A stretch of 64,000 nucleotides of DNA from NCBI GenBank assembly GCA_963575745.1, contig CAUYUJ010009402.1:107956-171955 (forward strand), given 5' to 3'. This DNA is from Prorocentrum cordatum (lineage: Eukaryota > Sar > Dinophyceae > Prorocentrales > Prorocentraceae). Both the position numbers and the translations under genes were made by a program. A model generated the notes under the pieces. It was not told where the DNA came from. It did no database searches and was given only the letters and a program-made list of their open reading frames with translations. This document shows, one piece after another, positions 1 to 64,000 of this stretch. Numbering within the stretch: position 1 is the stretch's first letter; each line of letters starts with the position of its first letter.

Positions 1-625
1 TACTGATGCTGAGGGTCGTGGTGTGTGCTTGTGGTAGTGATGGTGGTGATCGTGATGAGGTTGCTGGTGATGATGAAGTTCATGATGATGCTGCTACTGA
101 CGATAACTAGATGGGTGATACTGATGATGATCGTGGTGGTGCTGATTCTGATGACAACGCTGATGCTCCTGATGCTGCTGGCGACGACTATGATTCAGAT
201 GATGATCATGATGATGCTACTGGTGTTGATGATGATGGTGATGATGATGATGATGATGACGACGATGACAATGGTAATTGTGATACCAATGCTGATGATG
301 ATGCTGATGCTGATGCTGATATTGATGATGATGATGATGATGATGATCATCATCATCAGCATCATCATAATCATGCTGATGCCGATGCTGATGCTGATGG
401 TCGTGGTGTATGTGTGGGTGTGTGTTGTGGTGTTGGTGGTGGTTATCGTGATGAGGTTGCTCGTGATGATGGTTTCGATGATGATGATGCTGATGATAAC
501 GATTATGATGATACTGATGCTGATGATGATGGTGATGATGATGGTAGTGATCATTGTCATCATCATGCTAATGCTGATGATGATGCTGATTAGTATGATG
601 ATGATGCTGATGATGATTATGGTAC

Positions 626-690
<65 letters not shown>

Positions 691-860
691 CTGATGATGG
701 TGATGACGGTGATGGCGATGCTGGCGATGGTGATGCTGATGCTGATGCTGATGGTCGTTATGCTGGTGTGTGTGCTTGTGGTGATGGTGATGGTGATGCT
801 GCTGCTGATGATGATGGCGATGATGATGTGTTCGATGATGAAGATTGTTGTTCCTCATCA
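1..860. repeat. Imperfect GAT/ATG trinucleotide tract
   Basis: Nearly every triplet is GAT, ATG, TGA or a one-base variant, with a pure run near 619-690. Long open frames here (poly-Met, poly-Asp, poly-His) exist only because the repeat lacks stops, so no gene is called. Confidence 0.95.
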
Positions 861-1550
861 TCCATCGACTTCGGGGAAAACAGAAGTCCACATTGCTTCA
901 GTCTGTGGATTGTATGCGAGCAGACTGTTCTAAAAGGATTCCCGTTGCAGGGCACGGTTGCCCTTTCTCGCCTCTTTGGGGCGGGCCACGCGAGGAACAG
1001 GGGGCTACGACGAGCGACAAACCTGCTGCTTGTTCGATCTCGGCTGGTGGCTGAAGGCTTACGCGTTTATATCTTCTAACCCCGAACAGATTCTCCAGGC
1101 TTACGCCACAAAAGGAGGACCTCAGCAGAAATCCCCAGCAGTTGCGGGGACTTGCAAGTTGGCAAAGTTCGAGGTCTAGAGAATCCATGGTTTCTGTCTC
1201 CTGGGCGTCCAGGTCGGCGTGATCGAGCTCGGGCATTGGGCTTGAAACATCCTCATTGCCTGGCTCGGGTGCAACAGTAGCGGCGTCTAAGCGGCTGGCT
1301 GTCGGGCGAAGGTTAAACAAGCGATTGCGCGTGTGTGCGCTGGCAGGCTGAGAACAGGCGCGAGACGGTGGTCTCAGGAAAAAGGGGAACTTCGGATGCC
1401 GGCGGACTTCCGATCCTGAGTGCACCGTGCACGTATATTCGCTGGGCGGGAGAGACTGGCCACGCACAAACAGGACTGGGCGATGCTCATTCACTTCAAG
1501 CGGGAGAGACTGGCCACGCGCAAACAGGACTGGGCGATGCTCATTCACTT
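861..1550. other. No gene seen; contains a two-copy 54-bp tandem repeat
   Basis: Positions 1446-1553 hold two almost identical 54-bp copies around the phrase AGAGACTGGCCACGC. The rest is unique-looking GC-rich sequence without a coding signal that I can support. Confidence 0.6.
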
Positions 1551-2426
1551 CTATTGGAGCGTGTCTACCCACGTCCCGAGCTCCTCTTCGAGCCATCCTG
1601 GAGGCGCTACTCCTGTCATCATCTTGCCCACCCCCTCGGAGCGGAAGGCTGCCAGTACGTCCTGGCGGAGGCTGAAGTTGTTCATCGAGAGCTGGAGCTT
1701 GACGAACTTCCTGTGGTGGCACGACTCCACTCGGATGAACGCTATGCTGTCTTCGATGTCGTGCGTGGTGATCGTCGCTGCGCCGTCGGCCTCCGCTGGT
1801 TGGACCTTTTCGAGCCATGCGTTGAGTGAGGCTCGGAGCGCTCCGCCCACGTCCGCTGCCGCCAGCGTCTCGATCATGACGACTGCGAGCGAAGCCGTCG
1901 GGGGGCCGAATGTGGCGAGCTTGGCCTTGCCTGTTTGGCGCAGCCCGTCGATCTCGTTCTTGTTTTCCTCGAGTTCGTCCGCGAGGTTGGTGACCACTGG
2001 GTGCTCGACTGGGAGCTGGATCGTGTCGATGGTGCTGGCCGCCAGCAGGCGGCTCCTCTGCGTGGTCTGGAGCAGGAGTTTGGCCATGGTCTGCAGGAGG
2101 TCGTGGACGTTGCGGTCCTTGCTGGTCCACTGCTTCTCCGAGTGGTTGCCGCGTCTGCGTCGACCTCCCCGCCGACGACGACGGCCCCTGCCCTGGTCCG
2201 TGTCGTCCTCGTCGCCCATCGCGGTCTCCTCCCGCTTGTCGCGGGCCAGCGCTCCGCTGGTGACTTTTTGCTTGGCCTTCGGCCGCTCGCTGGCGCCTGC
2301 TCCACCACTCCCAGACACTGCTGAGGAAGGCTGCCGGCGCCACGCCGCCCTCGGCATGGCTGCTGGCGTCGCCGCCGTTGCCGCCGACACAGGCCCCAGG
2401 CGTAGGTCTCGCCGAAGAGGTCGCAC
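1551..2426 (-). CDS. Retrotransposon-type 3' ORF domain protein (291 aa)
   Basis: An uninterrupted reverse-strand frame with ordinary amino-acid composition, unlike the low-complexity frames around it. The N-terminal 90 residues are Ala/Arg-rich; from about residue 95 it reads KQWTSKDRNVHDLLQTMAKL, then LLQTTQR, later APPGWLEEEL near the C-terminus. From memory, this pattern resembles the domain that follows RT and zinc-finger segments in dinoflagellate APE/RT non-LTR retrotransposons. A related but broken domain lies on the same strand at about 25.7-26.5 kb (phrases LQKLALGTA, LVSEFWLIPA, GTREEKEYA). No EN or RT sequence is joined to this copy, so it is probably a 5'-truncated insertion. The start at 2426 is only the first Met in the frame. 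Function of the domain is unknown; a free-standing host gene remains possible. Confidence 0.5.
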   Translation of the reverse strand: MRPLRRDLRLGPVSAATAATPAAMPRAAWRRQPSSAVSGSGGAGASERPKAKQKVTSGALARDKREETAMGDEDDTDQGRGRRRRRGGRRRRGNHSEKQWTSKDRNVHDLLQTMAKLLLQTTQRSRLLAASTIDTIQLPVEHPVVTNLADELEENKNEIDGLRQTGKAKLATFGPPTASLAVVMIETLAAADVGGALRASLNAWLEKVQPAEADGAATITTHDIEDSIAFIRVESCHHRKFVKLQLSMNNFSLRQDVLAAFRSEGVGKMMTGVAPPGWLEEELGTWVDTLQ

Positions 2427-3257
2427 GGGTGCTGCGAGGGATCGGCGTTAGGTGTCGCAGCTGCTGGCCCTTGCATTGTGGTGCGTGTCGGAGCTGACGG
2501 AGCAGGTCTGGCTGGCGAGGTGGCTCGGCGTCTCGTCGAGCTCGGGCGCGCGTGCCGCGGCGGTGCCGCGGCGCTGGTGAGCAGCTGGAGCGATGCCGAC
2601 TGGGTCAGTCGGCGGTTCGCAGGCGTGTCCTCGGCGCGCCACGGGTCGCCACGAGCGGCGGGCAGCACAGCGGCAACAGCGGCGTCGGCTGCTCCAGCGG
2701 GTGCCCGCGCTGCCGTGCCAGCGTGGGGCTCGCTCGTTGTCTGGGTTCGAGTCCAGAGCCCAAATGGCGACGGTGGGATGTGGGAGAGCACGTGTTATCG
2801 CAATTCGGTTGGACACGGGTAGTCCCGTCGACAACATTCCGAGGCCAACTGCTCGTACAGTGGGCACAACCGAAATCGGGACTGTTGCCATCTGTACTCG
2901 TGTCGGGTGAGCTCGTGGATGCATCGACCTTGCAGCCACGATCGTTTATGATCCCGACTTGAGTGCTCTATCGACTGGAACACCGTGTCACAGATGGTGA
3001 TGACGGCCTTATTGATGATGATATGATGACGGTGATGACGACGATGGTGTTGATGATGTTGGTGGTGATGCCGACATGGGTTTTGGTCATGATGGTGATC
3101 ATGCTGGTGATGATGATGTTGGTGATACTGATGCTCATGTTGGTTATGATGCTGATGATGCTGATTATGATGTCGATGACCATGCCGATGAAGATGACGA
3201 TGATGATCAACAGGAGTAGAAGTAGGAGTAGAACGAGGATGTCGAATCAGAACCAAC
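2427..3257. other. No gene seen; GAT-type repeat at about 2990-3230
   Basis: 2427-2985 shows no supported gene. From about 2990 the sequence becomes a GATGAT-rich imperfect trinucleotide tract that ends in an AGGAGTAG-like run near 3210-3235. Confidence 0.6.
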
Positions 3258-3415
3258 AGCATCCACGTGAGCTGTTGAAGTTCCGCGCGGATTTCTGGGA
3301 TCGGCGCTGGGCCCGTTGGCGCCTCCTATGGCGCGCTCCGCGCGCCTGGAGAGGAAGGTCGAGCGCGGATTCAAGAAGTCTGCGCGGACCTCCAACAACT
3401 TATGTTTATTCTGCA
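3258..3415. mobile_element. Foldback (MITE-like) element FB, copy 1
   Basis: The left arm contains CCGCGCGGATTTCTGGGATC and the right arm its near reverse complement, GATTCAAGAAGTCTGCGCGG. The centre GGCGCGCTCCGCGCGCC-like block is also self-complementary, so the whole unit can fold into one long hairpin. The outer flank includes AACTTATGTTTATTC, shared with other copies. It has no coding capacity. Confidence 0.75.
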
Positions 3416-3419
3416 TTAT

Positions 3420-3705
3420 GTTGCTCCAGGAGGAGGACGAGGAGGAGGAGAAGGAGAAGCAGGAGGAGGAGGAAGAAAAGGCGAAGGAGAAGGATGAGAA
3501 GGAGGAGGAGGAAGAGATTGATGAAAAGGAGGAGGAGGAGGAGGAGGAGGACAAGAAGGAGGAGAGCATGAGGAGGAGGAGAAGAAGGAGGAGAGGAGGA
3601 GGAAGAGGAGGAGGAGGATGAGGAGGAGGAGGAGAGGAGGAGATGGAGGAGGACGAGGAGGAGGAGGAGGAGGAGGAGGAGGAGGGTGGCAGGAGGGGGA
3701 AGGCA
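3420..3705 (+). repeat. GAG/GGA purine tract
   Basis: Almost pure purine on the + strand, mainly GAG triplets with AAG interruptions. It could form H-DNA or R-loops, but nothing else is encoded. Confidence 0.95.
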
Positions 3706-3793
3706 AACGGGGCAGTTTTTCCAAGAGAGGGGTGCTCCCGCGGGGGGTCGGGGTCAACCTCCAGGAGACGTCCTCGAGACCCCCCCATACCCA

Positions 3794-3956
3794 GATCATT
3801 GGATACGATGTGTTTTTCGGTCGCGATCGATAGTGACCGATCGGCACTCCAAATTGGTAGCGACCGATTTGTCGCGACCGATACCGAAATTCGAAGCAAA
3901 ATCGGTCGCGACCGTTCTCGTCGGTTTCGCTTGGAAAATTCCAGTATCCAGTGATC
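3794..3956. mobile_element. MITE-like element 'GATCAYTGGATAC', copy 1
   Basis: Terminal inverted repeats GATCATTGGATAC (3794) and GTATCCAGTGATC (to 3956) bound a 163-bp unit packed with variants of GGTCGCGACCGATC. Similar units occur at 15633-15876 and 59556-59726. Confidence 0.75.
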
Positions 3957-4059
3957 GGGGTAGGACCACCCCCTGGGACGCCCCCAATCCCCTGCGGGGG
4001 AGGGGGACCGCGCCCTGGGGGCAAACGGGGCAAATTTTCCAAGAGAGAGGTGCTCTCTC

Positions 4060-4252
4060 AGGCGATCGCAAACATGGATAAAGGAGGCATGGGTTAGCGA
4101 CGGGTCCCGTTTGCATAGGGAATCACAGGTTTCCGCCGCCGAGCGAGGCGGCACCAGCCGCATTCTGGGGAGGGTACTTCCCCCTATCCATGGATTTGGC
4201 GACCGCGCGCCAAATCCATGGATCGCTAATCAATATTTGCGCGCCCCCGACC
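4060..4252. repeat. Dispersed 190-bp repeat with a strong central palindrome, copy 1
   Basis: It begins near GGCGATCGCAAACATGGAT and ends near GCGCGCCCCCGAC. At 4186-4223 two 16-bp arms (ATCCATGGATTTGGCG and its complement) flank a 6-base loop. A second copy lies at 57589-57785 with the palindrome largely kept. Confidence 0.75.
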
Positions 4253-4484
4253 CTTCCATGGGGGCGGGGGGGGGACCACCCCCGGGACCCCCCCCGAGAT
4301 CCCCACAGGACCAGCAGGGACGAAAAATCATGCCGGAATGCTTGTCGTCAAAATTTTTCTGCCTCTCTGGAGGCCCCTCGCTGGGCCGGGCCGCCAAAAA
4401 GCAGCGGCTCGGGGCTAGTCGTGCGGCAAAGAGGCCTCCCGGGGTCGAAGTTGTGACGTAAACACGACGTCGGGGGTTAGTATC

Positions 4485-4650
4485 GTTTAACCGACCCCCA
4501 TCCCCATCCTCATCCCCTTCGAGACCCCATCCAAATTACCACCCCAGTTTGGAACACACCCCTCGAAACCCGAAGGGAACGGCCTATATACCCATCTTGG
4601 GGGTAAATCGGCCAGGGGGGCCCAGGCCACGCCGCTGGGAATGGGGATTG
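4485..4650. repeat. Dispersed repeat shared with 46060-46230
   Basis: Shared phrases in the same order in both places: GTTTAACC, CCCCTCGAAACCCGA, GGGGGTA, ATCGGCCA and GGGGGGCCCAGGCCACGCC. No coding role seen. Confidence 0.65.
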
Positions 4651-4699
4651 GTTCAACGATGCTCAGGGGGTCTTGGAACCCTCCTGGGCCATCTCTGAC

Positions 4700-5165
4700 G
4701 AAGGATTAGGGGCAGGCAGAGGCCGGAGGAGGGCGGATGCGCCAAAAGGACAGGGATGAGGCTGGAGAGATGAGGGCCTGGGAGACCGGCGAGCGGGGGG
4801 GAGGAGGCCGCGCGAGACAGCGGATGCGAACGCCGGGATACTTAGAAGGGCTCTGGAGGGAGGGGGGAGAAGGAGGGAGGGGCACGAGGGGGGACGGTTG
4901 GCTGAGGAAAGAGGAGGAGGAGGAGGAGGAGGAGGAGGGGGATGAGGCGGAGGAGCAGCAGGAGCAGGGTGGACGGACGTTCTTTATGGCCGCAGGGGGG
5001 GCCAGGAGGCCCAAGGAGAAGGAAGGGGGAGGAGGGGGATAGGGAGGGGGATGCAGGAGAGGGAGTCGGATGAGGGGGGGGTGCGGAGGTTGAAGAGGAT
5101 GAGGGGGAGAAGCGCAGAGGAGGAAGAAGAGGATTCAAAAGAGGAGGAGGAGGAGGAGGAGGCAC
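4700..5165 (+). repeat. Purine-rich low-complexity tract
   Basis: GGA/GAG-rich sequence with a pure GAG run near 4910-4940 and another near 5140-5160. The ORFs here are repeat artefacts. Confidence 0.8.
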
Positions 5166-7847
5166 CCAATTGTTATAGATATTGGATGTGTTGTACATGT
5201 TTGTATCCCGACATTCTCCCATGCTCCTCTCCACTTGCTGCTCTTTCTCATCCATCTTCGCCATTATCTTCCCTCATCCATGCCATCCCTCTTCCCTTGT
5301 TACTGCTCTCTCGCCATCCCTTCCACCATCACGAGTAGGTGAATCAACTAGTGAAAGCAAGCTATTCCGTCCTCGTGTTCTCATTCGTACGGCTTTTTCA
5401 TTCACTCCGTACTGCCTCCTCCCTGCCTCTTCTATTGACACGCATTTGGTCCATGCCTAGCGCCTGCCTGTCACATACCCCCTCACGCATGTCTTGCGTG
5501 CTTTCACGTTGGTGTGACAATTTCCTTGTCGTTCAAGGCCAGGCAGGCATTTTCGTATGCTGCGTGGCCTCCTGTTTTCCGATCGTGAGGCGAGGGTTCA
5601 AGGCTCAACAACTCTGCGTTGGATTCTTGCCTTGCTTTGCCCCTGTTTGAGGCTCTCCAACGCGCGCTGCAACTAGAAGAACGGAATAAGGCGACGCGTT
5701 TTGGCATTGCTCTTTCAATTGAAGGGCAACCATGATCTTGCACAGTCATTCGGATGGGGGCGTAGTTCAGGCATTCGAGGAATCATGCACGCCTGCGACT
5801 CGTTCCGAAAAACGGTCTTCTCAGCTTCGTGTCGGCGTTTTCGGTCCAGTGTTTAGGCCTTGTTTCGCGGATGCAAGATGCGGTCGTGAGCTTTGGTTAG
5901 CGTGCCGCTCCGCCGGTTCTGGCCCACCACACTTGGGCGCGACACGCCAAACACGTCCGAGTCCACAAGCGTCACAGTCCTTAGCTCGCCTCAGCCTCCC
6001 GCAGAGCGGAGCGACGCGCTATCCGCTCGCAGGGCACAGCGTGTCGCCAGAGCCGTCGCCGCGACACGGTACGCAGAAGTTTGCGACCGCACATGCATAA
6101 TATTCGGATGCAATGTCTGGGAGGTCAAAGTCTGATTTTGCCCTGGTCCGAAATCCTGGCCGCTTTGTCCGGCCTAGTCCAGCTAAAGCAGGCTTATTCC
6201 CGCTTTATCCGCGGCCTAATCTGGCGCAACAGTCCCCCAGTGGGGCTTAAGTTTTGTTAGTCTTTCCGACGAAGACCTCCCAATAGCTGCCTCCCGAACA
6301 ATATGAGCATGGTGGCGTGGCGTTCTGCATTATGACGTGCAGCCGGATGTGCTGGGAAGCTGCGCTACATCGTTGTGTGTAGCTGCGCGCGGGCAGCGGC
6401 GCGGCACGGCTGCCGCGACGCCCTTTGGGGGTTGCCGCTTCGGGGGGTTCTCTTGACGTGCTCTGGGCCTCTGGGGCCTCCCAGGGGCGTGGCGGGCCGC
6501 CCCCCGGGGAGTTGGGGGGCGCGCGGGCTTGATTGGGCCCGTCTTGGATCGGGCGGGCCCAGGACGGAGAAATCGCGCCAGAGCGCCCCCGAACGTTCTC
6601 GGAGCGTTCCGGGCTGCTCTGGGAGCGCGGTGCCCGATACGTCCCCCAATATCGCGAGAACTCAGGGAAACCTGCTTTGTCCCAGTCCGTGTTTGTCCCG
6701 GTCCTGGGTTCGTCTTCTTGTAGAGTAATGGGCTGCGGGGGGTGGGCTTGCGGGCGGTATTTGGGTCAATCTCCTGGCCGTTCTTTGTTTGTCTTGGGCC
6801 TTCTTTGGGCCATCCCGGGGAGGCCTTGTGCCGTTTTTGGGCTGCCTCGGGCGCTTGCCCCTTCCGGCGCGAAGTCCGTCTGGGACTCAATCGTGATGGC
6901 AAGGCGTAAGCAATATGTTTTTTGCTCGTGGAGTTTGCCTTTCGGGGGCCCTTTCTTTGGCTCCTGGGGAGCCCAGCGGAGCGGAGGGTGACCCGCATCC
7001 AGATGAGACCACGCGGCTCCCTGGGGTCTCCTGAGTTAGCTGCGCAACTGTCGCTTCTTCCGTGGGCTCTTGGGGGGGGCCAGCGAAGCGGGGGGGTCCC
7101 CCGCATCCAGACGAGACCACGCGGCTCCCTTGGGGCGGCCAGGCACGCAGTTGTCATACATTTAGCGGGCTCCTGGGAGGTCCTGCAGAGCCAGGACCTC
7201 TTGGCAGGTTGAGTTCGTCCGACGTTCTCAGTCGTTGTACTGAGCGGTCCTGCTTATAGCCGGCTCGAGTGTAGAAAGGGTTTCGTACGCCTTTGGGTAG
7301 CTGCGTGCCCGTTGTAGAAGGCAATCAGGGGACAATCAGCGAGACGTGGAACGACAAGATCCCAAAGGAGGGAGCATGAGGTCAAGGGCGAGCTGTGGCG
7401 AAGTTTGAGGGAAGGTGAGGACAATTTTCTGAGGCCGCGGAGGATGAGGTGAAGGGGGAGGAGGAGGAGGAGGAAAAGCAGACGCACGAGGACACTAGAG
7501 AGGAGGCGGGGGGGGGAGACGAGGAGATGGAAGGAGGATGAGACGATGAATGATGATCAGAGAAAACATGGCGAGATGAAAAGGACAGCTGACGGATAAG
7601 TAGGGGGGCGACGTAGCGGGGAGCATGTTGTAATATTGTCAATCCGGAAGGGCAGGAAGCACGAGGTATAATGGGCGGGAGAGGTGAGGATAGTCAGGAT
7701 GAGCGCCCGCCGACCCGCATTCGATCCGTCGACCACCCCGTTCGCAATTCGGCGCCCACGTGTTTCACGGTTCGCTCGTAGCTGTGAAGTTGTGGGTTGT
7801 TGTTGAGGGTTTAGGTAGGATGATGGGGCCTGTTGTGACCAGCGCTG
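5166..7847. other. Intergenic, no supported gene
   Basis: Mixed GC-rich sequence. A short phrase around ATCCAGAYGAGACCACGCGG occurs twice (near 6999 and 7107). A short GAG run lies near 7445-7475. No exon or RNA gene could be supported. Confidence 0.5.
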
Positions 7848-8061
7848 TTCGGTAGCAAGTCATGGGAGCCTGGTATACCCTCGTTATTTAGTCTTTCGCG
7901 TCGACTAGCGTCGATGAGCGTCTGGAAGCTGATGATATAGCAACGATTTAGCGTCGGTTAGCGTCGACCAGCGTTTGTTTAGCGTCGATGAGTGTCGACT
8001 AGCGTCGATTAGTGTCGATTCGCAAGGGCCGACAAGGTGGCTGTCATGAGTTGCCACCGAA
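7848..8061. mobile_element. Introner-like TIR element, intergenic copy
   Basis: The left end TTCGGTAGCAAGTCATGGGA is mirrored by a right end that reads TCATGAGTTGCCACCGAA. The interior is made of AGCGTCGATTAGCGTCGA-like repeats. The same ends and the same interior make up intron 1 of the GH31 gene (about 14586-14828), so this is a copy of that sequence outside a recognised gene. Confidence 0.8.
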
Positions 8062-8067
8062 ACCAAG

Positions 8068-8125
8068 GCCCCGCGCGGATCCAAGAAACCCGCGCGGAGC
8101 GCCAAAAGTTCATATTGATGGCGTT
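8068..8125. mobile_element. Foldback element FB, right-arm half copy
   Basis: CGCGCGGATCCAAGAAACCC followed by GCGCGGAGCGCCAAAAGTT matches the right arm of the full FB copies; the left arm is missing. It directly follows the 7848-8061 element. Confidence 0.65.
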
Positions 8126-8184
8126 TTGTTTCCTCTCCGCCATTCCGTGCGACGGACCGACTGCACCTCGCTGCTCGAGTTCTT

Positions 8185-8281
8185 CCGTGTCGACTAGCGT
8201 CGGCTTGGCGTCGATGAGCGTCGATTCGCAAGAGACCCCACAATATTGTATGGGAGGCTCCCGTGAGCTGCCACCGAGAAA
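8185..8281. mobile_element. Introner-like TIR element, right-end partial copy
   Basis: GTCGACTAGCGTCGGC leads through GCGTCGATTCGCAAG to GGGAGGCTCCCGTGAGCTGC and CACCGAGAA. This is the right half of the 7848-8061 family. Confidence 0.7.
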
Positions 8282-8587
8282 ATTTCGCGCGATGGGCCGA
8301 CTGCATCCCGCTGCTCGAGTTTGTTTTCGCCCCCGCGGCCTTGTCGTGGGCGCCGCCGGTCTGGCGGCCGCAAGGGCCCAGGGCCTTCGGCGATTTTTTT
8401 TTGCGCGGGGCAGGACGCAGCGGCGACCGGGCAGCGCTGTTGCAGCGGGCGGGCCTTTGGAGCGCTCTCGGCCCGAGCCACATCGCCCACCAGTGGACAT
8501 AAACATAAACATGAAAAGTGAAGAGTGGTATACACATCAAAATGACAACTCCAATAGTAATAACGTTACGAACATTAATCAACAAAA

Positions 8588-8625
8588 CACACACACATAT
8601 ATATATATATATACACACAAGGACA
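8588..8625. repeat. CA/TA dinucleotide microsatellite
   Basis: ACACACAC, then a TATATATA run, then ACACAC. It directly precedes an FB foldback copy. Confidence 0.9.
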
Positions 8626-8627
8626 TA

Positions 8628-8766
8628 CACACCAACTTTTGGCGCTCCGCGGGAATTTCTGGGATCCGCGCTGGGGGCCCCCCTGGCGCGCTCCGCGCGC
8701 CAGGGAGGGGGGTCCCGCGCAGATCCAAGAAATCCGTGCGGAGCGCCACCAGTTTATGTTCATTCC
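8628..8766. mobile_element. Foldback element FB, copy 2
   Basis: Left arm TTTTGGCGCTCCGCGGGAAT, right arm GATCCAAGAAATCCGTGCGG followed by AGCGCCACCAGTTTATGTTC. The central GGCGCGCTCCGCGCGCC is itself a perfect hairpin. Confidence 0.85.
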
Positions 8767-9875
8767 GTGTTTCTTTATCCAGGTATTGGGCGATCTCAGG
8801 CCTTGGGCATTGCCGAGATTCGGAACCATCGCTGGCCATCGGCCCAGGCAGTGGGGCATGGCCGAGCAGTCGCAGACAGAGCCACACAGCCGCCTCGCGC
8901 CGCACTTCCTCGATGCCGCGCAGTCCGCAGTGCAGACTTCGATGTCCTCGTTGCCCTCGCAGCCCCCACAACTTGTGCCAGGGTGTCTCGATTAAGAGCC
9001 GCGTGCATCAGCAACAGAGCATCCCAGGATGACACCCGATCCCCTCATCGCAAGAGGCGCGAGCTGTCCAGATGTTTTCATTCGCAGCCGTCATCTGCCT
9101 GCCGTGCGCTCCACGGAGCACCCCTGTTCTCGAGCTCAACACGGCGCTAGGTCTTGACGTCTGAGCAGGCCGCGGCCATCCTCTTGCCAGCGACGTGCAG
9201 CACCGCGTGCTCCAGGTCGCATCCTGCGCGTGTCCGCGCTCACTGGAGCTTGAGCTAGCTAGGCGGCTTGTCATGGCGGTAGTGGCACTGGTGGTGGCAG
9301 CGGCAATGGCCGTGGCAGCAGCAACGGCAGTGGTGTGGGCACGGTGGAAGCCGTCACGGTCAATGAATTGTAGTTGTTGTAGTCGATGCTGGAGTCGTTA
9401 TGTTGTAGTAGGTACTTGACTTGTCGCGTGAGTTGTGCGCAGTACGCAGCACGTAGCGCCGAGCTCGTGTCACGCAGCCGCATCTGGAGGAGGGGGCGGG
9501 AGGGGAGGGGGAGGGGGAGTGGGGAGGAGGAGCAGCCGCAGGACGATGAGGATGAGACGCAGGAGGATTGGCACGGTTGTGCGCGGAGGCCCTCGTCGCG
9601 GAGCTCGCCGCTTGCCAGTCGGCTGCGCGGTTGGAGCAGGAGGCGGACCTTGTCGCGCGCGTCAGGGTGGTGATGAGGACGAGGATGGGGACGAGGGCGA
9701 GGAAAAGGAGGCGAGGGCAGGAGAACGTGGCAGAGGAGAGAAGGGGAGTACAGCAGCCAGCCCAAGTGAGAAACTTGCCTGTCAGCTGGTGCCCCATGAC
9801 TCTGTATTATCTCGCGATGGGCCCACAACGCCGTGAGGTCGACGAACGGTATGCGTGTAGTTTCCATATATCCTG
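8767..9875. other. No gene seen; GGCAGYGGY repeat at about 9275-9345
   Basis: The short tract at 9275-9345 repeats GTGGCAGCGGCAATGG-like units, and a GGA-rich run lies near 9488-9530. No homology recognised elsewhere. Confidence 0.5.
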
Positions 9876-10080
9876 TGGTGTTGAGTTCTCGCTTTGAAGA
9901 GACAGCGGCCCGCGTTCCTCACTCACTCCCCCTCCCCCTCCTCCCTTCTCCCATCCCTGCCTCTGCCCTCCGCATTTTCCTAGTTCGGCACACCCCTCAC
10001 GCGTGTCTGGTGCCTTTGGAATGCGTCCCCGCCATCCATGTCGTCACACCCCTCGTACGCTTCGTGGTCACATGCTCGAT
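9876..10080. repeat. Degenerate copy of the 90-bp-array element
   Basis: GTGGTGTTGAGTTCTCGCTT followed by GAAGAGACAGCGGCCCGCGTT matches the left ends at 35868 and 54393. The phrase TTCGGCACACCCCTCACGCG and a diverged CACCCCTCGTACGCTTCGTGG stand for two decayed 90-bp units. Confidence 0.6.
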
Positions 10081-10737
10081 GGCTGGCGGGCTCTGGCCAT
10101 ACAGCTTGGGTAACGATACGTATGTTATGAGGTGGTTGTCTAGGCCTTTAAGATGGTGTCTGAGTTGATGAGGTCGGTTGATCGCGCCGCACAGCGGATG
10201 CTTCGCCGATGCGGTTCGATGTAGAGACCGATTTTTGTCCACGTTGGCGTCGCCGATGCATCGCCGACGCCGCCGACGCATCCTCGATGTATTGGCGGTG
10301 TGGTGCTACCATTTAATTCTATTTGCTCGGAATCCATTTGGGAGGCCTCTCTAATTGCATGGTCTGACCGGACGCAGGCCTCTCAAGTAGGAAGGCGATC
10401 GACTACAGAATTGATTTACCCCAAAACTTGAACTGTTCATCGGATCACCTAAAACATTTCTGATTTGCCCCAGAACGTTCGTAGATCTGCAGACTCGACG
10501 AAGAAACAATACGGCTACATCAATTTTGCAGTCGGTCTCCTACTCGAGCCTCTGCGCCTCGTCTCCAGCAGCGCCGCCTCGAACCGGGCCTTCGTGTAAG
10601 CCCTGCCGCCTGCGGCACAGCGCGCCCCTCGTCGAAGGGCGCTCTGCGGAGTGTCTTGTTGCCGCCGTGCCCTGCGCTAACAGGGCCTCAGGCTGCGGGC
10701 GTCTCTGCATGGCACCATGGCGCTTCGACTATTCAGG
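10081..10737. other. No gene seen
   Basis: Apart from a short GATGC/GCCGACGCC-rich patch near 10240-10285, this stretch shows no repeat or coding pattern that I can support. Confidence 0.4.
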
Positions 10738-11400
10738 GACCATTTCGATCCGATCGATCCGATTTGATGCCGATTTCGGCTGGCCCGATTTGATTCGACT
10801 TAGCTATTTCGGCCATCCGTTGCGGCCCGATGCTTGCGTGATGCTGTTGTGAGTCTTTACGCAGCCGATCCGATTCGATTTCGACTTCGTGCCGATGCAG
10901 CCTGACCCGACGCACATGTCGATTCGATCCGATTTCCCGATTCGTTGCTGACAGTGCGCCGAGTGAAGTGCCCCATGGCTCCTTCCTCTTGCAGGAGTAT
11001 AGCGGGGATAATCCCCATGAGAATTCTCCGATCTGACGGAATTGGGCAAGACAGAGGGGATGGAGGGGAGGAAAGGGGGCCATTCACGCCACGACCTGCG
11101 CTGGCGCCGCGCGGGAATGCGTAGGAATGGCGAATTCCCAGACGGCGCCGACGCGAATCGTGATGTGACCAGGGCAGGGCTCATTTCGATTTTTCCGATT
11201 CGACTCGATTCGATTTCGATGGATTTCGATTCCGATTCAATTCGATTTCGGATTCCGATTTGGGATCCGATTTCACAATCGAGGCCTACTAGCGTGCCTA
11301 TGTCTACCGATTCGTCTTTTCCCGACTCGGCTGCCGATGTCCGCCGATCCGATTCATTTCGATCGCCGATCCCACTTATCGATTCGATTCTGGGTTCTCC
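10738..11400. repeat. GATTCGATTTCGATCC-type short tandem repeat, interrupted
   Basis: Variants of CGATTCGATTTC recur through 10738-10960 and again through 11185-11395, separated by about 220 bases of unique sequence. Confidence 0.75.
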
Positions 11401-11889
11401 TGCCAGAGGGGGGGGCGAGGAGCGGGGGCGGGGCCGGTCACGGGCGTCACCGCGAGTAGTAAACACATGGGCTCCAGGGTGGCCAGGCCGACCGCCGACG
11501 CACCCGGCGTGGCCTCCAAGACGGCCAGCAGGACCCCCCCCCCAGGATGCGTCGCAGGCCGCCGGAGGCCTCCAAAGGAGTCCAAGCAAGCAGTCTCGGT
11601 GGTTCAAAGATGGGCTCCTGAGGGGTGGGGTCCTGAGGATAGGAACGGACCCCGGGTTGGATCTACGTCGGTTGAGGCACCTCGTCCTCATGACCCCATC
11701 CCTCAGGATCCCATGCTTGAAACATCGATATCCAGCGAACGTGCCCCGAGACACCTGCAGCACGGCCATCGATGCGGCACAAGATGGCTTGATAAGGCCC
11801 CCCAGACAGTCCCACTCATGCCCCAAGGTGACCTCCAACGGGCTCCCAGTAGGCAACGTCAGGTGTTTGAAATCGAGCGGCCTTCTGCC

Positions 11890-13430
11890 CATTCCGCCGC
11901 CGTCCGTGCCTGGCTTGTGGGTCAGCGGTCTCGCGGATGCTTCTTGGGGTCTCTTCGGAGGGCTCTCGGGGGGTACCTGTCTGCGGCATTATTGAGGCCT
12001 CCTGGGAGCCTCGTAGGAGCTTCCTGGGAGCCCCTTGGGGCCCCTGGGGCTTCTTGGGGCCTCTTGGGAGATTCTTGGCGGCCTCTTGGGGCCTCCTGGG
12101 AACCTCTTGCTCTGAGCGGTGAGCTCGAGACGTCGGTTCGTGTTGCCTCTCAGGGGCCCCTCTTGAGACGTATGGCGGGCTTTCTTGGGCGGTGCTGGAG
12201 GCCTCTTGGGCTGCCTTGGGGGACTCTTGTGCTGTCTTGGGGCCCTCTTGGCGGCCTGTGAGGCCGTTTGGGGGCGATCTTTGGGGCCTGTTGGGCCGTC
12301 TTGGAGTGTCGGGAAACCGAAAAGGCAGACACGCTGAAATCTGGCAAAGAACATTCGCAATTTTACCTCTTGGGGCCCTCTTGGCAGTGCTGTTGGAAGC
12401 CTCTTGGGGCGTCTTGGAGGCGTCTTGGAGGCCGTCTTGGGCGTCTTCGGGCGATCTTTCGGCGAGCTCTCGGGCTGTCTGGACGGCCTCTGAGGCTCTC
12501 TTGGCCCGTTCGGGGCCCTCTTGGGCGAGGGCACCGTCCTGGAGGCCCACGCGGGTCCCCGGAAGCGCACAGCCGTCGGGAAGTCTAGACGCTTCGCGTC
12601 ACCCCACCCGCCCATCCAGAAGCGATGCCCAGAGGAACTGCCTCGATAAGGGAAGCGGGCAGCACACAGAGAAAGGCTCCCCCAGTGGAGGCCTCTTGGA
12701 GCGTCTTGGGGGCCTCTTGGCGGGCGTCTTGGGTGCCTCGGAGAGCTTCTTGGGGCCTCTTGGGGGTCTCTTGGGAGCCTCTTGGAGGCTTCTTGGGCGC
12801 CTGTTGGGGCCTCTGGGGTCCTCCCGGGCGCCTTTTGGGGCCCTCTTGAAGCGCTCTTGGGAGCCTTGGGAGCGCTCTTGGAGCCCTCTTGGGCCATCTT
12901 AGAGCCATCTTGAAGCCTCGGATGGCCATCGGAAGCGAAAAGGCGAGAAAGCCAAAAGCATGAATTGTCCTAAGGTTTTGGAATGATTTTGGCCTCTTCG
13001 GGGCCTCCGATGGGAGCTCTTTGGCCGCTTGGAGCCGTCTTGGAGCGGTCTTGGGGAGCCCCTTGGAGCATCGTGGGAGCCATCTTGAGGCATCTTGGGA
13101 TATCTTGGGCCACCTTGGAGGTCATCTTGGGCTCTCCCAGGCGCTCTTGGAGTCATCTTAAGCTGTGCCCCCCCGGGAGGCCAAAATGTGGCCAAAACCT
13201 AAGTCAAATCAATGATTGTGGCATTCTCGCCGAGGCCTCTTGGAGAGTCTTGGGTGCCTCTGGGGGGCCTCTTGGGGCCTCTTGGGGGTCTCTTGAGAGC
13301 CACTTGGGGGCATCCTGGGGGCCTCTTGGGGGCCTCTTGGGGGCCTCCTGGCCACCTCTTGGGGCCCTCTTGGGTACCCTTGGGAGCCTCAAAAGTATTC
13401 TCAAGGCCATCTCGGAGGAGATCTATCAAA
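11890..13430. repeat. CTTGGGGCC minisatellite family, copy 1
   Basis: Dozens of loosely periodic CTTGGGGCCTCTTGG units, interrupted near 12310-12360 and 12900-12980 by unrelated phrases. On the minus strand the frames read as Pro/Arg/Gln-rich repeats without stops, which I treat as an artefact. The left edge (CCGTGCCTGGCTTGTGGGTC) resembles the left edges at about 15070, 47485 and 63215. Confidence 0.8.
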
Positions 13431-14268
13431 GAAGGGGGGGTCTCAATTAGCGCCGCCCCCCCCCTAAGAGGCCGAAATGAAGCCAAAACCCAAGTAAAAC
13501 CAATGAGTTTGGTTTCCTCGCCGAGGCCGTCTTGGACGCTCTGGCGACCCGCGGAACGCCCCCTCCAGGTCCAGTGGAGGAGGTAAGGGGAGGGGTAAAC
13601 CCCTCCCCGAAGGGGAAGAAGGGGGTGGAAGAGGAAACACCCTGAACCACCTACGCCCTAAAGGGCTGGTGGGATTCAGGGTATTCCGTGGTCTGGGCCC
13701 TTGAGAACACCTTCATCCACCCTTCAGAACTGCATGCGCCTTGGGCACATTCCAGTTTGTGCTGAAGGCCCCGAGGGCGGTATTGCGCATGCCTCACGGC
13801 TGGTGCCGCCAAACTTGTGCGCAACGGGCAGCAGGAGACATTCACAGCGGGATATTGAGCAGGAGCAGGAGGAGTAGGAGGAACCCATATTTTAGCATAC
13901 CCGCTGTTTCGGCCCTCGGAGCGTACAAGGTAACTAACCAGCCCCCAAACGTCGCCCCAATACGGATTGAAACGGCTTGAAGAGAGCGGCAAGAGCGCCC
14001 CGAGAGTGCCCCCTATGGTTCCAAGACGGCCCAACGGAGCCGCATGAGGTCTCAAGGGGCCCCCCTGAAGGCTTCGAAACTTCCGAAGAGAGACCCATGG
14101 CAGCCCACGGGAACCCCATGCCATGACAGCTCAATGAAGGAGCCGTGTCCGTTTTGGTTCAAGCCATTTGGGCTTGAGAAATCTGGAGCTGTCTCGAAAC
14201 GTGACCGCCGACACCCAGAGAGAGAGAGAGCGAGAGAGAAAGGCAGGGAGAGAGAGGGCGCCCACGAG
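13431..14268 (+). other. Upstream region of the GH31 gene
   Basis: No separate gene is supported. A GA-rich run (14215-14258) ends 11 bases before the chosen ATG. The frame is open back to 14044 without an obvious start context, so the 5' UTR boundary and the spliced-leader acceptor site cannot be placed from sequence. I did not find a spliced-leader relic here. Confidence 0.4.
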
Positions 14269-16590
14269 ATGCGGACCGTCCGCGCCATCGCTGCGTGCCT
14301 CCTCCTGGCAGAGCATGCTGCTGCGACCGACGAGGGCAGCTCCGACGAGGGCGGAGGCGGCGAGAGCCCTGCGATGCCCGCGTGCGATGGAAGTTCCTGC
14401 ACCGTGGGCGACTACCGGGTGCAGGCGCTATCCCCCATCCTGCTCCGCGTGGAGCCGAAGGGCCCCAACGGCTTCGAGGACCGCACCACCTTCATGGTGG
14501 TGAACCGCGGCGGCTTCGAGGGGCTCGAGCTGAAGCCAGACAAGAAAGGGCTGATGAAGACCGACCACTACAGCGTTCAGGCTTCGTTCGGTGACAAATC
14601 ATAGGAGCCTGGCATACTCTCTGAATTCCGTCTTTCGCATCGATCAGCGTCGATTAGCGTCTGGAGTCGACGAAATAGCGCCGATTTAGCGTCGGCCAGC
14701 TTCGATTAGCGTCGACTTAGCGTCGATTAGCATCGATTTAGCGTCGCTGAGCATCGATTTAGCGTCGATTCGCAAGTGCCGACAAGATGGTATGGGAGGC
14801 TCCCATGAGTTGCTACCGAAGGTCTCAGACGGGGCGGTCCTGGTGTGGGATGCCGACGGCAACGAGTTGTACAACTCCGAGGCGTACCCTGCCTGGAACA
14901 AGCTGCACTGGCCATCGCCTCAATCGAGTGCTGGCTACGCGATCATGGACCACCCTCGGTTCTTTATGCCCGATTGGAAGGTTGCACCCGCTTCCGCAGA
15001 GGATGGGGGCCCGAACAATGGCTATGATTTCAGCAACGACGTCGAGGGCGACACATATAGAATGGCCTGCGGCCGATCCCGCCACCGTGCCTGGGGCGTC
15101 GATGCATCTGGGGGGCCCCTTGAAGGGCTCTCGCGGGCCTCTTGGGGCCTCACAGGGGCCTCCTGGGAGCCTCCTGAAAGCTTCTTGGGGGCCTTTAGGG
15201 GGTCTCTCGGGGCCTGCTGACGGTCTTTGGGATCATTGTGGGGCGGAGGGCTCGAAATGCCAGTCCGTGTTCCTCATGGAGCCTTCTGGCGGCGTATTGG
15301 GGGCCTCTTGGGCCATTTCGTCTTGGGGCGTGTCTCGGGAGACTCTCCACGGCTCGTGGGGCTGCTGTGTGCGGGCCCACCGTCCCGGAGACTCACCACG
15401 CCCACGTCCCACGCGCGCCCTTGAAACAATCCTGGAAGTTGGTGGGGACGGGCTGTGAAAAACCTACAGCCCAGATCATTCAGGAACGCAAGAAGGACGT
15501 ACACGTACACGAATCCAGGTGGGTTTCGAGAGTACGCATTGCGCGAACGTTCGTATCACGCGGCCGGTCTCGCGGATTGGGGGACCGTGTTCATGTATGT
15601 GCGTGGGCGCGCACGTCCTTCGTGGGCCCCCTAATCATTGAATACAACATTTTGTTCGGTCGCGATCGGTAGCGACTGGTCGGCACTTTAAATCGGTCGC
15701 AGCCGATCGCGGCCGACCCCGGAATCGGTCGCGTCTGGTCGCCACCGATTGGTCGCGACCAATCGGTCGCGACCAATTTTGAAGCAAATCAGGTGCGACC
15801 GCTGCCGAAATGTAAAGCAAAGTCGATAGCGACCGTTCTGGTCGGTCGCGACTGGGACATTCTAGGATCCAGTGAACATGGTACTCTTCGACCTCTCACA
15901 GTTGTATGAGCCTTGAGACAGTTCACTACGTGCTGACGGCGTGGTGGCGGATATCTTCTTGATGGGGAAGGGCGTCGAGGGTTGGAGCGCTGCACGCCAG
16001 GAGTTCTTCAAATTGTCGGGACCGGTTCCTCTCCTTCCCGACTGGGGCTTCGGCACGTGGTTCACGTGGTGGAACTTCTACACGGAGGACGCGGCGAAGT
16101 CGGAGGTCCAGCGCTGGATCGACGACAAGGTGCCGCTCGATGTCTGGGGACTTGACATGAACTGGCGCCTGATAGAGAATGATGCTGATCGGCAGTATGA
16201 TCAGCCCAATGGCTCCGCTTTCCCGGACTACGAAGAGTGGTTCTCAGGAGGGGGAACACATACAGGCAGAATTAATCGTCGATTCCCCCGGAAAAAATGG
16301 GAAAATATGGGCAGTGGGGGGAAGACGAAAACCCAGAACATATGACAAAATATGGGGAATCTCGGGATTTGTGTGTGTGTGTGTGTGTTTGTGTGCGTGT
16401 CCCTGGCCCCCTTCAGGTTCCGCTGGCTCGACGAGCGTGGCGTCCACACCTACTTTAACGACCACCCGTGGCAGGTGGCCCCCCAGACGACGCCCGACGA
16501 GGTGAACTTCCGCTGGAGTTCATGGGCCGAGTCTCCACCACCACCACCACCATTGGAAAGAGAGGGAGGAGGACGAGGGAGGAGGAGGGG

Positions 16591-16622
<32 letters not shown>

Positions 16623-18540
16623 CGAGGAGGAGGAAGATGAGGCGGAGGAGGAGGAGGCGGAGGAGGAGGAGGAGGACAACCACTGCATTCGGTAGTGTTG
16701 GTGGAACTTGGCCCATCAGGAATGGTCTGACCTCGTGGATGGGAAAAGGGCTCTCGTTCTGGTGGTTTGACCACAACTGGAAATTTTCGATTCCGCCTCC
16801 GAACGCCGATCCTCCCGCTGTCTCTGGGGTAACTGCAAATTCGGAGTGGGAGGGCCTCACCACCTCTTGCTGGGGGTCGCACGTGTACTACACAATCGCA
16901 GAGCAGTATAACAAAAATAACCGTCCAGACGACAAGTTCCATGGCGGGCGCCCCATTATTCTGTCAATGCAGGCTCCGCACAATGAGATCAGTGGGTACA
17001 ATATCGCCGGAAACCCTCTCGTCGAAGGCGCCATAGCGGCGCCTCTCGATCCAATGCTGATGGCCGAGCACCCTGCACACCACCGCTACCCTGTTTGGTG
17101 GAACGGCGACTTCGCAACCATGAACAACAATCTGGAGGCGATGGTGGACGGAGGAGTCCACGACCTCAAGCCCTACGTTCATCCCGACTGTGGCGGCGAC
17201 GGCTGGTTCACCACGGCGGTCGAGCTTCTGCGCCAGACCCAGATGTGCGCGTTCGGCACGATCCTGCGCTTCCACGGGGGACCTCACCAGCCGTGGATCT
17301 ACGGGGACTGGTGGGAGGGCGTCGTGCGCCACTACATCGTGTACCGCTACATGTTCATGCCGATGATCATCGCCGGTGGCCAGCGGGCCACCCAGACGGG
17401 CTTCCCGTTTGTGGCGCGGTGCGACCTTTACTGGCCAGAACACTGGGAGTCCAGCCAGTCCAACCACCAGTTCATGTTCCTTGACGACATCCTTGTTGCG
17501 CCCATTTTTGATTCCAGCGCCGAAACCGTTACGAGGGATGTTTGGATTCCGCCAGGTGCGTGGCAGGATGCTTGGAGTGGGGAAATCGTGTATGGGCCAG
17601 CGGATCAGAGCGTTGAGCAGCCAATGGAGCGGTTACCAATGTGGATCAGGGTGGATGGCGGCATGCTCATTTGGACTGACAAGCCAGGTCTCACCGTCGC
17701 AGACGGCGATTGGTCAACCCTGGTTGTTGAGGTCTGGCCTTGCCCGCGGGCTCACAAGACGTCGCGGACGATTTACGAGCGCAGTACCGAAGAATATCCG
17801 CCAAGCCAGGACGTCACATTGTCCACAAGTGGTAAGGGTACAGCGACTATCGAAATGACCAAGTCCGATGTCGAGCGTGCCTGGGTGGTCCGTGTGAACT
17901 TGCTTGTTGGCCAGATCGTTGTCAACGCGAGCGTTGACGGCAAGCCAGCAGAGACCAAGTTGTACGAGCCTAACCCGAATGACGATGGCCTCATGAATGA
18001 CGACGGTGGCTATTGGCCGTTTGGGGGCGAGGGAAGTGCACCCGCATCGAAGGCTGGGAACGTTGTAGAACTCAAGATGCCGGCAGGCACCAGCGAACGC
18101 AAGGTTCAGAGGAGGAAAATGCACCCATACCGCTATCCTTCCCTCGTTTTCCCCCTGTGGGGCCTCCTGGGAGGCCCTCGCTGCCATGGCTACATTCGCC
18201 TCGAAATTCCGGTCAGAACGCACCGTTGGAGAGGTCCAGAGAGTAGTGGCATGGGTACTTGTTGGTTTCCCCAAAGGTGGAGATTGTCATTGGTGATGCA
18301 GCGAAGCCGACGACCAAGCCGAAGCCGACGACCAAGCCGAAGTCAAAACCGAAATCTAAGCGGCAGGAGGGCAACAAGAGTGCGAAGCCGAAGGCCATGG
18401 CGGCACCCGAGCACGGAAAGAGGGCGAACACGAAGACGAGGCCGGCCTCGAAGCACGGGCAGAAGTCGAAAATGGAGACGATGCCCGCCTCAAACAAGAC
18501 TCCGCCGGTGATCATTGCCTCGCAGCTCCCGGATCGGGGG
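14269..18540 (+). CDS. Glycoside hydrolase family 31 (alpha-glucosidase-like), six or more exons
   Basis: Exons, using inverted-repeat boundaries: 14269-14585, 14821-15058, 15953-16239, 16417-16518, 16723-18103, 18277-about 18540. They total 2589 nt (863 codons) in one frame. The ATG starts a signal-peptide-like MRTVRAIAACLLLAEHAAA. An N-terminal GH31 beta domain follows (PTFxVVNR-like TTFMVVNRGG), then the barrel with LLPDWGFGTWFTWW, LDVWGLDMNWR and VHTYFNDHP. FWWFDHNW supplies the expected nucleophile Asp (about residue 331), and RYPVWWNGDF holds an Asp (about 444) at the usual acid/base position. RFHGGPHQPW and FLDDILVAPI also fit the family. GH31 enzymes hydrolyse terminal alpha-glycosidic bonds; substrate cannot be told. 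The C-terminal 88 residues are Lys/Pro/Thr-rich. The 3' end is uncertain: the frame runs into a foldback element and stops at 18738, or splices onward. Confidence 0.88.
14586..14820 (+). mobile_element. GH31 intron 1, introner-like TIR element
   Basis: The left end TTCGGTGACAAATCATAGGA and the right end TCCCATGAGTTGCTACCGAA are inverted repeats matching at about 19 of 23 positions. The interior is AGCGTCGATT repeats, as in the intergenic copies at 7848 and 8185. Two in-frame readings exist: cut at the TIR ends (giving QASVSDGAV), or GT-AG at 14591-14828 (giving QASFDGAV). Confidence 0.8.
15059..15952 (+). other. GH31 intron 2 with a CTTGGGGCC minisatellite and a MITE inside
   Basis: Cutting at 15059-15952 (ambiguous over a 3-base ATA repeat) joins NDVEGDTY to IFLMGKG, the form expected in GH31 proteins, but the ends are not GT-AG. 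A GT-AG reading (15087-15917) also keeps frame and adds about 20 residues. Near the ends, CCCGCCACCGTGCC and GGCGTGGTGGCGGAT are imperfect inverted repeats. Inside are CTTGGGGCC units (about 15100-15330) and a MITE (15633-15876). Confidence 0.65.
15633..15876. mobile_element. MITE-like element 'GATCAYTGGATAC', copy 2
   Basis: The left end AATCATTGAATAC and the right end GGATCCAGTGA are diverged versions of the family TIR. The interior is rich in GGTCGCGACC variants. It sits inside GH31 intron 2. Confidence 0.65.
16240..16416 (+). other. GH31 intron 3 (GT-AG, 177 bp)
   Basis: The donor GTTCTCAGG and the acceptor CCCCCTTCAG join EEW to FRWLDERG. The exon bases GTTC repeat on both sides of the intron, like a 4-base target duplication. 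TCAGGAGGGGG near the left end and CCCCCTTCAG at the right end are short inverted repeats. A GTGTGTGT run lies near 16371-16390. Confidence 0.75.
16519..16722 (+). mobile_element. GH31 intron 4, TIR element with a GAG expansion
   Basis: The left end reads ATGGGCCGAGTCTCCACCAC and the right end is the reverse complement of ATGGGCCAAGTTCCACCAAC, so about 25 bp of inverted repeat enclose a GAG-rich core (16557-16675). Cutting at the TIR ends gives FRWSGLTSWM, the usual GH31 form. A GT-AG reading (16531-16719) is also in frame and gives FRWSSWAENGLTSWM. Confidence 0.75.
18104..18276 (+). other. GH31 intron 5 (GT-AG, 173 bp) with inverted ends
   Basis: The donor AAG/GTTCAG and the acceptor CCCCAAAG/GTG join ERK to VEIVIGDAA. 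AAGGT occurs at both junctions. Near the ends, ACCCATACCGCTATCC (left) pairs imperfectly with the reverse complement of GAGTAGTGGCATGGGT (right). Confidence 0.75.
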
Positions 18541-18727
18541 GGCCGAAATTCGAACGCCATATACATAAACGTTTGGCGCTCCGCGCGCATTTCTTGGATC
18601 CGTGCTGTGCCCCCCAGCGGGGCCTCCAGCGCCGCCCCTGGCTCGCTCCGCGCGCCAGGGAGGGGTGTCCAGCACCGATCCGAGAAATCCGCGCGAACCT
18701 TGGAGTTTTCATGTTTATGTCGTTCTT
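18541..18727. mobile_element. Foldback element FB, copy 3, at the GH31 3' end
   Basis: The left arm TTGGCGCTCCGCGCGCATTT and the right arm CGATCCGAGAAATCCGCGCG flank a GGCGCC-rich centre. The outer flanks CATAAACG and CATGTTTATG are also inverted. It follows directly after the last recognisable GH31 codons, so it is either a read-through insertion or a further intron. Confidence 0.8.
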
Positions 18728-19234
18728 CGTCCGCCTAGAAATTGGTAGTTATGGAAACGCCGGGCAGAACACGTCCATCAGCAGTCCTGGCGCATTCCGA
18801 TCAGGACTCGCTGGCGGCGTCGCTGTCTGCCCAGCAGCGGCCGCTGTCGGTTTTGGACAACACCTGTTGTTGAGCATTGTGTCCGTCTTTTCCGTACAGA
18901 TGAGGCCCATGCCAGGAAACACCTTGCTTGCCTCCAGGCTGCCCTGGGTTTCTTGGGCTTCGATGGTTTTGCTGTGGAGAGCGCGACGTTCCCGCACCAA
19001 CAAATCCATGGACGTCCTGAGATCTCAGGGTTGGGCTTCTTGTGGAAGGTTTCTTGTGGACTGGGTTCCACTGTACGGCAGGTTCGCGTCGTGTCTGCCA
19101 GCGGCGACCCCAGCGCGCGCGTTTACGGTTGAACGCCGCCCGTGGCCCAGAATCGGCCCGTCGTTGAACGATCCGGCTTTAATGGAACGGCCGATCGTCC
19201 AAGTTTGAACGATCCCCGCAGTGTCAGGAGCAAC
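18728..19234. other. No gene firmly seen between GH31 and the GAG tracts
   Basis: Open frames exist but none shows recognisable domains. A further small GH31 exon could be hidden here. Confidence 0.35.
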
Positions 19235-19452
19235 GCCAGGGGGAGGAGGAGGAGGAGGAGGAGGAGGAGGAGGAGGAGGAGGAGGAGGAGGAGGAGGAGG
19301 AGGAGGAGGAGGAGAGGAGGAGGAGGAGGAGGAGGAGGAGGAGGAGATGCAGGAGGAGGAGAAGGGAGGAGGGAGGAGGAGGAGGAGGAGAGGAGGAGGA
19401 GGAGGAGGAGGAGGAGGAGGAGGGAGGAGGAGGGAGGAGGAAGAGGAGGAGG
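19235..19452 (+). repeat. GGA/GAG trinucleotide tract
   Basis: Near-pure (GGA)n with a few one-base breaks. Confidence 0.97.
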
Positions 19453-19490
19453 AGACGACGCGAACCTGTTGTAACCATTTCGGGCGCCCC

Positions 19491-19675
19491 AGCCCGAGGA
19501 GGCCGCGCCGCAGCTGTCCCGGCAGGGCACGGCGGCGGCGGCGGCCGCGGCGGGCACCGGCGGGTGCCTGCTTGCCGCGCTGGCGCTCGCCGGTGTGGCC
19601 GCGCGCTCGGTGCCTCGCGGGCACCGCCCAAAGCGGTGCAGTGACGACACCGAGTGCCATCACTCGGCGGCGAGT
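19491..19675 (+). other. Possible small exon with one hydrophobic segment
   Basis: After an AG acceptor-like CCCCAG the frame reads PEEAAPQLSRQGT, a poly-Ala stretch, then GGCLLAALALAGVAARS, which could be a membrane segment or part of a transit peptide, and ends in the Glu-rich repeat. A stop lies just upstream (19472). It may be a terminal exon of GH31 or a relic. The phrase AAGCGGTGCAGTGACG inside it recurs at about 43638. Confidence 0.25.
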
Positions 19676-19882
19676 GAGGAGGAGGAGGAAGGGGGGGGGA
19701 GGGAGGAGGGAGGAGGAGGAGGAGGGAGGAGGAGGAGGAGGAGGAGGAGGAGGAGGAGGAGGAGGAGGAGGAGGAGGAGGAGGAGGAGGAGGAGGAGGAG
19801 GAGGAGGAGGAGGAGGAGGAGAGGAGGAGGAGGAGGAGGGAGGAGGAGGAGGAGGAGGAGGAGGAGGAGGAGGAGGAGGAGG
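19676..19882 (+). repeat. GGA/GAG trinucleotide tract
   Basis: A second long (GGA)n run that passes directly into the GGTAAA repeat. Confidence 0.97.
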
Positions 19883-20035
19883 TAAAGGTTAAGGTAAAGG
19901 TAAAGGTAAAGGTAAAGGTAAAGGTAAAGGCAAAGGTAAAGGTACAGGTAAACGTAAAGGTAAAGTTAAAGGTAAAGGTAAAGGTAAAGGTAAAGGTGAA
20001 GTTGAAGGTAAAGGTAAAGGTAAAGGTACAGGTAA
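19883..20035 (+). repeat. GGTAAA hexanucleotide repeat
   Basis: About 25 units of GGTAAA with scattered variants (GGTACA, GGCAAA, CGTAAA, GTTAAA). Confidence 0.97.
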
Positions 20036-20957
20036 AGGCGCTTCGGGGACGTGTCGGCACCAGCGGTGGCGGGGCCTAAGCTGTGCAGTGAGTGTCCTTG
20101 CGATGGATCTGGATGCAGGGCCTATCTCACGTAGCCATAGGCCTGCCTGCACCCCCCCCCGTGGACTACGTCGGGAGGGGGGGGGGGTGCGCGCAGGGAG
20201 CACGACGCTTCCCAAAAACCAGGGAAAGTGACGAGCGGAAGGCAGAGCCCTTTCCTTGGGCCGTGCCTCCGCTCTGAGGCACAGAACGCTCGCTGGGGGG
20301 GGGAGGGACCCACACCTTCTCTCTCTCTCACACACACACACAAGACGACACCGAGGCGGAAGGAGGGGGCGGGGGTGACGGTGGCGGCGGCGGCCGCCTC
20401 CTGGAACTTGCGGTCGTCGGTGCAGCGCGCGGGGCGGCCGCGCGCACCGCTCGCCGCTCGCTCTCTCTCGTCCTCCCTCCCCACTCCTCCCCCCCCTCAT
20501 CCCTCAGTAATAAAAAAAGAACTAATGTGGGAATCTGGGCAACTCTGGGGTCTTCGGGGGGCTCACTTCTCGAGGTGGGTTTGGCGGTGGGCGGGGTCCT
20601 CTGTACCGTGTTGTCTCCAACTGTTTTGTGTCACCTGGTCGGCACAGCTGTCATTGGTCGGAGGTGAGGGGGTGAGATCGAAGTGGAACGGAGAGCCCCC
20701 CTACCGGGACATCGGTTTCGGTTTCGTGTTCGTGCGTGCCGTGCGTGCGGGCGGGGCGAAGCTGCGTGGGCAGGCGAGAAGAAAGTCTCCTCTGGTTGAG
20801 GCGCGGCTGGACCAAATGATTCCTTTCCATGGGGCCGGTGGCCCGCGGTGTCCCGCTGGTGTCCCGCCTCCGGCTGAGGCGCGGCCTGACCAAATGTTTC
20901 CTTTCCGCGGGCCGGTGCCGCGCGGTGTCCCGCCGGTGTCCCGCCCGTGTCCCGTCG
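20036..20957. other. No gene seen
   Basis: Contains a CTCT/CACA run near 20318-20341 and GGTGTCCCGCCGG-like phrases (20900-20965) that lead into the GAT tract. Confidence 0.45.
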
Positions 20958-20964
20958 GTGTCCC

Positions 20965-21052
<88 letters not shown>

Positions 21053-21136
21053 GTGATGGTGATGGTGATGGTGATGGTGATGGTGATGGTGATGATGATG
21101 ATGTTGCTGTCGATTATGATGATGATGATGATGGTA

Positions 21137-21184
<48 letters not shown>

Positions 21185-21748
21185 GTGATGATGATGGTGT
21201 CCCGATGGTGACGGTGATGATGATGATGATGATGATGATGTTAACGATGCTGATGATGATGATGGTGATAATGATGGCCATGGTGGTGATGATGATAGTG
21301 TCCCGATGGTGATGATGCTGATGATGAAACTGTTGGTGATGATGATGGTGTCCCGACGGTGATGCTGATGATGCTGCTGATGATGATGATGGTGATGTTG
21401 ATGATCCTCATGATGTTGATGATGCTGAGAGGATGAGATAATGATGACGCTGATGGTGATGGTGTCCCGAAGATGATGTTGATGATGAGGTTGATGATGA
21501 TGCTGCTGTTGATGATGGTGATTATGCTGGTGCCCCGATGATGATGATGCTGATGATGATGATGCCGATGATGGTGTCCCGATGATGATGGTGATGATGA
21601 TGTTGATGATGAGGATGCTGATGAGATGGTGATGATGGTTTTTATGATGGTGGCCCGATGATGGTGATGATGCTGATGTTGATGATGATGACGATGATGA
21701 TGATGATTATGGTGATGGTGATGATTCTGATGTTGATGATGGTGGCCA

Positions 21749-21808
<60 letters not shown>

Positions 21809-21953
21809 CATGCTGATGGTGATGATGATGATGATGGTGACGATGCTGATGATGTTGATGATGTTGTTCATGATGACGATGCTGATGAGATGCTGATGAT
21901 GATGGTGGTGTTCGATGCTGTTGATGATGATGGTGTCCCGATGATGGTGATGT

Positions 21954-22004
<51 letters not shown>

Positions 22005-22200
22005 CGGTGACGATGATGGTGTTTCGATGATGATGACGGTGATGATGATGCTGTTGAGGATGATGGTGATGAGGTGGTGATGATGATGATGGTGTCCCGA
22101 TGATGGTGATGATGGTGATGGTGATGGTGATGGTGATGATGATGATGATGATGAGGATGATGATGTAGATGACGTTGATGACGATGATGTTGATGATGAT
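20958..22200. repeat. GAT tract with periodic GTGTCCCGATGATG phrases
   Basis: Long (GAT)n runs separated by the phrase GGTGTCCCGATG, which recurs about ten times. All ORFs are repeat artefacts. Confidence 0.95.
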
Positions 22201-22204
22201 GACG

Positions 22205-22455
22205 CTGATTGTGAGATCGATTGTGATATCGATAGTGGGATCGATAGTGAAACCGAATGTGACGTCGATTGTGAGATCGATAGTGAGATCGATAGTGAGA
22301 TCGATTGTGAGATCGATAACCAGATCAATTGTGAGATCGATCGAATGCCATAGGTCGAGTGAGATCGATTGTGAGATCGATCGAGTGAGATTGATCGAGC
22401 GAGACCGATCGTGAGATCGATAGTGCGATCGATAGTGAGACCGATCGAGTGAGAT
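22205..22455. repeat. GTGAGATCGATA-type 12-bp minisatellite
   Basis: About 20 units of the pattern GTGAGATCGATW, with GAGCGAGACCGATC variants towards the right end. Confidence 0.9.
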
Positions 22456-22597
22456 GGTGGTTCCTCCCCCCCCCGAACCTCCTTATCACCCGAAGGGTGG
22501 TCGTATAGATAGGAGAGAGCGTGATCCACCGCCGCTTTACTGTGGAAAATTGCCAACCTTTTCCTCCGGAACCCGGGGGTCGCCCCCCCCCCTCCGA

Positions 22598-22636
<39 letters not shown>

Positions 22637-23690
22637 CAAAACCCCCCCCTCCCTTAACCACTCCCCCCCCCCCTCCCCCTCGAAAACCGGGGGGGGTCAC
22701 TACCGGTTCGAACCCGCCCCCCCCCCCCCTCCCTTCCCCTCGAAAACCGGGGGGGCACTACCGGTTCGAACCCCCCCCCCCCCCCTCGAAAACCGGAGGG
22801 GGGGTCACTACCGGTTCGAACCCCTCCCCACCCACCCCACTCACCGCCAGCAGCAAACGACTCCCGGTCCCTACCACCGTCCGCATCACATCCCCCACTG
22901 TTGTTCCCAGCACCACTGTCCTCACCACCACTGTCCCCACTGGTTCCACCACCGTCCCTACTGTCCCCACCAGTGCCCCCACCACTGTCGCACTGTCCCC
23001 ACTGTCCCCACCACTGTTCCCACCACGGTTCCACTCTCCCCACTGTCTCCACGGCCCCAACCACTGCCCGACTATCCCCACTGTCCCCACTGTCCCACTG
23101 ACTCCTCCGCTGTCCCACTGAGCTGTCCCACTGTTCCCACCACTGTCCCCACTGTCCCCACCACTGTCCCCACTGTACCTCTGTCCCATTGTCCCACCGC
23201 CGTCCTCGCCACCGCCTTCACCACTGTCCCCACCACCATTGTACCCTCCACTGTCCCACTGTTTCCACCTCATTCCCACTGTCCCCACACCACTGTCCCC
23301 ACCACCACCGTCCCCACCACTGTCCACTGTCCCCACTGTTCCCACCATTGTCCCACCATTGTCCCCACCACTACCGTCCCCACCACTGTCCCACTCCCAC
23401 TGTCCCCACCACTGTCCCGCTGTCCCCTCACCACTGTCCCCACCACCACCGTCCCCACCACTGTCCGCACCCCCACTCGGTTTTCGGGGGGGGGGTCTTC
23501 GAACCGGTAGTGACCCCCCCCGGTTTTCGAGGGGGGGGGGGGCGGGAGGGTTCGAACCGGTAGTGACCCCCCCCCCTTTTCATGATGAACTGGGGGGGGG
23601 TTCGAACCGGTAGTGACCCCCTCCGGTTTTCCGGAGGGGGGGGGAGGGGTTCGAACCGTTAGTGACCCCCCCGGTTTTCCGCCAGCAGCA
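22456..23690. repeat. Poly-C block and CCACTGTCCC minisatellite between inverted CACTACCGGTTCGAACC repeats
   Basis: Poly-C (about 22599-22634) is followed by three copies of CACTACCGGTTCGAACC, then a CCCCACCACTGTCCCCACTG minisatellite (about 22900-23470), then four copies of the reverse complement GGTTCGAACCGGTAGTG. The whole block is therefore a large inverted structure. Confidence 0.9.
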
Positions 23691-24755
23691 GTAGAACACG
23701 CTCTTTCATAGATAGTCGTACCCTGCTGCTGGATTTGGCACGGCCTGCTGAGAAGATTGGACGCTGTTGGCACAGCCTGCCGAAGAGAAATGCTGAATGG
23801 CTGCCCACTGACCTCTGACCGCTGGACGTGGCGCGTCCTTCTGATGGGAAAAATTGAGTGGGAATGGAAATCCACTGACCGCTGACTGCGATCAATCGTC
23901 TTGGATCGGCTTTGGCTTGTCAGCCGAGCTCTCACCTCCCCCGTCGTAGTCGATCAACTCACCCTTGGTCTTCCAGCCGTAGTAGGGCCACGTCGACGGG
24001 TCATCTTTATCCCAGGCTGGAATGCCATCCCGAGGAGGCGTTCAAGCGTAGAAGATCCAAGTGCTCGGGTCGGATGCGCTCCATTCTGGGATGATGCCGT
24101 CAGTCTTCTGCTTCGCGAGCTCCTTTGCCCTGGCCGTCCTCTGCTGGCCCACGATGTCCTGCAGCCCGACCTTCCTGTCCGCGAGCGCCTTGGTGTAGTC
24201 CTTCTCTGTGGGCATCGGGACTGACAGCTCCGTCTTGAACTTCAAACTGCCATGTGCTTCAGATACTTTGGTCAGCGCTTCGTTTACGCCCTGAATATGC
24301 TCCTCTAGCGACCTGATGTTCCCGGTTATCATGAAGGCCTGTTCTGTCGTCTTGTTCGTCGCGAGGGTGTTGAGTGTGAGGGCCATCGTCAGCTTGGTCT
24401 TCATAGCGACTAGGTAGTCGATCTGAGTGACCATCTTCTTCAGCATGTCCGTCGTCATCGTCGTGTTTTCCTTTAGGTTCTTCTCCTGCAGCACGATGAT
24501 GTAGTCTGCGTTTCCCACCTCCTGGTCATCGGTCTCTCCGCGGTACATGGGTGGCTCTGGTATTGGAGGGAGCTGCGTCGCGATTCCGAGTCTCGCCGCA
24601 ACTCTGGATGCCAGTCCATTCATCATAGCGAGAGTCACGCGGTATAATGTGCTACGGAGGGTCCCATCCATTTGTATACCAATTGTTGTGTCTTGTCGAT
24701 AGTAGCAGGAGTCGGTAGCAACGGGGTCCGTGGGTCGCTGGAGCTCTCTAGACAA
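23691..24755 (-). CDS. Unknown protein, 237-aa frame continuing past one stop
   Basis: A clean reverse-strand frame (24755 to 24042) with ordinary composition. It has helical, Lys/Glu/Leu/Met-rich stretches between residues 85 and 200 that could form a coiled coil. It ends with DGIIPEWSASDPSTWIFYA. After one in-frame TGA the same frame goes on with DGIPAWDKDDPSTWPYYGWK and KGELIDYDGGGE, a second copy of the motif. The DG-IP-W-DPSTW pattern loosely recalls the Trp-containing start of copia gag proteins, but the match is weak. The region lies 3' of the non-LTR element on the same strand and may be unrelated to it. I do not recognise the gene. It could be a broken host gene or a retroelement gag. 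Confidence 0.4.
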
Positions 24756-25499
24756 CTTTGGGAGGGAGAGGCACCTCTCGGGCTTCTTACACCGACATGT
24801 TTACTTCCCCTTCTCTACCGAGGCTGACCGACGCAGGTGGGTCACAACCACACTTGTTAGGTTGGGAAGGTCCTCTCTGTCCGTCTGTGTAGCGGCCGTG
24901 TCGAAGGTGGCCCGTCCGATCCATTCGTGCTCGCTCTGGCCTTGTCTGTCTGCTCCGACCTCTTGCATGCCGTGTGTGTCTTCCCTCCCCTTGCTGATGT
25001 CAGACCCCTACATAACAGCCGATGGCGCTTAACAGTAATTGCATGTCGTCCGCTCGTTCTTCACCCGTGCTGTCGCAAGTACGTTTGTCTCGTTCCGATG
25101 GGTACCAACAGCAGCAGTGTGCCTCCTGACCTCGGCACAAGGTACCGATATCTCACATGCCGTGTCTCTGTCCTCCTCACCGTCCTCCACCTATCCCATT
25201 TGCTGCTTTATGCTCCCCTCCCCCCTGTGGTACAAACACTTGCCCAGTCCAATGCACAATAACATACACTCCGCAACTGTGTCGGAATCCGGCCCCACAT
25301 GCAAATAAATCCAGTCGTGGGTTGTTAGTAGCTGTCGAACTCATGCTGCTGGCTGGTCTTTGCTTCATCCACCTCCTTTACCTCTTCCTGCTCCAGCTGC
25401 TTTGTGATGCAGTCCTCTAAGTCGTGCTGCTCGAAAGGTTCGGCCCATGTCGTACAGCTGCTTGCTACTTCCGCTTGGTTGAGCTAGCTCTCCAAGTTT
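24756..25499. other. No gene seen
   Basis: CT-rich on the + strand in places, with no recognised domain. Probably 3' flank or untranslated part of the non-LTR element. Confidence 0.35.
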
Positions 25500-25715
25500 A
25501 GCAGGTGCTCCTGGGTTTTTGCTGATAGTGTCCGCCAGTTGTTCTCCTCTCGCCTGCTGGGTCAAGACTGGAGACGGTAGAGACTTGTGGGCAGGGCCCT
25601 GCTGGGCCTGTCGCTGGACGGCCCCTGGCGGCTGAGCTGCCCCAGTGGAGCTGGACGAGCTGCACTCTGCACGCTCTCTTTGAGCGGGCCGGCTTGGCCG
25701 GCCTGCCGGCAACTT

Positions 25716-26530
25716 CTACCTGCTCTTGTTTTGGCTCTGCAGCTGCCCCTCCACCGTGCGCTCGAGCTCCGTCTTCGGCCCGTGTCCCGTCGCCTGGGTG
25801 CCCCCCCCTGGCATCTTGAGGGAGTACCCTAGCGCCTGCTGCATGTAAATCGATTGGTACTCGTCTATCTCGCCTTTCTTCCCCTCGTCGTAGTCCAGCA
25901 GCCCCTCCTCGTCTGCCTCCAAGGTCTGCGTCATCTTCGGGATCCTCTCCGCTCCCATGGCCACGCGGATGCTCGGCAACGGGTTGATGTTGTACGGTAG
26001 TTTCCTTTTGCACTTCCCGTCGTCCTCCTGGTCCTTGGGCTTGTAGGCCTCCGCTACCGCGAACATCGTCATCGTCTTCGTCACGTACTCCATCCCCTTC
26101 TCGTGGTGCGCCAGGCCGAGCCAGTGCGCCAGCACCTCGTGGCTCCATGCCAGCGCTCTGTCTGGCCACCCTTGCTTCATCGTCTCTGCCAGGCAATCCT
26201 TTATCTCCCTGATCGTAGCAACTGCGACGTGGGCGAGTGGGGGGGGCATATCTTGTGCTTCTTCCCTGCCTCCCTGACCCTTACTGCGTATTCTTTTTCT
26301 TCCCGCGTGCCCGCTTTGAACGGCGAACAGGAGGCAGGGATCAGCCAGAACTCCGACACTAGATGCTGCTGCCCTCTCGCCATGCCGGCCGTCCCGAGCG
26401 CCAATTTCTGGAGGTTGCCGATTGTGGTGGCGAAGTCTGCGTGGTCTGCGTGGTCGCTGCGAGGTCGCCGATTGCGGTGGCCTGCGGGGCGGTTCTTGTT
26501 CTCCTGCCGACGTCGCCGCTCCCGCACTTT
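25716..26530 (-). pseudogene. Non-LTR element: C-terminal domain, broken
   Basis: One frame has TIGNLQKLALGTAGMARGQQ and LVSEFWLIPASC (26201-26527). The next has EVLAHWLGLAHHEKGMEYVT and DEYQSIYMQQALGYSL (from 26816 down to 25716). It corresponds to the better-preserved ORF at 1551-2426. Confidence 0.55.
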
Positions 26531-26749
26531 CGCCTCGCTTGCTTGGCTCGCCCCCCTTGCCGCTGCCGCTCTTGTCTCCCCTGAACGAGGCCATACCTTC
26601 GGCGTCCTTCGGGCCGCCGCGCTCCTCCGTGTACTCCAGGCTGGCCTCTTGTGGTCCCTCCTTTAGCCCCGAGCTGGGTATCACGATGCGAGGTCCTGCT
26701 TCCGACGGCATTCCCCTGAGCACCCTGGTTGTTAGGATCACGAACTGAA

Positions 26750-26985
26750 GTGAGGCCTGGGTTGTGGGAAGTAGCGCGAGTGTGATATCCGTCCAAGTCT
26801 TGAGCCTCATGGCCACATATTCTGCAGGTCAAGCCCGTGGGCTGGATCACGGGATGGCTCCATTTGCTCCTATCTCTATGGCAGATCCCATGTCCGTCGG
26901 CGGCTCTCGTCGCATGGTCAATCGCCGTATGTCGCTCCGCAGATGTGCTCCTGCACCACGGGCACTGGTTGGTGATCACAAGTCT
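26750..26985 (-). pseudogene. Non-LTR element: C2H2-like zinc finger
   Basis: The frame reads CPWCRSTSAERHTAIDHATR, then a second pair CRICGHEAQDLDGYHTRATSH. Paired Cys and His spacing suits a nucleic-acid binding finger, as found after RT in LINE elements. Confidence 0.6.
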
Positions 26986-27399
26986 GGCTACAATCAACTC
27001 TGTCACTCTCTCTTTCCCTCTTCTGTGGCCCAACAGCGCCTGAACTGTAGCACATCTTCTTGCCACACATCCTACCTCCTCCGTCCTCCTCCGGCACCAT
27101 GCAGTCACACCAGTATGGTTCTGTCGCTTCCTCATCCTCCAACCAATCTTCCTCTTTATCCGCGTCCCGAGCCTGTGCCACGCTTCCGATGACACTCGCA
27201 GCCAGGCCGGTCCACTTTTTCCAAGCTCCTGTCCATGGGCAGACTATCTCGTAGTCCGAGGTGCATGCCTGGCACCAAAGTCTCCTTTCCCCGTCGACCT
27301 CAGCAAGTGGTTCCATGCCGTCCCGAAGCTGTTTAAGCCCATGGGGCAGAGAATTCCCAGACCCATCGGTGTGCCTGTAGTCGTCGCACCTGTTTTTTT

Positions 27400-28670
27400 G
27401 TCCAAGTGGGAGTCGCCAACTACTGCCACCAGTAGTCCCCGTGCTCTTTTGGAGAAAGGGCGAAGCTGTTGCACCACTTCAACCTCCTAGGCCTACGTGC
27501 AGTGGCAGTCCTCCATTCCTGGAAGACTCGCGCGGTGGTGTGGCAACGGGTCTCTTCTGTCTCAGTTGTCCAGCTCATACGTCCTACTGAAAGTCTGCGC
27601 AAGCACTTCCCAATGACAGCGTCCACGGCATTCGTAAGGCTGGGTTGGATAGCGAAGGCTGTCAGGCCGCTCCAAGCTGCGCCGAGCACGAAAGCAATGA
27701 ACATCGTGCGCTTGATGGGGTCAGGGGTGACGGAGCTCCAAAAACTCCCGCATTGCCAACAAGCGACGCGCATGGCGTTGACACGCCTCTGTCTCTCCCT
27801 CCAACCCCTGGTCGGAAGGCAAGTCTGGGCCCAACACTCTCATCTCTCTCAGAGCGTCCCCCTGCAAATGCTTTGAACGACGCAGCTGTCGGGTCACTGC
27901 ATAGCTGCGAGTACCCTTGCGGTAAAGGAGATGGTTGATCCTTCCTTGATTCAACCTCCAACCCCCACGTCCGATGATGGTTTCAAACCTCCCTGTCCCT
28001 CCATTCGGCTGCTTCGTCACCTGTTGTGCCGTGGCGCCCTTTACTATCGTGCGTGTGCGAGTGGTGTCGTCCATACATGTGTTCAGCGCTAGGTCGTGCT
28101 TCTCTCCCGTCACAGGGTTACGTGTGTCGCGCCATGTTTGGTGTACGTCACGCTCTTTCTCCTCCTGCACTCAACGCTCAACGGAAATTTTGTAAACGTC
28201 GCTGAATTGTCGGGGTCTGAGGTTGAATCCCATCTGTGCTCCTACCGTCGTCTCCGCGTGTAGCCAGTCGTTTGCATAACGCATGTTGGGCTGCGTCCGG
28301 TTGGTCGTCCTCTGTCGTATGTTTCCAGGCCGTGGCTAGGAGTAGCGTCCTCCTCGTACTTGCAAATGCGTTGCTGCAATCGTTATTAGTGTGCACGATG
28401 CTAACCCCCGCCTCCCCAGCCCTCCATTGTACTGCCATCGGCCTCCTTGGGCCCAGTGGGGGTGGTCGGGTTGGGGCCCCCTGCAGTGGATGCCCCAGTG
28501 CCACGCCATATTCATTGAGTCGTACGCGTGCATGGTGCGCTTCCCTCCGATACCCTGCTTTCCGCTGTTGTTGCCCGCGTCGAAAGAGATGGACCTATGC
28601 CACGACAGCGGCGTAACCTGTGATGTCCTGCACTTCAGGGGAAGTTGGTCGAGCATGTACTGAAACACTT
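27400..28670 (-). pseudogene. Non-LTR element: reverse transcriptase and thumb, frameshifted
   Basis: GKQGIGGKRTMHAYDSMNMA (about 28500-28620) fits RT block 2. NNDCSNAFAST (about 28355-28389) is motif A with its Asp. TCMDDTTRTR (about 28055-28080) is motif C with both Asp. WRLNQGRINHLLYRKGTRSY and GLTAFAIQP (27420-27773 frame) fit the region after the catalytic core. These lie in four different frames. Confidence 0.75.
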
Positions 28671-28899
28671 CTCTTCACTCCTCCATCCCATCCTTCCTGC
28701 AACCCTTCGTCCCCTCGATATTTGAATGATATCGAATACTTGTTTTCGTCCTACTCGTCGTTTCGTTGTTTGAGCGGCTTTTATTGTGCTGAGTGTTATT
28801 TGCTTGCTCAATGCGAATGCGTAGTTCTATCATGCTGAATGCTTAGTTCTGGGTGCTCGAGATGCGTCGAGGTGTCCAGGATCATCCAAGTCAGCTCCA

Positions 28900-29769
28900 C
28901 TGGTACCCCCCATCTTGGCCAAGCTCGTCTCTTAGCCGCCTTCTTGCAGTATTTCAGCATCCATTTCTTATCCGTCACGGTCTGGCCAATGGTGTCGGGA
29001 CCTTCGGGCAGCGGGAGTTGTTCGCTTGTCAGTTCCTTCTGCTCTTGCACAACATCGTCCAGCGAGATTCCCCTGGCTGCCAACCCTCCTACTTCTGGTG
29101 GTTTTCCCAGCTCTCGCAAACGTTCTTCTTTTGGCCAACGAGTCCTGGCGGCCTGGTAGTATAGTTTTTGTTGATGTTGATCCCCTCACATTCCGTTGAT
29201 ACATGATGCGTAGTTTGTGCATGGTGCTGAACTCGTTTCTTAGATGGGCTTCCCAGATTTCTTCAAGAAGTTCAGCTCTTCTGGCCGTCTCAGCTTCCTG
29301 TCGAATTGCCTTCAATAGGGCGGTCATACCTGAGAGGTCCTGTACAAGTGCGAGCGCCTCTTCTGACCCTGCCTCCACCATCTTTTCTCGCAGTGCTCTT
29401 CTCTCTGCAAGGAGTGTCATGCGTCTTGGCCGCACAGCCGCTGCCGCCTCGTCGCAAGCCACCTGCCCCTGTCTGAACACCTGCTTGAGTGCTTTCCTGG
29501 CGGCGCCTCCCCACAGGTCCCACATCGCGCCGGGTGTGCTCTCCTCTCTCGCTCTCTCCCACTCTCCCTCCACCTCCTCTTTGGCCCGCTCCAGGGCAGC
29601 GAATAACTCCGGGCGCTGTCTCCCCCTGCGCAGGCATTGCATCAGCTGATCTCTGTCCAGGGGAGGTTCGCGCTCTCTCTCTCTCTCTCTCTTGACCGAA
29701 GCAAAACTGATTATTCCCGTCACCTCCAGCACAATGCCTACTGGTGTGTGGTCCCAGTGGACCCGTCGG
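28900..29769 (-). pseudogene. Non-LTR element: linker between EN and RT
   Basis: Charged, helix-rich sequence such as ALREKMVEAGSEEALALVQD and AELLEEIWEAHLRNEFSTMH. This kind of segment precedes the RT fingers in related elements. The frame is open from 30068 to 28968. Confidence 0.6.
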
Positions 29770-30470
29770 CGTCTCAGCTGTAGCCTTTTTGACGACGTCG
29801 TCAGCGCCACGCACCTCGACACAAGCCCCAGTGCTGTAGTTGGGATGGCGATGTGATCGATTGCGCTCGTCCACCCTTCTGCAGCGTAGTAGGTAGGGCC
29901 CACGTCGTAGTAAGGAGTAACGATGCGCAGGTAAGAGCCAGCGCACATGTTTCTGAACTTACATGCGTTTTCGTTGTCCAGCTCTCTGTGTTTCGGCCCT
30001 GTAGTCACTCCCCTGTTGTGCTCTACTAGCCCGTCCGTGCCCCTATGCATCCCACAGATGCTGTTCACATCTCCTCCACTGACAGTTGTGCTTCTTGATC
30101 CCAGACCGTCGCACTGTTGTTCGAGCTAGCTCGTTACCTTCCCTGCAACCACTGCGTGCTGGGCGAAATGCAGGCGACCACTGCGACAGGCGCAAGGTAG
30201 ATGCTGAAGAAGCGATCAAGATAGCCACTCCACGCACTTTCGTAATGAGCCTTCTTTCTTCCCCCCGAACTTATAAACCATGTGGTGGGCCAGTCGTGTA
30301 CTGAATACTCCTTCTCCTGCCTGGTGGTGAGTCCCGTTCAATAGAACGATGTCCCATCTCTTCATCTCCGAACTGATGTCCTCCAATCTTTCAGACTGTC
30401 CAGCTGTTTGGGGGTTGTAGGTCACAATCGTCATACAAGGTGGGGTACGGTATCGAGTAATGTGGATGAT
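29770..30470 (-). pseudogene. Non-LTR element: APE-like endonuclease domain, frameshifted
   Basis: The N-terminal part reads MTIVTYNPQTAGQSERLED and WDIVLLNGTHHQ (30290-30450), which corresponds to the first two conserved blocks of the family (N and QET-like). After frame changes the C-terminal part (29770-30068) reads GPTYYAAEGWTSAIDHIAIP and WDHTPVGI, matching the SxIDHI and DHxPV blocks. The E of the usual QE-T motif is replaced by G. Confidence 0.75.
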
Positions 30471-30742
30471 ATTAGCGGTCTCTCCTTCCCTCCTCCCTTG
30501 GCCTAGGCGGAGCGATGAGCCGTGCAACTCTGTATGGGGCGACGACTCTCTCCCTCCTGTCGGATCGCTGGAGTCTCGGGCCTGCCCACCCCGACTAGGA
30601 GGAGGAGTAGGATGAGGAGTAGCAGGAGGAAGAGGAGGAGGAGGAGGAGGTGGAGGAGGAGGAGGATGAGGAAGGGGGGGAAGCCGTGTCGTCACTCGGC
30701 GGCGAGCGAAGGGGGGAAGAGAAAAGGAGAATGCCTTCTGTC

Positions 30743-30937
30743 GGGGAACGAGCAATGACATAGACATAACAACTCAGAGGCCCGCGCGGATTTCTCGGAT
30801 CCGCGCTGGAGGCCCCTGGCGGCGCCTCCGGCGCCCCCCTTGGCGCGCTCCACGCGCCAGGGAGGGGGGTCCAGCGCCGATCCGAGAAATCCGCGCGGAC
30901 CTCAGATTTCTACGTTTATGCCATTTCTCGTTCCCCT
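30743..30937. mobile_element. Foldback element FB, copy 4 (clearest ends)
   Basis: The outer left GGGGAACGAGCAATGACATA and the outer right TATGCCATTTCTCGTTCCCC are near-perfect inverted repeats. The inner arms GCGCGGATTTCTCGGATCCG and GATCCGAGAAATCCGCGCGG are perfect over 19 bp. The copy lies between the non-LTR element and the 5' LTR and gives the best estimate of the family's full length (about 195 bp). Confidence 0.9.
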
Positions 30938-30958
30938 ATTCTCGGATGGCGGCGGGAC

Positions 30959-31168
30959 TGACGACTTTCAGTCTGGAATGCTAACCCATGTGAGCTTTAA
31001 GTATGTGAGTTTGTTTGTATGAGTGTCAGGGAGTTTGTGTACTTGTGTTTCTGTCCATAGTCATTTGGGCACTAGGCACCTCTGTGCGTTAGGTTTGTCA
31101 GATTAGCCTCCGAGTATCGCATCCATCCGTCCACATCGGCCTGGGTTCTGAGAGCAGTTGGATTCATA
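30959..31168 (+). repeat. 5' LTR
   Basis: Begins TGACGACTTTCAGTCTGGAA and ends GAGCAGTTGGATTCATA. It aligns without gaps over 210 bp with the 3' LTR. Confidence 0.9.
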
Positions 31169-31169
31169 G

Positions 31170-31190
31170 TGGTAGCGGAGCCGGGGTTCT
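31170..31190 (+). other. Primer binding site, initiator-Met-tRNA type
   Basis: TGGTAGCGGAGCCGGGGTTC starts one base after the LTR. It resembles the TGGTATCAGAGCC type PBS that many copia elements use with tRNA-iMet. Confidence 0.6.
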
Positions 31191-31250
31191 TCCTCGGCTC
31201 CAATACGCTCCGCGCACTCTCGCTCTCGGAGCCCGCCGGTGCGCCAAGAC

Positions 31251-33269
31251 ATGTCGGAGGCGCCGCCCGGTGAGGTTCCAGACGACGTAGAGGGAGCTGA
31301 AGGCCTGGGCGAGACCAGTCCCGCGGCGCTGCAGCCAGCGCTGTCCGCGATGTCAATCGAGGACTTCGGGAAGTTAGTCAAGCAGTTGGTGCGCGAGGAG
31401 CTTCGAGGGCATGACAGAGGTGCGGACCGATCACTAGCTCTCGCGCCCCGGGTCGAAGATCGGTCAGTGCGAGCAGAGCCTGCAGGGTGTGTTAATCAGG
31501 ATCACGGGTGGCAGCCAGCCTCAGCGTGGGGAGGTTGGCATACTCACCCGTGGCGAGATCCAGCAGGCGATGCTCAAGGTGATAGGTGGAAGGGGCAGCC
31601 CAGTGGAGATCCTTGGCATGACGACGGCAGAGACCCTTGGACAGGGGACTACGGTAACACGGACGCCACGCCACACCACGCAGAACAGCAGTGGAAACAG
31701 GACACGTGGGGCTCCTATGGCAGCAGTTGCACACCAGGCTGGTGGCAACAGGGCGCCGGCAAGCGAGGAGACTTCACGGATCCAGAAGCGTGGATGGGCT
31801 GGCCCGACTATAGGCTGTGGAAGAGGAAGGTGTTGAGGTGGTCGAGGGCCACAGACGTAATTCCCTCTAACAGGGCAGATCGGGTATTCAAGGTGTTTGA
31901 TGCCGACTTGCAGCGCAAGCTCGAGTGCATCACGGACGAGCAGCTCATCAGCGGCGTAGAGCACGTGCTCCGCCAGCTCGATCTCCTCTCCGGAGGAAAG
32001 CCTGATGACGAGCGCGGGCAGACCGCACGGGAATGTTTGTTCAAGTACCAGAGGCGCAACGCGGAGACGTTGACGTCCTTCGCGGCTCGTCTGGATCACC
32101 AGTTCGACAGGATAACCACTCAGGGGCTCGCCATGCTTGACGAGTGGAAGGCCCTCTTCCTCGAGGAGGGCGCGGCCCTGGACGACGCCAGCCTGCGCCT
32201 CATCCGCGTGCTCACCAAGGGCGACGCATCATACTCGGCGATGCTGGCAGCGATCCGGGAACTCGACATCACCAAGAAGGATACCATGGTAGGGGCCAGG
32301 CGAACGATGATGACGCACGGTGATTCCGCGCCCTCGTCCTATCCCCCGGAGTCACAGGAAGATTTGTTGAGCTGCGAGGGCGTCTCTTCCCTGGACACGG
32401 ACACGGAGTATGCGCTGCTTGACGCAATCGAGCAGAAGGACCTGGGCGAGGCCGGCTTTCCGATTGCGCTGGCAACCGCGCAGGCGGATCGCCGTAAGGC
32501 GTGGCGCCAGGACAGAGAGCTGAAGCGGAAGCTCAAGACGGACCGGCGATATTTTCAGCGCAGTGCGCCTGGGCAGAGCTCAGGAGATCGACCACGGAAA
32601 GCAGACGGACACTTCAGTGCACACGGTCAGCAGCGAGACCGCAAGGCCCGCCTTCCATTATCCGAGATCATCAAGCGGCCGAAGTGCAGGACCTGCCAGC
32701 CGAAGGGCCACTGGGGAGACGAATGTCCAAACAAGAGCAGCGCGGCCGTTGCCCAGAGGCAGACCGGGGCGACCAGGCCGCAGCAGAGCCCCGCGATCAC
32801 GGGCTTCTGCTACACGAATGAGCAGGAGGAGGCGTTCCTCCTGGGCGCGCCCATGCCGCAGAGCACGAAGGAGACGGCTCTCGTGGCCAGCCGGGGCATC
32901 GAGGCATGCCTTCATCGAGGCGTGGTCCCGCAGGCAACCACGGGCACCAGCCCCGGCCGACTGCGAGCCCCGCTGGGGGCTGCGGTCCTCGACGCGGCTG
33001 CGGGCCAGGGGCTGATCGACGCGGGCGACCTCGCCTTGCTGGGCGAGCGCCCCCAGCAGTTGGGCCACGCGGTCGCGCGCGTGCCCGCCCGCCATGCCTC
33101 AGCAGGAGGCGTCGGGGGCAAGACAGAAGTGCTCTCGACAACTCTGATCCCGACGGGCATCGAGGAAGCACATGGCGTTTTAGAGGTAGATGTGATTGAG
33201 AAGGATCTTCCTGGGCTTTTTGCCCGTCCTTCTTCTCGCGGCCCCCGGGGCTGTAGTACATCTACCTAA
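31251..33269 (+). CDS. Copia gag and aspartic protease (672 aa frame)
   Basis: The longest intact ORF of the element. Residues 1-150 are acidic and Trp/Gly-rich. WPDYRLWKRKVLRW and the following 200 helical residues resemble copia gag capsid (UBN2-like). CRTCQPKGHWGDEC (32685-32726) is a CX2CX4HX4C zinc knuckle for RNA binding. AAVLDAAAGQGLID (about 32980-33020) fits the dinoflagellate copia protease active site, where the usual DTG/DSG is replaced by DAA, and GIEEAHGVLEVDVI follows as the protease C-terminal block. ATG at 31251 is the first Met, 83 bp after the LTR. After the stop at 33269 the coding potential goes on in another frame (AELFSPPSGHP, 33300-33330). Confidence 0.85.
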   Translation: MSEAPPGEVPDDVEGAEGLGETSPAALQPALSAMSIEDFGKLVKQLVREELRGHDRGADRSLALAPRVEDRSVRAEPAGCVNQDHGWQPASAWGGWHTHPWRDPAGDAQGDRWKGQPSGDPWHDDGRDPWTGDYGNTDATPHHAEQQWKQDTWGSYGSSCTPGWWQQGAGKRGDFTDPEAWMGWPDYRLWKRKVLRWSRATDVIPSNRADRVFKVFDADLQRKLECITDEQLISGVEHVLRQLDLLSGGKPDDERGQTARECLFKYQRRNAETLTSFAARLDHQFDRITTQGLAMLDEWKALFLEEGAALDDASLRLIRVLTKGDASYSAMLAAIRELDITKKDTMVGARRTMMTHGDSAPSSYPPESQEDLLSCEGVSSLDTDTEYALLDAIEQKDLGEAGFPIALATAQADRRKAWRQDRELKRKLKTDRRYFQRSAPGQSSGDRPRKADGHFSAHGQQRDRKARLPLSEIIKRPKCRTCQPKGHWGDECPNKSSAAVAQRQTGATRPQQSPAITGFCYTNEQEEAFLLGAPMPQSTKETALVASRGIEACLHRGVVPQATTGTSPGRLRAPLGAAVLDAAAGQGLIDAGDLALLGERPQQLGHAVARVPARHASAGGVGGKTEVLSTTLIPTGIEEAHGVLEVDVIEKDLPGLFARPSSRGPRGCSTST

Positions 33270-33504
33270 GAGGCGGTGTCTTCCTCGAAGTTAGAATGCG
33301 CCGCGGAACTGTTTTCCCCCCCCTCGGGTCACCCGCGTTTCTGGCTAGACCGTTCGAGGGGTCCTCGGGAGTTTCAGTGTCCGGAGCGACTGCCCCGGCA
33401 GTTCCCCGAGCTGAGCGCAAACAGCTTCAGGCAGCCTGTCCGCCCAGTTGCCCAGTGCAAGGATGCTCCAGCCGAGGTCCTTCTCTCCGCCCACTCCTCG
33501 ATCT

Positions 33505-35398
<1,894 letters not shown>

Positions 35399-35867
35399 AT
35401 GTCAGATGGCACCAAGGCTGTCTGTTTCAGACTGCTGGGCTGGGCCGGCGCTCCCCTGGGAGATACCGCGAGCGACGACTGCGAAGTGACCGTGCCCAAG
35501 AACATGCCAGACCAGTCGTTGGTATCTTCCAAGGAACTCTCGTCGGTCAAATCCGAGGGTTTCATTGAGCTCTTCTCCCCCCCCGGATCTCCAAGGCGCC
35601 GAAGAGGTTATGAGTTGAGATTTAAAAACGGGCTGGAGCTGTCTCGATTCAGGAGATCGCCGGAGGGCTGTTTCGAGGATCGGGGGGGTGAAGCCACGGT
35701 CTGTGGCCCTGGAGCCAACGCGCGACGTTTTGCCAGATTCTCGCCATTGGACGAGAACGCGTTCCAGCGGAGAAGGCGCTGGAAAAAATATGTGCAGAGG
35801 GGTCGCCCTGCTCCGTTTCGCGGTCCAGATCGCTCGCCAACAGCGCCAGGAGGGCCGGCGTTTTTTC
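35399..35867 (+). pseudogene. Copia 'ELFSPP' segment, cut by the nested element
   Basis: The frame reads KSEGFIELFSPPGSPRRRRG; a shift of frame near 35795 continues as LLRFAVQIARQQRQEGRRFF and stops abruptly where the nested element begins. The first phrase repeats the AELFSPP found at about 33305. The segment probably continued beyond the insertion point before it was interrupted. Confidence 0.45.
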
Positions 35868-35969
35868 CCAGTGGTGTTGGGTCCTCGTTTTGAAGAGACG
35901 GTGCCCCGCGTTCTCCCTCCTTCCTTCCTCCCGCTGCCTCCTCCCCCCTCCCATCATCATCATCATCAA

Positions 35970-37325
35970 CACCCATTTCGGCACACCCCTCACATGTTTC
36001 GTGGCTCCATAGGGAGCTCCACCGAAGGCCCCAGTGCCCGCGGCCGCATGCGTCCCCCATACCCATTTCGGCACACCCCTCACACGTTTCGTGGCTCCAT
36101 AGGGAGCTCCACCGAAGGCCCCAGTGCCCGCGGCCGCATGCGTCCCCCACACCCATTTCGGCACACCCCTCACACGTTTCGTGGCTCCATAGGGAGCTCC
36201 ACCGAAGGCCCCAGTGCCCGCGGCCGCATGCGTCCCCCACACCCATTTCGGCACACCCCTCACACGTTTCGTGGCTCCATAGGGAGCTCCACCGAAGGCC
36301 CCAGTGCCCGCGGCCGCATGCGTCCCCCACACCCATTTCGGCACACCCCTCACACGTTTCGTGGCTCCATAGGGAGCTCCACCGAAGGCCCCAGTGCCCG
36401 CGGCCGCATGCGTCCCCCACACCCATTTCGGCACACCCCTCACACGTTTCGTGGCTCCATAGGGAGCTCCACCGAAGGCCCCAGTGCCCGCGGCCGCATG
36501 CGTCCCCCACACCCATTTCGGCACACCCCTCACACGTTTCGTGGCTCCATAGGGAGCTCCACCGAAGGCCCCAGTGCCCGCGGCCGCATGCGTCCCCCAC
36601 ACCCATTTCGGCACACCCCTCACACGTTTCGTGGCATAGGGAGCTCCACCGAAGGCCCCAGTTGCGTTTTCGGCACACCCCTCACACGTTTCGTGGCTCC
36701 ATAGGGAGCTCCACCGAAGGCCCCAGTGCCCGCGGCCGCATGCGTCCCCCACACCCATTTCGGCACACCCCTCACACGTGGCCCATAGGGAGCTCCACCG
36801 TGTGCCCGCGGCCGCATGAACCGGCCTCCAGTCCACCGCCCCAGTATGCGTCCCCACACCCATTTCGGCACACCCCTCACACGTTTCGTGGCTCCATAGG
36901 GAGCTCCACCGAAGGCCCCAGTGCCCGCGGCCGCATGCGTCCCCCACACCCATTTCGGCACACCCCTCACACGTTTCGTGGCTCCATAGGGAGCTCCACC
37001 GAAGGCCCCAGTGCCCGCGGCCGCATGCGTCCCCCACACCCATTTCGGCACACCCCTCACACGTTTCGTGGCTCCATAGGGAGCTCCACCGAAGGCCCCA
37101 GTGCCCGCGGCCGCATGCGTCCCCCACACCCATTTCGGCACACCCCTCACACGTTTCGTGGCTCCATAGGGAGCTCCACCGAAGGCCCCAGCGCCCGCGG
37201 CCGCATGCGTCCCCCACCCATTTCGGCACACCCCTCACACGTTTCGTGGCTCCATAGGGAGCTCCACCGAAGGCCCCAGTGCCCGCCGCCCGCATGCGTC
37301 ACCCCCACCCATTTCGGCACACCCC
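35970..37325 (+). repeat. 90-bp tandem array, about 15 units
   Basis: The exact period of 90 bp keeps 30-residue repeats open in several frames. The unit includes CCATTTCGGCACACCCCTCA, CGTTTCGTGGCTCCATAGGG and GCCCGCGGCCGCATGCGTCC. Most units are identical; units near 36625-36860 are shortened or rearranged. The near-identity points to recent amplification or gene conversion. Confidence 0.97.
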
Positions 37326-37345
37326 CCGCATTTCTCGCACGGCAG

Positions 37346-37811
37346 GGTCATCACCACGGTGGCGTGCCAGGGACGCACCGTGCGCGAAGGCGACGGGGCG
37401 GGGGAACGGCGCTCCGGGGGCGGTCAGACCTCCGGGGCGCGAGCAGTCCGCGGCCAGACCATCTCTCGGTCCTGTGGACTCTCGCCCTGGGCCGTCGGCT
37501 GCCCGGCGCGCTGCTCCCTCGGTCGACGTCGCCCAGGCGTGATCCTGGATTGCGGCCGCCACGAGGTAGGGAACGGCAAGAAGGAGGACGACGACTGGTG
37601 GCTGGAGCTCTACGTGCTGCTCTCGCGCGCCACGCGCCACGAGGACCTCCTGCTCATGCGGGCGCCGCGCATCGAGTTCTTCCTGGCAGGGCCGCCGCAG
37701 GGCTTGCGGAAGCAGCTGGAGCAGTTTGCGGCGCGCACGAAGCGGTGCAGGAGGGAAGCGACGGCCCTCGCCAGGGAGCTCGGCTTCACCGAGTTCATCC
37801 GCGAGGCCTGA
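37346..37811 (+). pseudogene. Pif1/RecD-like helicase, last two exons only
   Basis: Exon A (37346-37389) reads VITTVACQGRTVREG, the SF1B helicase motif V region. Exon B (37537-37811) reads VILDCGRHEVGNG, then WWLELYVLLSRATRHEDLLL, the motif VI region (YVxLSRA), and ends EFIREA with TGA. The joined piece is about 106 residues. Motifs Ia-IV (Walker A and B) are not in the window, and the upstream sequence is the 90-bp array instead. The 147-bp intron between the exons starts GC and ends AG. It is either a gene fragment carried by the nested element or the end of a helicase gene whose upstream intron holds the array; the copia sequence directly upstream favours a fragment. Confidence 0.65.
37390..37536 (+). 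other. Helicase intron (GC-AG) with inverted ends
   Basis: The left end GCGACGGGGCGGGGGAACGG pairs imperfectly with the right end CCCTCGGTCGACGTCGCCC, and AGGCG occurs at both junctions. This is the same style as the GH31 introns. Confidence 0.5.
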
Positions 37812-38460
37812 CCTGAGGAGCGTCTCCCCCGAGCCGCGCCTTCTCTCGACTGCCCGACTAATTGTTTGGCCTCGCGCCGCGGACGACCCGCGCGCGTCGC
37901 TGGGACCCTCTCGGGGCGACCAGCGCGCGTCGCGGGAACTCCGTGCTGCGGGGGGCCCGGCGCCTCGTTCGCCCGTCGTCGCTCTGCCCAGCGGTCAGAG
38001 ACTGGCCCGCTATCAGCCAGCCAGTTAGCTAGTCAGCTCTCTCTGCTTCGCGCAGCGGACGACCCGCGCGCGTCGCTGGGACCCCGCCCGGGGCGACCAG
38101 CGCGCGTCGCGGGGACTCCGCGCTGCGCTGCGCCCGCAGCCTTGGATTTTGGAGTGCGCGGGCAAAGAGGAAGGAAAAGAAGAGCCGAAAGCGGGCGCGA
38201 TCCTCGCAAGAGGCGTGCCGACATGGGCGTCGCGACGTGCGGACGCTGCCGTCGGGGTTCCCGCGGAAGCTGCCTGCGGCGGCCACGCCCAGTGTCACGT
38301 GTGTTCGGACAGGCATGCTCGACACTTACACTAGGCGGTTCCATGATCGCATTCATGCAAATATATTCACTCGCGCGCAGACCCATTCATACTCAGATTC
38401 CCTCGCGCTCTGACTCACCCGCGTTCTTTCTCTCGTAATCAGATCAATCGTATTCCTTTG
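37812..38460. other. Helicase 3' flank
   Basis: Holds two copies, about 170 bp apart, of a GGACGACCCGCGCGCGTCGC segment that is itself partly self-complementary. No further exon seen. Confidence 0.55.
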
Positions 38461-38864
38461 CGTTGTGTACCCCGCCACATTTCGGCGCGCCCCTCATGCG
38501 GTTCGTGGCCCCATAGGGAGCGCCACCGAAGAAGATACTCCCAATTGCGATACTCACAACTGCATATGGTTGGGTCCTTCGCCAGGATAATTTTTGTTTT
38601 TTTTGTTTGTTTGGAGCACCCAGTGGGCGCCAGTTCTTGGTCGGAGCAAATGTCTGTGCGATCTGGTCAAGTCTCCTGGCATGTTCCTTGTCACTGTGGA
38701 TCTGTAGATTTGGCCTCCAGGTGAGCCCTGGAGAAAAATCGATGAAGCCCACCAGGACTCTGACAAGCGATGTTCAGCTTTCCCGCGCCCTCCCGGGACA
38801 AAGATGCGTCTGTGAGCAACCGCATATTCACTTGGACTCCTCGGCTTTGACCAGAAAGGCTTAG

Positions 38865-39610
38865 GTGCATCCCAGGGAGTTTGCTAGAAAGCTGGCCCTC
38901 GGCATCTGGAGAAGCATGTGTCAGACCCAGGATCCCGGAATCACCAGGGCAGAATCAGTTATGCTGGCTACCAAGGTCTCCTTCCCCATCGAGGACAGCA
39001 AAGATGGGGGCCACCCGATGGGGCTTGTTGGAGGAGGAGGGGGTTGATGTTGTTATTTAGCGAGACGGCTGACGCCGAGGTGAAAGACCCCGCCGACAGG
39101 CCCCTTGCGATCACGGATCGGATCGAAGAGATGATCGAGCGAGTTCATGTCAACCTCGGCCATCCACGGAGCAAAGTTTTCATCCAGGTTCTTCGGGCGG
39201 CCCAGGCGAGGCCAGAGGTTCTCCGGCGGGTGCGGGGCCACTTCAAGTGCGACGCCTGTAACACTCAGAAAAGGGCTGCCGAACACCGTCAGGTAGCTAC
39301 CCCCAGGACGTTCCAGTTCAACAGAATAGTGGCGGTGGAGTCGTTCTTCGTTCGGTTTCTCTCTGAAGTCGTTCGCTATAATATCATCTGCCACGGCGCC
39401 AATTTCCACGCGGTTTCAAAGTATTCCGGAGGGGCGACGGACGCCTGGAGGGTCATGATGGAAACGTGGATCCGGCACCTTTGCCTTCCAGATGTTCCCA
39501 CCGCCGACGGGGGGCCCGAATTTCAGGGCGAGTTCGAGAGGGGCCTCGAATAACAGGGCTCCTTGCAACGCGTCACCAACAGCGAGTCTCCGTGGGAAAA
39601 TGGCAGACGG
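38865..39610 (+). pseudogene. Copia integrase, zinc-binding and catalytic core, broken
   Basis: After a short frame (38865-39047) the frame from 38918 gives VHVNLGHPRSK with CDACNTQKRA as the HHCC zinc-binding domain, then FNRIVAVESFFVRFLSEV, where the first catalytic Asp position appears as Glu (39338-39340). TADGGPEFQGEF carries the second Asp (39506-39508). A stop follows at 39551; the next frame has SPWENGR with the third catalytic residue Glu (about 39595). Confidence 0.8.
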
Positions 39611-39617
39611 CGGCTGA

Positions 39618-40202
39618 GTGAAGGATCTCATGTTGCGAGGTATCGAACAGAGCGTGGTCGCCACACATGAGGATCTAGATATGTTGATGCACAGCATCGT
39701 GAGCTCGAAGAACAGGTATCATCATCGTGGCGGATATACGCCGTGCCAGTTGGTGCTGGGTCAGAATCCTAGGCTGCCGAACGACCTGTTGAGCGATGAC
39801 GCGGCATCGGGCATCCGGGTGGAAGATCTCACGCAGACCGCATGGGACAGAGACACGGCAGCAGCAGCTTTCGCGAAGGAGCAGTCCGTTAGAGAGTGCG
39901 CCAGGAGGTCTCTTTTCGAGACTACTAGCAAGCAGAGGGTCCGGGAGGCCAACCGTAGCAAGATGCGGAGGGGATAGAATTTCGCCGTGGGTCAATGGGT
40001 TTACCTGTGGAGGAGAGCCCCCACGGGAGGAAAGAAAACGTTTTCTTTGCAAAGAGATCGCTGGGTCGGCCCGGGGGTCGTGGTGGTTCAACGGGGAAAC
40101 GCGGTGTGGATTGCTGTGCGATCCAGGCTCTGGAAGTGCGTGACCGAACACGTCCGACCTGCCACTGGCAGTGCGGCCAAGGGAGCCGGGCTTCTTTTTT
40201 GA
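39618..40202 (+). pseudogene. Copia integrase C-terminal part, frameshifted
   Basis: KDLMLRGIEQSVVATHEDLD and YHHRGGYTPCQLVLGQNPRL (39618-39977) are the usual end of the integrase core. FAVGQWVYLWRRA, RDRWVGPGVVVVQRGNAVWI and SRLWKCVTEHVR (39987-40170) form the C-terminal GPG-type domain. A TAG separates the two at 39976. Confidence 0.75.
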
Positions 40203-41167
40203 ACCCGAGATCCGAGAACTCATTCGAGACGCTCCAGTAGGTCACCAGAGGTCCGGTGTCGATGTTCCCCGGAAAGGAGCCCCCCCCCACGAGGCCTGGG
40301 ACGCTCCTCCTCCTAGTCCCAGCGAGCGGGGTAACGAAGTCGTGATTCCCCCAGTGCCGAGTTCTGCTGTCCAGAGGCATGCCGACCCGGGTGTTCCCGC
40401 GGGCCCATGAGACACGACAGCGTCAAGTTCGGCGCCGACGGGCGCAGCAAGCGCGAGAGCACGTGCGCCCCGCGGGTCCCAGGACCGCTCCAGGGACATC
40501 GACTTGGATCCGAAGCCGCCAGTGCGGCTTCAGGCCCTCCAGGGGCGCTTCCCGGGCCCCCGGAGCTTCCAGGACTTTCTGGTTCGGGCTGGGGCCCTTT
40601 GGAATCTGAAACAGGTAGTATGAGGAGTGCTGTATGGGGTTGCCGAAGAGCGCCCCGCCGAGGGTTCCGCGCCAGGCCATCCAGAAACCAGGAGAGGCTC
40701 CAGGTCCCCAAGGAGGGAAGATGCGTTCCCTCTAGGACCGCTCAACCCCGTCTCTGCTTCCTCCGGCATCCGCTTCCAGTCAGGCTGCTGAGGTTGCCAG
40801 GTGGAATCAGATCTCGGCTCGGTGGCGAGACGTCTGCCCGCGCTTCGAGGGGATTTCCAGGGGGACCTAGCAGTGGCGCCCCCCGGAGGCCCAGGGGTCT
40901 TGTTCGGAGGTCGGTCGAAGATCCAGGGGTGGAAGATCAGCAAATGCCAGGTGCCGACAGTGGTGACTTTCTTTCCTCTGCCGTCGTCGCGTCATTCAGC
41001 CAGTCTGAAGAGTTTATATCCATCCTGGGGAACGGGGGGGATCCTGGAGGAGCGAGGGCGCATCTCGGATGCGTCGACCGCCAGTTGCGAGAGGACGGTT
41101 GGAGCGGCGACTGGCGCGCCTACACTAACGGCAACGTTGACGCTCCTGTTAACCCCAGCGGCAGCCC

Positions 41168-41229
<62 letters not shown>

Positions 41230-41530
41230 GCTGGTGGGCACAGGCCAGGCAGTCCGGTGGAAGACCTGGGTGCCCGGGTCCCAAGGCAGACGGGCCTTAA
41301 GCCTCGGATGCTGACGATTGGAAATCCATGTTGGAAGCCGGGGCTGTGCATGTTCATCCTCCGGAGATCGGTCGGCAGCTCAGGCGCTCCTTTCCAAATA
41401 GGGTTGTCAGTTCGAGGATGGTGCGTCGCTGCGTCGCTGGAAGCCTCAAGAAGGCACCGTCGCCCCCCCGAAGGCTAAGTCGAGGCGGTGCGTCAGGGGG
41501 CGCGAGGATGAGGGCGCCGCCGAGCTGAAA
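40203..41530 (+). pseudogene. Copia region between integrase and RT, no clear domain
   Basis: Pro/Ser/Arg-rich broken frames, as expected for the spacer between integrase and RT. A CT microsatellite lies at 41170-41228. Confidence 0.5.
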
Positions 41531-42330
41531 GTGCACGCACCAACTCCGCAGATGGAGTCTCTCATGTTGTTTTTAATCGTGTCCCTCATGCATGGCGTTG
41601 GGCTGGATCTGTACGCGGGAGATCTGAAGAACGCCTTCTGTCAGAGTGGCAAGTTGCAGCGGCCCTGGGGTCGAGCGTTTGTTGAGCCATGTGATGGCTT
41701 AAGGCTTCCCCCAGGTTCCACGATGGAGCTCATTGCCCCCGTCTACGGATTGGACGACGCTCCCCATGCCCTGCGCGAGACTACTCATGACTTCATGACC
41801 TAGCAGGGTTGCCAGAAGGCTAGCATGGAGCCGCGCTGGTTCTATGGGCGGGATGGAGAAGCTTCGGTCCCAGGTCCTGGGCGAGGTGGATGATTGGCTC
41901 ATTGCTCTGTCCCCTGATGTGGCCGAGGAGCGGCTGAAGGTTTAAACTCCGGAAGGTTGACCAGCAGGGGGCAGATTTCATCGGCCGTGCGATCCGCATG
42001 ATGCCAGACCAGGTGTTGATTGATCAGGAGAAGTACATTCTCGAGAACCTCCACAAGGTTGAGTTTCCCAGGGACCGGCGTTCTAATCACTCAAAATTTT
42101 TGCTCCCCCACGAGTTCGAACAGTTCAGGTCGTTAATGTACGAGCTGAACTGGGTCGGACGGGAGTCGCGCGCCGAGGCAGCGGGCGCTGCCTCCATGTA
42201 CTCAGGCGTGTATTGGGGATGTCCTGGAGGCCAACCGCATGGTCGACCACTTGAGGAATACTGCCCAGGTCCCGGTGATTGCGTGGCCCTTTCGTCCAGG
42301 GAGAATAGTTTTCGCCGCCGCGAGAGACTG
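41531..42330 (+). pseudogene. Copia reverse transcriptase, broken
   Basis: GVGLDLYAGDLKNAFCQSGK is motif A with its Asp, and YGLDDAPHALRET follows as the next conserved block (41531-41803). LGEVDDWLIALSP (VDD at 41886-41894) is motif C in a shifted frame. GADFIGRAIRMMPDQVLIDQ and NWVGRESRAEAAGAASM (41965-42200) are the thumb and connection typical of copia pol. Confidence 0.85.
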
Positions 42331-42870
42331 CGGAGGGGCCGGGGGTCTCGATAGCAATAAGGTTCAGCAGGCGCGGCAGGTCTTTGCCGCGGGTGCTTCC
42401 ATTCAGGATGGAAAATTCTCCAGGGCCGCTCCCATCGCGTGGCGGTCCAGCAGGGTCCGGAGGCAGGTCCCGTCCACCCTTGGGGGAAGTCTTGGCGTCA
42501 TTGGGAGCGGTGGCAGAGGCTGAGTGGTTGCAAATGTCGTTCCTAGATGTGACCCGGGGCCCGCTCTTGACCGAGCACTGGAGGGAGGAGGTGGGCCCGT
42601 TCACCGCAGTTCTCAGACGCGACTGCAAGCTTAACGTTGCCCTCTGAACAATGCTAATATAGTCGACGCAAAGGGAATCTTCGACACTCTTGATAAAGAG
42701 ATGATCGGCTCAAAGGCTATCGACCTGGCAGTTATCAGTTATCAGGTCAGTGATGACGAGGGTGGGTAGCCGGATAAGATGGGTTCCTCATCCAGCCATG
42801 CCCGTGGACTCTCCCACAAAGTCGGATATCCAGAAGGGCAACATAGCCCAGTTCAAGATGATGTCCTTCC
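42331..42870 (+). pseudogene. Copia RNase H region, broken
   Basis: APIAWRSSRVRRQVPSTLGG, then AEAEWLQMSFLDVTRG and GPFTAVLRRDCKLN fit the end of copia pol. VDAKGIFDTLDKEMIGSKAI follows in another frame at 42662-42722. Confidence 0.7.
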
Positions 42871-43074
42871 TCGGGTACGCTGCGTCTCGCGAATGGGGAG
42901 GAGAGCGTGAAGGATAGAGGAGATCGGGCGGCTGGAAGGGACAGATCTCGGACGTACTCCGAGCGACTTCTAGGACGCCTACATGGAGAGGCTACAGAGA
43001 AGACAGCCCGGAGGCCTAGAAAGATCGACCACGAACCCCCGGTCCCTTCCCCGGTGGTTGGAGGTTGGTGGTCT

Positions 43075-43122
43075 CTCTTTTTCTCTTTCTTTCTCTTTCT
43101 TTCTCTCTCTCTCTCTCTCTCT
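43075..43122 (+). repeat. CT-rich microsatellite near the 3' LTR
   Basis: CTTT and CT units, about 48 bases, in the untranslated end of the copia element. Confidence 0.85.
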
Positions 43123-43283
43123 CGTCAGCATGCTCAGTGCTCTATAAGGAATCTTCCAGGCTGTGGAAGGTCAGGCGTGTCTGTGCTAGTGTTTCCCCCA
43201 ACGTGGGCCGAGAGTGCGTTTCAGTGGACAGGTCTCAGTTCCCTGTGCACAACCACCTTGAAGATCAAGAAAATTGGGTGGTC

Positions 43284-43493
43284 TGACGATTTTCAGTCTG
43301 GAATGCTAACGCATGTGCTCTTTAAGTATGTGAGTTTGTTCGTATGAGTGCCAAGGGGTTTGTATAGTTGTGTTTGTGTCCACAGCCATTTGGGTACTAG
43401 ACACCTCTGTGCGTTAGGTTTGTCATATCAACCTCCGAGTATCGCATCCATCCGTCCACATCGGCCTGGGTTCTGAGAGCAGTTGGATTCATA
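43284..43493 (+). repeat. 3' LTR
   Basis: Begins TGACGATTTTCAGTCTGGAA; preceded by a purine-rich AAGATCAAGAAAATTGGG that may serve as the polypurine tract. Followed by GGAC, the same four bases as before the 5' LTR. Confidence 0.9.
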
Positions 43494-43734
43494 GGACTTC
43501 TCAGAAGCCTTCGCGCCCGCAGAGAAGTTGCCTGCGTCTTCGGGGAAGGCTAAGAAGATTTCTCAGAAGGCCAGGAGACGTCCGAGCCGTCTGCGAAGGC
43601 CTTCTCCTTCTCACTTCTCCCCCTCGCTCGCGGCCCGCCAAGCGGTGCAGTGACGGCACCGCGTGCCCTCACCAGCGGCGAGTATGCAGTCAAGACGCTG
43701 AGGTCAGGGTCGCCTTGGTCTCAGGAGATCGTAG
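43494..43734. other. No gene seen
   Basis: GAAG-rich stretch. AAGCGGTGCAGTGACGGCAC (about 43638) is shared with 19631. Confidence 0.45.
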
Positions 43735-43935
43735 GAGAGAAAACCGCCGAAACGTAAACTTTTGGCGCTCCGCGCAGATTTCTTTGAGCCGCGCTGGGCC
43801 CCACCCCCCACCCCCTGGAGGCGCCTCCGGCGCCGCCCGTGGCCCGCTCCGCGCGCCTGGGAGGGGGGCCCGGCGCCGATCCAAGCATTCTGCGCGGAGC
43901 CCCAACAGTTTCTGCTTACGAAGCTCTTTTTCAAA
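43735..43935. mobile_element. Foldback element FB, copy 5
   Basis: The left arm TTTTGGCGCTCCGCGCAGAT and the right arm ATTCTGCGCGGAGCCCCAAC surround a GGCGCCTCCGGCGCC hairpin. The outer flanks ACCGCCGAAACGTAAAC and TTCTGCTTACGAAGC are imperfect inverted repeats. Confidence 0.85.
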
Positions 43936-44145
43936 CTTAAAAAAGCAACAACACCCGGTTTTTTCGGGCCGCTCCCGAGGCAGCCCTGCGTCGTGGAGCC
44001 TGCTCAGGTGGCCTGGGCCCGCCGTGGCCAGAACAGGCCCTCCCCCTTCTGGCAGCACGAGGACTCGGCCCGTACCCGCCCTTCGGCGGTCGGGGGTCCG
44101 GGCCGCGGGCCAGCGGATGCGCGGTCGCACGGAGGCGTTCCTGAG

Positions 44146-44373
44146 GAGGAAAATCCTGGAGGCCTCGCGCGGCGCGTAACAGTGGTGTGATCTAGTCCAC
44201 ACGTCGGCTCCGTCAGTTGTGGGTCGACGCTTGCGCGGCGATGCTCGGGAGTCAGCCCGACGTGAATCCGACGCAATTCCGACGTAGCCCGGCGTGAACC
44301 CGACGTAGATCCGACGTGGATCCGACGTGAATCAGGTTTCAAGTTGCCGCGCGAGGCCTCCAGGATTTTCCTC
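44146..44373. mobile_element. TIR element with 28-bp perfect inverted ends
   Basis: GAGGAAAATCCTGGAGGCCT, continuing with CGCGCGGC at 44146-44173, is repeated inverted without mismatch at 44346-44373. The interior is a loose TCCGACGTGAA repeat. Weaker inverted similarity seems to extend outward on both sides to about 44090 and 44440. Confidence 0.85.
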
Positions 44374-44994
44374 GTCACGTTTTTCGCGGGGCATCCGCGA
44401 ACGAACGCCCCATAGCCGCGGGGTCGCGGCTCAGGGGCCCGGACCGTGAGGCTGCGGATACGGATGTGTGTTTCGCCCCCGATGTCTCTGCCACCCAAAA
44501 ATATACACAGACACCCTTCAATGGATTGTTCCTGAGCCTGAGGGGATGGTAGCGATGTGTATACATCACCACTGACAGGCAGCGACTTTATACACCGGCG
44601 TCCTCCCTGAGGGTACATGCAAGATTCGTTGGAGTGCACCTATACGTATCACCCTTCAGATGCGGATAAGAGTGAGGGGCGGGCGGGGACGTCGGCAGTT
44701 TGCGAGACTCTGGAAAAGCCCGCCGCAGGCGCCAAAGTTTCACAAGTTATGCAACGAGCCCGCCGCAGGCGACGATTTTCGTTAAACCAATGTGGGTAGG
44801 TCGCAAAACGGTCGCGGGTGGGTCGCGGGTGTAGAGGGCAGAAAATCCCCCCCATGACAATCACCCCGACAAGCGAAGCCGTTTAGTAAACGCACACAAG
44901 GAATGAATCGAACAGGGCAGGGCTGTTGAGTAAACGCCCAAGGCCGTTCAGTAAACGTCAATTCTCGGGTCCGGGTGGTCTCCTCCCTTCAGGG
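44374..44994. other. No gene seen
   Basis: Contains two GCCCGCCGCAGGCG phrases (near 44718 and 44759) and three GTTTAGTAAACG-like phrases (44880-44960). Confidence 0.45.
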
Positions 44995-45238
44995 TGGGTC
45001 GCAGGGTGGGTCGCGGGTGGGTCGCGGGTGGGTCGCGGGGTGTGTCGCGGGTGGGTCGCGGGTGGGTCGCGGATGGGTCGCGGGGTTGGTCGCGGGTTGG
45101 TCGCGGGGTGGGTCGCGGGTGGGTCGCGGGTGGGTCGCGGGGTGGGTTGCGGGTGGGTCGCGGGTTGGGTCGCGGGTGGGTCGCGGGGTGGTTCGCGGGG
45201 TGGGTCGCGGGGTGGGTCGCGGATGGGTCGCGGGTGGG
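44995..45238 (+). repeat. GGGTGGGTCGC minisatellite
   Basis: About 24 units of 10-11 bp. G-runs separated by short spacers could form G-quadruplexes. Confidence 0.95.
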
Positions 45239-45292
45239 ACAACAACAACAACAACAATTGCAACAACAACAACATAAACAACAACAATGCAA
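45239..45292 (+). repeat. AAC trinucleotide repeat
   Basis: (AAC)n with a few variants, directly after the G-rich minisatellite. Confidence 0.9.
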
Positions 45293-46059
45293 CAAGCAGA
45301 ATTCTCACTAGGGAACCACGCACCCAGGGACAATTAATGACCGTTTGGCCCCCTCACTCTGATCTGTGTGTATGTTTTCGTGGCGTAATGTCAGGGCAGG
45401 GCGAGTTGACACAGTGGTAGTTAGTTTTCGGGGGCGGGGGTGGGCCCTCGTCGCCACGGCCGGATGCAGCTCGGGAAATTGGTGCGTTCGGACGCCGGGA
45501 GAGGTCAGGGGACCGATTTGAGCTGCCGTTGTCTCAAGGTTCAAGCAATGACGAAGCGTCCTAGCGTGCCTATAAGCTCACCAAACAATGTTCTAAGTCT
45601 TTGTGTGGTTTCTTCGAAATGTTCTTAGAACATTTCTGGCTGAAACTGTTTTGTGTTAACACTTCGGGGTTATGTTCTACGCACTTTGTTTTGTTAGTAG
45701 AACATGTGTGGGTTCTAAGAACATGTCGTGGTGGGCCCTACAGGACTGCCCGGACGGTCGGTCCCTGCTCAAAAGGTGCTCTCCTAGTGGGGTGGTTCAG
45801 TGGGGGTCGGGGTCCACCACGCGGCTTTGGGTCCTGGGTCGCTCTGCGAGGATGTCTTGGGCGGCTGGGACCTCCGTCTCAAACTCCGAGCAGTGACGGG
45901 TCAGCGACGCGAGCAGTGATGGGTTCGGTAGCCGGGAGACTCGTGCGTAAGAAGCTACTAGCGCCCTCGTTTCCAAATGTGGCGTGCTACGCTGGCGGCC
46001 CGAGTAAGCCACCGCGTAAGGTCGCTACGCCATCTTGCTGAAGACCCGTTCCTTTCGCC
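45293..46059. other. No gene seen
   Basis: Holds several GTTCTAAGAACATT-like partly palindromic phrases between 45590 and 45726. Confidence 0.45.
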
Positions 46060-46230
46060 GCTCAGTGCCGTTTAACCCATCCCCTCTGGGTCATGATATA
46101 CCTCAGCCCCACCATCCCGCCCTTCCAGTCTGGGATGTGCCCCTCGAAACCCGAGGGGCACAGCCTCTATCCCCATCCAGGGGGGTACATCGGCCAAGGG
46201 GGGCCCAGGCCACGCCAGTGGGGGTAGGCA
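46060..46230. repeat. Dispersed repeat shared with 4485-4650
   Basis: Contains CCCCTCGAAACCCGAGGGGC, a self-complementary phrase, and GGGGGGCCCAGGCCACGCC as in the other copy. Confidence 0.65.
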
Positions 46231-47227
46231 TCGGCTCATCGCTGCTCAGTCGCGGAGGTGCGGTGAGGTCTCTCGGGGTCCCGAGGTCGCCGCGCGGTTC
46301 CCAGACACCCGACGTCGTGACTTCTTCACAGCGCCCACCCCCAGAGGTCTGGACCCCTTCCCCGGGACCGGTCTTTCATCCTGAGTCGTTTCGTGACGGT
46401 CCCGAGGCCCGGCAGGGACCCCCAGAGGGCCAAGATAGCGGAAAATCTCTTGTCGTGATTTGTTCACAACGCGAGGGCGTCTGGGCTTGTCGCCGCATTG
46501 CTCTCTCGGGCCCTGCCCGAGGTGCGCTGGCGCGTGCGGGGCGGGCCGGAGCAGGCGCTCGCGCCGTCGAGTGGGGAGGCAGCCGAGCCGCTGGTCGAGC
46601 ACGGGCGCGTCGAGGAGGCGTGAGGCGCGCGCGTTTCTCGCCCGCGGAGGCCTGGTCCACGCCTGGATCTGGGTCTCTCAGATGGGGCGCTCCAACAATC
46701 ATGGAGAACAAAGGGGCCCCTGACCCCAGTAGCACGAGGAAGACGTGGCCTCGCTGAGGCCCCCGTCCTCACATCAGGGATGATGAGTCTGGGCGGCTTG
46801 GCCTGGTGCACCTGCAGGAAAGACCCCCTATCTCTAATGTTTCTGGCCCTCCTAACTTAGTTCCCCTCCCAAAGGCTTGGGGTTTCTCTGTTTGGTTATT
46901 TAATCGCTTCGCTCATTCCGCCGGCCCGTATTAGTGCACGGCTGTCGAGTGCCCGTGTGATCGTTGTCAATGGGGTGCTGCTGGGCCGTTTTTTTGTTTA
47001 TGGATGGCTGGCTTTGGGTGATTTCGCAGGCGGGAACCATTCTTTGCCCGCCTGAACCTTCTGTTTCGGAAGGTGGCGGCTCGTGAATACGATCGCAGGG
47101 AACAAGACAACATTCTGCAGTTTCCTTTTCTTCTCTACTTCATCCCTCCGCTGCTATGTGTCGTCGTGTGTGAGGGGGGGCGGGGTTTTGGGGGTAGCAG
47201 GGTAGAAGCGCGAGCGTGGAAAAGGCG
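46231..47227. other. No gene seen; shares a block with 60300-60500 inverted
   Basis: GACGTGGCCTCGCTGAGGCC to CTCTAATG (46744-46840) resembles the reverse complement of 60332-60440. Confidence 0.45.
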
Positions 47228-47350
47228 AGTGGCAGAGGAGGAGGAGGAGGAGGAGGAGGAGGAGGAGGAGGAGGAGGAGGAGGAGGGGGGATAGGAGGAG
47301 GAGGAGGTGGAGGAGGAGGGGGAGGAGGAGGCGGAGGTGGAGGGGGACTT
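47228..47350 (+). repeat. GAG/GGA tract
   Basis: Near-pure trinucleotide repeat at the left edge of the next tandem block. Confidence 0.95.
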
Positions 47351-47379
47351 TCATTGGGATCTCGTGGGATGCCTCTCGA

Positions 47380-49060
47380 GAGTCCACGACTCTCGGGAGT
47401 TGTTTTCGAGTGTGTCCAGGAGGCCTCTTGGAGCGGTGCGGAGCTGCAGGGTCGGCGGCTGGTTTTATCTAATTTCCTTTGTCACATTCGCCACCGTGCC
47501 TGGGTGGGGTCTCTGAGGCTTCGTGGACGTTCATTGGGATCTCGTGGGATGCCTCTCGAGAGCTTCTTCTTGGAGACTCTCGGGAGTCGTTTTCGAGCCT
47601 CTTGGAGTCTCTTTCGGGTTCCTTGTCGCTTCCTGGGGCCTCTTAGGAGCCTTTTGGGGCGTCCAGGAGGCCTCTTGGGGCGGAAGGCTCGGATTTTTGG
47701 TTCGTGGTTTCCATCTTGGGCCCTCTTAGGGTCTTCTTGAACCGTGTTAGGCGCCTCTTGGGCTGTCGTGGGGCCCTCTTGGGCGGTCTCGGGGCTCTCT
47801 TGGAGGTTTCTTGGGCCGTCTTGGGGTGGTCCTGGAGGCTTTTTGTCTCCATGTTGGGCCCCTCTTGGGCCCCTTTTGGAGTCCTTTTGGACCGTGTTGG
47901 GCGCCTCTTGGGCTGTCGTGGGGCCCTCTTGGACGGTCGTGGGGCTCTCTTGGAGGCCTTTTGGGCCGTTCTGGGGGAGCCTAGGCGGCTTCTTGGGCCG
48001 TCTCGGAGCGTCGGAAACGCGAAAAGGCGAGGAGGCAAACAACCTTGCAAAACCCAAAGGGAATCAATGGTTTTGGCGCTCTGAGGCTTCGTGGACGTTC
48101 ATTGGGATCTCGTGGGATGCATCTCGAGGGTGTTCTTGGAGACTCTCGGGAGTCGTTTTCGAACCTCTTGGGGTCTCTTTCGGGCGCCTTGTCGCTTCCT
48201 GGGGCCTCTTAGGAGCCTCTTGGGGCGTCCAGGAGGCCTCTTGGAGCGGAATGCTCGGTCGGATTTTCGGTTCGTGGTCTCCATCTTGGGCCTCTCTTGG
48301 GGCCTCTTGGGGTCCTTTTGGACCGTGTTGGGCGCCTCTTGGGCTGTCGTGGGGCCCTCTTGGATGGTCGTGGGGCTCTCTTGGAAGCCTCTTGGGCCGT
48401 TTTGGGGTGGTCTTGGAAGCTTCTTGGGCCGTCTTGGAGCGTCGGAAACGCGAAAAGGCGAGGAGGCAAACAACCTTGCAAAACCCAATGGAAATCAATG
48501 GTTTTGGCGCTCTGAGGCTTCGTGGACGTTCATTGGGATCTCGTTGGATGCCTCTCGAGGGCTTCTTTGGTACTCTCGGGAGTCGTTTTCGAGCCTCTTG
48601 GAGTCTCTTTCGGGCCCCTTGTCGCTTGTTGGGGCCTCTTGGGGGCCTCTTGGAGCCTCCAGGAGGCCTCTTGGAGCGGAAGGCTCGGATTTTCGGTTCG
48701 TGGTCTCCATCTTGGGCCTCTCTTGGGGCCTCTTGGGGTCCTTTTGGACCGTGTTGGGCGCCTCTTGGGCTGTCGTGGGGCCCTCTTGGGCTGTCTTGGG
48801 GCTCTCTTGGAGGCCCCTTGGGCCGTTTTGGGGTGGTCTTGGAGGCTTCTTGGGCCGTCTTGGAGCGTCGGAAACGCGGAAAGGCGAGGAAGCCAAAAAC
48901 GTTGGAAAACCAATGGAAATCAATGATTTTGGCCTTTTGGGGCTCTCTTGGAAAGGGTCGGGGCTCTCTTGGGACGTCTTGGAAGCTTCTTGGGCCGTCT
49001 TGAGGCCGTGTTGGGCGTCTTGGGCCGATCGTTCGGTGATTCGGAACCCCCTTGGACCGT
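47380..49060. repeat. Large tandem units with CTTGGGGCC minisatellite, copy 3
   Basis: The phrase GAGGCTTCGTGGACGTTCAT starts at 47515, 48083 and 48514, giving units of about 568, 431 and 415 bp. Each unit is filled with CTTGGGGCC elements and ends with GGAAATCAATGGTTTTGGCG-like sequence. Minus-strand frames stay open through the units. Confidence 0.9.
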
Positions 49061-51067
49061 CTTGGATTCCTGTTGGGGCACTCTGGCGCGCTCCGGGGAG
49101 CGTGGAAGGCTGCACCCAGGAGGAAAACCATCTCTGACCCGAGTTTGCCGGGAGTGTCCCGGGACCTTGCCGGGGTACTTTCCGGCCGGGGACCCCCAGG
49201 GAACGTTCCGCGCGCGCGAAGTATAGATTTATTGTTAACCAGTTACCGGAGATCTTAGCACGCCTCTGGCCCGTTGGGCCGGCGAATTAAAACAAGGGCC
49301 TTCCCTTCGAGGACGGAAGGAGTTGCAATCTCTTCCGCGGCGGAAGGCCTGCGGAAGTAAATCGGCGGCGGCTCCGCTGGCGGACGCTGGCGGAAGGCTG
49401 GCGGGAGGCGGCGGAAGTACACGATGCGTCCCCAAGAGATGAGAGCGTTTTGGGGTTCAGGGTTTCCGAATTCCGCCAGACGGGGTCCGAGCAGATGGGG
49501 TCTGGGCTTCCTAAGTGGCCGAAGGATTACCACCAACACTGAAATCGAAGATCATCTTCCCTAAGTGAAGGTGAGCCCCCTGAGTTGGTGTTGGTGCTCA
49601 CTTCCACGCCTCCAGCAGATGGTGTCGGAGGATCTCATATCCTGGCCGAATCTGGAGCCCGCTTTTCTCGGCGCCGACGTCGCCGATGCGATTCATCGAC
49701 GATGCACCCGACGACCCAATCTGCTCCGACCCCACCTGTCACCGCCCACCAAACCACCCCAACCCAACCCGAAGGCTCCGATTTGCCCTCCGTTTTCTGT
49801 AAGGGGGGGGTGAGTGGGAACATTGAAGAAGCACATCTGAAGCCCGTAGCCCCCCCAACCCGAAATTCATGTCTTCGGGTTCGGATGGGGTGGTCTGGTA
49901 GGTAGTTAATCTGCTCCGACCCCATCTGCTCTGATGTCTCGGCGATGCGGCGAGATCCTCCGGCCCCAGCTGGGCCGACCGCATCGGGGAGGCCTCTGCA
50001 GGAGCAGCTGCACCGGCGGGCGCCTCCGCAGGAGCAGCCGCGCGGCGTGGGACGGAAGGCAAGCATGCAGGGGCAGCACTCGAGGCTCTGAGGCTTGGCT
50101 GCCCTGACACGCCCCTTGTGAAACGCAACACGTGCCGTGCTCTAAACGTCCGTGCTGACACGCTGCGTGTTGGTGCGACGTGTGTTGGTCCACGTCTTGG
50201 CGAACGTACCGCGCCAGGCCTACGGCGTCCTACGGTGTCAGTCTGCGTGTTGAAATCCGTGTCGGCACGCTACGTGTCGCGTGTTGCCTTTCGGGGCAGC
50301 TAAGTTCTGAGGTTTTCGGGAGTTCTCGTTGGTTCCTCGGGCTGCCTGCCAGCAGCTGCGCCACGCCGAGGACGTTCTGGGGGGGCGCCAAGCTGCCAGG
50401 GTCGTCCCTGACGATCGCCAGAGGCCCGAGTTCTGACCCGAAAGCTGAGACCCTTTCGCGTTAGGAGGGGATCGGCTCTGGCCGGGGGTTGAAGAATGCA
50501 TCGCCCCCCCCCCCCAGGCGCCCATTGATCGCCGTGGCCTGACAGCCCCCTCCCCGCCCCGGAGGCGTTCGGATCTGCTTCCGGGGCGCCTGTCGCCGAC
50601 CTGTCTCTGCGGCACACCGCGGATGCCCAAGCAATGCGTCCCCCCCCCCCGAGCCGCCCCCCCCTGATGTTTCGGATGCCTGGAGGTTGGCACCAGCACC
50701 AATCTCGGCGGTGTGCCTCCACCGAGGAAACGTGATCCCGACCTCGGGGATGGTGGTAATGTTCGGGCTTCCCAGGTGGCCGAAAGATTAGTGCCACCAA
50801 CACTGACATCGAGGATGGTCTTCCCCCTGTGTGGGCGAACCCCCTGTGTTGGTGTTGGTGCCCATTCCCAGGCCTCCAGATGTTTCCCATCACAGCATCA
50901 GCTGCATTTAGACCATGAGGCCACAGCCTCTCGGGGATTGCCTGCCAGCCTTGGGCTTTGTTGGGCGGCGGCCCTGGACAGCTTTGCCCGCCGCGTGGCC
51001 GCCTTGCCCTGCAAGCTCCGAAGCCCCAGAAGGGGCTCCAAGACCTGGAAATTCGAAGGTGCAACAA
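49061..51067. other. No gene seen; two copies of a 120-bp repeat
   Basis: A block with GGCCGAAGGATTACCACCAA and GAGTTGGTGTTGGTGC at about 49505-49620 recurs at about 50765-50885. In the second copy, an inverted partner CTGGAGGTTGGCACCAGCAC lies at 50680. Poly-C runs lie near 50500 and 50640. No coding evidence. Confidence 0.5.
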
Positions 51068-51240
51068 CTGCAAAAGCATAAACCTTCTGAGCTCCGCGCG
51101 GAGCTCTTGGATCGGAGCTGGGCCCGCCTCGCGGCGCCTCCGGCGCCGCCTCGGGAGCGGCCCGCTCGCCAGAGAGGGCCCAGGAGTCCAGCGGGGATCC
51201 GAGAAATCCGCGCGGAGCTCCGAAAGTTTCCAATCATGCA
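51068..51240. mobile_element. Foldback element FB, copy 6
   Basis: The left GAGCTCCGCGCGGAGCTCTT and the right GATCCGAGAAATCCGCGCGG with GAGCTCCGAAAG flank GGCGCCTCCGGCGCC. The outer flank AAGCATAAACCTTC matches the family. Confidence 0.8.
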
Positions 51241-52639
51241 GTTGTGGCCAATGCTAATTTGCGCCCGCCTAGACTGTAAGGGTAGGGCTCAGCACCATCT
51301 TGGGCGCTCCAGGAAGGCTTTCGTCCTTGAGGTATCGAGAGGTTCTCCCCTCTTCCTCGCCAGCAGGAGGCAGAGCCCAAGAGAGAGAGCGTTTAAGTGT
51401 GATCCCCCGGCTCGTCACAGTCGTTACCCGGGCCAACTCCCCCCCCTAGGTAACGGTAACAATCGTCAGTCGGGCTGGGTGGGTTTTTTTGGCATGCTGG
51501 TGCTCGCGCGCATACTTCGGCGGCGATCGCAGTGCACCCCCGTCCCGACGTGCCCCACCCTGCCCAAGCGTTAACGTGACCCGCCCCCCCAGGGTAACCG
51601 CCGTTACGGGAAATATAGTTACACCAGAGAAAATACCCAATCAGTGGCTGGTTTTGGACGATCTGTGATCGATGATGAGCTCGATCGTGGGATCTGGAAA
51701 TCGGCCCAGAACCAGGAACCGGGAACCCGGGAACCCGGGAACCCAGCCGGCTACCGACATCGCCCGGGTCTTTCGCCGAATTTTTCCACACCTGCTAGGG
51801 GACTCTCTCAGTGCAGTCACGGATGGCGGAACGAATCAGCACTTCAGAGATGCCGGAGCACCTCTGGATCTGAGCCTTCTGGAGCGGGCCAAAACCGCTG
51901 GGCTTCTCGACTCCCCGGCGACCTCTCCGGCGAGGCCGGCCCAGCGACCCAGAGACCCTGGCGATCAGACGCGGTGTTCAAGCCGGCGGCCGCGGCGGCG
52001 GCGGGTCAGCTGCCGCCCCGCGGCGCGCGGTGCGTCTCGCCAGCAGAGGCTGAGAGCGCGCGCAATCGCAGGCTTACATGCGTACGGTCGCGGCGCCATG
52101 CAGGGCATGTTCCAATGGATGTGATGGGCCCATTCTCCACCACCAGTGCCACAGGGAGGACGGAGGAGAACTGAGCATGGGGAGGTCCTCCTCCATTTAC
52201 GTTAGACTGAGATTGGGTGTGATGCCTGTTGCGTTCTAGGTCTTCCTCCTCCTTCTCCTCCTCCTCCTCCCTCTCCTGGATATGGTAGTGGTGGTGGAGA
52301 GTCGGCCTCTCATGAACGATCCGATTCGCCGATCCGACTTCCCGATTCGATCCTGACTGATCCTGCCATGGCGCCGTGGCCAACCAGGGGCGGCACCGTG
52401 CAAAGCTACGCGCGTGCGTCTGCCCATCAATAGTTTGTCTCCGCTCCTGGGGCATTTTTTCTCGCTTCCGGGTCCAAAGGGTCCAATGGTGGCTTGGTGG
52501 AATTCTAATTCTTAGATCGAAGGCACTCCAGAACGCCTCTTCCGATCCGAGCAAGAGGAGGAGCGTGTTCGAAGAGTCTGTATGGAAAAAGAAGAATGAT
52601 GCGAATAGAAGAAACAAACGAAGACGATACATAATTACA
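51241..52639. other. No gene seen
   Basis: GGTAACGG-type phrases near 51420-51610 are partly inverted. GGGAACCCGGGAACCC is repeated near 51720-51742. No domain recognised. Confidence 0.4.
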
Positions 52640-52925
52640 TTAATCATCGTGATAATACGACTGGTACGATTGCTACGAAATTGCGTGCTAGTAATACCAG
52701 TAGTTGTAGTAATAACTATAGTAGTAGTCGTACTACTAGTAACAAAGGTAACAGTACTATTAATGGTACTAATACTAGAAGTATCAATACTCTTGATGAT
52801 AATGCCATAAGCATACGAAGCGTACGAATACTGCGAAAAAGACTAATAATAGTAGTACGAATAACAACCATACCATATAATATTACTACTAGTAATCGGG
52901 ATACTACTGATAATGACACACAGGC
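52640..52925. repeat. AT-rich ACTAGTARTA-type triplet region
   Basis: Dominated by AGT, ACT, AAT and ATA triplets in loose register; clearly lower in GC than its surroundings. It looks like a decayed trinucleotide repeat. Confidence 0.6.
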
Positions 52926-54392
52926 TTAACATACGGATGCGAATCGTGTTACTATTAACAATACGTATACTATTTGCACAGGTAAGAGTAAGCCGCGCAA
53001 CCATAACCTCCCAGGACGGCCTCCACGTGCCTCAAAGGGCTCGCCAGAGAGCACCACAAGACGGCGCAAGAGAGCTTCATGGAGGCTCAAGTAAACCACG
53101 CATCAGACCAGAGGCATTTCAAACCTCTTTCCACCTATCTTCGCCACTCCTCATCACTCTTCCCCGCTCATTCTGTGTCAAATCCACCCGCCCCCACTCC
53201 TCCACACTCCTCCCAAGTCATCCCCCTCCTCGCTCCTCTGCACTCCTTCCCGTTCTCCCCGCTCCTCCCAGCCCCGCTGCACTCCCCCCACCCCGCCCGC
53301 TCCGCTGCTCCACACTCCGTCGCACGATTTCCACACTCCTCCCCGCCATTCCCAGGCCACTCACGCCTGCCCACGCTTCCCCGCTCCGCTCCACTCCTCC
53401 CCGCACGACCTCCCTGCTCCCTTAGTCCTCTCCACCCCTCAGGCCTCCTGCCCGCTCCGCCCCAGTCCTGCCTGCTCCACTCCTCTCCTCCCCAGTCCTC
53501 TCCTCCTCCCTCAATGTTCCCCCTTCCTTACCCAGTCGGGCCGAGTCCTGCCGTCTCCGTGTCTCTCTCCCCGTCTCATCTGCAGTTCCTTCTCTATCTT
53601 CCAGAATTCCTCCCGTCCTCTCTCCTGACGCACGAACAACACGCACCCATACCGATAGCGGGTTCGGAACAAGGAGGGTTGGCTATGGGTATGGGTGCGA
53701 ATTGTTGGACCCCAGGGCATGTTCCCGTTCGAGCGGGGACCCCCATCCGACAACAAGCACCCATAGCCCAATCCGAACAACAAACACCCATAGCCCAATC
53801 CGTCCCGCCTCATGGGTATGGGTGTACGGTGTTCGTTCGTCTTCTCTCGTCCTTCCCATTCCCTCCTGCGCCACTTCGATTACCCCACTTTCTCGACGTG
53901 ATGTCCGTCGTGACGCCCAGAAGTCCTAGGTCCACCCATCCACTCCCACCCGAGATCAATCCAGCTACCCCTCATGACCAGTTTGTGCACCTGCGTGCAG
54001 CCGATGGCCCTGCTGCCCAGACCCCCCGCCACGAGTTGATCCCTTCGTGTGTCTGGCTCATCGATTCTTGCGCAGCAGTCTAGAAGCTGGCCACGCGCCC
54101 CTTGCGGATCCAAGTCATCATCCGAGCGGACCTTCAAAGGGTTGTGTTTTGCCACCACTGGTTCCTCTGAGAGCGCCAGCTGCCCACCCACGACCGCCAG
54201 CAGATGGCGGGAGATCGTTAACAGGCCGCGCTGCGGTTCAAGTAGTGGTAAGGCGTCGTGGCTTGCCTATAGGCCCACCAAAGAATGTTACAAGGACCTG
54301 TCCTGGTGTGCGCGAAGCGTTACCAGAACGTGTCTTGTTGTGACCGTCTTGTTTTCAATCCATCGGCTGGATGTTTGTTTTCCCAACCATCC
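52926..54392. other. No gene seen; CT-rich minisatellite and short hairpins
   Basis: 53120-53520 is a CCACTCCTCCCCGCTCC-type pyrimidine minisatellite. CGCACCCATACC (53644) and GGTATGGGTGCG (about 53687) are inverted, and CACCCATAGCCC phrases recur to 53830. Confidence 0.5.
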
Positions 54393-54875
54393 TGTGGTGT
54401 TGGGTCCTCGTTTTGAAGAGACGGTGCCCCGCGTCTCCTCTCCTTCCTTCCTTCCTCCTCCTCCGCCTCCTCCCTCCTCCCTCCTCCCACCCCTCACACG
54501 TTTCGTGGTCCCATAGGGAGCTCCACCGAAGGCCCCAGTGGCCGCGTCCACATGGCGGCGCCGCACCCATTTCGGCACACCCCTCACACGTTTCGTGGCC
54601 CCATAGGCAGCTTCACCGAAGGCCCCAGTGGCTGCGTCCGCATGGCGACGCCGCACCCATTTCGGCACACCCCTCACACGTTTCGTGGCCCCATGGGGAG
54701 CTCCACCGAAGGCTCCAGTGCTACCGCCCTCATGCGTCCCGTACGCCCAGGACAGCGTTTCGTGGCACGCCTTTCGTGGCCCCATAAGGAGCCCCACCGA
54801 AAGCGGCACCCACAAAGCGTTATTCACAATTGTATATGGTTGGTTCCTTCGCCAGGATAATTTTTTCTGAAGGAA
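54393..54875. mobile_element. Short copy of the 90-bp-array element
   Basis: The left end GTGGTGTTGGGTCCTCGTTT and the right end TCCTTCGCCAGGATAATTTT are as in 35868-38605. It holds about four 90-bp units, more diverged than in the long array, and no helicase sequence. Confidence 0.8.
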
Positions 54876-55714
54876 AGTCAGCTCCTAGAACAGCCACCTT
54901 TTCTAAGAACAGTTCGTGGCAGGCCGATAGGAATGCTGGATCGGTCGGTCTTCTGTTCGAAAGGTGGAAGGGTGATTCTCGACCATGAGCGTGACCCCTC
55001 GCGGCAGTGACCTTTCGTGTGGGTCCAGAAAGGTCTCCCCTGGCCTACGTGCGTGGACCTCTCCCCCGCGACGCCCTGAGGCCGCGCACCAAAACTCGGG
55101 GGACTCGTGCCCGTGGGCGGGATCCGCCCGATGGCCACAAATCGTCGCCGGTGAGGGCTCCTGCAGCTTCTGAAGGAGCGGCGCCGGAGGGCGCACCATT
55201 GAGCGGAGTGGCCCTTAACCAGCTCGACGTGGCCCGCGATTCACGACCTACGTGAGTTTGCCTGCGCCCTGGGGGAGGGGGAGGGGGAGGAGAAGGGGGA
55301 GAGGGAGAGGGAGGAGGAGGAGGAGGAGGAGGAGGAGGAGGAGGAGGAGGAGGAGGAGGAGGAGGAGGAGGAGGAGGAGGAGCAGTGTAAATCCAAGAGT
55401 CATCAACGATGTTGGAATTCACCGTCCCTGAAGCTTCCTCTTCATAGGCCCCCATTGAGGGAACTGCCTCGTTAGAAGACAACCGTTTGAAGATCCTTAA
55501 GCATGCCAAAAAATGGCTCTCGGGATTTCAACGCCACGTATCAACCTGACTGCTGCGTCTTGACGATCCGGAATCGTGCCAGAGCGCCATTGTTAGGACT
55601 TCAACACCGCGGACCAGCAGAATTGTTGCACCCGGATAGCCCTGAATTTTCCAAATTATAATTTCTGGTACGCTGGTCATGTGAATCCGTGAAATGCTTT
55701 CAAAGTTTGAAAAC
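54876..55714. other. No gene seen; GAG tract at about 55262-55382
   Basis: Between 55262 and 55382 there is a GGA/GAG run. The rest shows no coding signal. Confidence 0.6.
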
Positions 55715-56215
55715 AATTGCGCGCGGCGCTAAGGCAAGAGCTATATTTTGAAAAGAAACCACCCTCAATTCTTGAAGCTCTTCCTATTTCTTAAAACGAA
55801 TGTGCGCGGCGCTAAGGCGAGATCCACATGTTGAAAACGACCCGCCCTCAATCCGTGAAACTTTTGAAATGTCTTAAAAAGCCGGCGCTTAGGCTAGAGC
55901 CACATTTTGAAAACGACCCGCCCTCCATCTGTGAAGCTCTTGCAATTCGTTAGAGCGAATGTGCGCGGCGCTTAGGCGAGAGCCACATGTTGAAAACGAC
56001 CCGCCCTCAATCCTTGAAACACTTTTGCAATTTTTTAGCACCGATTGCGCTCGGCGCTTAGGCGAGAGCCACATTTTGAAAACGACCCGCCCTCCATCTG
56101 TGACACTCTTGCACTTTGTTAGAGCGAATGCGCGCGGCGCTTAGGCGAGAGCTACAGTTTGAAAACGACCCGCCCTCCATCTGTGAAACTGCTGTCACTT
56201 TTTTGTTTCAGAGCC
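55715..56215. repeat. 82-bp tandem array, about six units
   Basis: Each unit has GCGCGGCGCTTAGGCGAGAG, then CCACATTTTGAAAACGACCC and GCCCTCCATCTGTGAA. Spacing of the first phrase is 80-85 bp. Units differ at many positions, so the array is old. Confidence 0.9.
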
Positions 56216-56309
56216 ATACGTGGTGAGGAAGTCTTAGGCGAGACGCCCGATCCGCCCTAAAATTTGGCCTCGGGGTTCGACATGGAGTTTTCTAGAAGGA
56301 GAAGAAATG

Positions 56310-56960
56310 GAGGAGGAGGAGGAGGAGGAAAAGGAGAAGGAGGAGAAGGAGGAGGCGGAGGAGGAGGAGGAGGAAGGGGAGGAGGAGGAGGAGGAGGAGG
56401 AGGAGGAGGAGAGGAGGAGGAGGAGGAGGAGGAGGAGGAGGAGGAGGAGGAGGAGGAGGAGGAGGAGTCCCGCGTCCTGCGTCCTGCCATAGGGGCGGCG
56501 CTACGGCGAACGCGCAGGCTGGTACTGTGCTGGCAGGCAGGGCCTAATCACCCAGCCCTTGAGGAAGGGTGGGAGGAGGAGGGGGAATCATAGGAGGAGA
56601 AGGAGGAGGAGGAGGAAGAGGAGGAGGAGAAGGAGGAAGAAGAAGACGAGGAGGAGGAGGATGAGGAGTAGGAAGGTGATGACGAGGACTTCAGGGAAAC
56701 GACGAGGAGGAGGGCGAGGCCGAGCAGGAAAGGGAGGAGGAGCAGGAGGAGGGGGACTACGACGATGAGAACGACGACAAGGGCCAGGATGATGATGAAA
56801 ACGAAGACGAGGACCAGGAGAGAAGTACGAACAACAGAGCGGAGGAAGAGGAAGAGGAGGGGGAGGAGGAGGAGGAGGAGGAGACCAGGGTCGACGAGGA
56901 GTGGTGGGTAAAAAGGAGGAGGCGTCGGATGAGGAGGAGGAGGACCAGCCTCTCTCGAGG
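56310..56960 (+). repeat. GAG/GGA purine tract
   Basis: Two pure runs (about 56310-56465 and 56590-56900, with ACGAGGA variants) separated by about 90 bases of unique sequence. Confidence 0.93.
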
Positions 56961-57588
56961 AGCGCACGCGCTTCCGCCTCACGTTCCCAGCCTACGCGAG
57001 GGGGGGCGGAGCAGGCAGCAGGAGGTGAAGGAGAGGTGGCGGGCGGTGTGTCGGAAGGAGGGGGGGAAGGACGGCAGCAGGAGTGGTGTGGGGGGGTAGG
57101 CTTGAGTCGAGCCTGTCCCTCCCTCCACAGGAGGAAGATTCAACAATAATCAAACAAATCGCCTGGGGACGAGTTGTTTTGCTATTCCCGTTTTTGGGGT
57201 ATATGTTGCTTCTTCTTGCAACAATCCGCCTGTAGGAGGAAATGCCCCGACGGAAGGGCAGGAGGCGCATGACAGGGAGGCGGTCTGCGGCAGAGGGCAG
57301 GGGCGATGAGGGGGGGACGAGTGGGGCAGAAGGCCGAGCTTCCGCGCGCGGAGGGGGGCACCCATCGGTCGGTTGAAGTTGTTTTTTGCTGTTTTTTTGT
57401 TTGGGATTCCCAGAACCCACTCTGCTTCAGGCGCCTTCCTACTTCAAGAATCGGTATGCTTTTGCTGCGTTTGGGTGCTCTCTGGGCGGGCCCGGGCCCA
57501 ATCTGCTCTGTCCGCCTTCCTACTTACTGCTTCTACCTACCTCTTCCGACCGATGGGTGGGGGGGAGGGGGAAAGGCTTCTTAGATTC
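56961..57588. other. No gene seen
   Basis: GC-rich unique-looking sequence. The ORFs have biased composition and no domains. Confidence 0.45.
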
Positions 57589-57785
57589 AGGCGATCGCGA
57601 ACATGGATCAAGGGGGATTGGATCAGCGGCGGGCCCCGTGTCCATTGGAAACCACGGATTTCGGCCGCCGAGCGAGGCGGCGCCGGCCGCATTTGGGGGA
57701 GGGCACCTCCCCCGATCCATCGGTTTGGCGACCGCGCGCCAAATCCATGGATCGCTAATCCATGTTTGCGCGCCCCCGATAGGAA
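57589..57785. repeat. Dispersed 190-bp repeat with a central palindrome, copy 2
   Basis: Matches 4060-4252 along its length. It keeps GGTTTGGCGACCGCGCGCCA and ATCCATGGATCGCTAATC. Confidence 0.75.
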
Positions 57786-57899
57786 CACCCCCACTTCTTC
57801 GAAGGCGCGGGGCCTTGTCTGCAGATGTAAGGCCCGCGCCTTCTCAGCGGCGGCCTCCTGCTAAGAAGCCTTTCCTCCTCCCCCTACCCCCTTGTGCGC

Positions 57900-58560
57900 G
57901 CCGCCAGGATGAAGAAACAGGGGACGGATGGAGGGGAAGTGAAATTGGGATGCATGGGGAGGAATGGGGGAGAGCGACATAATGAACGGGAGCTACGGGG
58001 GAAAGATGCGCATGGCGGGGAGCGCGAAAGGAAATGGGTGAATACAAGAATGAGGAGGAGGACGACGAGGAGGGGGACGATAATGCGGAGGATGACGAGG
58101 TGCGGGGGGGGATGGGTTAGTCTAGGCTGGCGTGGGAGTGTCTGCCCCCCCCCGGTCTGTAAGTACTGGCTCTTGCTTTCAGACTTACAGTGGCATCCTC
58201 GAATGTGAGGGGGATGCCTGTACAGTGACAACACAGACCTGCCAACAATGGCTCGATGATGCCACTGTAAGTCTGAAGGCAAGGGCTACGACTTAGCCCC
58301 CCCGCACCTCGTCATCCTCTTCGTTATCGTCCTATCTAATCGTCATTCCTCCGTCCTCTGTCCTCGCCATGCCTCCCTGCTACCACCTTTTCCCCCTCCC
58401 CCCCATCCCCTCCCCACATTCCGTTCTACTCCACCCATCTCCCCTTGGTACCTCGCTCACTTTTCCAGCCAAGGGCACATCAGCACTGGCCCCTAGACTT
58501 GTCGTTCATTCCGAAGGCCCAGGAAAGGAAAAGGACGAGGGAGACGGTGAGCTGCCCGCG
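57900..58560. repeat. Long imperfect palindrome centred near 58230
   Basis: GAGGATGACGAGGTGCGGGG (left, about 58089) has its complement CCGCACCTCGTCATCCTC at 58302-58319. An inner pair, TTTCAGACTTACAGTGGCAT (58178) with ATGCCACTGTAAGTCTGAAG (58259), lies closer to the centre. Outer arms are weaker. Confidence 0.7.
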
Positions 58561-59555
58561 TAAGGTCGCGCGTAAGCGCCCTCGCCCTCATCTCCACTGT
58601 AGCATGCCGCGCTGGCGGCCCGCGTAAGGTGGGGTCGGTCGTAAGCGCCCTCGTCTCAAATGTAGCATGCGGCGACTTTGGGGCGGCTGGTTTTTTGCCC
58701 GTGTTGGCTTTTGGAATGAGACTAGGAGGAGAGTGGTTACGGTCAACCCGCATAATAAGGATGGGCAGCTTTCCAAAGTTACCCTTGCACCCTTCCCTTC
58801 GGTCCATCTTTGGCCGCTATCGCTGGCCGCGCCCCTCTCGCAGAGAGTCGACATGGCCTTCCAAGGCCCTTGCTTCCTCACCGTGCGTCCTTGTCATGCA
58901 GGTTGACTGGGTTCTCCCTGCTGCCCTCCGGCGCAGCAGCCGCCACGGGACGGCCGGCGGGGCTGGCCGCGCCGCACGTTTGGGGAGCGACCCGTCCCCC
59001 CTGTGCCGCTCGCTCCGTCCGCCCCTCTGAAGCCTCTTTCGGCCGCCCCCCCCCCCCCGCTCCTCCTCTTGCATGGTGGCACACTTCGCTCTACCGGGGT
59101 CTCCGCGTAGGCCTGATCCATCGCCAGCGCAGACGTCCGCTGCCCAGCCGCCGGCGCAAAAAGACTGTCCTCCCTGCTCTTCGTCCTGGGTCTCTCCTGG
59201 GGCCCTGCGCTGCCCAGCAAGCGCGCCGCGGGGGGCCGTCCCCACCGCCCCCGCCGAAAAGCCCGCTCGACACTCGCGCCGCGGGCAGCCACCTGCACTG
59301 AGGGCGCTCAGGGCGCAGTGCGCCGCCGTGACGAGGTCACGGTAGGTTCGCGCCGTGTCGACTGGCGGCGAACCCGACGCCATCGTTCAACGTTGAACCC
59401 CGCCTGCGACCCTGAAGCAGTCGATGTTGAAAGATTTGGCGATCTGCAAATGGCCGATCGTTCAAGGTTTGACGGTCCCCGCGGTGTCAGAAACCAACGC
59501 CAGTATCGACACGGCACGAACCCGCCGTAGACCCCCGTCGAGGGCGTACCCCCCA
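58561..59555. other. No gene seen
   Basis: No repeat or domain that I can support. Confidence 0.4.
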
Positions 59556-59726
59556 GAGCATTGGATTCGTACCGAATGTTTGCGGTCGCGATCGGCAGCG
59601 ACCGATCTGCGCTCGAGATCGGTCCCGACCGATTGATCGCGACCGACCGATCCCGACATTTAAATCAAAATCGATAGCGACCGTTCTCGTCGGTCGCGAC
59701 TATAACATTCCAGTAATCAACGATCA
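59556..59726. mobile_element. MITE-like element 'GATCAYTGGATAC', copy 3
   Basis: Left GAGCATTGGATTC, interior CGGTCGCGATCGGCAGCGAC, right ATTCCAGTAATCAACGATC. The ends are more diverged than in copy 1. Confidence 0.6.
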
Positions 59727-61089
59727 GGGACCACACCCCCCGCAGAACCCCTCGAGTCGTGACGAGGGTCACGATCGGAAGGTTTCTCGCTGGGTTCCGC
59801 CTCTGGTGGCTCTTGCCGGCCGTCGGCGCCGTCTAAAAACAACGATTCGGGAAGGAAATATCTGGTCCTGGGGATTGCGTCGAGACCGTCGGGGGTCGAG
59901 CTTCGGGGGTCTGGGCCCCGTGCTCGTGACGAAGCGAAGGGCAGTGCGCTGCCGTGGCGGCTTCTCGGGACACGGGGCGTCGCCTCAGTTCATCGCCGCA
60001 TCGAGGCTTTCCTCCCCTGCAGGCCCCAAGAATATGCACCACCACAACGTCGGTTCCTCCTCCCTCTTCCACCCTCATCTTCCTCTCCTTTTTTCCTGGG
60101 AGAGGGAGGGGATGAGGGAGGTGGTGGTGGTGTGTACCTTTGGGACCCGTATCCCCGAGTTCAGGCCTCCCCCCCCCCGGGCTGCTCGTGCGCGTGCGCG
60201 CGGTCTTCGCTGGGTGACTTGCGCAGACATGTTCCCCTTCGGAGATGGGTCGTTCTTCCTGTGCAGTTATGGTTCGCAATTGAAGGGCCCCTAATCCTTT
60301 TGGACGGGACCTTTGCTAGGGCGGCCAAACACATTAGGGATACGGGGCCTTTATCTCCATATGTACCGCATCAAACCTCCCGGCTGTATTATCCCTAATG
60401 CAAAAACGGGGACTTCAGTGAGGCCACGTCGTCACTGTGTAATGCGGGTTAGTGGTTCTTTTATGATCGAAGGAGTTATGCTCCCGCCTTCCCAGACATC
60501 CGACGTCGAGATCTGTTTCCAGACGCTGGCCCTGAGCCAATGGCCCCTTCCCACGGGACGGGCTTCCCGTCTCTGTTGTTGTTTGGTTTGTTGTGGACGG
60601 GGCCACGCAGAGCGACTCTCACAGAAGACATCTTAGTCCGAGTTTTCGAGCCGGCTGAAGGTACATGGGCACTCCTGTGTGCATCCGGGGAGGGGATCCG
60701 AGCAACGACGTAAGCCGCATGTTTGGAGGTCGGGGCGAATGGTCTGGGTGGGCGCTGGGCCCTCCTCCCCACACGCCTTCCGCCGCCCGCGGATCTGGGG
60801 CATGCTTGTGGTCTGGGGTCGATCTCCGGAAGGGGGCTGTTGCAGCTGAGGCTCTGTTCGCTCGTCGGGGTGTCCCATCCAGCCTCCCCTGGCCCAATCC
60901 AGCATAATTCTTGGCTGGCTTACCCAGGCTCTCAACGTCATGTTTTTTCCACAGCGTCGACCCCCTCATCCATTCCTCGGTGCCCTTTTTCCCAAAACAG
61001 CTGACTGAACGGGGTGCTGTTGTGGTAGAAGCTAACTCCGGCCGAGGGAAAGGGGAGCAGAGACATCCTCACAAAAATTTGATGGTCTG
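59727..61089. other. No gene seen; short inverted repeat at 60332-60401
   Basis: CATTAGGGATAC and TATCCCTAATG bound 70 bp. The block downstream resembles 46744-46840 in opposite orientation. Confidence 0.45.
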
Positions 61090-62510
61090 GGCCGTTTCCC
61101 TTGAGACATCCTTTCAACTCTCGTTCCTGAGTTGGCCGGGATTGGCCGTTTCGCCTGAGACATCCTCGAAAAGTTGCGCTCCGGGACGCCGCGCGAGAGG
61201 TGGTCCGGGTCGTTTCGCTTGAGACATCCTCAAAACTCTGGGCCCCGAGGTGCCGTGCGAGAGGTGGTCCGGCTCGTTTTGCTTGAGACATCCTCGAAAC
61301 TCTGAGCCCCGAGATGCCGTGCGAGAGGTGGTCTGGCCCGTTTCGCTTGAGGCATCCTCGCAACTCTGGGCTCCGAGATGCCGCTTGCGAGGTGGTCCGG
61401 CCCGTTTCGCCTGAGACATCCTCGCCACTCTGGGCCCCGAGGTGCAGCGCAAGAGGTGGTCCGGCCCGTTGCGCCTGAGACATCCTCGCAACTCTGAGCC
61501 TCGAGATGCCTCTTGCGAGGTGGTCCGGCCCGTTTCGCCTGAGACATCCTCGCAACTCTGGGCTCCGAGATGCCGCTTGCGAGGTGGTCCGGCCCGTTTC
61601 GCTTGAGACATCCTCGCAATTCTGAGCCCCGAGGTGCAGCGCAAGAGGTGGTCCGGCCCGTTCCGCTCGAGACATCCTCGAAGGTTTGGGCTCCGAGATG
61701 CCTCTTGCGAGGTGGTCCGGCCCGTTTCGCCTGAGACATCCTCACATTTTGGTCTCCGAGATGACGCTTGCGAGGTGGTTTGGCCCGTTTCGCCTGATAC
61801 ATCCTCGCATCTCTGGGCCCCGAGGTGCAGCGCAAGAGGTGGTCCGCCCATTTCGCCTGAGACATCCTCGAAACTCCGGGCTCCGAGATGACGCTTGCGA
61901 GGTGGTCTGGCTCGTTTTGTCTGAGACATCCTCGCATCTCTGGGCTCCGAGATGCCGCGCGGGAGGTGGTCCGGCCCGTCTCGCCTGAGACATCCTTGCA
62001 ACTCTGAGCCCCGAGGTGCATCGCAAGAAGTGGTCTGGCCCGTTTCGCCTGAGACATCCTCGCAACTCTGAGCTCCGAGATGCCGCTTGCGAGGTGGTCC
62101 GGCCCGTTTCGCCTGAGACATCCTCGCAACTCTAAACTGCGAAATGCCGCGCGAGAGGTGGTCCGGCCCGTCTCGCCTGAGACATTCTTGCAACTCTGGG
62201 CCCCGAGGTGCAGCGCAAGAGGTGGTCCGCCCGTTTCGCCTGAGACATCTTCGAAACTCCGGGCTCCGAGATGACGCTTGCGAGGTGGTCCGGCTCGTTT
62301 CGCCTGAGACATGCTTGCACATCTGAGCCCCGAGGTGCAGCGCAACAGGTGGTCCGGCCCGTTGCGCCTGAGACATCCTCGAAAAGCTTGGCGCCGAGAT
62401 GCCGCGCGAGAGGTGGTCTGGCCCGTTTCGCCTGAGACATCCTCGCAACTCGGGGCTCGGAGCTGCCGTGCCAGAAGTTGTCTGGCTCGTTTCGCTTCAG
62501 ACATGTCTAT
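61090..62510. repeat. 60-bp tandem array, about 23 units
   Basis: The unit contains CTGAGACATCCTCGCAACTC, then CGAGATGCCGCTTGCGAGGT, then GGTCCGGCCCGTTTCG. Small indels shift the period by one or two bases, yet two overlapping minus-strand frames of 444 and 465 codons stay open through it. Confidence 0.97.
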
Positions 62511-63048
62511 TTCTTCTTTACATGCATCCCGCTTGTCGGCGGTTGACCCGCCTGCTCCCATTCCAGTTAGCATGGGGGGGTGGCCGTCGCTGCAGCAGTA
62601 TTGAACCGTCGCTGCGGCGGTCTTCACCGAGGCCTCCGACCAAGACCTCCCCCCAGGGCAACCGGGATATCCATCATTACATGCCCCCCCCGCTTCCTTG
62701 GCCTCCCCCGTTTCTTCTTACAGTTGCTTCTGGGTTCACAGCATGGCAGTGGAGCCTCTGACAGCGCCGACCCGACAGCTTACTCGTCGACCAGGTGCGA
62801 AGGAGGGAGGAGGGAAGAGGGAAGCAGAACGACACCCTCAAGCGCTGGCTTCATGAGAGGCATGCGTCACACAAGCTGTTGTGAAAAATTCCAATGTGCA
62901 AACATCATACTCTCGTGCTTTAACTTGTCATGCCAGCCCACACTGGACGGGCACGCGATCGACTTTGGAAGCCACAATGAAACTACAAATTCTGTTTGGG
63001 GATACTGCACTCTGGCTATACTTTATCATTCGTCGTCATCGCGGTCCT
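62511..63048. other. No gene seen
   Basis: No repeat or domain that I can support. Confidence 0.4.
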
Positions 63049-63724
63049 GTGGCCAAGTGAGGGCTCGTGCGGATTGCCACTCGCTGGCATATTGTAGTGG
63101 CCTTCGGCCAGTGCCGCCGATCCGGGGTGCTCGGACTGATGTGATCATCCTTCGCCCTCGTCCCTCCTCTCTTTTCCCTTCCTTCCCCCTCTCAGTCCGC
63201 ATTTATCCATTGGCCTTCGGCCTATCCCGCCACCGTGCGTGGGTGGTGGGTCAGAGGCCTCATGGACGCTGGTTGTGATCTCGTGGTTGGCTGGGACCTC
63301 TGGGGGCTTCTTGGGGGCCTCTTGGGGCTTCTTGGGGGCCTCTTGGGCCTCTTGGGGCCACTTGGGAGCCTCTTGGGGGGTGTCTTGGGGGTCTCTTGGG
63401 GCTTCTTGGGGGCCTCTTCTGGGCCCCTTGGGGCCTCTCGGAGGCCTCTTCGGAGCTTCTTGGTTCGGGAGGGGTGGTACTCGAGTTCGGAACCCCCTCT
63501 GAGGCCACGATCCTTGTGAGGGGTGGCAAAAAACGCTCCCACCCCGCATCCGCCGGAAACTCGCACCCCCCCCCCCTACCCCCCCTTCCCCGGCAGAGCC
63601 ACCCCGGCAACCCCCCCAGAGGCTTAGGCTCAGCCTCGAGGCTGTAGCTGAGACTCCTTGAAACTCACACGCCGGATCGGTGGCCAAGTGAGGGCTCGTG
63701 CGGATTGCCACTCGCTGGCATATT
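63049..63724. mobile_element. Insertion bounded by 45-bp perfect direct repeats
   Basis: 63049-63093 and 63680-63724 are identical (GTGGCCAAGTGAGGGCTCGT and on to GGCATATT). The 586 bp between contain a CTTGGGGCC minisatellite with the left edge CCGCCACCGTGCGTGGGTGG seen at the other loci. Confidence 0.8.
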
Positions 63725-64000
63725 TCCCATTCAAAGTCGATGTTTTCCCCTCTGAGCCACTTCCTCCTCATCGTTGACCTTCGGGCGCGACTCAGTTTGA
63801 CGTCACACCACTTGCATGCCGTCAGTGCGCAAGTTGAGCGTGGAGAGTGCCACACAATGGCGCTGCCGATGTCTAGGCCACTGCTGGGTCGGCCTCCGGT
63901 ACTGGGGCCATATTGGCTGACCAGACACGGGGTCCCCCGCAGAGCTGAAGAGCAAGCGGGAGAGGGAGAGGGAGGAGGAGGAGGAGGAGAAGGAGGAGGA
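63725..64000. other. Window end, GAG run begins at about 63959
   Basis: No gene seen. The final 40 bases are GAG repeat cut by the window edge. Confidence 0.6.

Follow-up and report, generated by a model that had tools for sequence, protein, structure and literature searches.

Gene structure and junction placement

The window analysed here, a 64,000-nt stretch from the genome of the red-tide alga Prorocentrum cordatum (GCA_963575745.1, contig CAUYUJ010009402.1, forward-strand positions 107,956–171,955), contains a genuine glycoside hydrolase family 31 (GH31) gene with at least six introns, referred to below as W, the window copy. Assignment to the family follows from Pfam domains PF01055 and PF21365, both above the gathering score in exon 5, which encodes the end of the TIM barrel and the C-terminal domain. 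Junctions were placed with protein homologs and then checked against empty sites in paralogs; inverted repeats were not maximised. Homologs and paralogs delimit exons 1 (14269–14580), 2 (14822–15059), 3 (15954–16239) and 4 (16417–16515), the first being joined to the second uninterrupted in all five close paralogs in the genome (PA, PB, PC, PD and PE), and exon 5 follows at 16720–18103. All features lie on the plus strand unless stated otherwise.

The initial annotation described five introns and placed the end of the gene at 18540. However, the gene runs past this point and has a sixth intron, since four of the five paralogs match an exon that starts at 19499. Exon 6 (18277–18531, with an inferred end) is delimited by nucleotide matches in the paralogs and exon 7 (19499–19640, with a provisional 3′ end) by matches in PA, PB, PC and PE, none being listed in PD. 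The putative GA–AG intron 6 (18532–19498) contains an element with CATAAAC terminal inverted repeats (TIRs), and the exon matches flanking it are separated by 8 nt in PB and by 47 nt in PA.

Repeat families in introns 1, 3, 4 and 5

When the introns were examined for multi-copy status with conserved ends, as the initial annotation had proposed, introns 1, 3, 4 and 5 were found to belong to four different genome-wide families. Intron 1 (14581–14821, predicted GC–AG) carries an element with ends TTCGGT..ACCGAA at 14587–14820, and 40 of 4944 first-look candidates were scored, yielding at least 35 further copies (81–86%) among the 44 matches listed, nearly end to end. The consensus of the other copies has a 37-nt TIR (32/37, counted from the alignment). 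The target-site duplication (TSD) of this family is 6 bp, exact in 5 of 22 rows against 0.007 expected, and that of intron 1 itself has decayed (GGCTTCG versus GGTCTC). A second copy lies in the window at 7848–8061 (73% over query positions 6–240), and the end pattern gave no matches in viral_contigs or genome_contigs.

Intron 4 (16516–16719, predicted GA–AG) is an element with ends T(G/C)ATGGGCC..GGCCCATCA and a GGA-rich interior, whose family was recognised by its paired inverted ends. Its TSD is GGAAT, with one mismatch in the 5′ copy (GGAGT); across the family, the 5-bp TSD is exact at 3 of 13 loci and agrees in four of five bases at three more. A second copy, a TIR pair with approximate limits and no assigned strand, lies at 52122–52315. 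Window open reading frames around the element copies at 7.8 and 52.1 kb have low codon-usage scores.

Introns 3 (16240–16416, ends TCAGGAGG..CCCTTCA, TSD GGTTC) and 5 (18104–18276, ends TCAGAGGAGG..TTTCCCCA, TSD AAGGT), both predicted GT–AG, likewise belong to families whose copies match nearly end to end, 40 candidates each having been scored out of 3930 and 4114 first-look candidates, respectively. Exact 5-bp TSDs occur in 18 of 28 full-length rows for intron 3 and in 12 of 30 rows for intron 5, with their own copies counted, against approximately 0.03–0.04 expected in each case. The counts for introns 1, 3 and 5 include the window's own introns, as well as two pairs with identical flanks (L023/L024 and L025/L026) and one locus represented twice (L064/L086), and exclude two rows short of full length, one each for introns 1 and 3. 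The short direct repeats at introns 1, 3, 4 and 5 are thus TSDs of 5–6 bp, partly decayed.

Inverted ends and direct repeats relative to chance

Inverted repeats had been claimed at or near the ends of all five introns, and this held in part. They are terminal in intron 1 (28/36 nt; P = 0.001 in shuffles and 0.003 under random window placement) and intron 4 (23/27; 0.001 and 0.002), whereas in intron 5 they are subterminal, beginning 12–13 nt inside (15/20; 0.017 and 0.044), as is the 21-nt repeat (20/21) in the consensus of the other copies of that family. The 13-nt near-terminal repeat of intron 2 (11/13; 0.05 and 0.07) is marginal. For intron 3, a 9/10 match within a CA/TG stretch was rejected (0.33 and 0.19), and the consensus of its other copies shows no TIR beyond that match. 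Short length, high copy number and inverted ends, the characteristics of MITEs, thus coincide in introns 1 and 4, with terminal ends, and in intron 5, with subterminal ones.

Overall fold energies were mixed (z = −2.82, −9.65, −1.86, −0.45 and 0.09 for introns 1–5, the value for intron 2 being based on 20 shuffles), and a measure of end pairing in the RNA fold was therefore adopted instead. By this measure, with shuffles and random placement given in turn, introns 1 (0.007/0.010), 4 (0.013/0.066) and 5 (0.010/0.017) stand apart from introns 2 (0.149/0.158) and 3 (0.176/0.169). The five introns jointly form 98 end pairs, a value reached in none of 20,000 resamplings (P ~5e-5), and introns 2, 3 and 5 alone give ~0.006; the ends are therefore better than chance in shuffled introns as a set, the comparison on which the initial annotation had staked its claim. 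Exact matching gives a different picture: among the five, an 8-nt inverted repeat is attained by intron 2 alone, although the other four are the repeat-family insertions.

Direct repeats are present as originally reported or longer: AGG, ATA, GGTTC (previously GTTC), GGA and AAGGT at introns 1–5. Since such repeats are common at splice-like sites (at least 3 nt in 48% and at least 5 nt in 9.8% of 4297 splice-like random intervals), they were discarded as stand-alone evidence. Their frequency, the abundance of repeats and the chance-level ends of intron 3 would fit old introns that were later invaded by repeats, with inverted ends arising by chance. This reading is nevertheless extremely improbable, as the repeat spans the intron from junction to junction in introns 1, 3 and 5, and paralogs show empty sites with matching TSDs.

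Empty sites and insertions in the paralogs

None of the first five inserts of W is present in any paralog. The sites of introns 1, 2, 4 and 5 are empty in all five paralogs and that of intron 3 in four, PB carrying a different insert there; removal of the inserts is frame-perfect. They therefore do not represent old introns whose positions the GH31 paralogs have in common. Across exons 1–5 and the intron-5 site, the six copies hold ten insertions, and the intron-3 site is the only one used twice, by inserts in W and PB without a match to each other. PA, PB, PD and PE each have private inserts, while PC has no intron across the entire reading frame. W and PA are sisters with 100/100 support in a tree of the five copies other than PE, yet share no insert.

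Several of the private inserts can themselves be linked to repeats. The window holds copies of the PB insert, which lacks AG at its 3′ junction, and of one of the two PD inserts; the exon-3 inserts of PA and PD are similar over 141 nt (72%) at different sites; and exon 1 of PE is split by a member of the intron-5 family (TSD GAGGC), the one such case shown. Relatives of the paralog protein P0002 were not found in viral_contigs. The earlier proposal that a whole gene had been split by several unrelated introner families is thus supported at the sequence level, by four families and by the empty sites in five paralogs.

The insertion targets are also distinctive. By eye, nine of the ten exonic TSDs contain GG, the exception being intron 2, whereas in the intron-3 and intron-5 families elsewhere GG occurs in 7 of 27 distinct TSDs, duplicates and the window's own introns having been removed (Fisher P = 0.0007; 0.0015 without PB). 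An excess of GG targets over these two families elsewhere is what selection for spliceability predicts. Many family copies lack an exact TSD and many TSDs elsewhere lack GG, which indicates MITEs of a general kind and not introners specialised for genes.

Spliced-leader relics and a model of intron gain

A degenerate dinoflagellate spliced leader followed by a truncated relic lies 5′ of the ATG at 14143–14178 (score 22 against DinoSL). Comparable relics precede the ATG in PA (24), PB (22), PC (19) and PE (24, from a separate run), that is, in five of the six copies including W, against a null of 400 random 400-bp window pieces in which 95% scored at most 16 and the largest 22; the score of PD (14) is within chance. 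Relics inherited from a single event are not independent. Their presence suggests that the gene was retroposed, and hence intronless, before introners split it again.

The relics and the intronless PC could also be read the other way round, with ancestral introns having been lost from the paralogs through retroposed spliced mRNA. We regard this as very unlikely, because PA, PB, PD and PE have inserts of their own, the sisters W and PA share none, introns 1, 3, 4 and 5 have the structure of multi-copy transposons with TSDs, and the target is present twice where an insert lies but once where the site is empty.

We therefore favour, with considerable confidence, a model in which a retroposed, intronless P. 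cordatum GH31 copy was later split by MITE-like introners, small non-autonomous DNA transposons from several unrelated families. Under this model, retroposition of a trans-spliced mRNA would have produced the intronless copy, and introners, mobilised by a presumed source of transposase, would have inserted independently, each duplicating 5–6 bp of exon. Most predicted splice sites fall inside the duplicated (A)G|G target. Because the target held this motif, the upstream copy would contribute the first base, or the whole dinucleotide, of a GT, GC or GA donor, while the acceptor AG would come from the downstream copy alone or from the terminal A of the element together with the G of the target. 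Splicing at the predicted sites would then restore the ancestral exon at unchanged length. Points that weigh against the model are intron 2, the imperfect TSDs of introns 1 and 4, the missing 3′ AG of the PB insert, the similarity between the PA and PD exon-3 inserts, the chance-level leader score of PD and the failure to find a near-identical protein for W.

The composite insert in intron 2

Intron 2 (15060–15953) is a composite insert that is precisely bounded by homologs, with an ATA repeat at its junction, and its removal exactly restores GDTYIFLMG. It has no AG acceptor, no GG target and no G[TCA]–AG reading. A canonical alternative through a GACAG acceptor, worked out by hand from the translations, was rejected, as it yields either a stop or an insertion absent from the aligned homologs. 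Other repeats occupy 15480–15632 and 15634–15882, the latter (query 575–823) being a nested TIR element with window copies at 3795–3962 and 59583–59713, and the 5′ end has relatives at window positions 63211 and, more weakly, 11879. Among 40 scored candidates there was no end-to-end copy, inner parts alone matching. Intron 2 may thus be either non-canonical or gene-breaking, as judged from its sequence.

Alternatively, W may be a non-spliced gene that MITEs, intron 2 at a minimum, have disrupted, although we consider this reading unlikely. The missing acceptor is compatible with it, as is the failure to find a near-identical protein for W, the best matches reaching 80–81%, and private nonsynonymous:synonymous changes in exon 5 number 15.5:20.5 for W, compared with 7:21 for PA and 2:25 for PB. 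However, PC (16:24) and PD (14:18) resemble W in this respect, exon-5 dN/dS is 0.12–0.20 in the four pairs of W with PA–PD (PE not included), every exon of W is open, and GG targets hold every exonic insert apart from intron 2.

Excision by hairpin-guided, non-canonical splicing, as in Amoebophrya introner elements, is a doubtful alternative. It would accommodate the ATA repeat, the lack of canonical dinucleotides, the exact restoration of GDTYIFLMG and the near-terminal inverted repeat, which closes the predicted RNA fold (z = −9.65). Against it stand the marginal significance of that repeat, the non-significant end pairing of intron 2 taken alone and the GT, GC or GA donors given for P. cordatum in the portion of PMC10666404 considered here. 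More speculatively still, core-dinoflagellate mRNA might lose intron 2 exactly without a donor–acceptor pair, a terminal hairpin joining its ends, and a cycle of retroposition and introner insertion might let such signal-less inserts persist in exons.

Relation to described introners and retrogenes

The origin of new introns is often inferred from distant comparisons, whereas in these six GH31 copies intron birth is visible almost base by base. The mechanism is already known in kind, but six copies in one genome, with ten insertions, empty sites, TSDs and several identified source families, form an unusually clear natural experiment. Their comparison makes the steps from transposon to intron directly testable, namely which exon targets survive, where splice sites originate and how retroposition resets intron number. 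Roy et al. 2023 reportedly treated introners in dinoflagellate species other than P. cordatum.

Gozashti et al. 2022 (PMC9860276), in the sections used here, describe introners as non-autonomous elements present in multiple copies, often with TIRs, TSDs or both, that create introns whose splice sites derive wholly or partly from the TSD; TSDs are not present in all families, and the Symbiodinium microadriaticum example has a 4-bp TSD and a TIR. GH31 introns 1, 3, 4 and 5 agree in being multi-copy elements with splice sites predicted from the TSD, and differ from what those sections describe in their 5–6-bp TSDs, their GT/GC/GA donors, the co-occurrence of four or more families within a single gene and the empty sites in five same-genome paralogs. 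In the same species, excerpts of PMC10666404 report introner elements, an excess of inverted repeats close to the two ends of introns, and GT, GC and GA donors at 24.7%, 51.4% and 23.8%. According to the excerpted text of PMC7789003, Amoebophrya elements combine inverted repeats, 3–5-nt direct repeats and non-canonical ends. Introns 1, 3, 4 and 5 differ from these in their GT/GC/GA–AG ends, and intron 2 resembles them, with an 8-nt exact inverted repeat, within the 8–20 nt of the Amoebophrya type, and the ATA direct repeat; an exact inverted repeat of at least 8 nt also occurs in about 2% of 3000 random intervals.

Dinoflagellate retrogenes with leader relics, including intron-bearing ones, are known from the parts of PMC6050394 and PMC12014239 cited here, and the GH31 copies share the relic upstream of the ATG. 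Unlike in those parts, the GH31 copies show, one by one, how identified transposons split a probably retroposed family again.

Gene structure and empty sites in paralogs

The gene is GH31 alpha-glucosidase-like, with exon 5 matching Pfam PF01055 and PF21365. Its predicted junctions were set first by homologous proteins and afterwards by five P. cordatum paralogs, PA, PB, PC, PD and PE (contigs C16522, C7469, C14311, C20555 and C6781), aligned with the intron-free sequence. Intron 1 is thereby placed at 14581-14821 (GC-AG), intron 2 at 15060-15953, intron 3 at 16240-16416 (GT-AG), intron 4 at 16516-16719 (GA-AG) and intron 5 at 18104-18276 (GT-AG); GT, GC and GA donors are each reported to be common in P. 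cordatum (PMC10666404). A further exon begins at 19499, so a sixth intron is inferred at 18532-19498. It contains a CATAAAC-TIR MITE (18563-18718), with relatives at 30782-30931, 43752-43896, 51077-51214, 8624-8740 and 3282-3391. Elsewhere in the window, the open frame 31587-32906 shows 84% identity over 44% of its length to a P. cordatum protein and has no Pfam match.

All five paralogs are continuous across the sites of introns 1, 2, 4 and 5, and four of them across that of intron 3 as well. In PB this GGTTC is occupied by a 1033-bp insert that is unrelated and lacks an AG at its 3' junction. PC has no introns across its whole 994-codon frame. Private inserts occur in PA (one, target-site duplication (TSD) AAAGG), PD (two, TSDs AAGGT/AAGAT and CAAGG) and PE (one in exon 1, TSD GAGGC, at L085:3770-3965 on the locus reverse complement). 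The PE insert belongs to the intron-5 family, which has thus struck two paralogs of the same gene, each at a site of its own. The window also contains copies of two of the paralog inserts: 55342-56344 is a nearly full-length 78% copy of the one in PB, and 10734-10952 a 74% copy of the intron in PD exon 5. In an exon-5 tree with PA–PD, the window gene pairs with PA (support 100/100), and dS between these copies is 0.52–0.64 with dN/dS of 0.12–0.20. Ten insertions, counted over exons 1–5 and the intron-5 site with gene tails (including intron 6) compared only in part, therefore fall within the divergence of the copies.

Spliced-leader relics

Upstream of the ATG, 14143-14178 carries a degenerate spliced leader and, after it, a truncated relic. 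Leader scores exceed the 95% null in the window gene, PA, PB, PC and PE, and do not in PD. Such relics are described as a mark of genes that have passed through mRNA (PMC6050394, PMC12014239). Retroposition would explain the intronless start of the family, although the relics are not independent, since one event may have given all of them by inheritance. The tandem arrangement of the relic suggests that retroposition took place more than once.

In the partly accessible literature on introners and spliced-leader retroposition, in which few subscription journals were covered, no detailed example stood out of retroposed paralogs that were split again one after another. Dinoflagellate introners were reportedly treated by Roy et al. 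2023. Introners are already known in dinoflagellates, including P. cordatum (PMC10666404), as is recruitment of their splice sites from TSDs (PMC9860276).

Intron families and target-site duplications

In the 4.13-Gb assembly, 40 candidates each were scored out of 4944 (intron 1), 3930 (intron 3) and 4114 (intron 5) first-look candidates, so the copy numbers of these families are lower bounds. Intron 1 has at least 35 further matches (81–86%) among the 44 listed, and the remaining nine comprise the window and eight matches to exons of the paralogs; a second copy of the intron-1 element lies in the window at 7848-8061. Intron 3 has 39 further matches (80–86%) among 41 listed, besides the window and one fragment; 28 of the 39 run from position 10 or earlier to 173 or beyond of 177, and nine stop at 148–161. 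All 39 further matches listed for intron 5 (82–85%) run from position 8 or earlier to 166 or beyond of 173. The 69 matches of intron 4 mostly cover its GGA repeat alone; 11 start at positions 1–9 and two reach 203–204. Both inverted ends were recovered within 6 mismatches in 10 of these thirteen loci, and a second copy of the intron-4 element lies in the window at about 52122-52315. Membership of multi-copy families, for which the initial annotation proposed a check, is thus borne out by near end-to-end copies for introns 1, 3 and 5 and paired inverted ends for intron 4. Splitting by several unrelated families likewise holds for these four; intron 2 is composite, and only its inner repeats (about 421–573 and 575–823) were matched among 40 scored of 5871 candidates.

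TSDs were sought by scanning boundary offsets and lengths over full-length rows, which include the window's own introns, the identical-flank rows L023/L024 and L025/L026 and the same-locus L064/L086. The best signal was 5 bp in 18/28 rows for the intron-3 family (expected 0.033) and in 12/30 for the intron-5 family (expected 0.036). In the intron-1 family a 6-bp TSD agrees over its last 4 bases in 11/22 rows and is exact over all 6 bp in five (expected 0.007). With intron-4 ends placed 2 nt outside the inverted ends, a 5-bp TSD is exact in 3/13 loci (L120, L124, L127), agrees at four bases in three and at three or fewer in seven. The direct repeats first noticed at introns 3 and 5 can accordingly be read as TSDs, GTTC extending to GGTTC and AAGGT standing unchanged. 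Intron 4 has GGAGT/GGAAT (one mismatch) and intron 1 a decayed GGCTTCG/GGTCTC; in both the 3' copy is ancestral, as the empty sites are known.

Inverted ends

Inverted ends, initially ascribed to all five introns, are strong in introns 1 and 4, modest and subterminal in 5, marginal in 2 and not above chance in 3. Jointly they exceed chance: the observed pairing sum was reached in none of 20,000 resamplings against shuffled or random intervals, and P is ~0.006 when introns 2, 3 and 5 are taken by themselves. Family consensuses carry a 37-nt TIR (intron 1), a 21-nt subterminal repeat with 20/21 matching (intron 5) and a CA/TG match only (intron 3). Omitting the window's own introns, copies above the 95% null score number 21/21, 24/27 and 28/29 for the intron-1, -3 and -5 families, with 19, 5 and 13 above the 99% null score.

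Proposed origin of splice sites

From the TSDs, families and empty sites, we infer a route from insertion to intron. The donor would be set at the G where a target (A)G|G has been duplicated; GT, GC and GA donors would all occur because the following base is supplied by target or element. The acceptor AG would lie within the downstream duplicate (AAG|GT, GAG|GC) or combine the element's terminal A with the target's G (..TTCA+G, ..ATCA+G, ..CGAA+G). GG is present in 9/10 exonic TSDs (read by eye, 5' copies counted) versus 7/27 distinct TSDs where the intron-3 and intron-5 families have inserted elsewhere, a comparison that is indicative because the exonic set takes in other families.

Intron 2

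The intron-2 insert has exact limits, because taking it out yields GDTYIFLMG, as in the P. cordatum homolog P0002, and the ATA repeat originally reported is present at its junction. No placement within that repeat gives G[TCA]-AG. Either the insert is removed without normal splice signals or the window gene is a broken copy. A TIR element nested within the insert (15634-15882) recurs in the window at 3795-3962 and 59583-59713 and many times across the genome, with at least eight copies clustered on contig C1979. Relatives of the 5' end of intron 2 lie at 63211 and, more weakly, at 11879.
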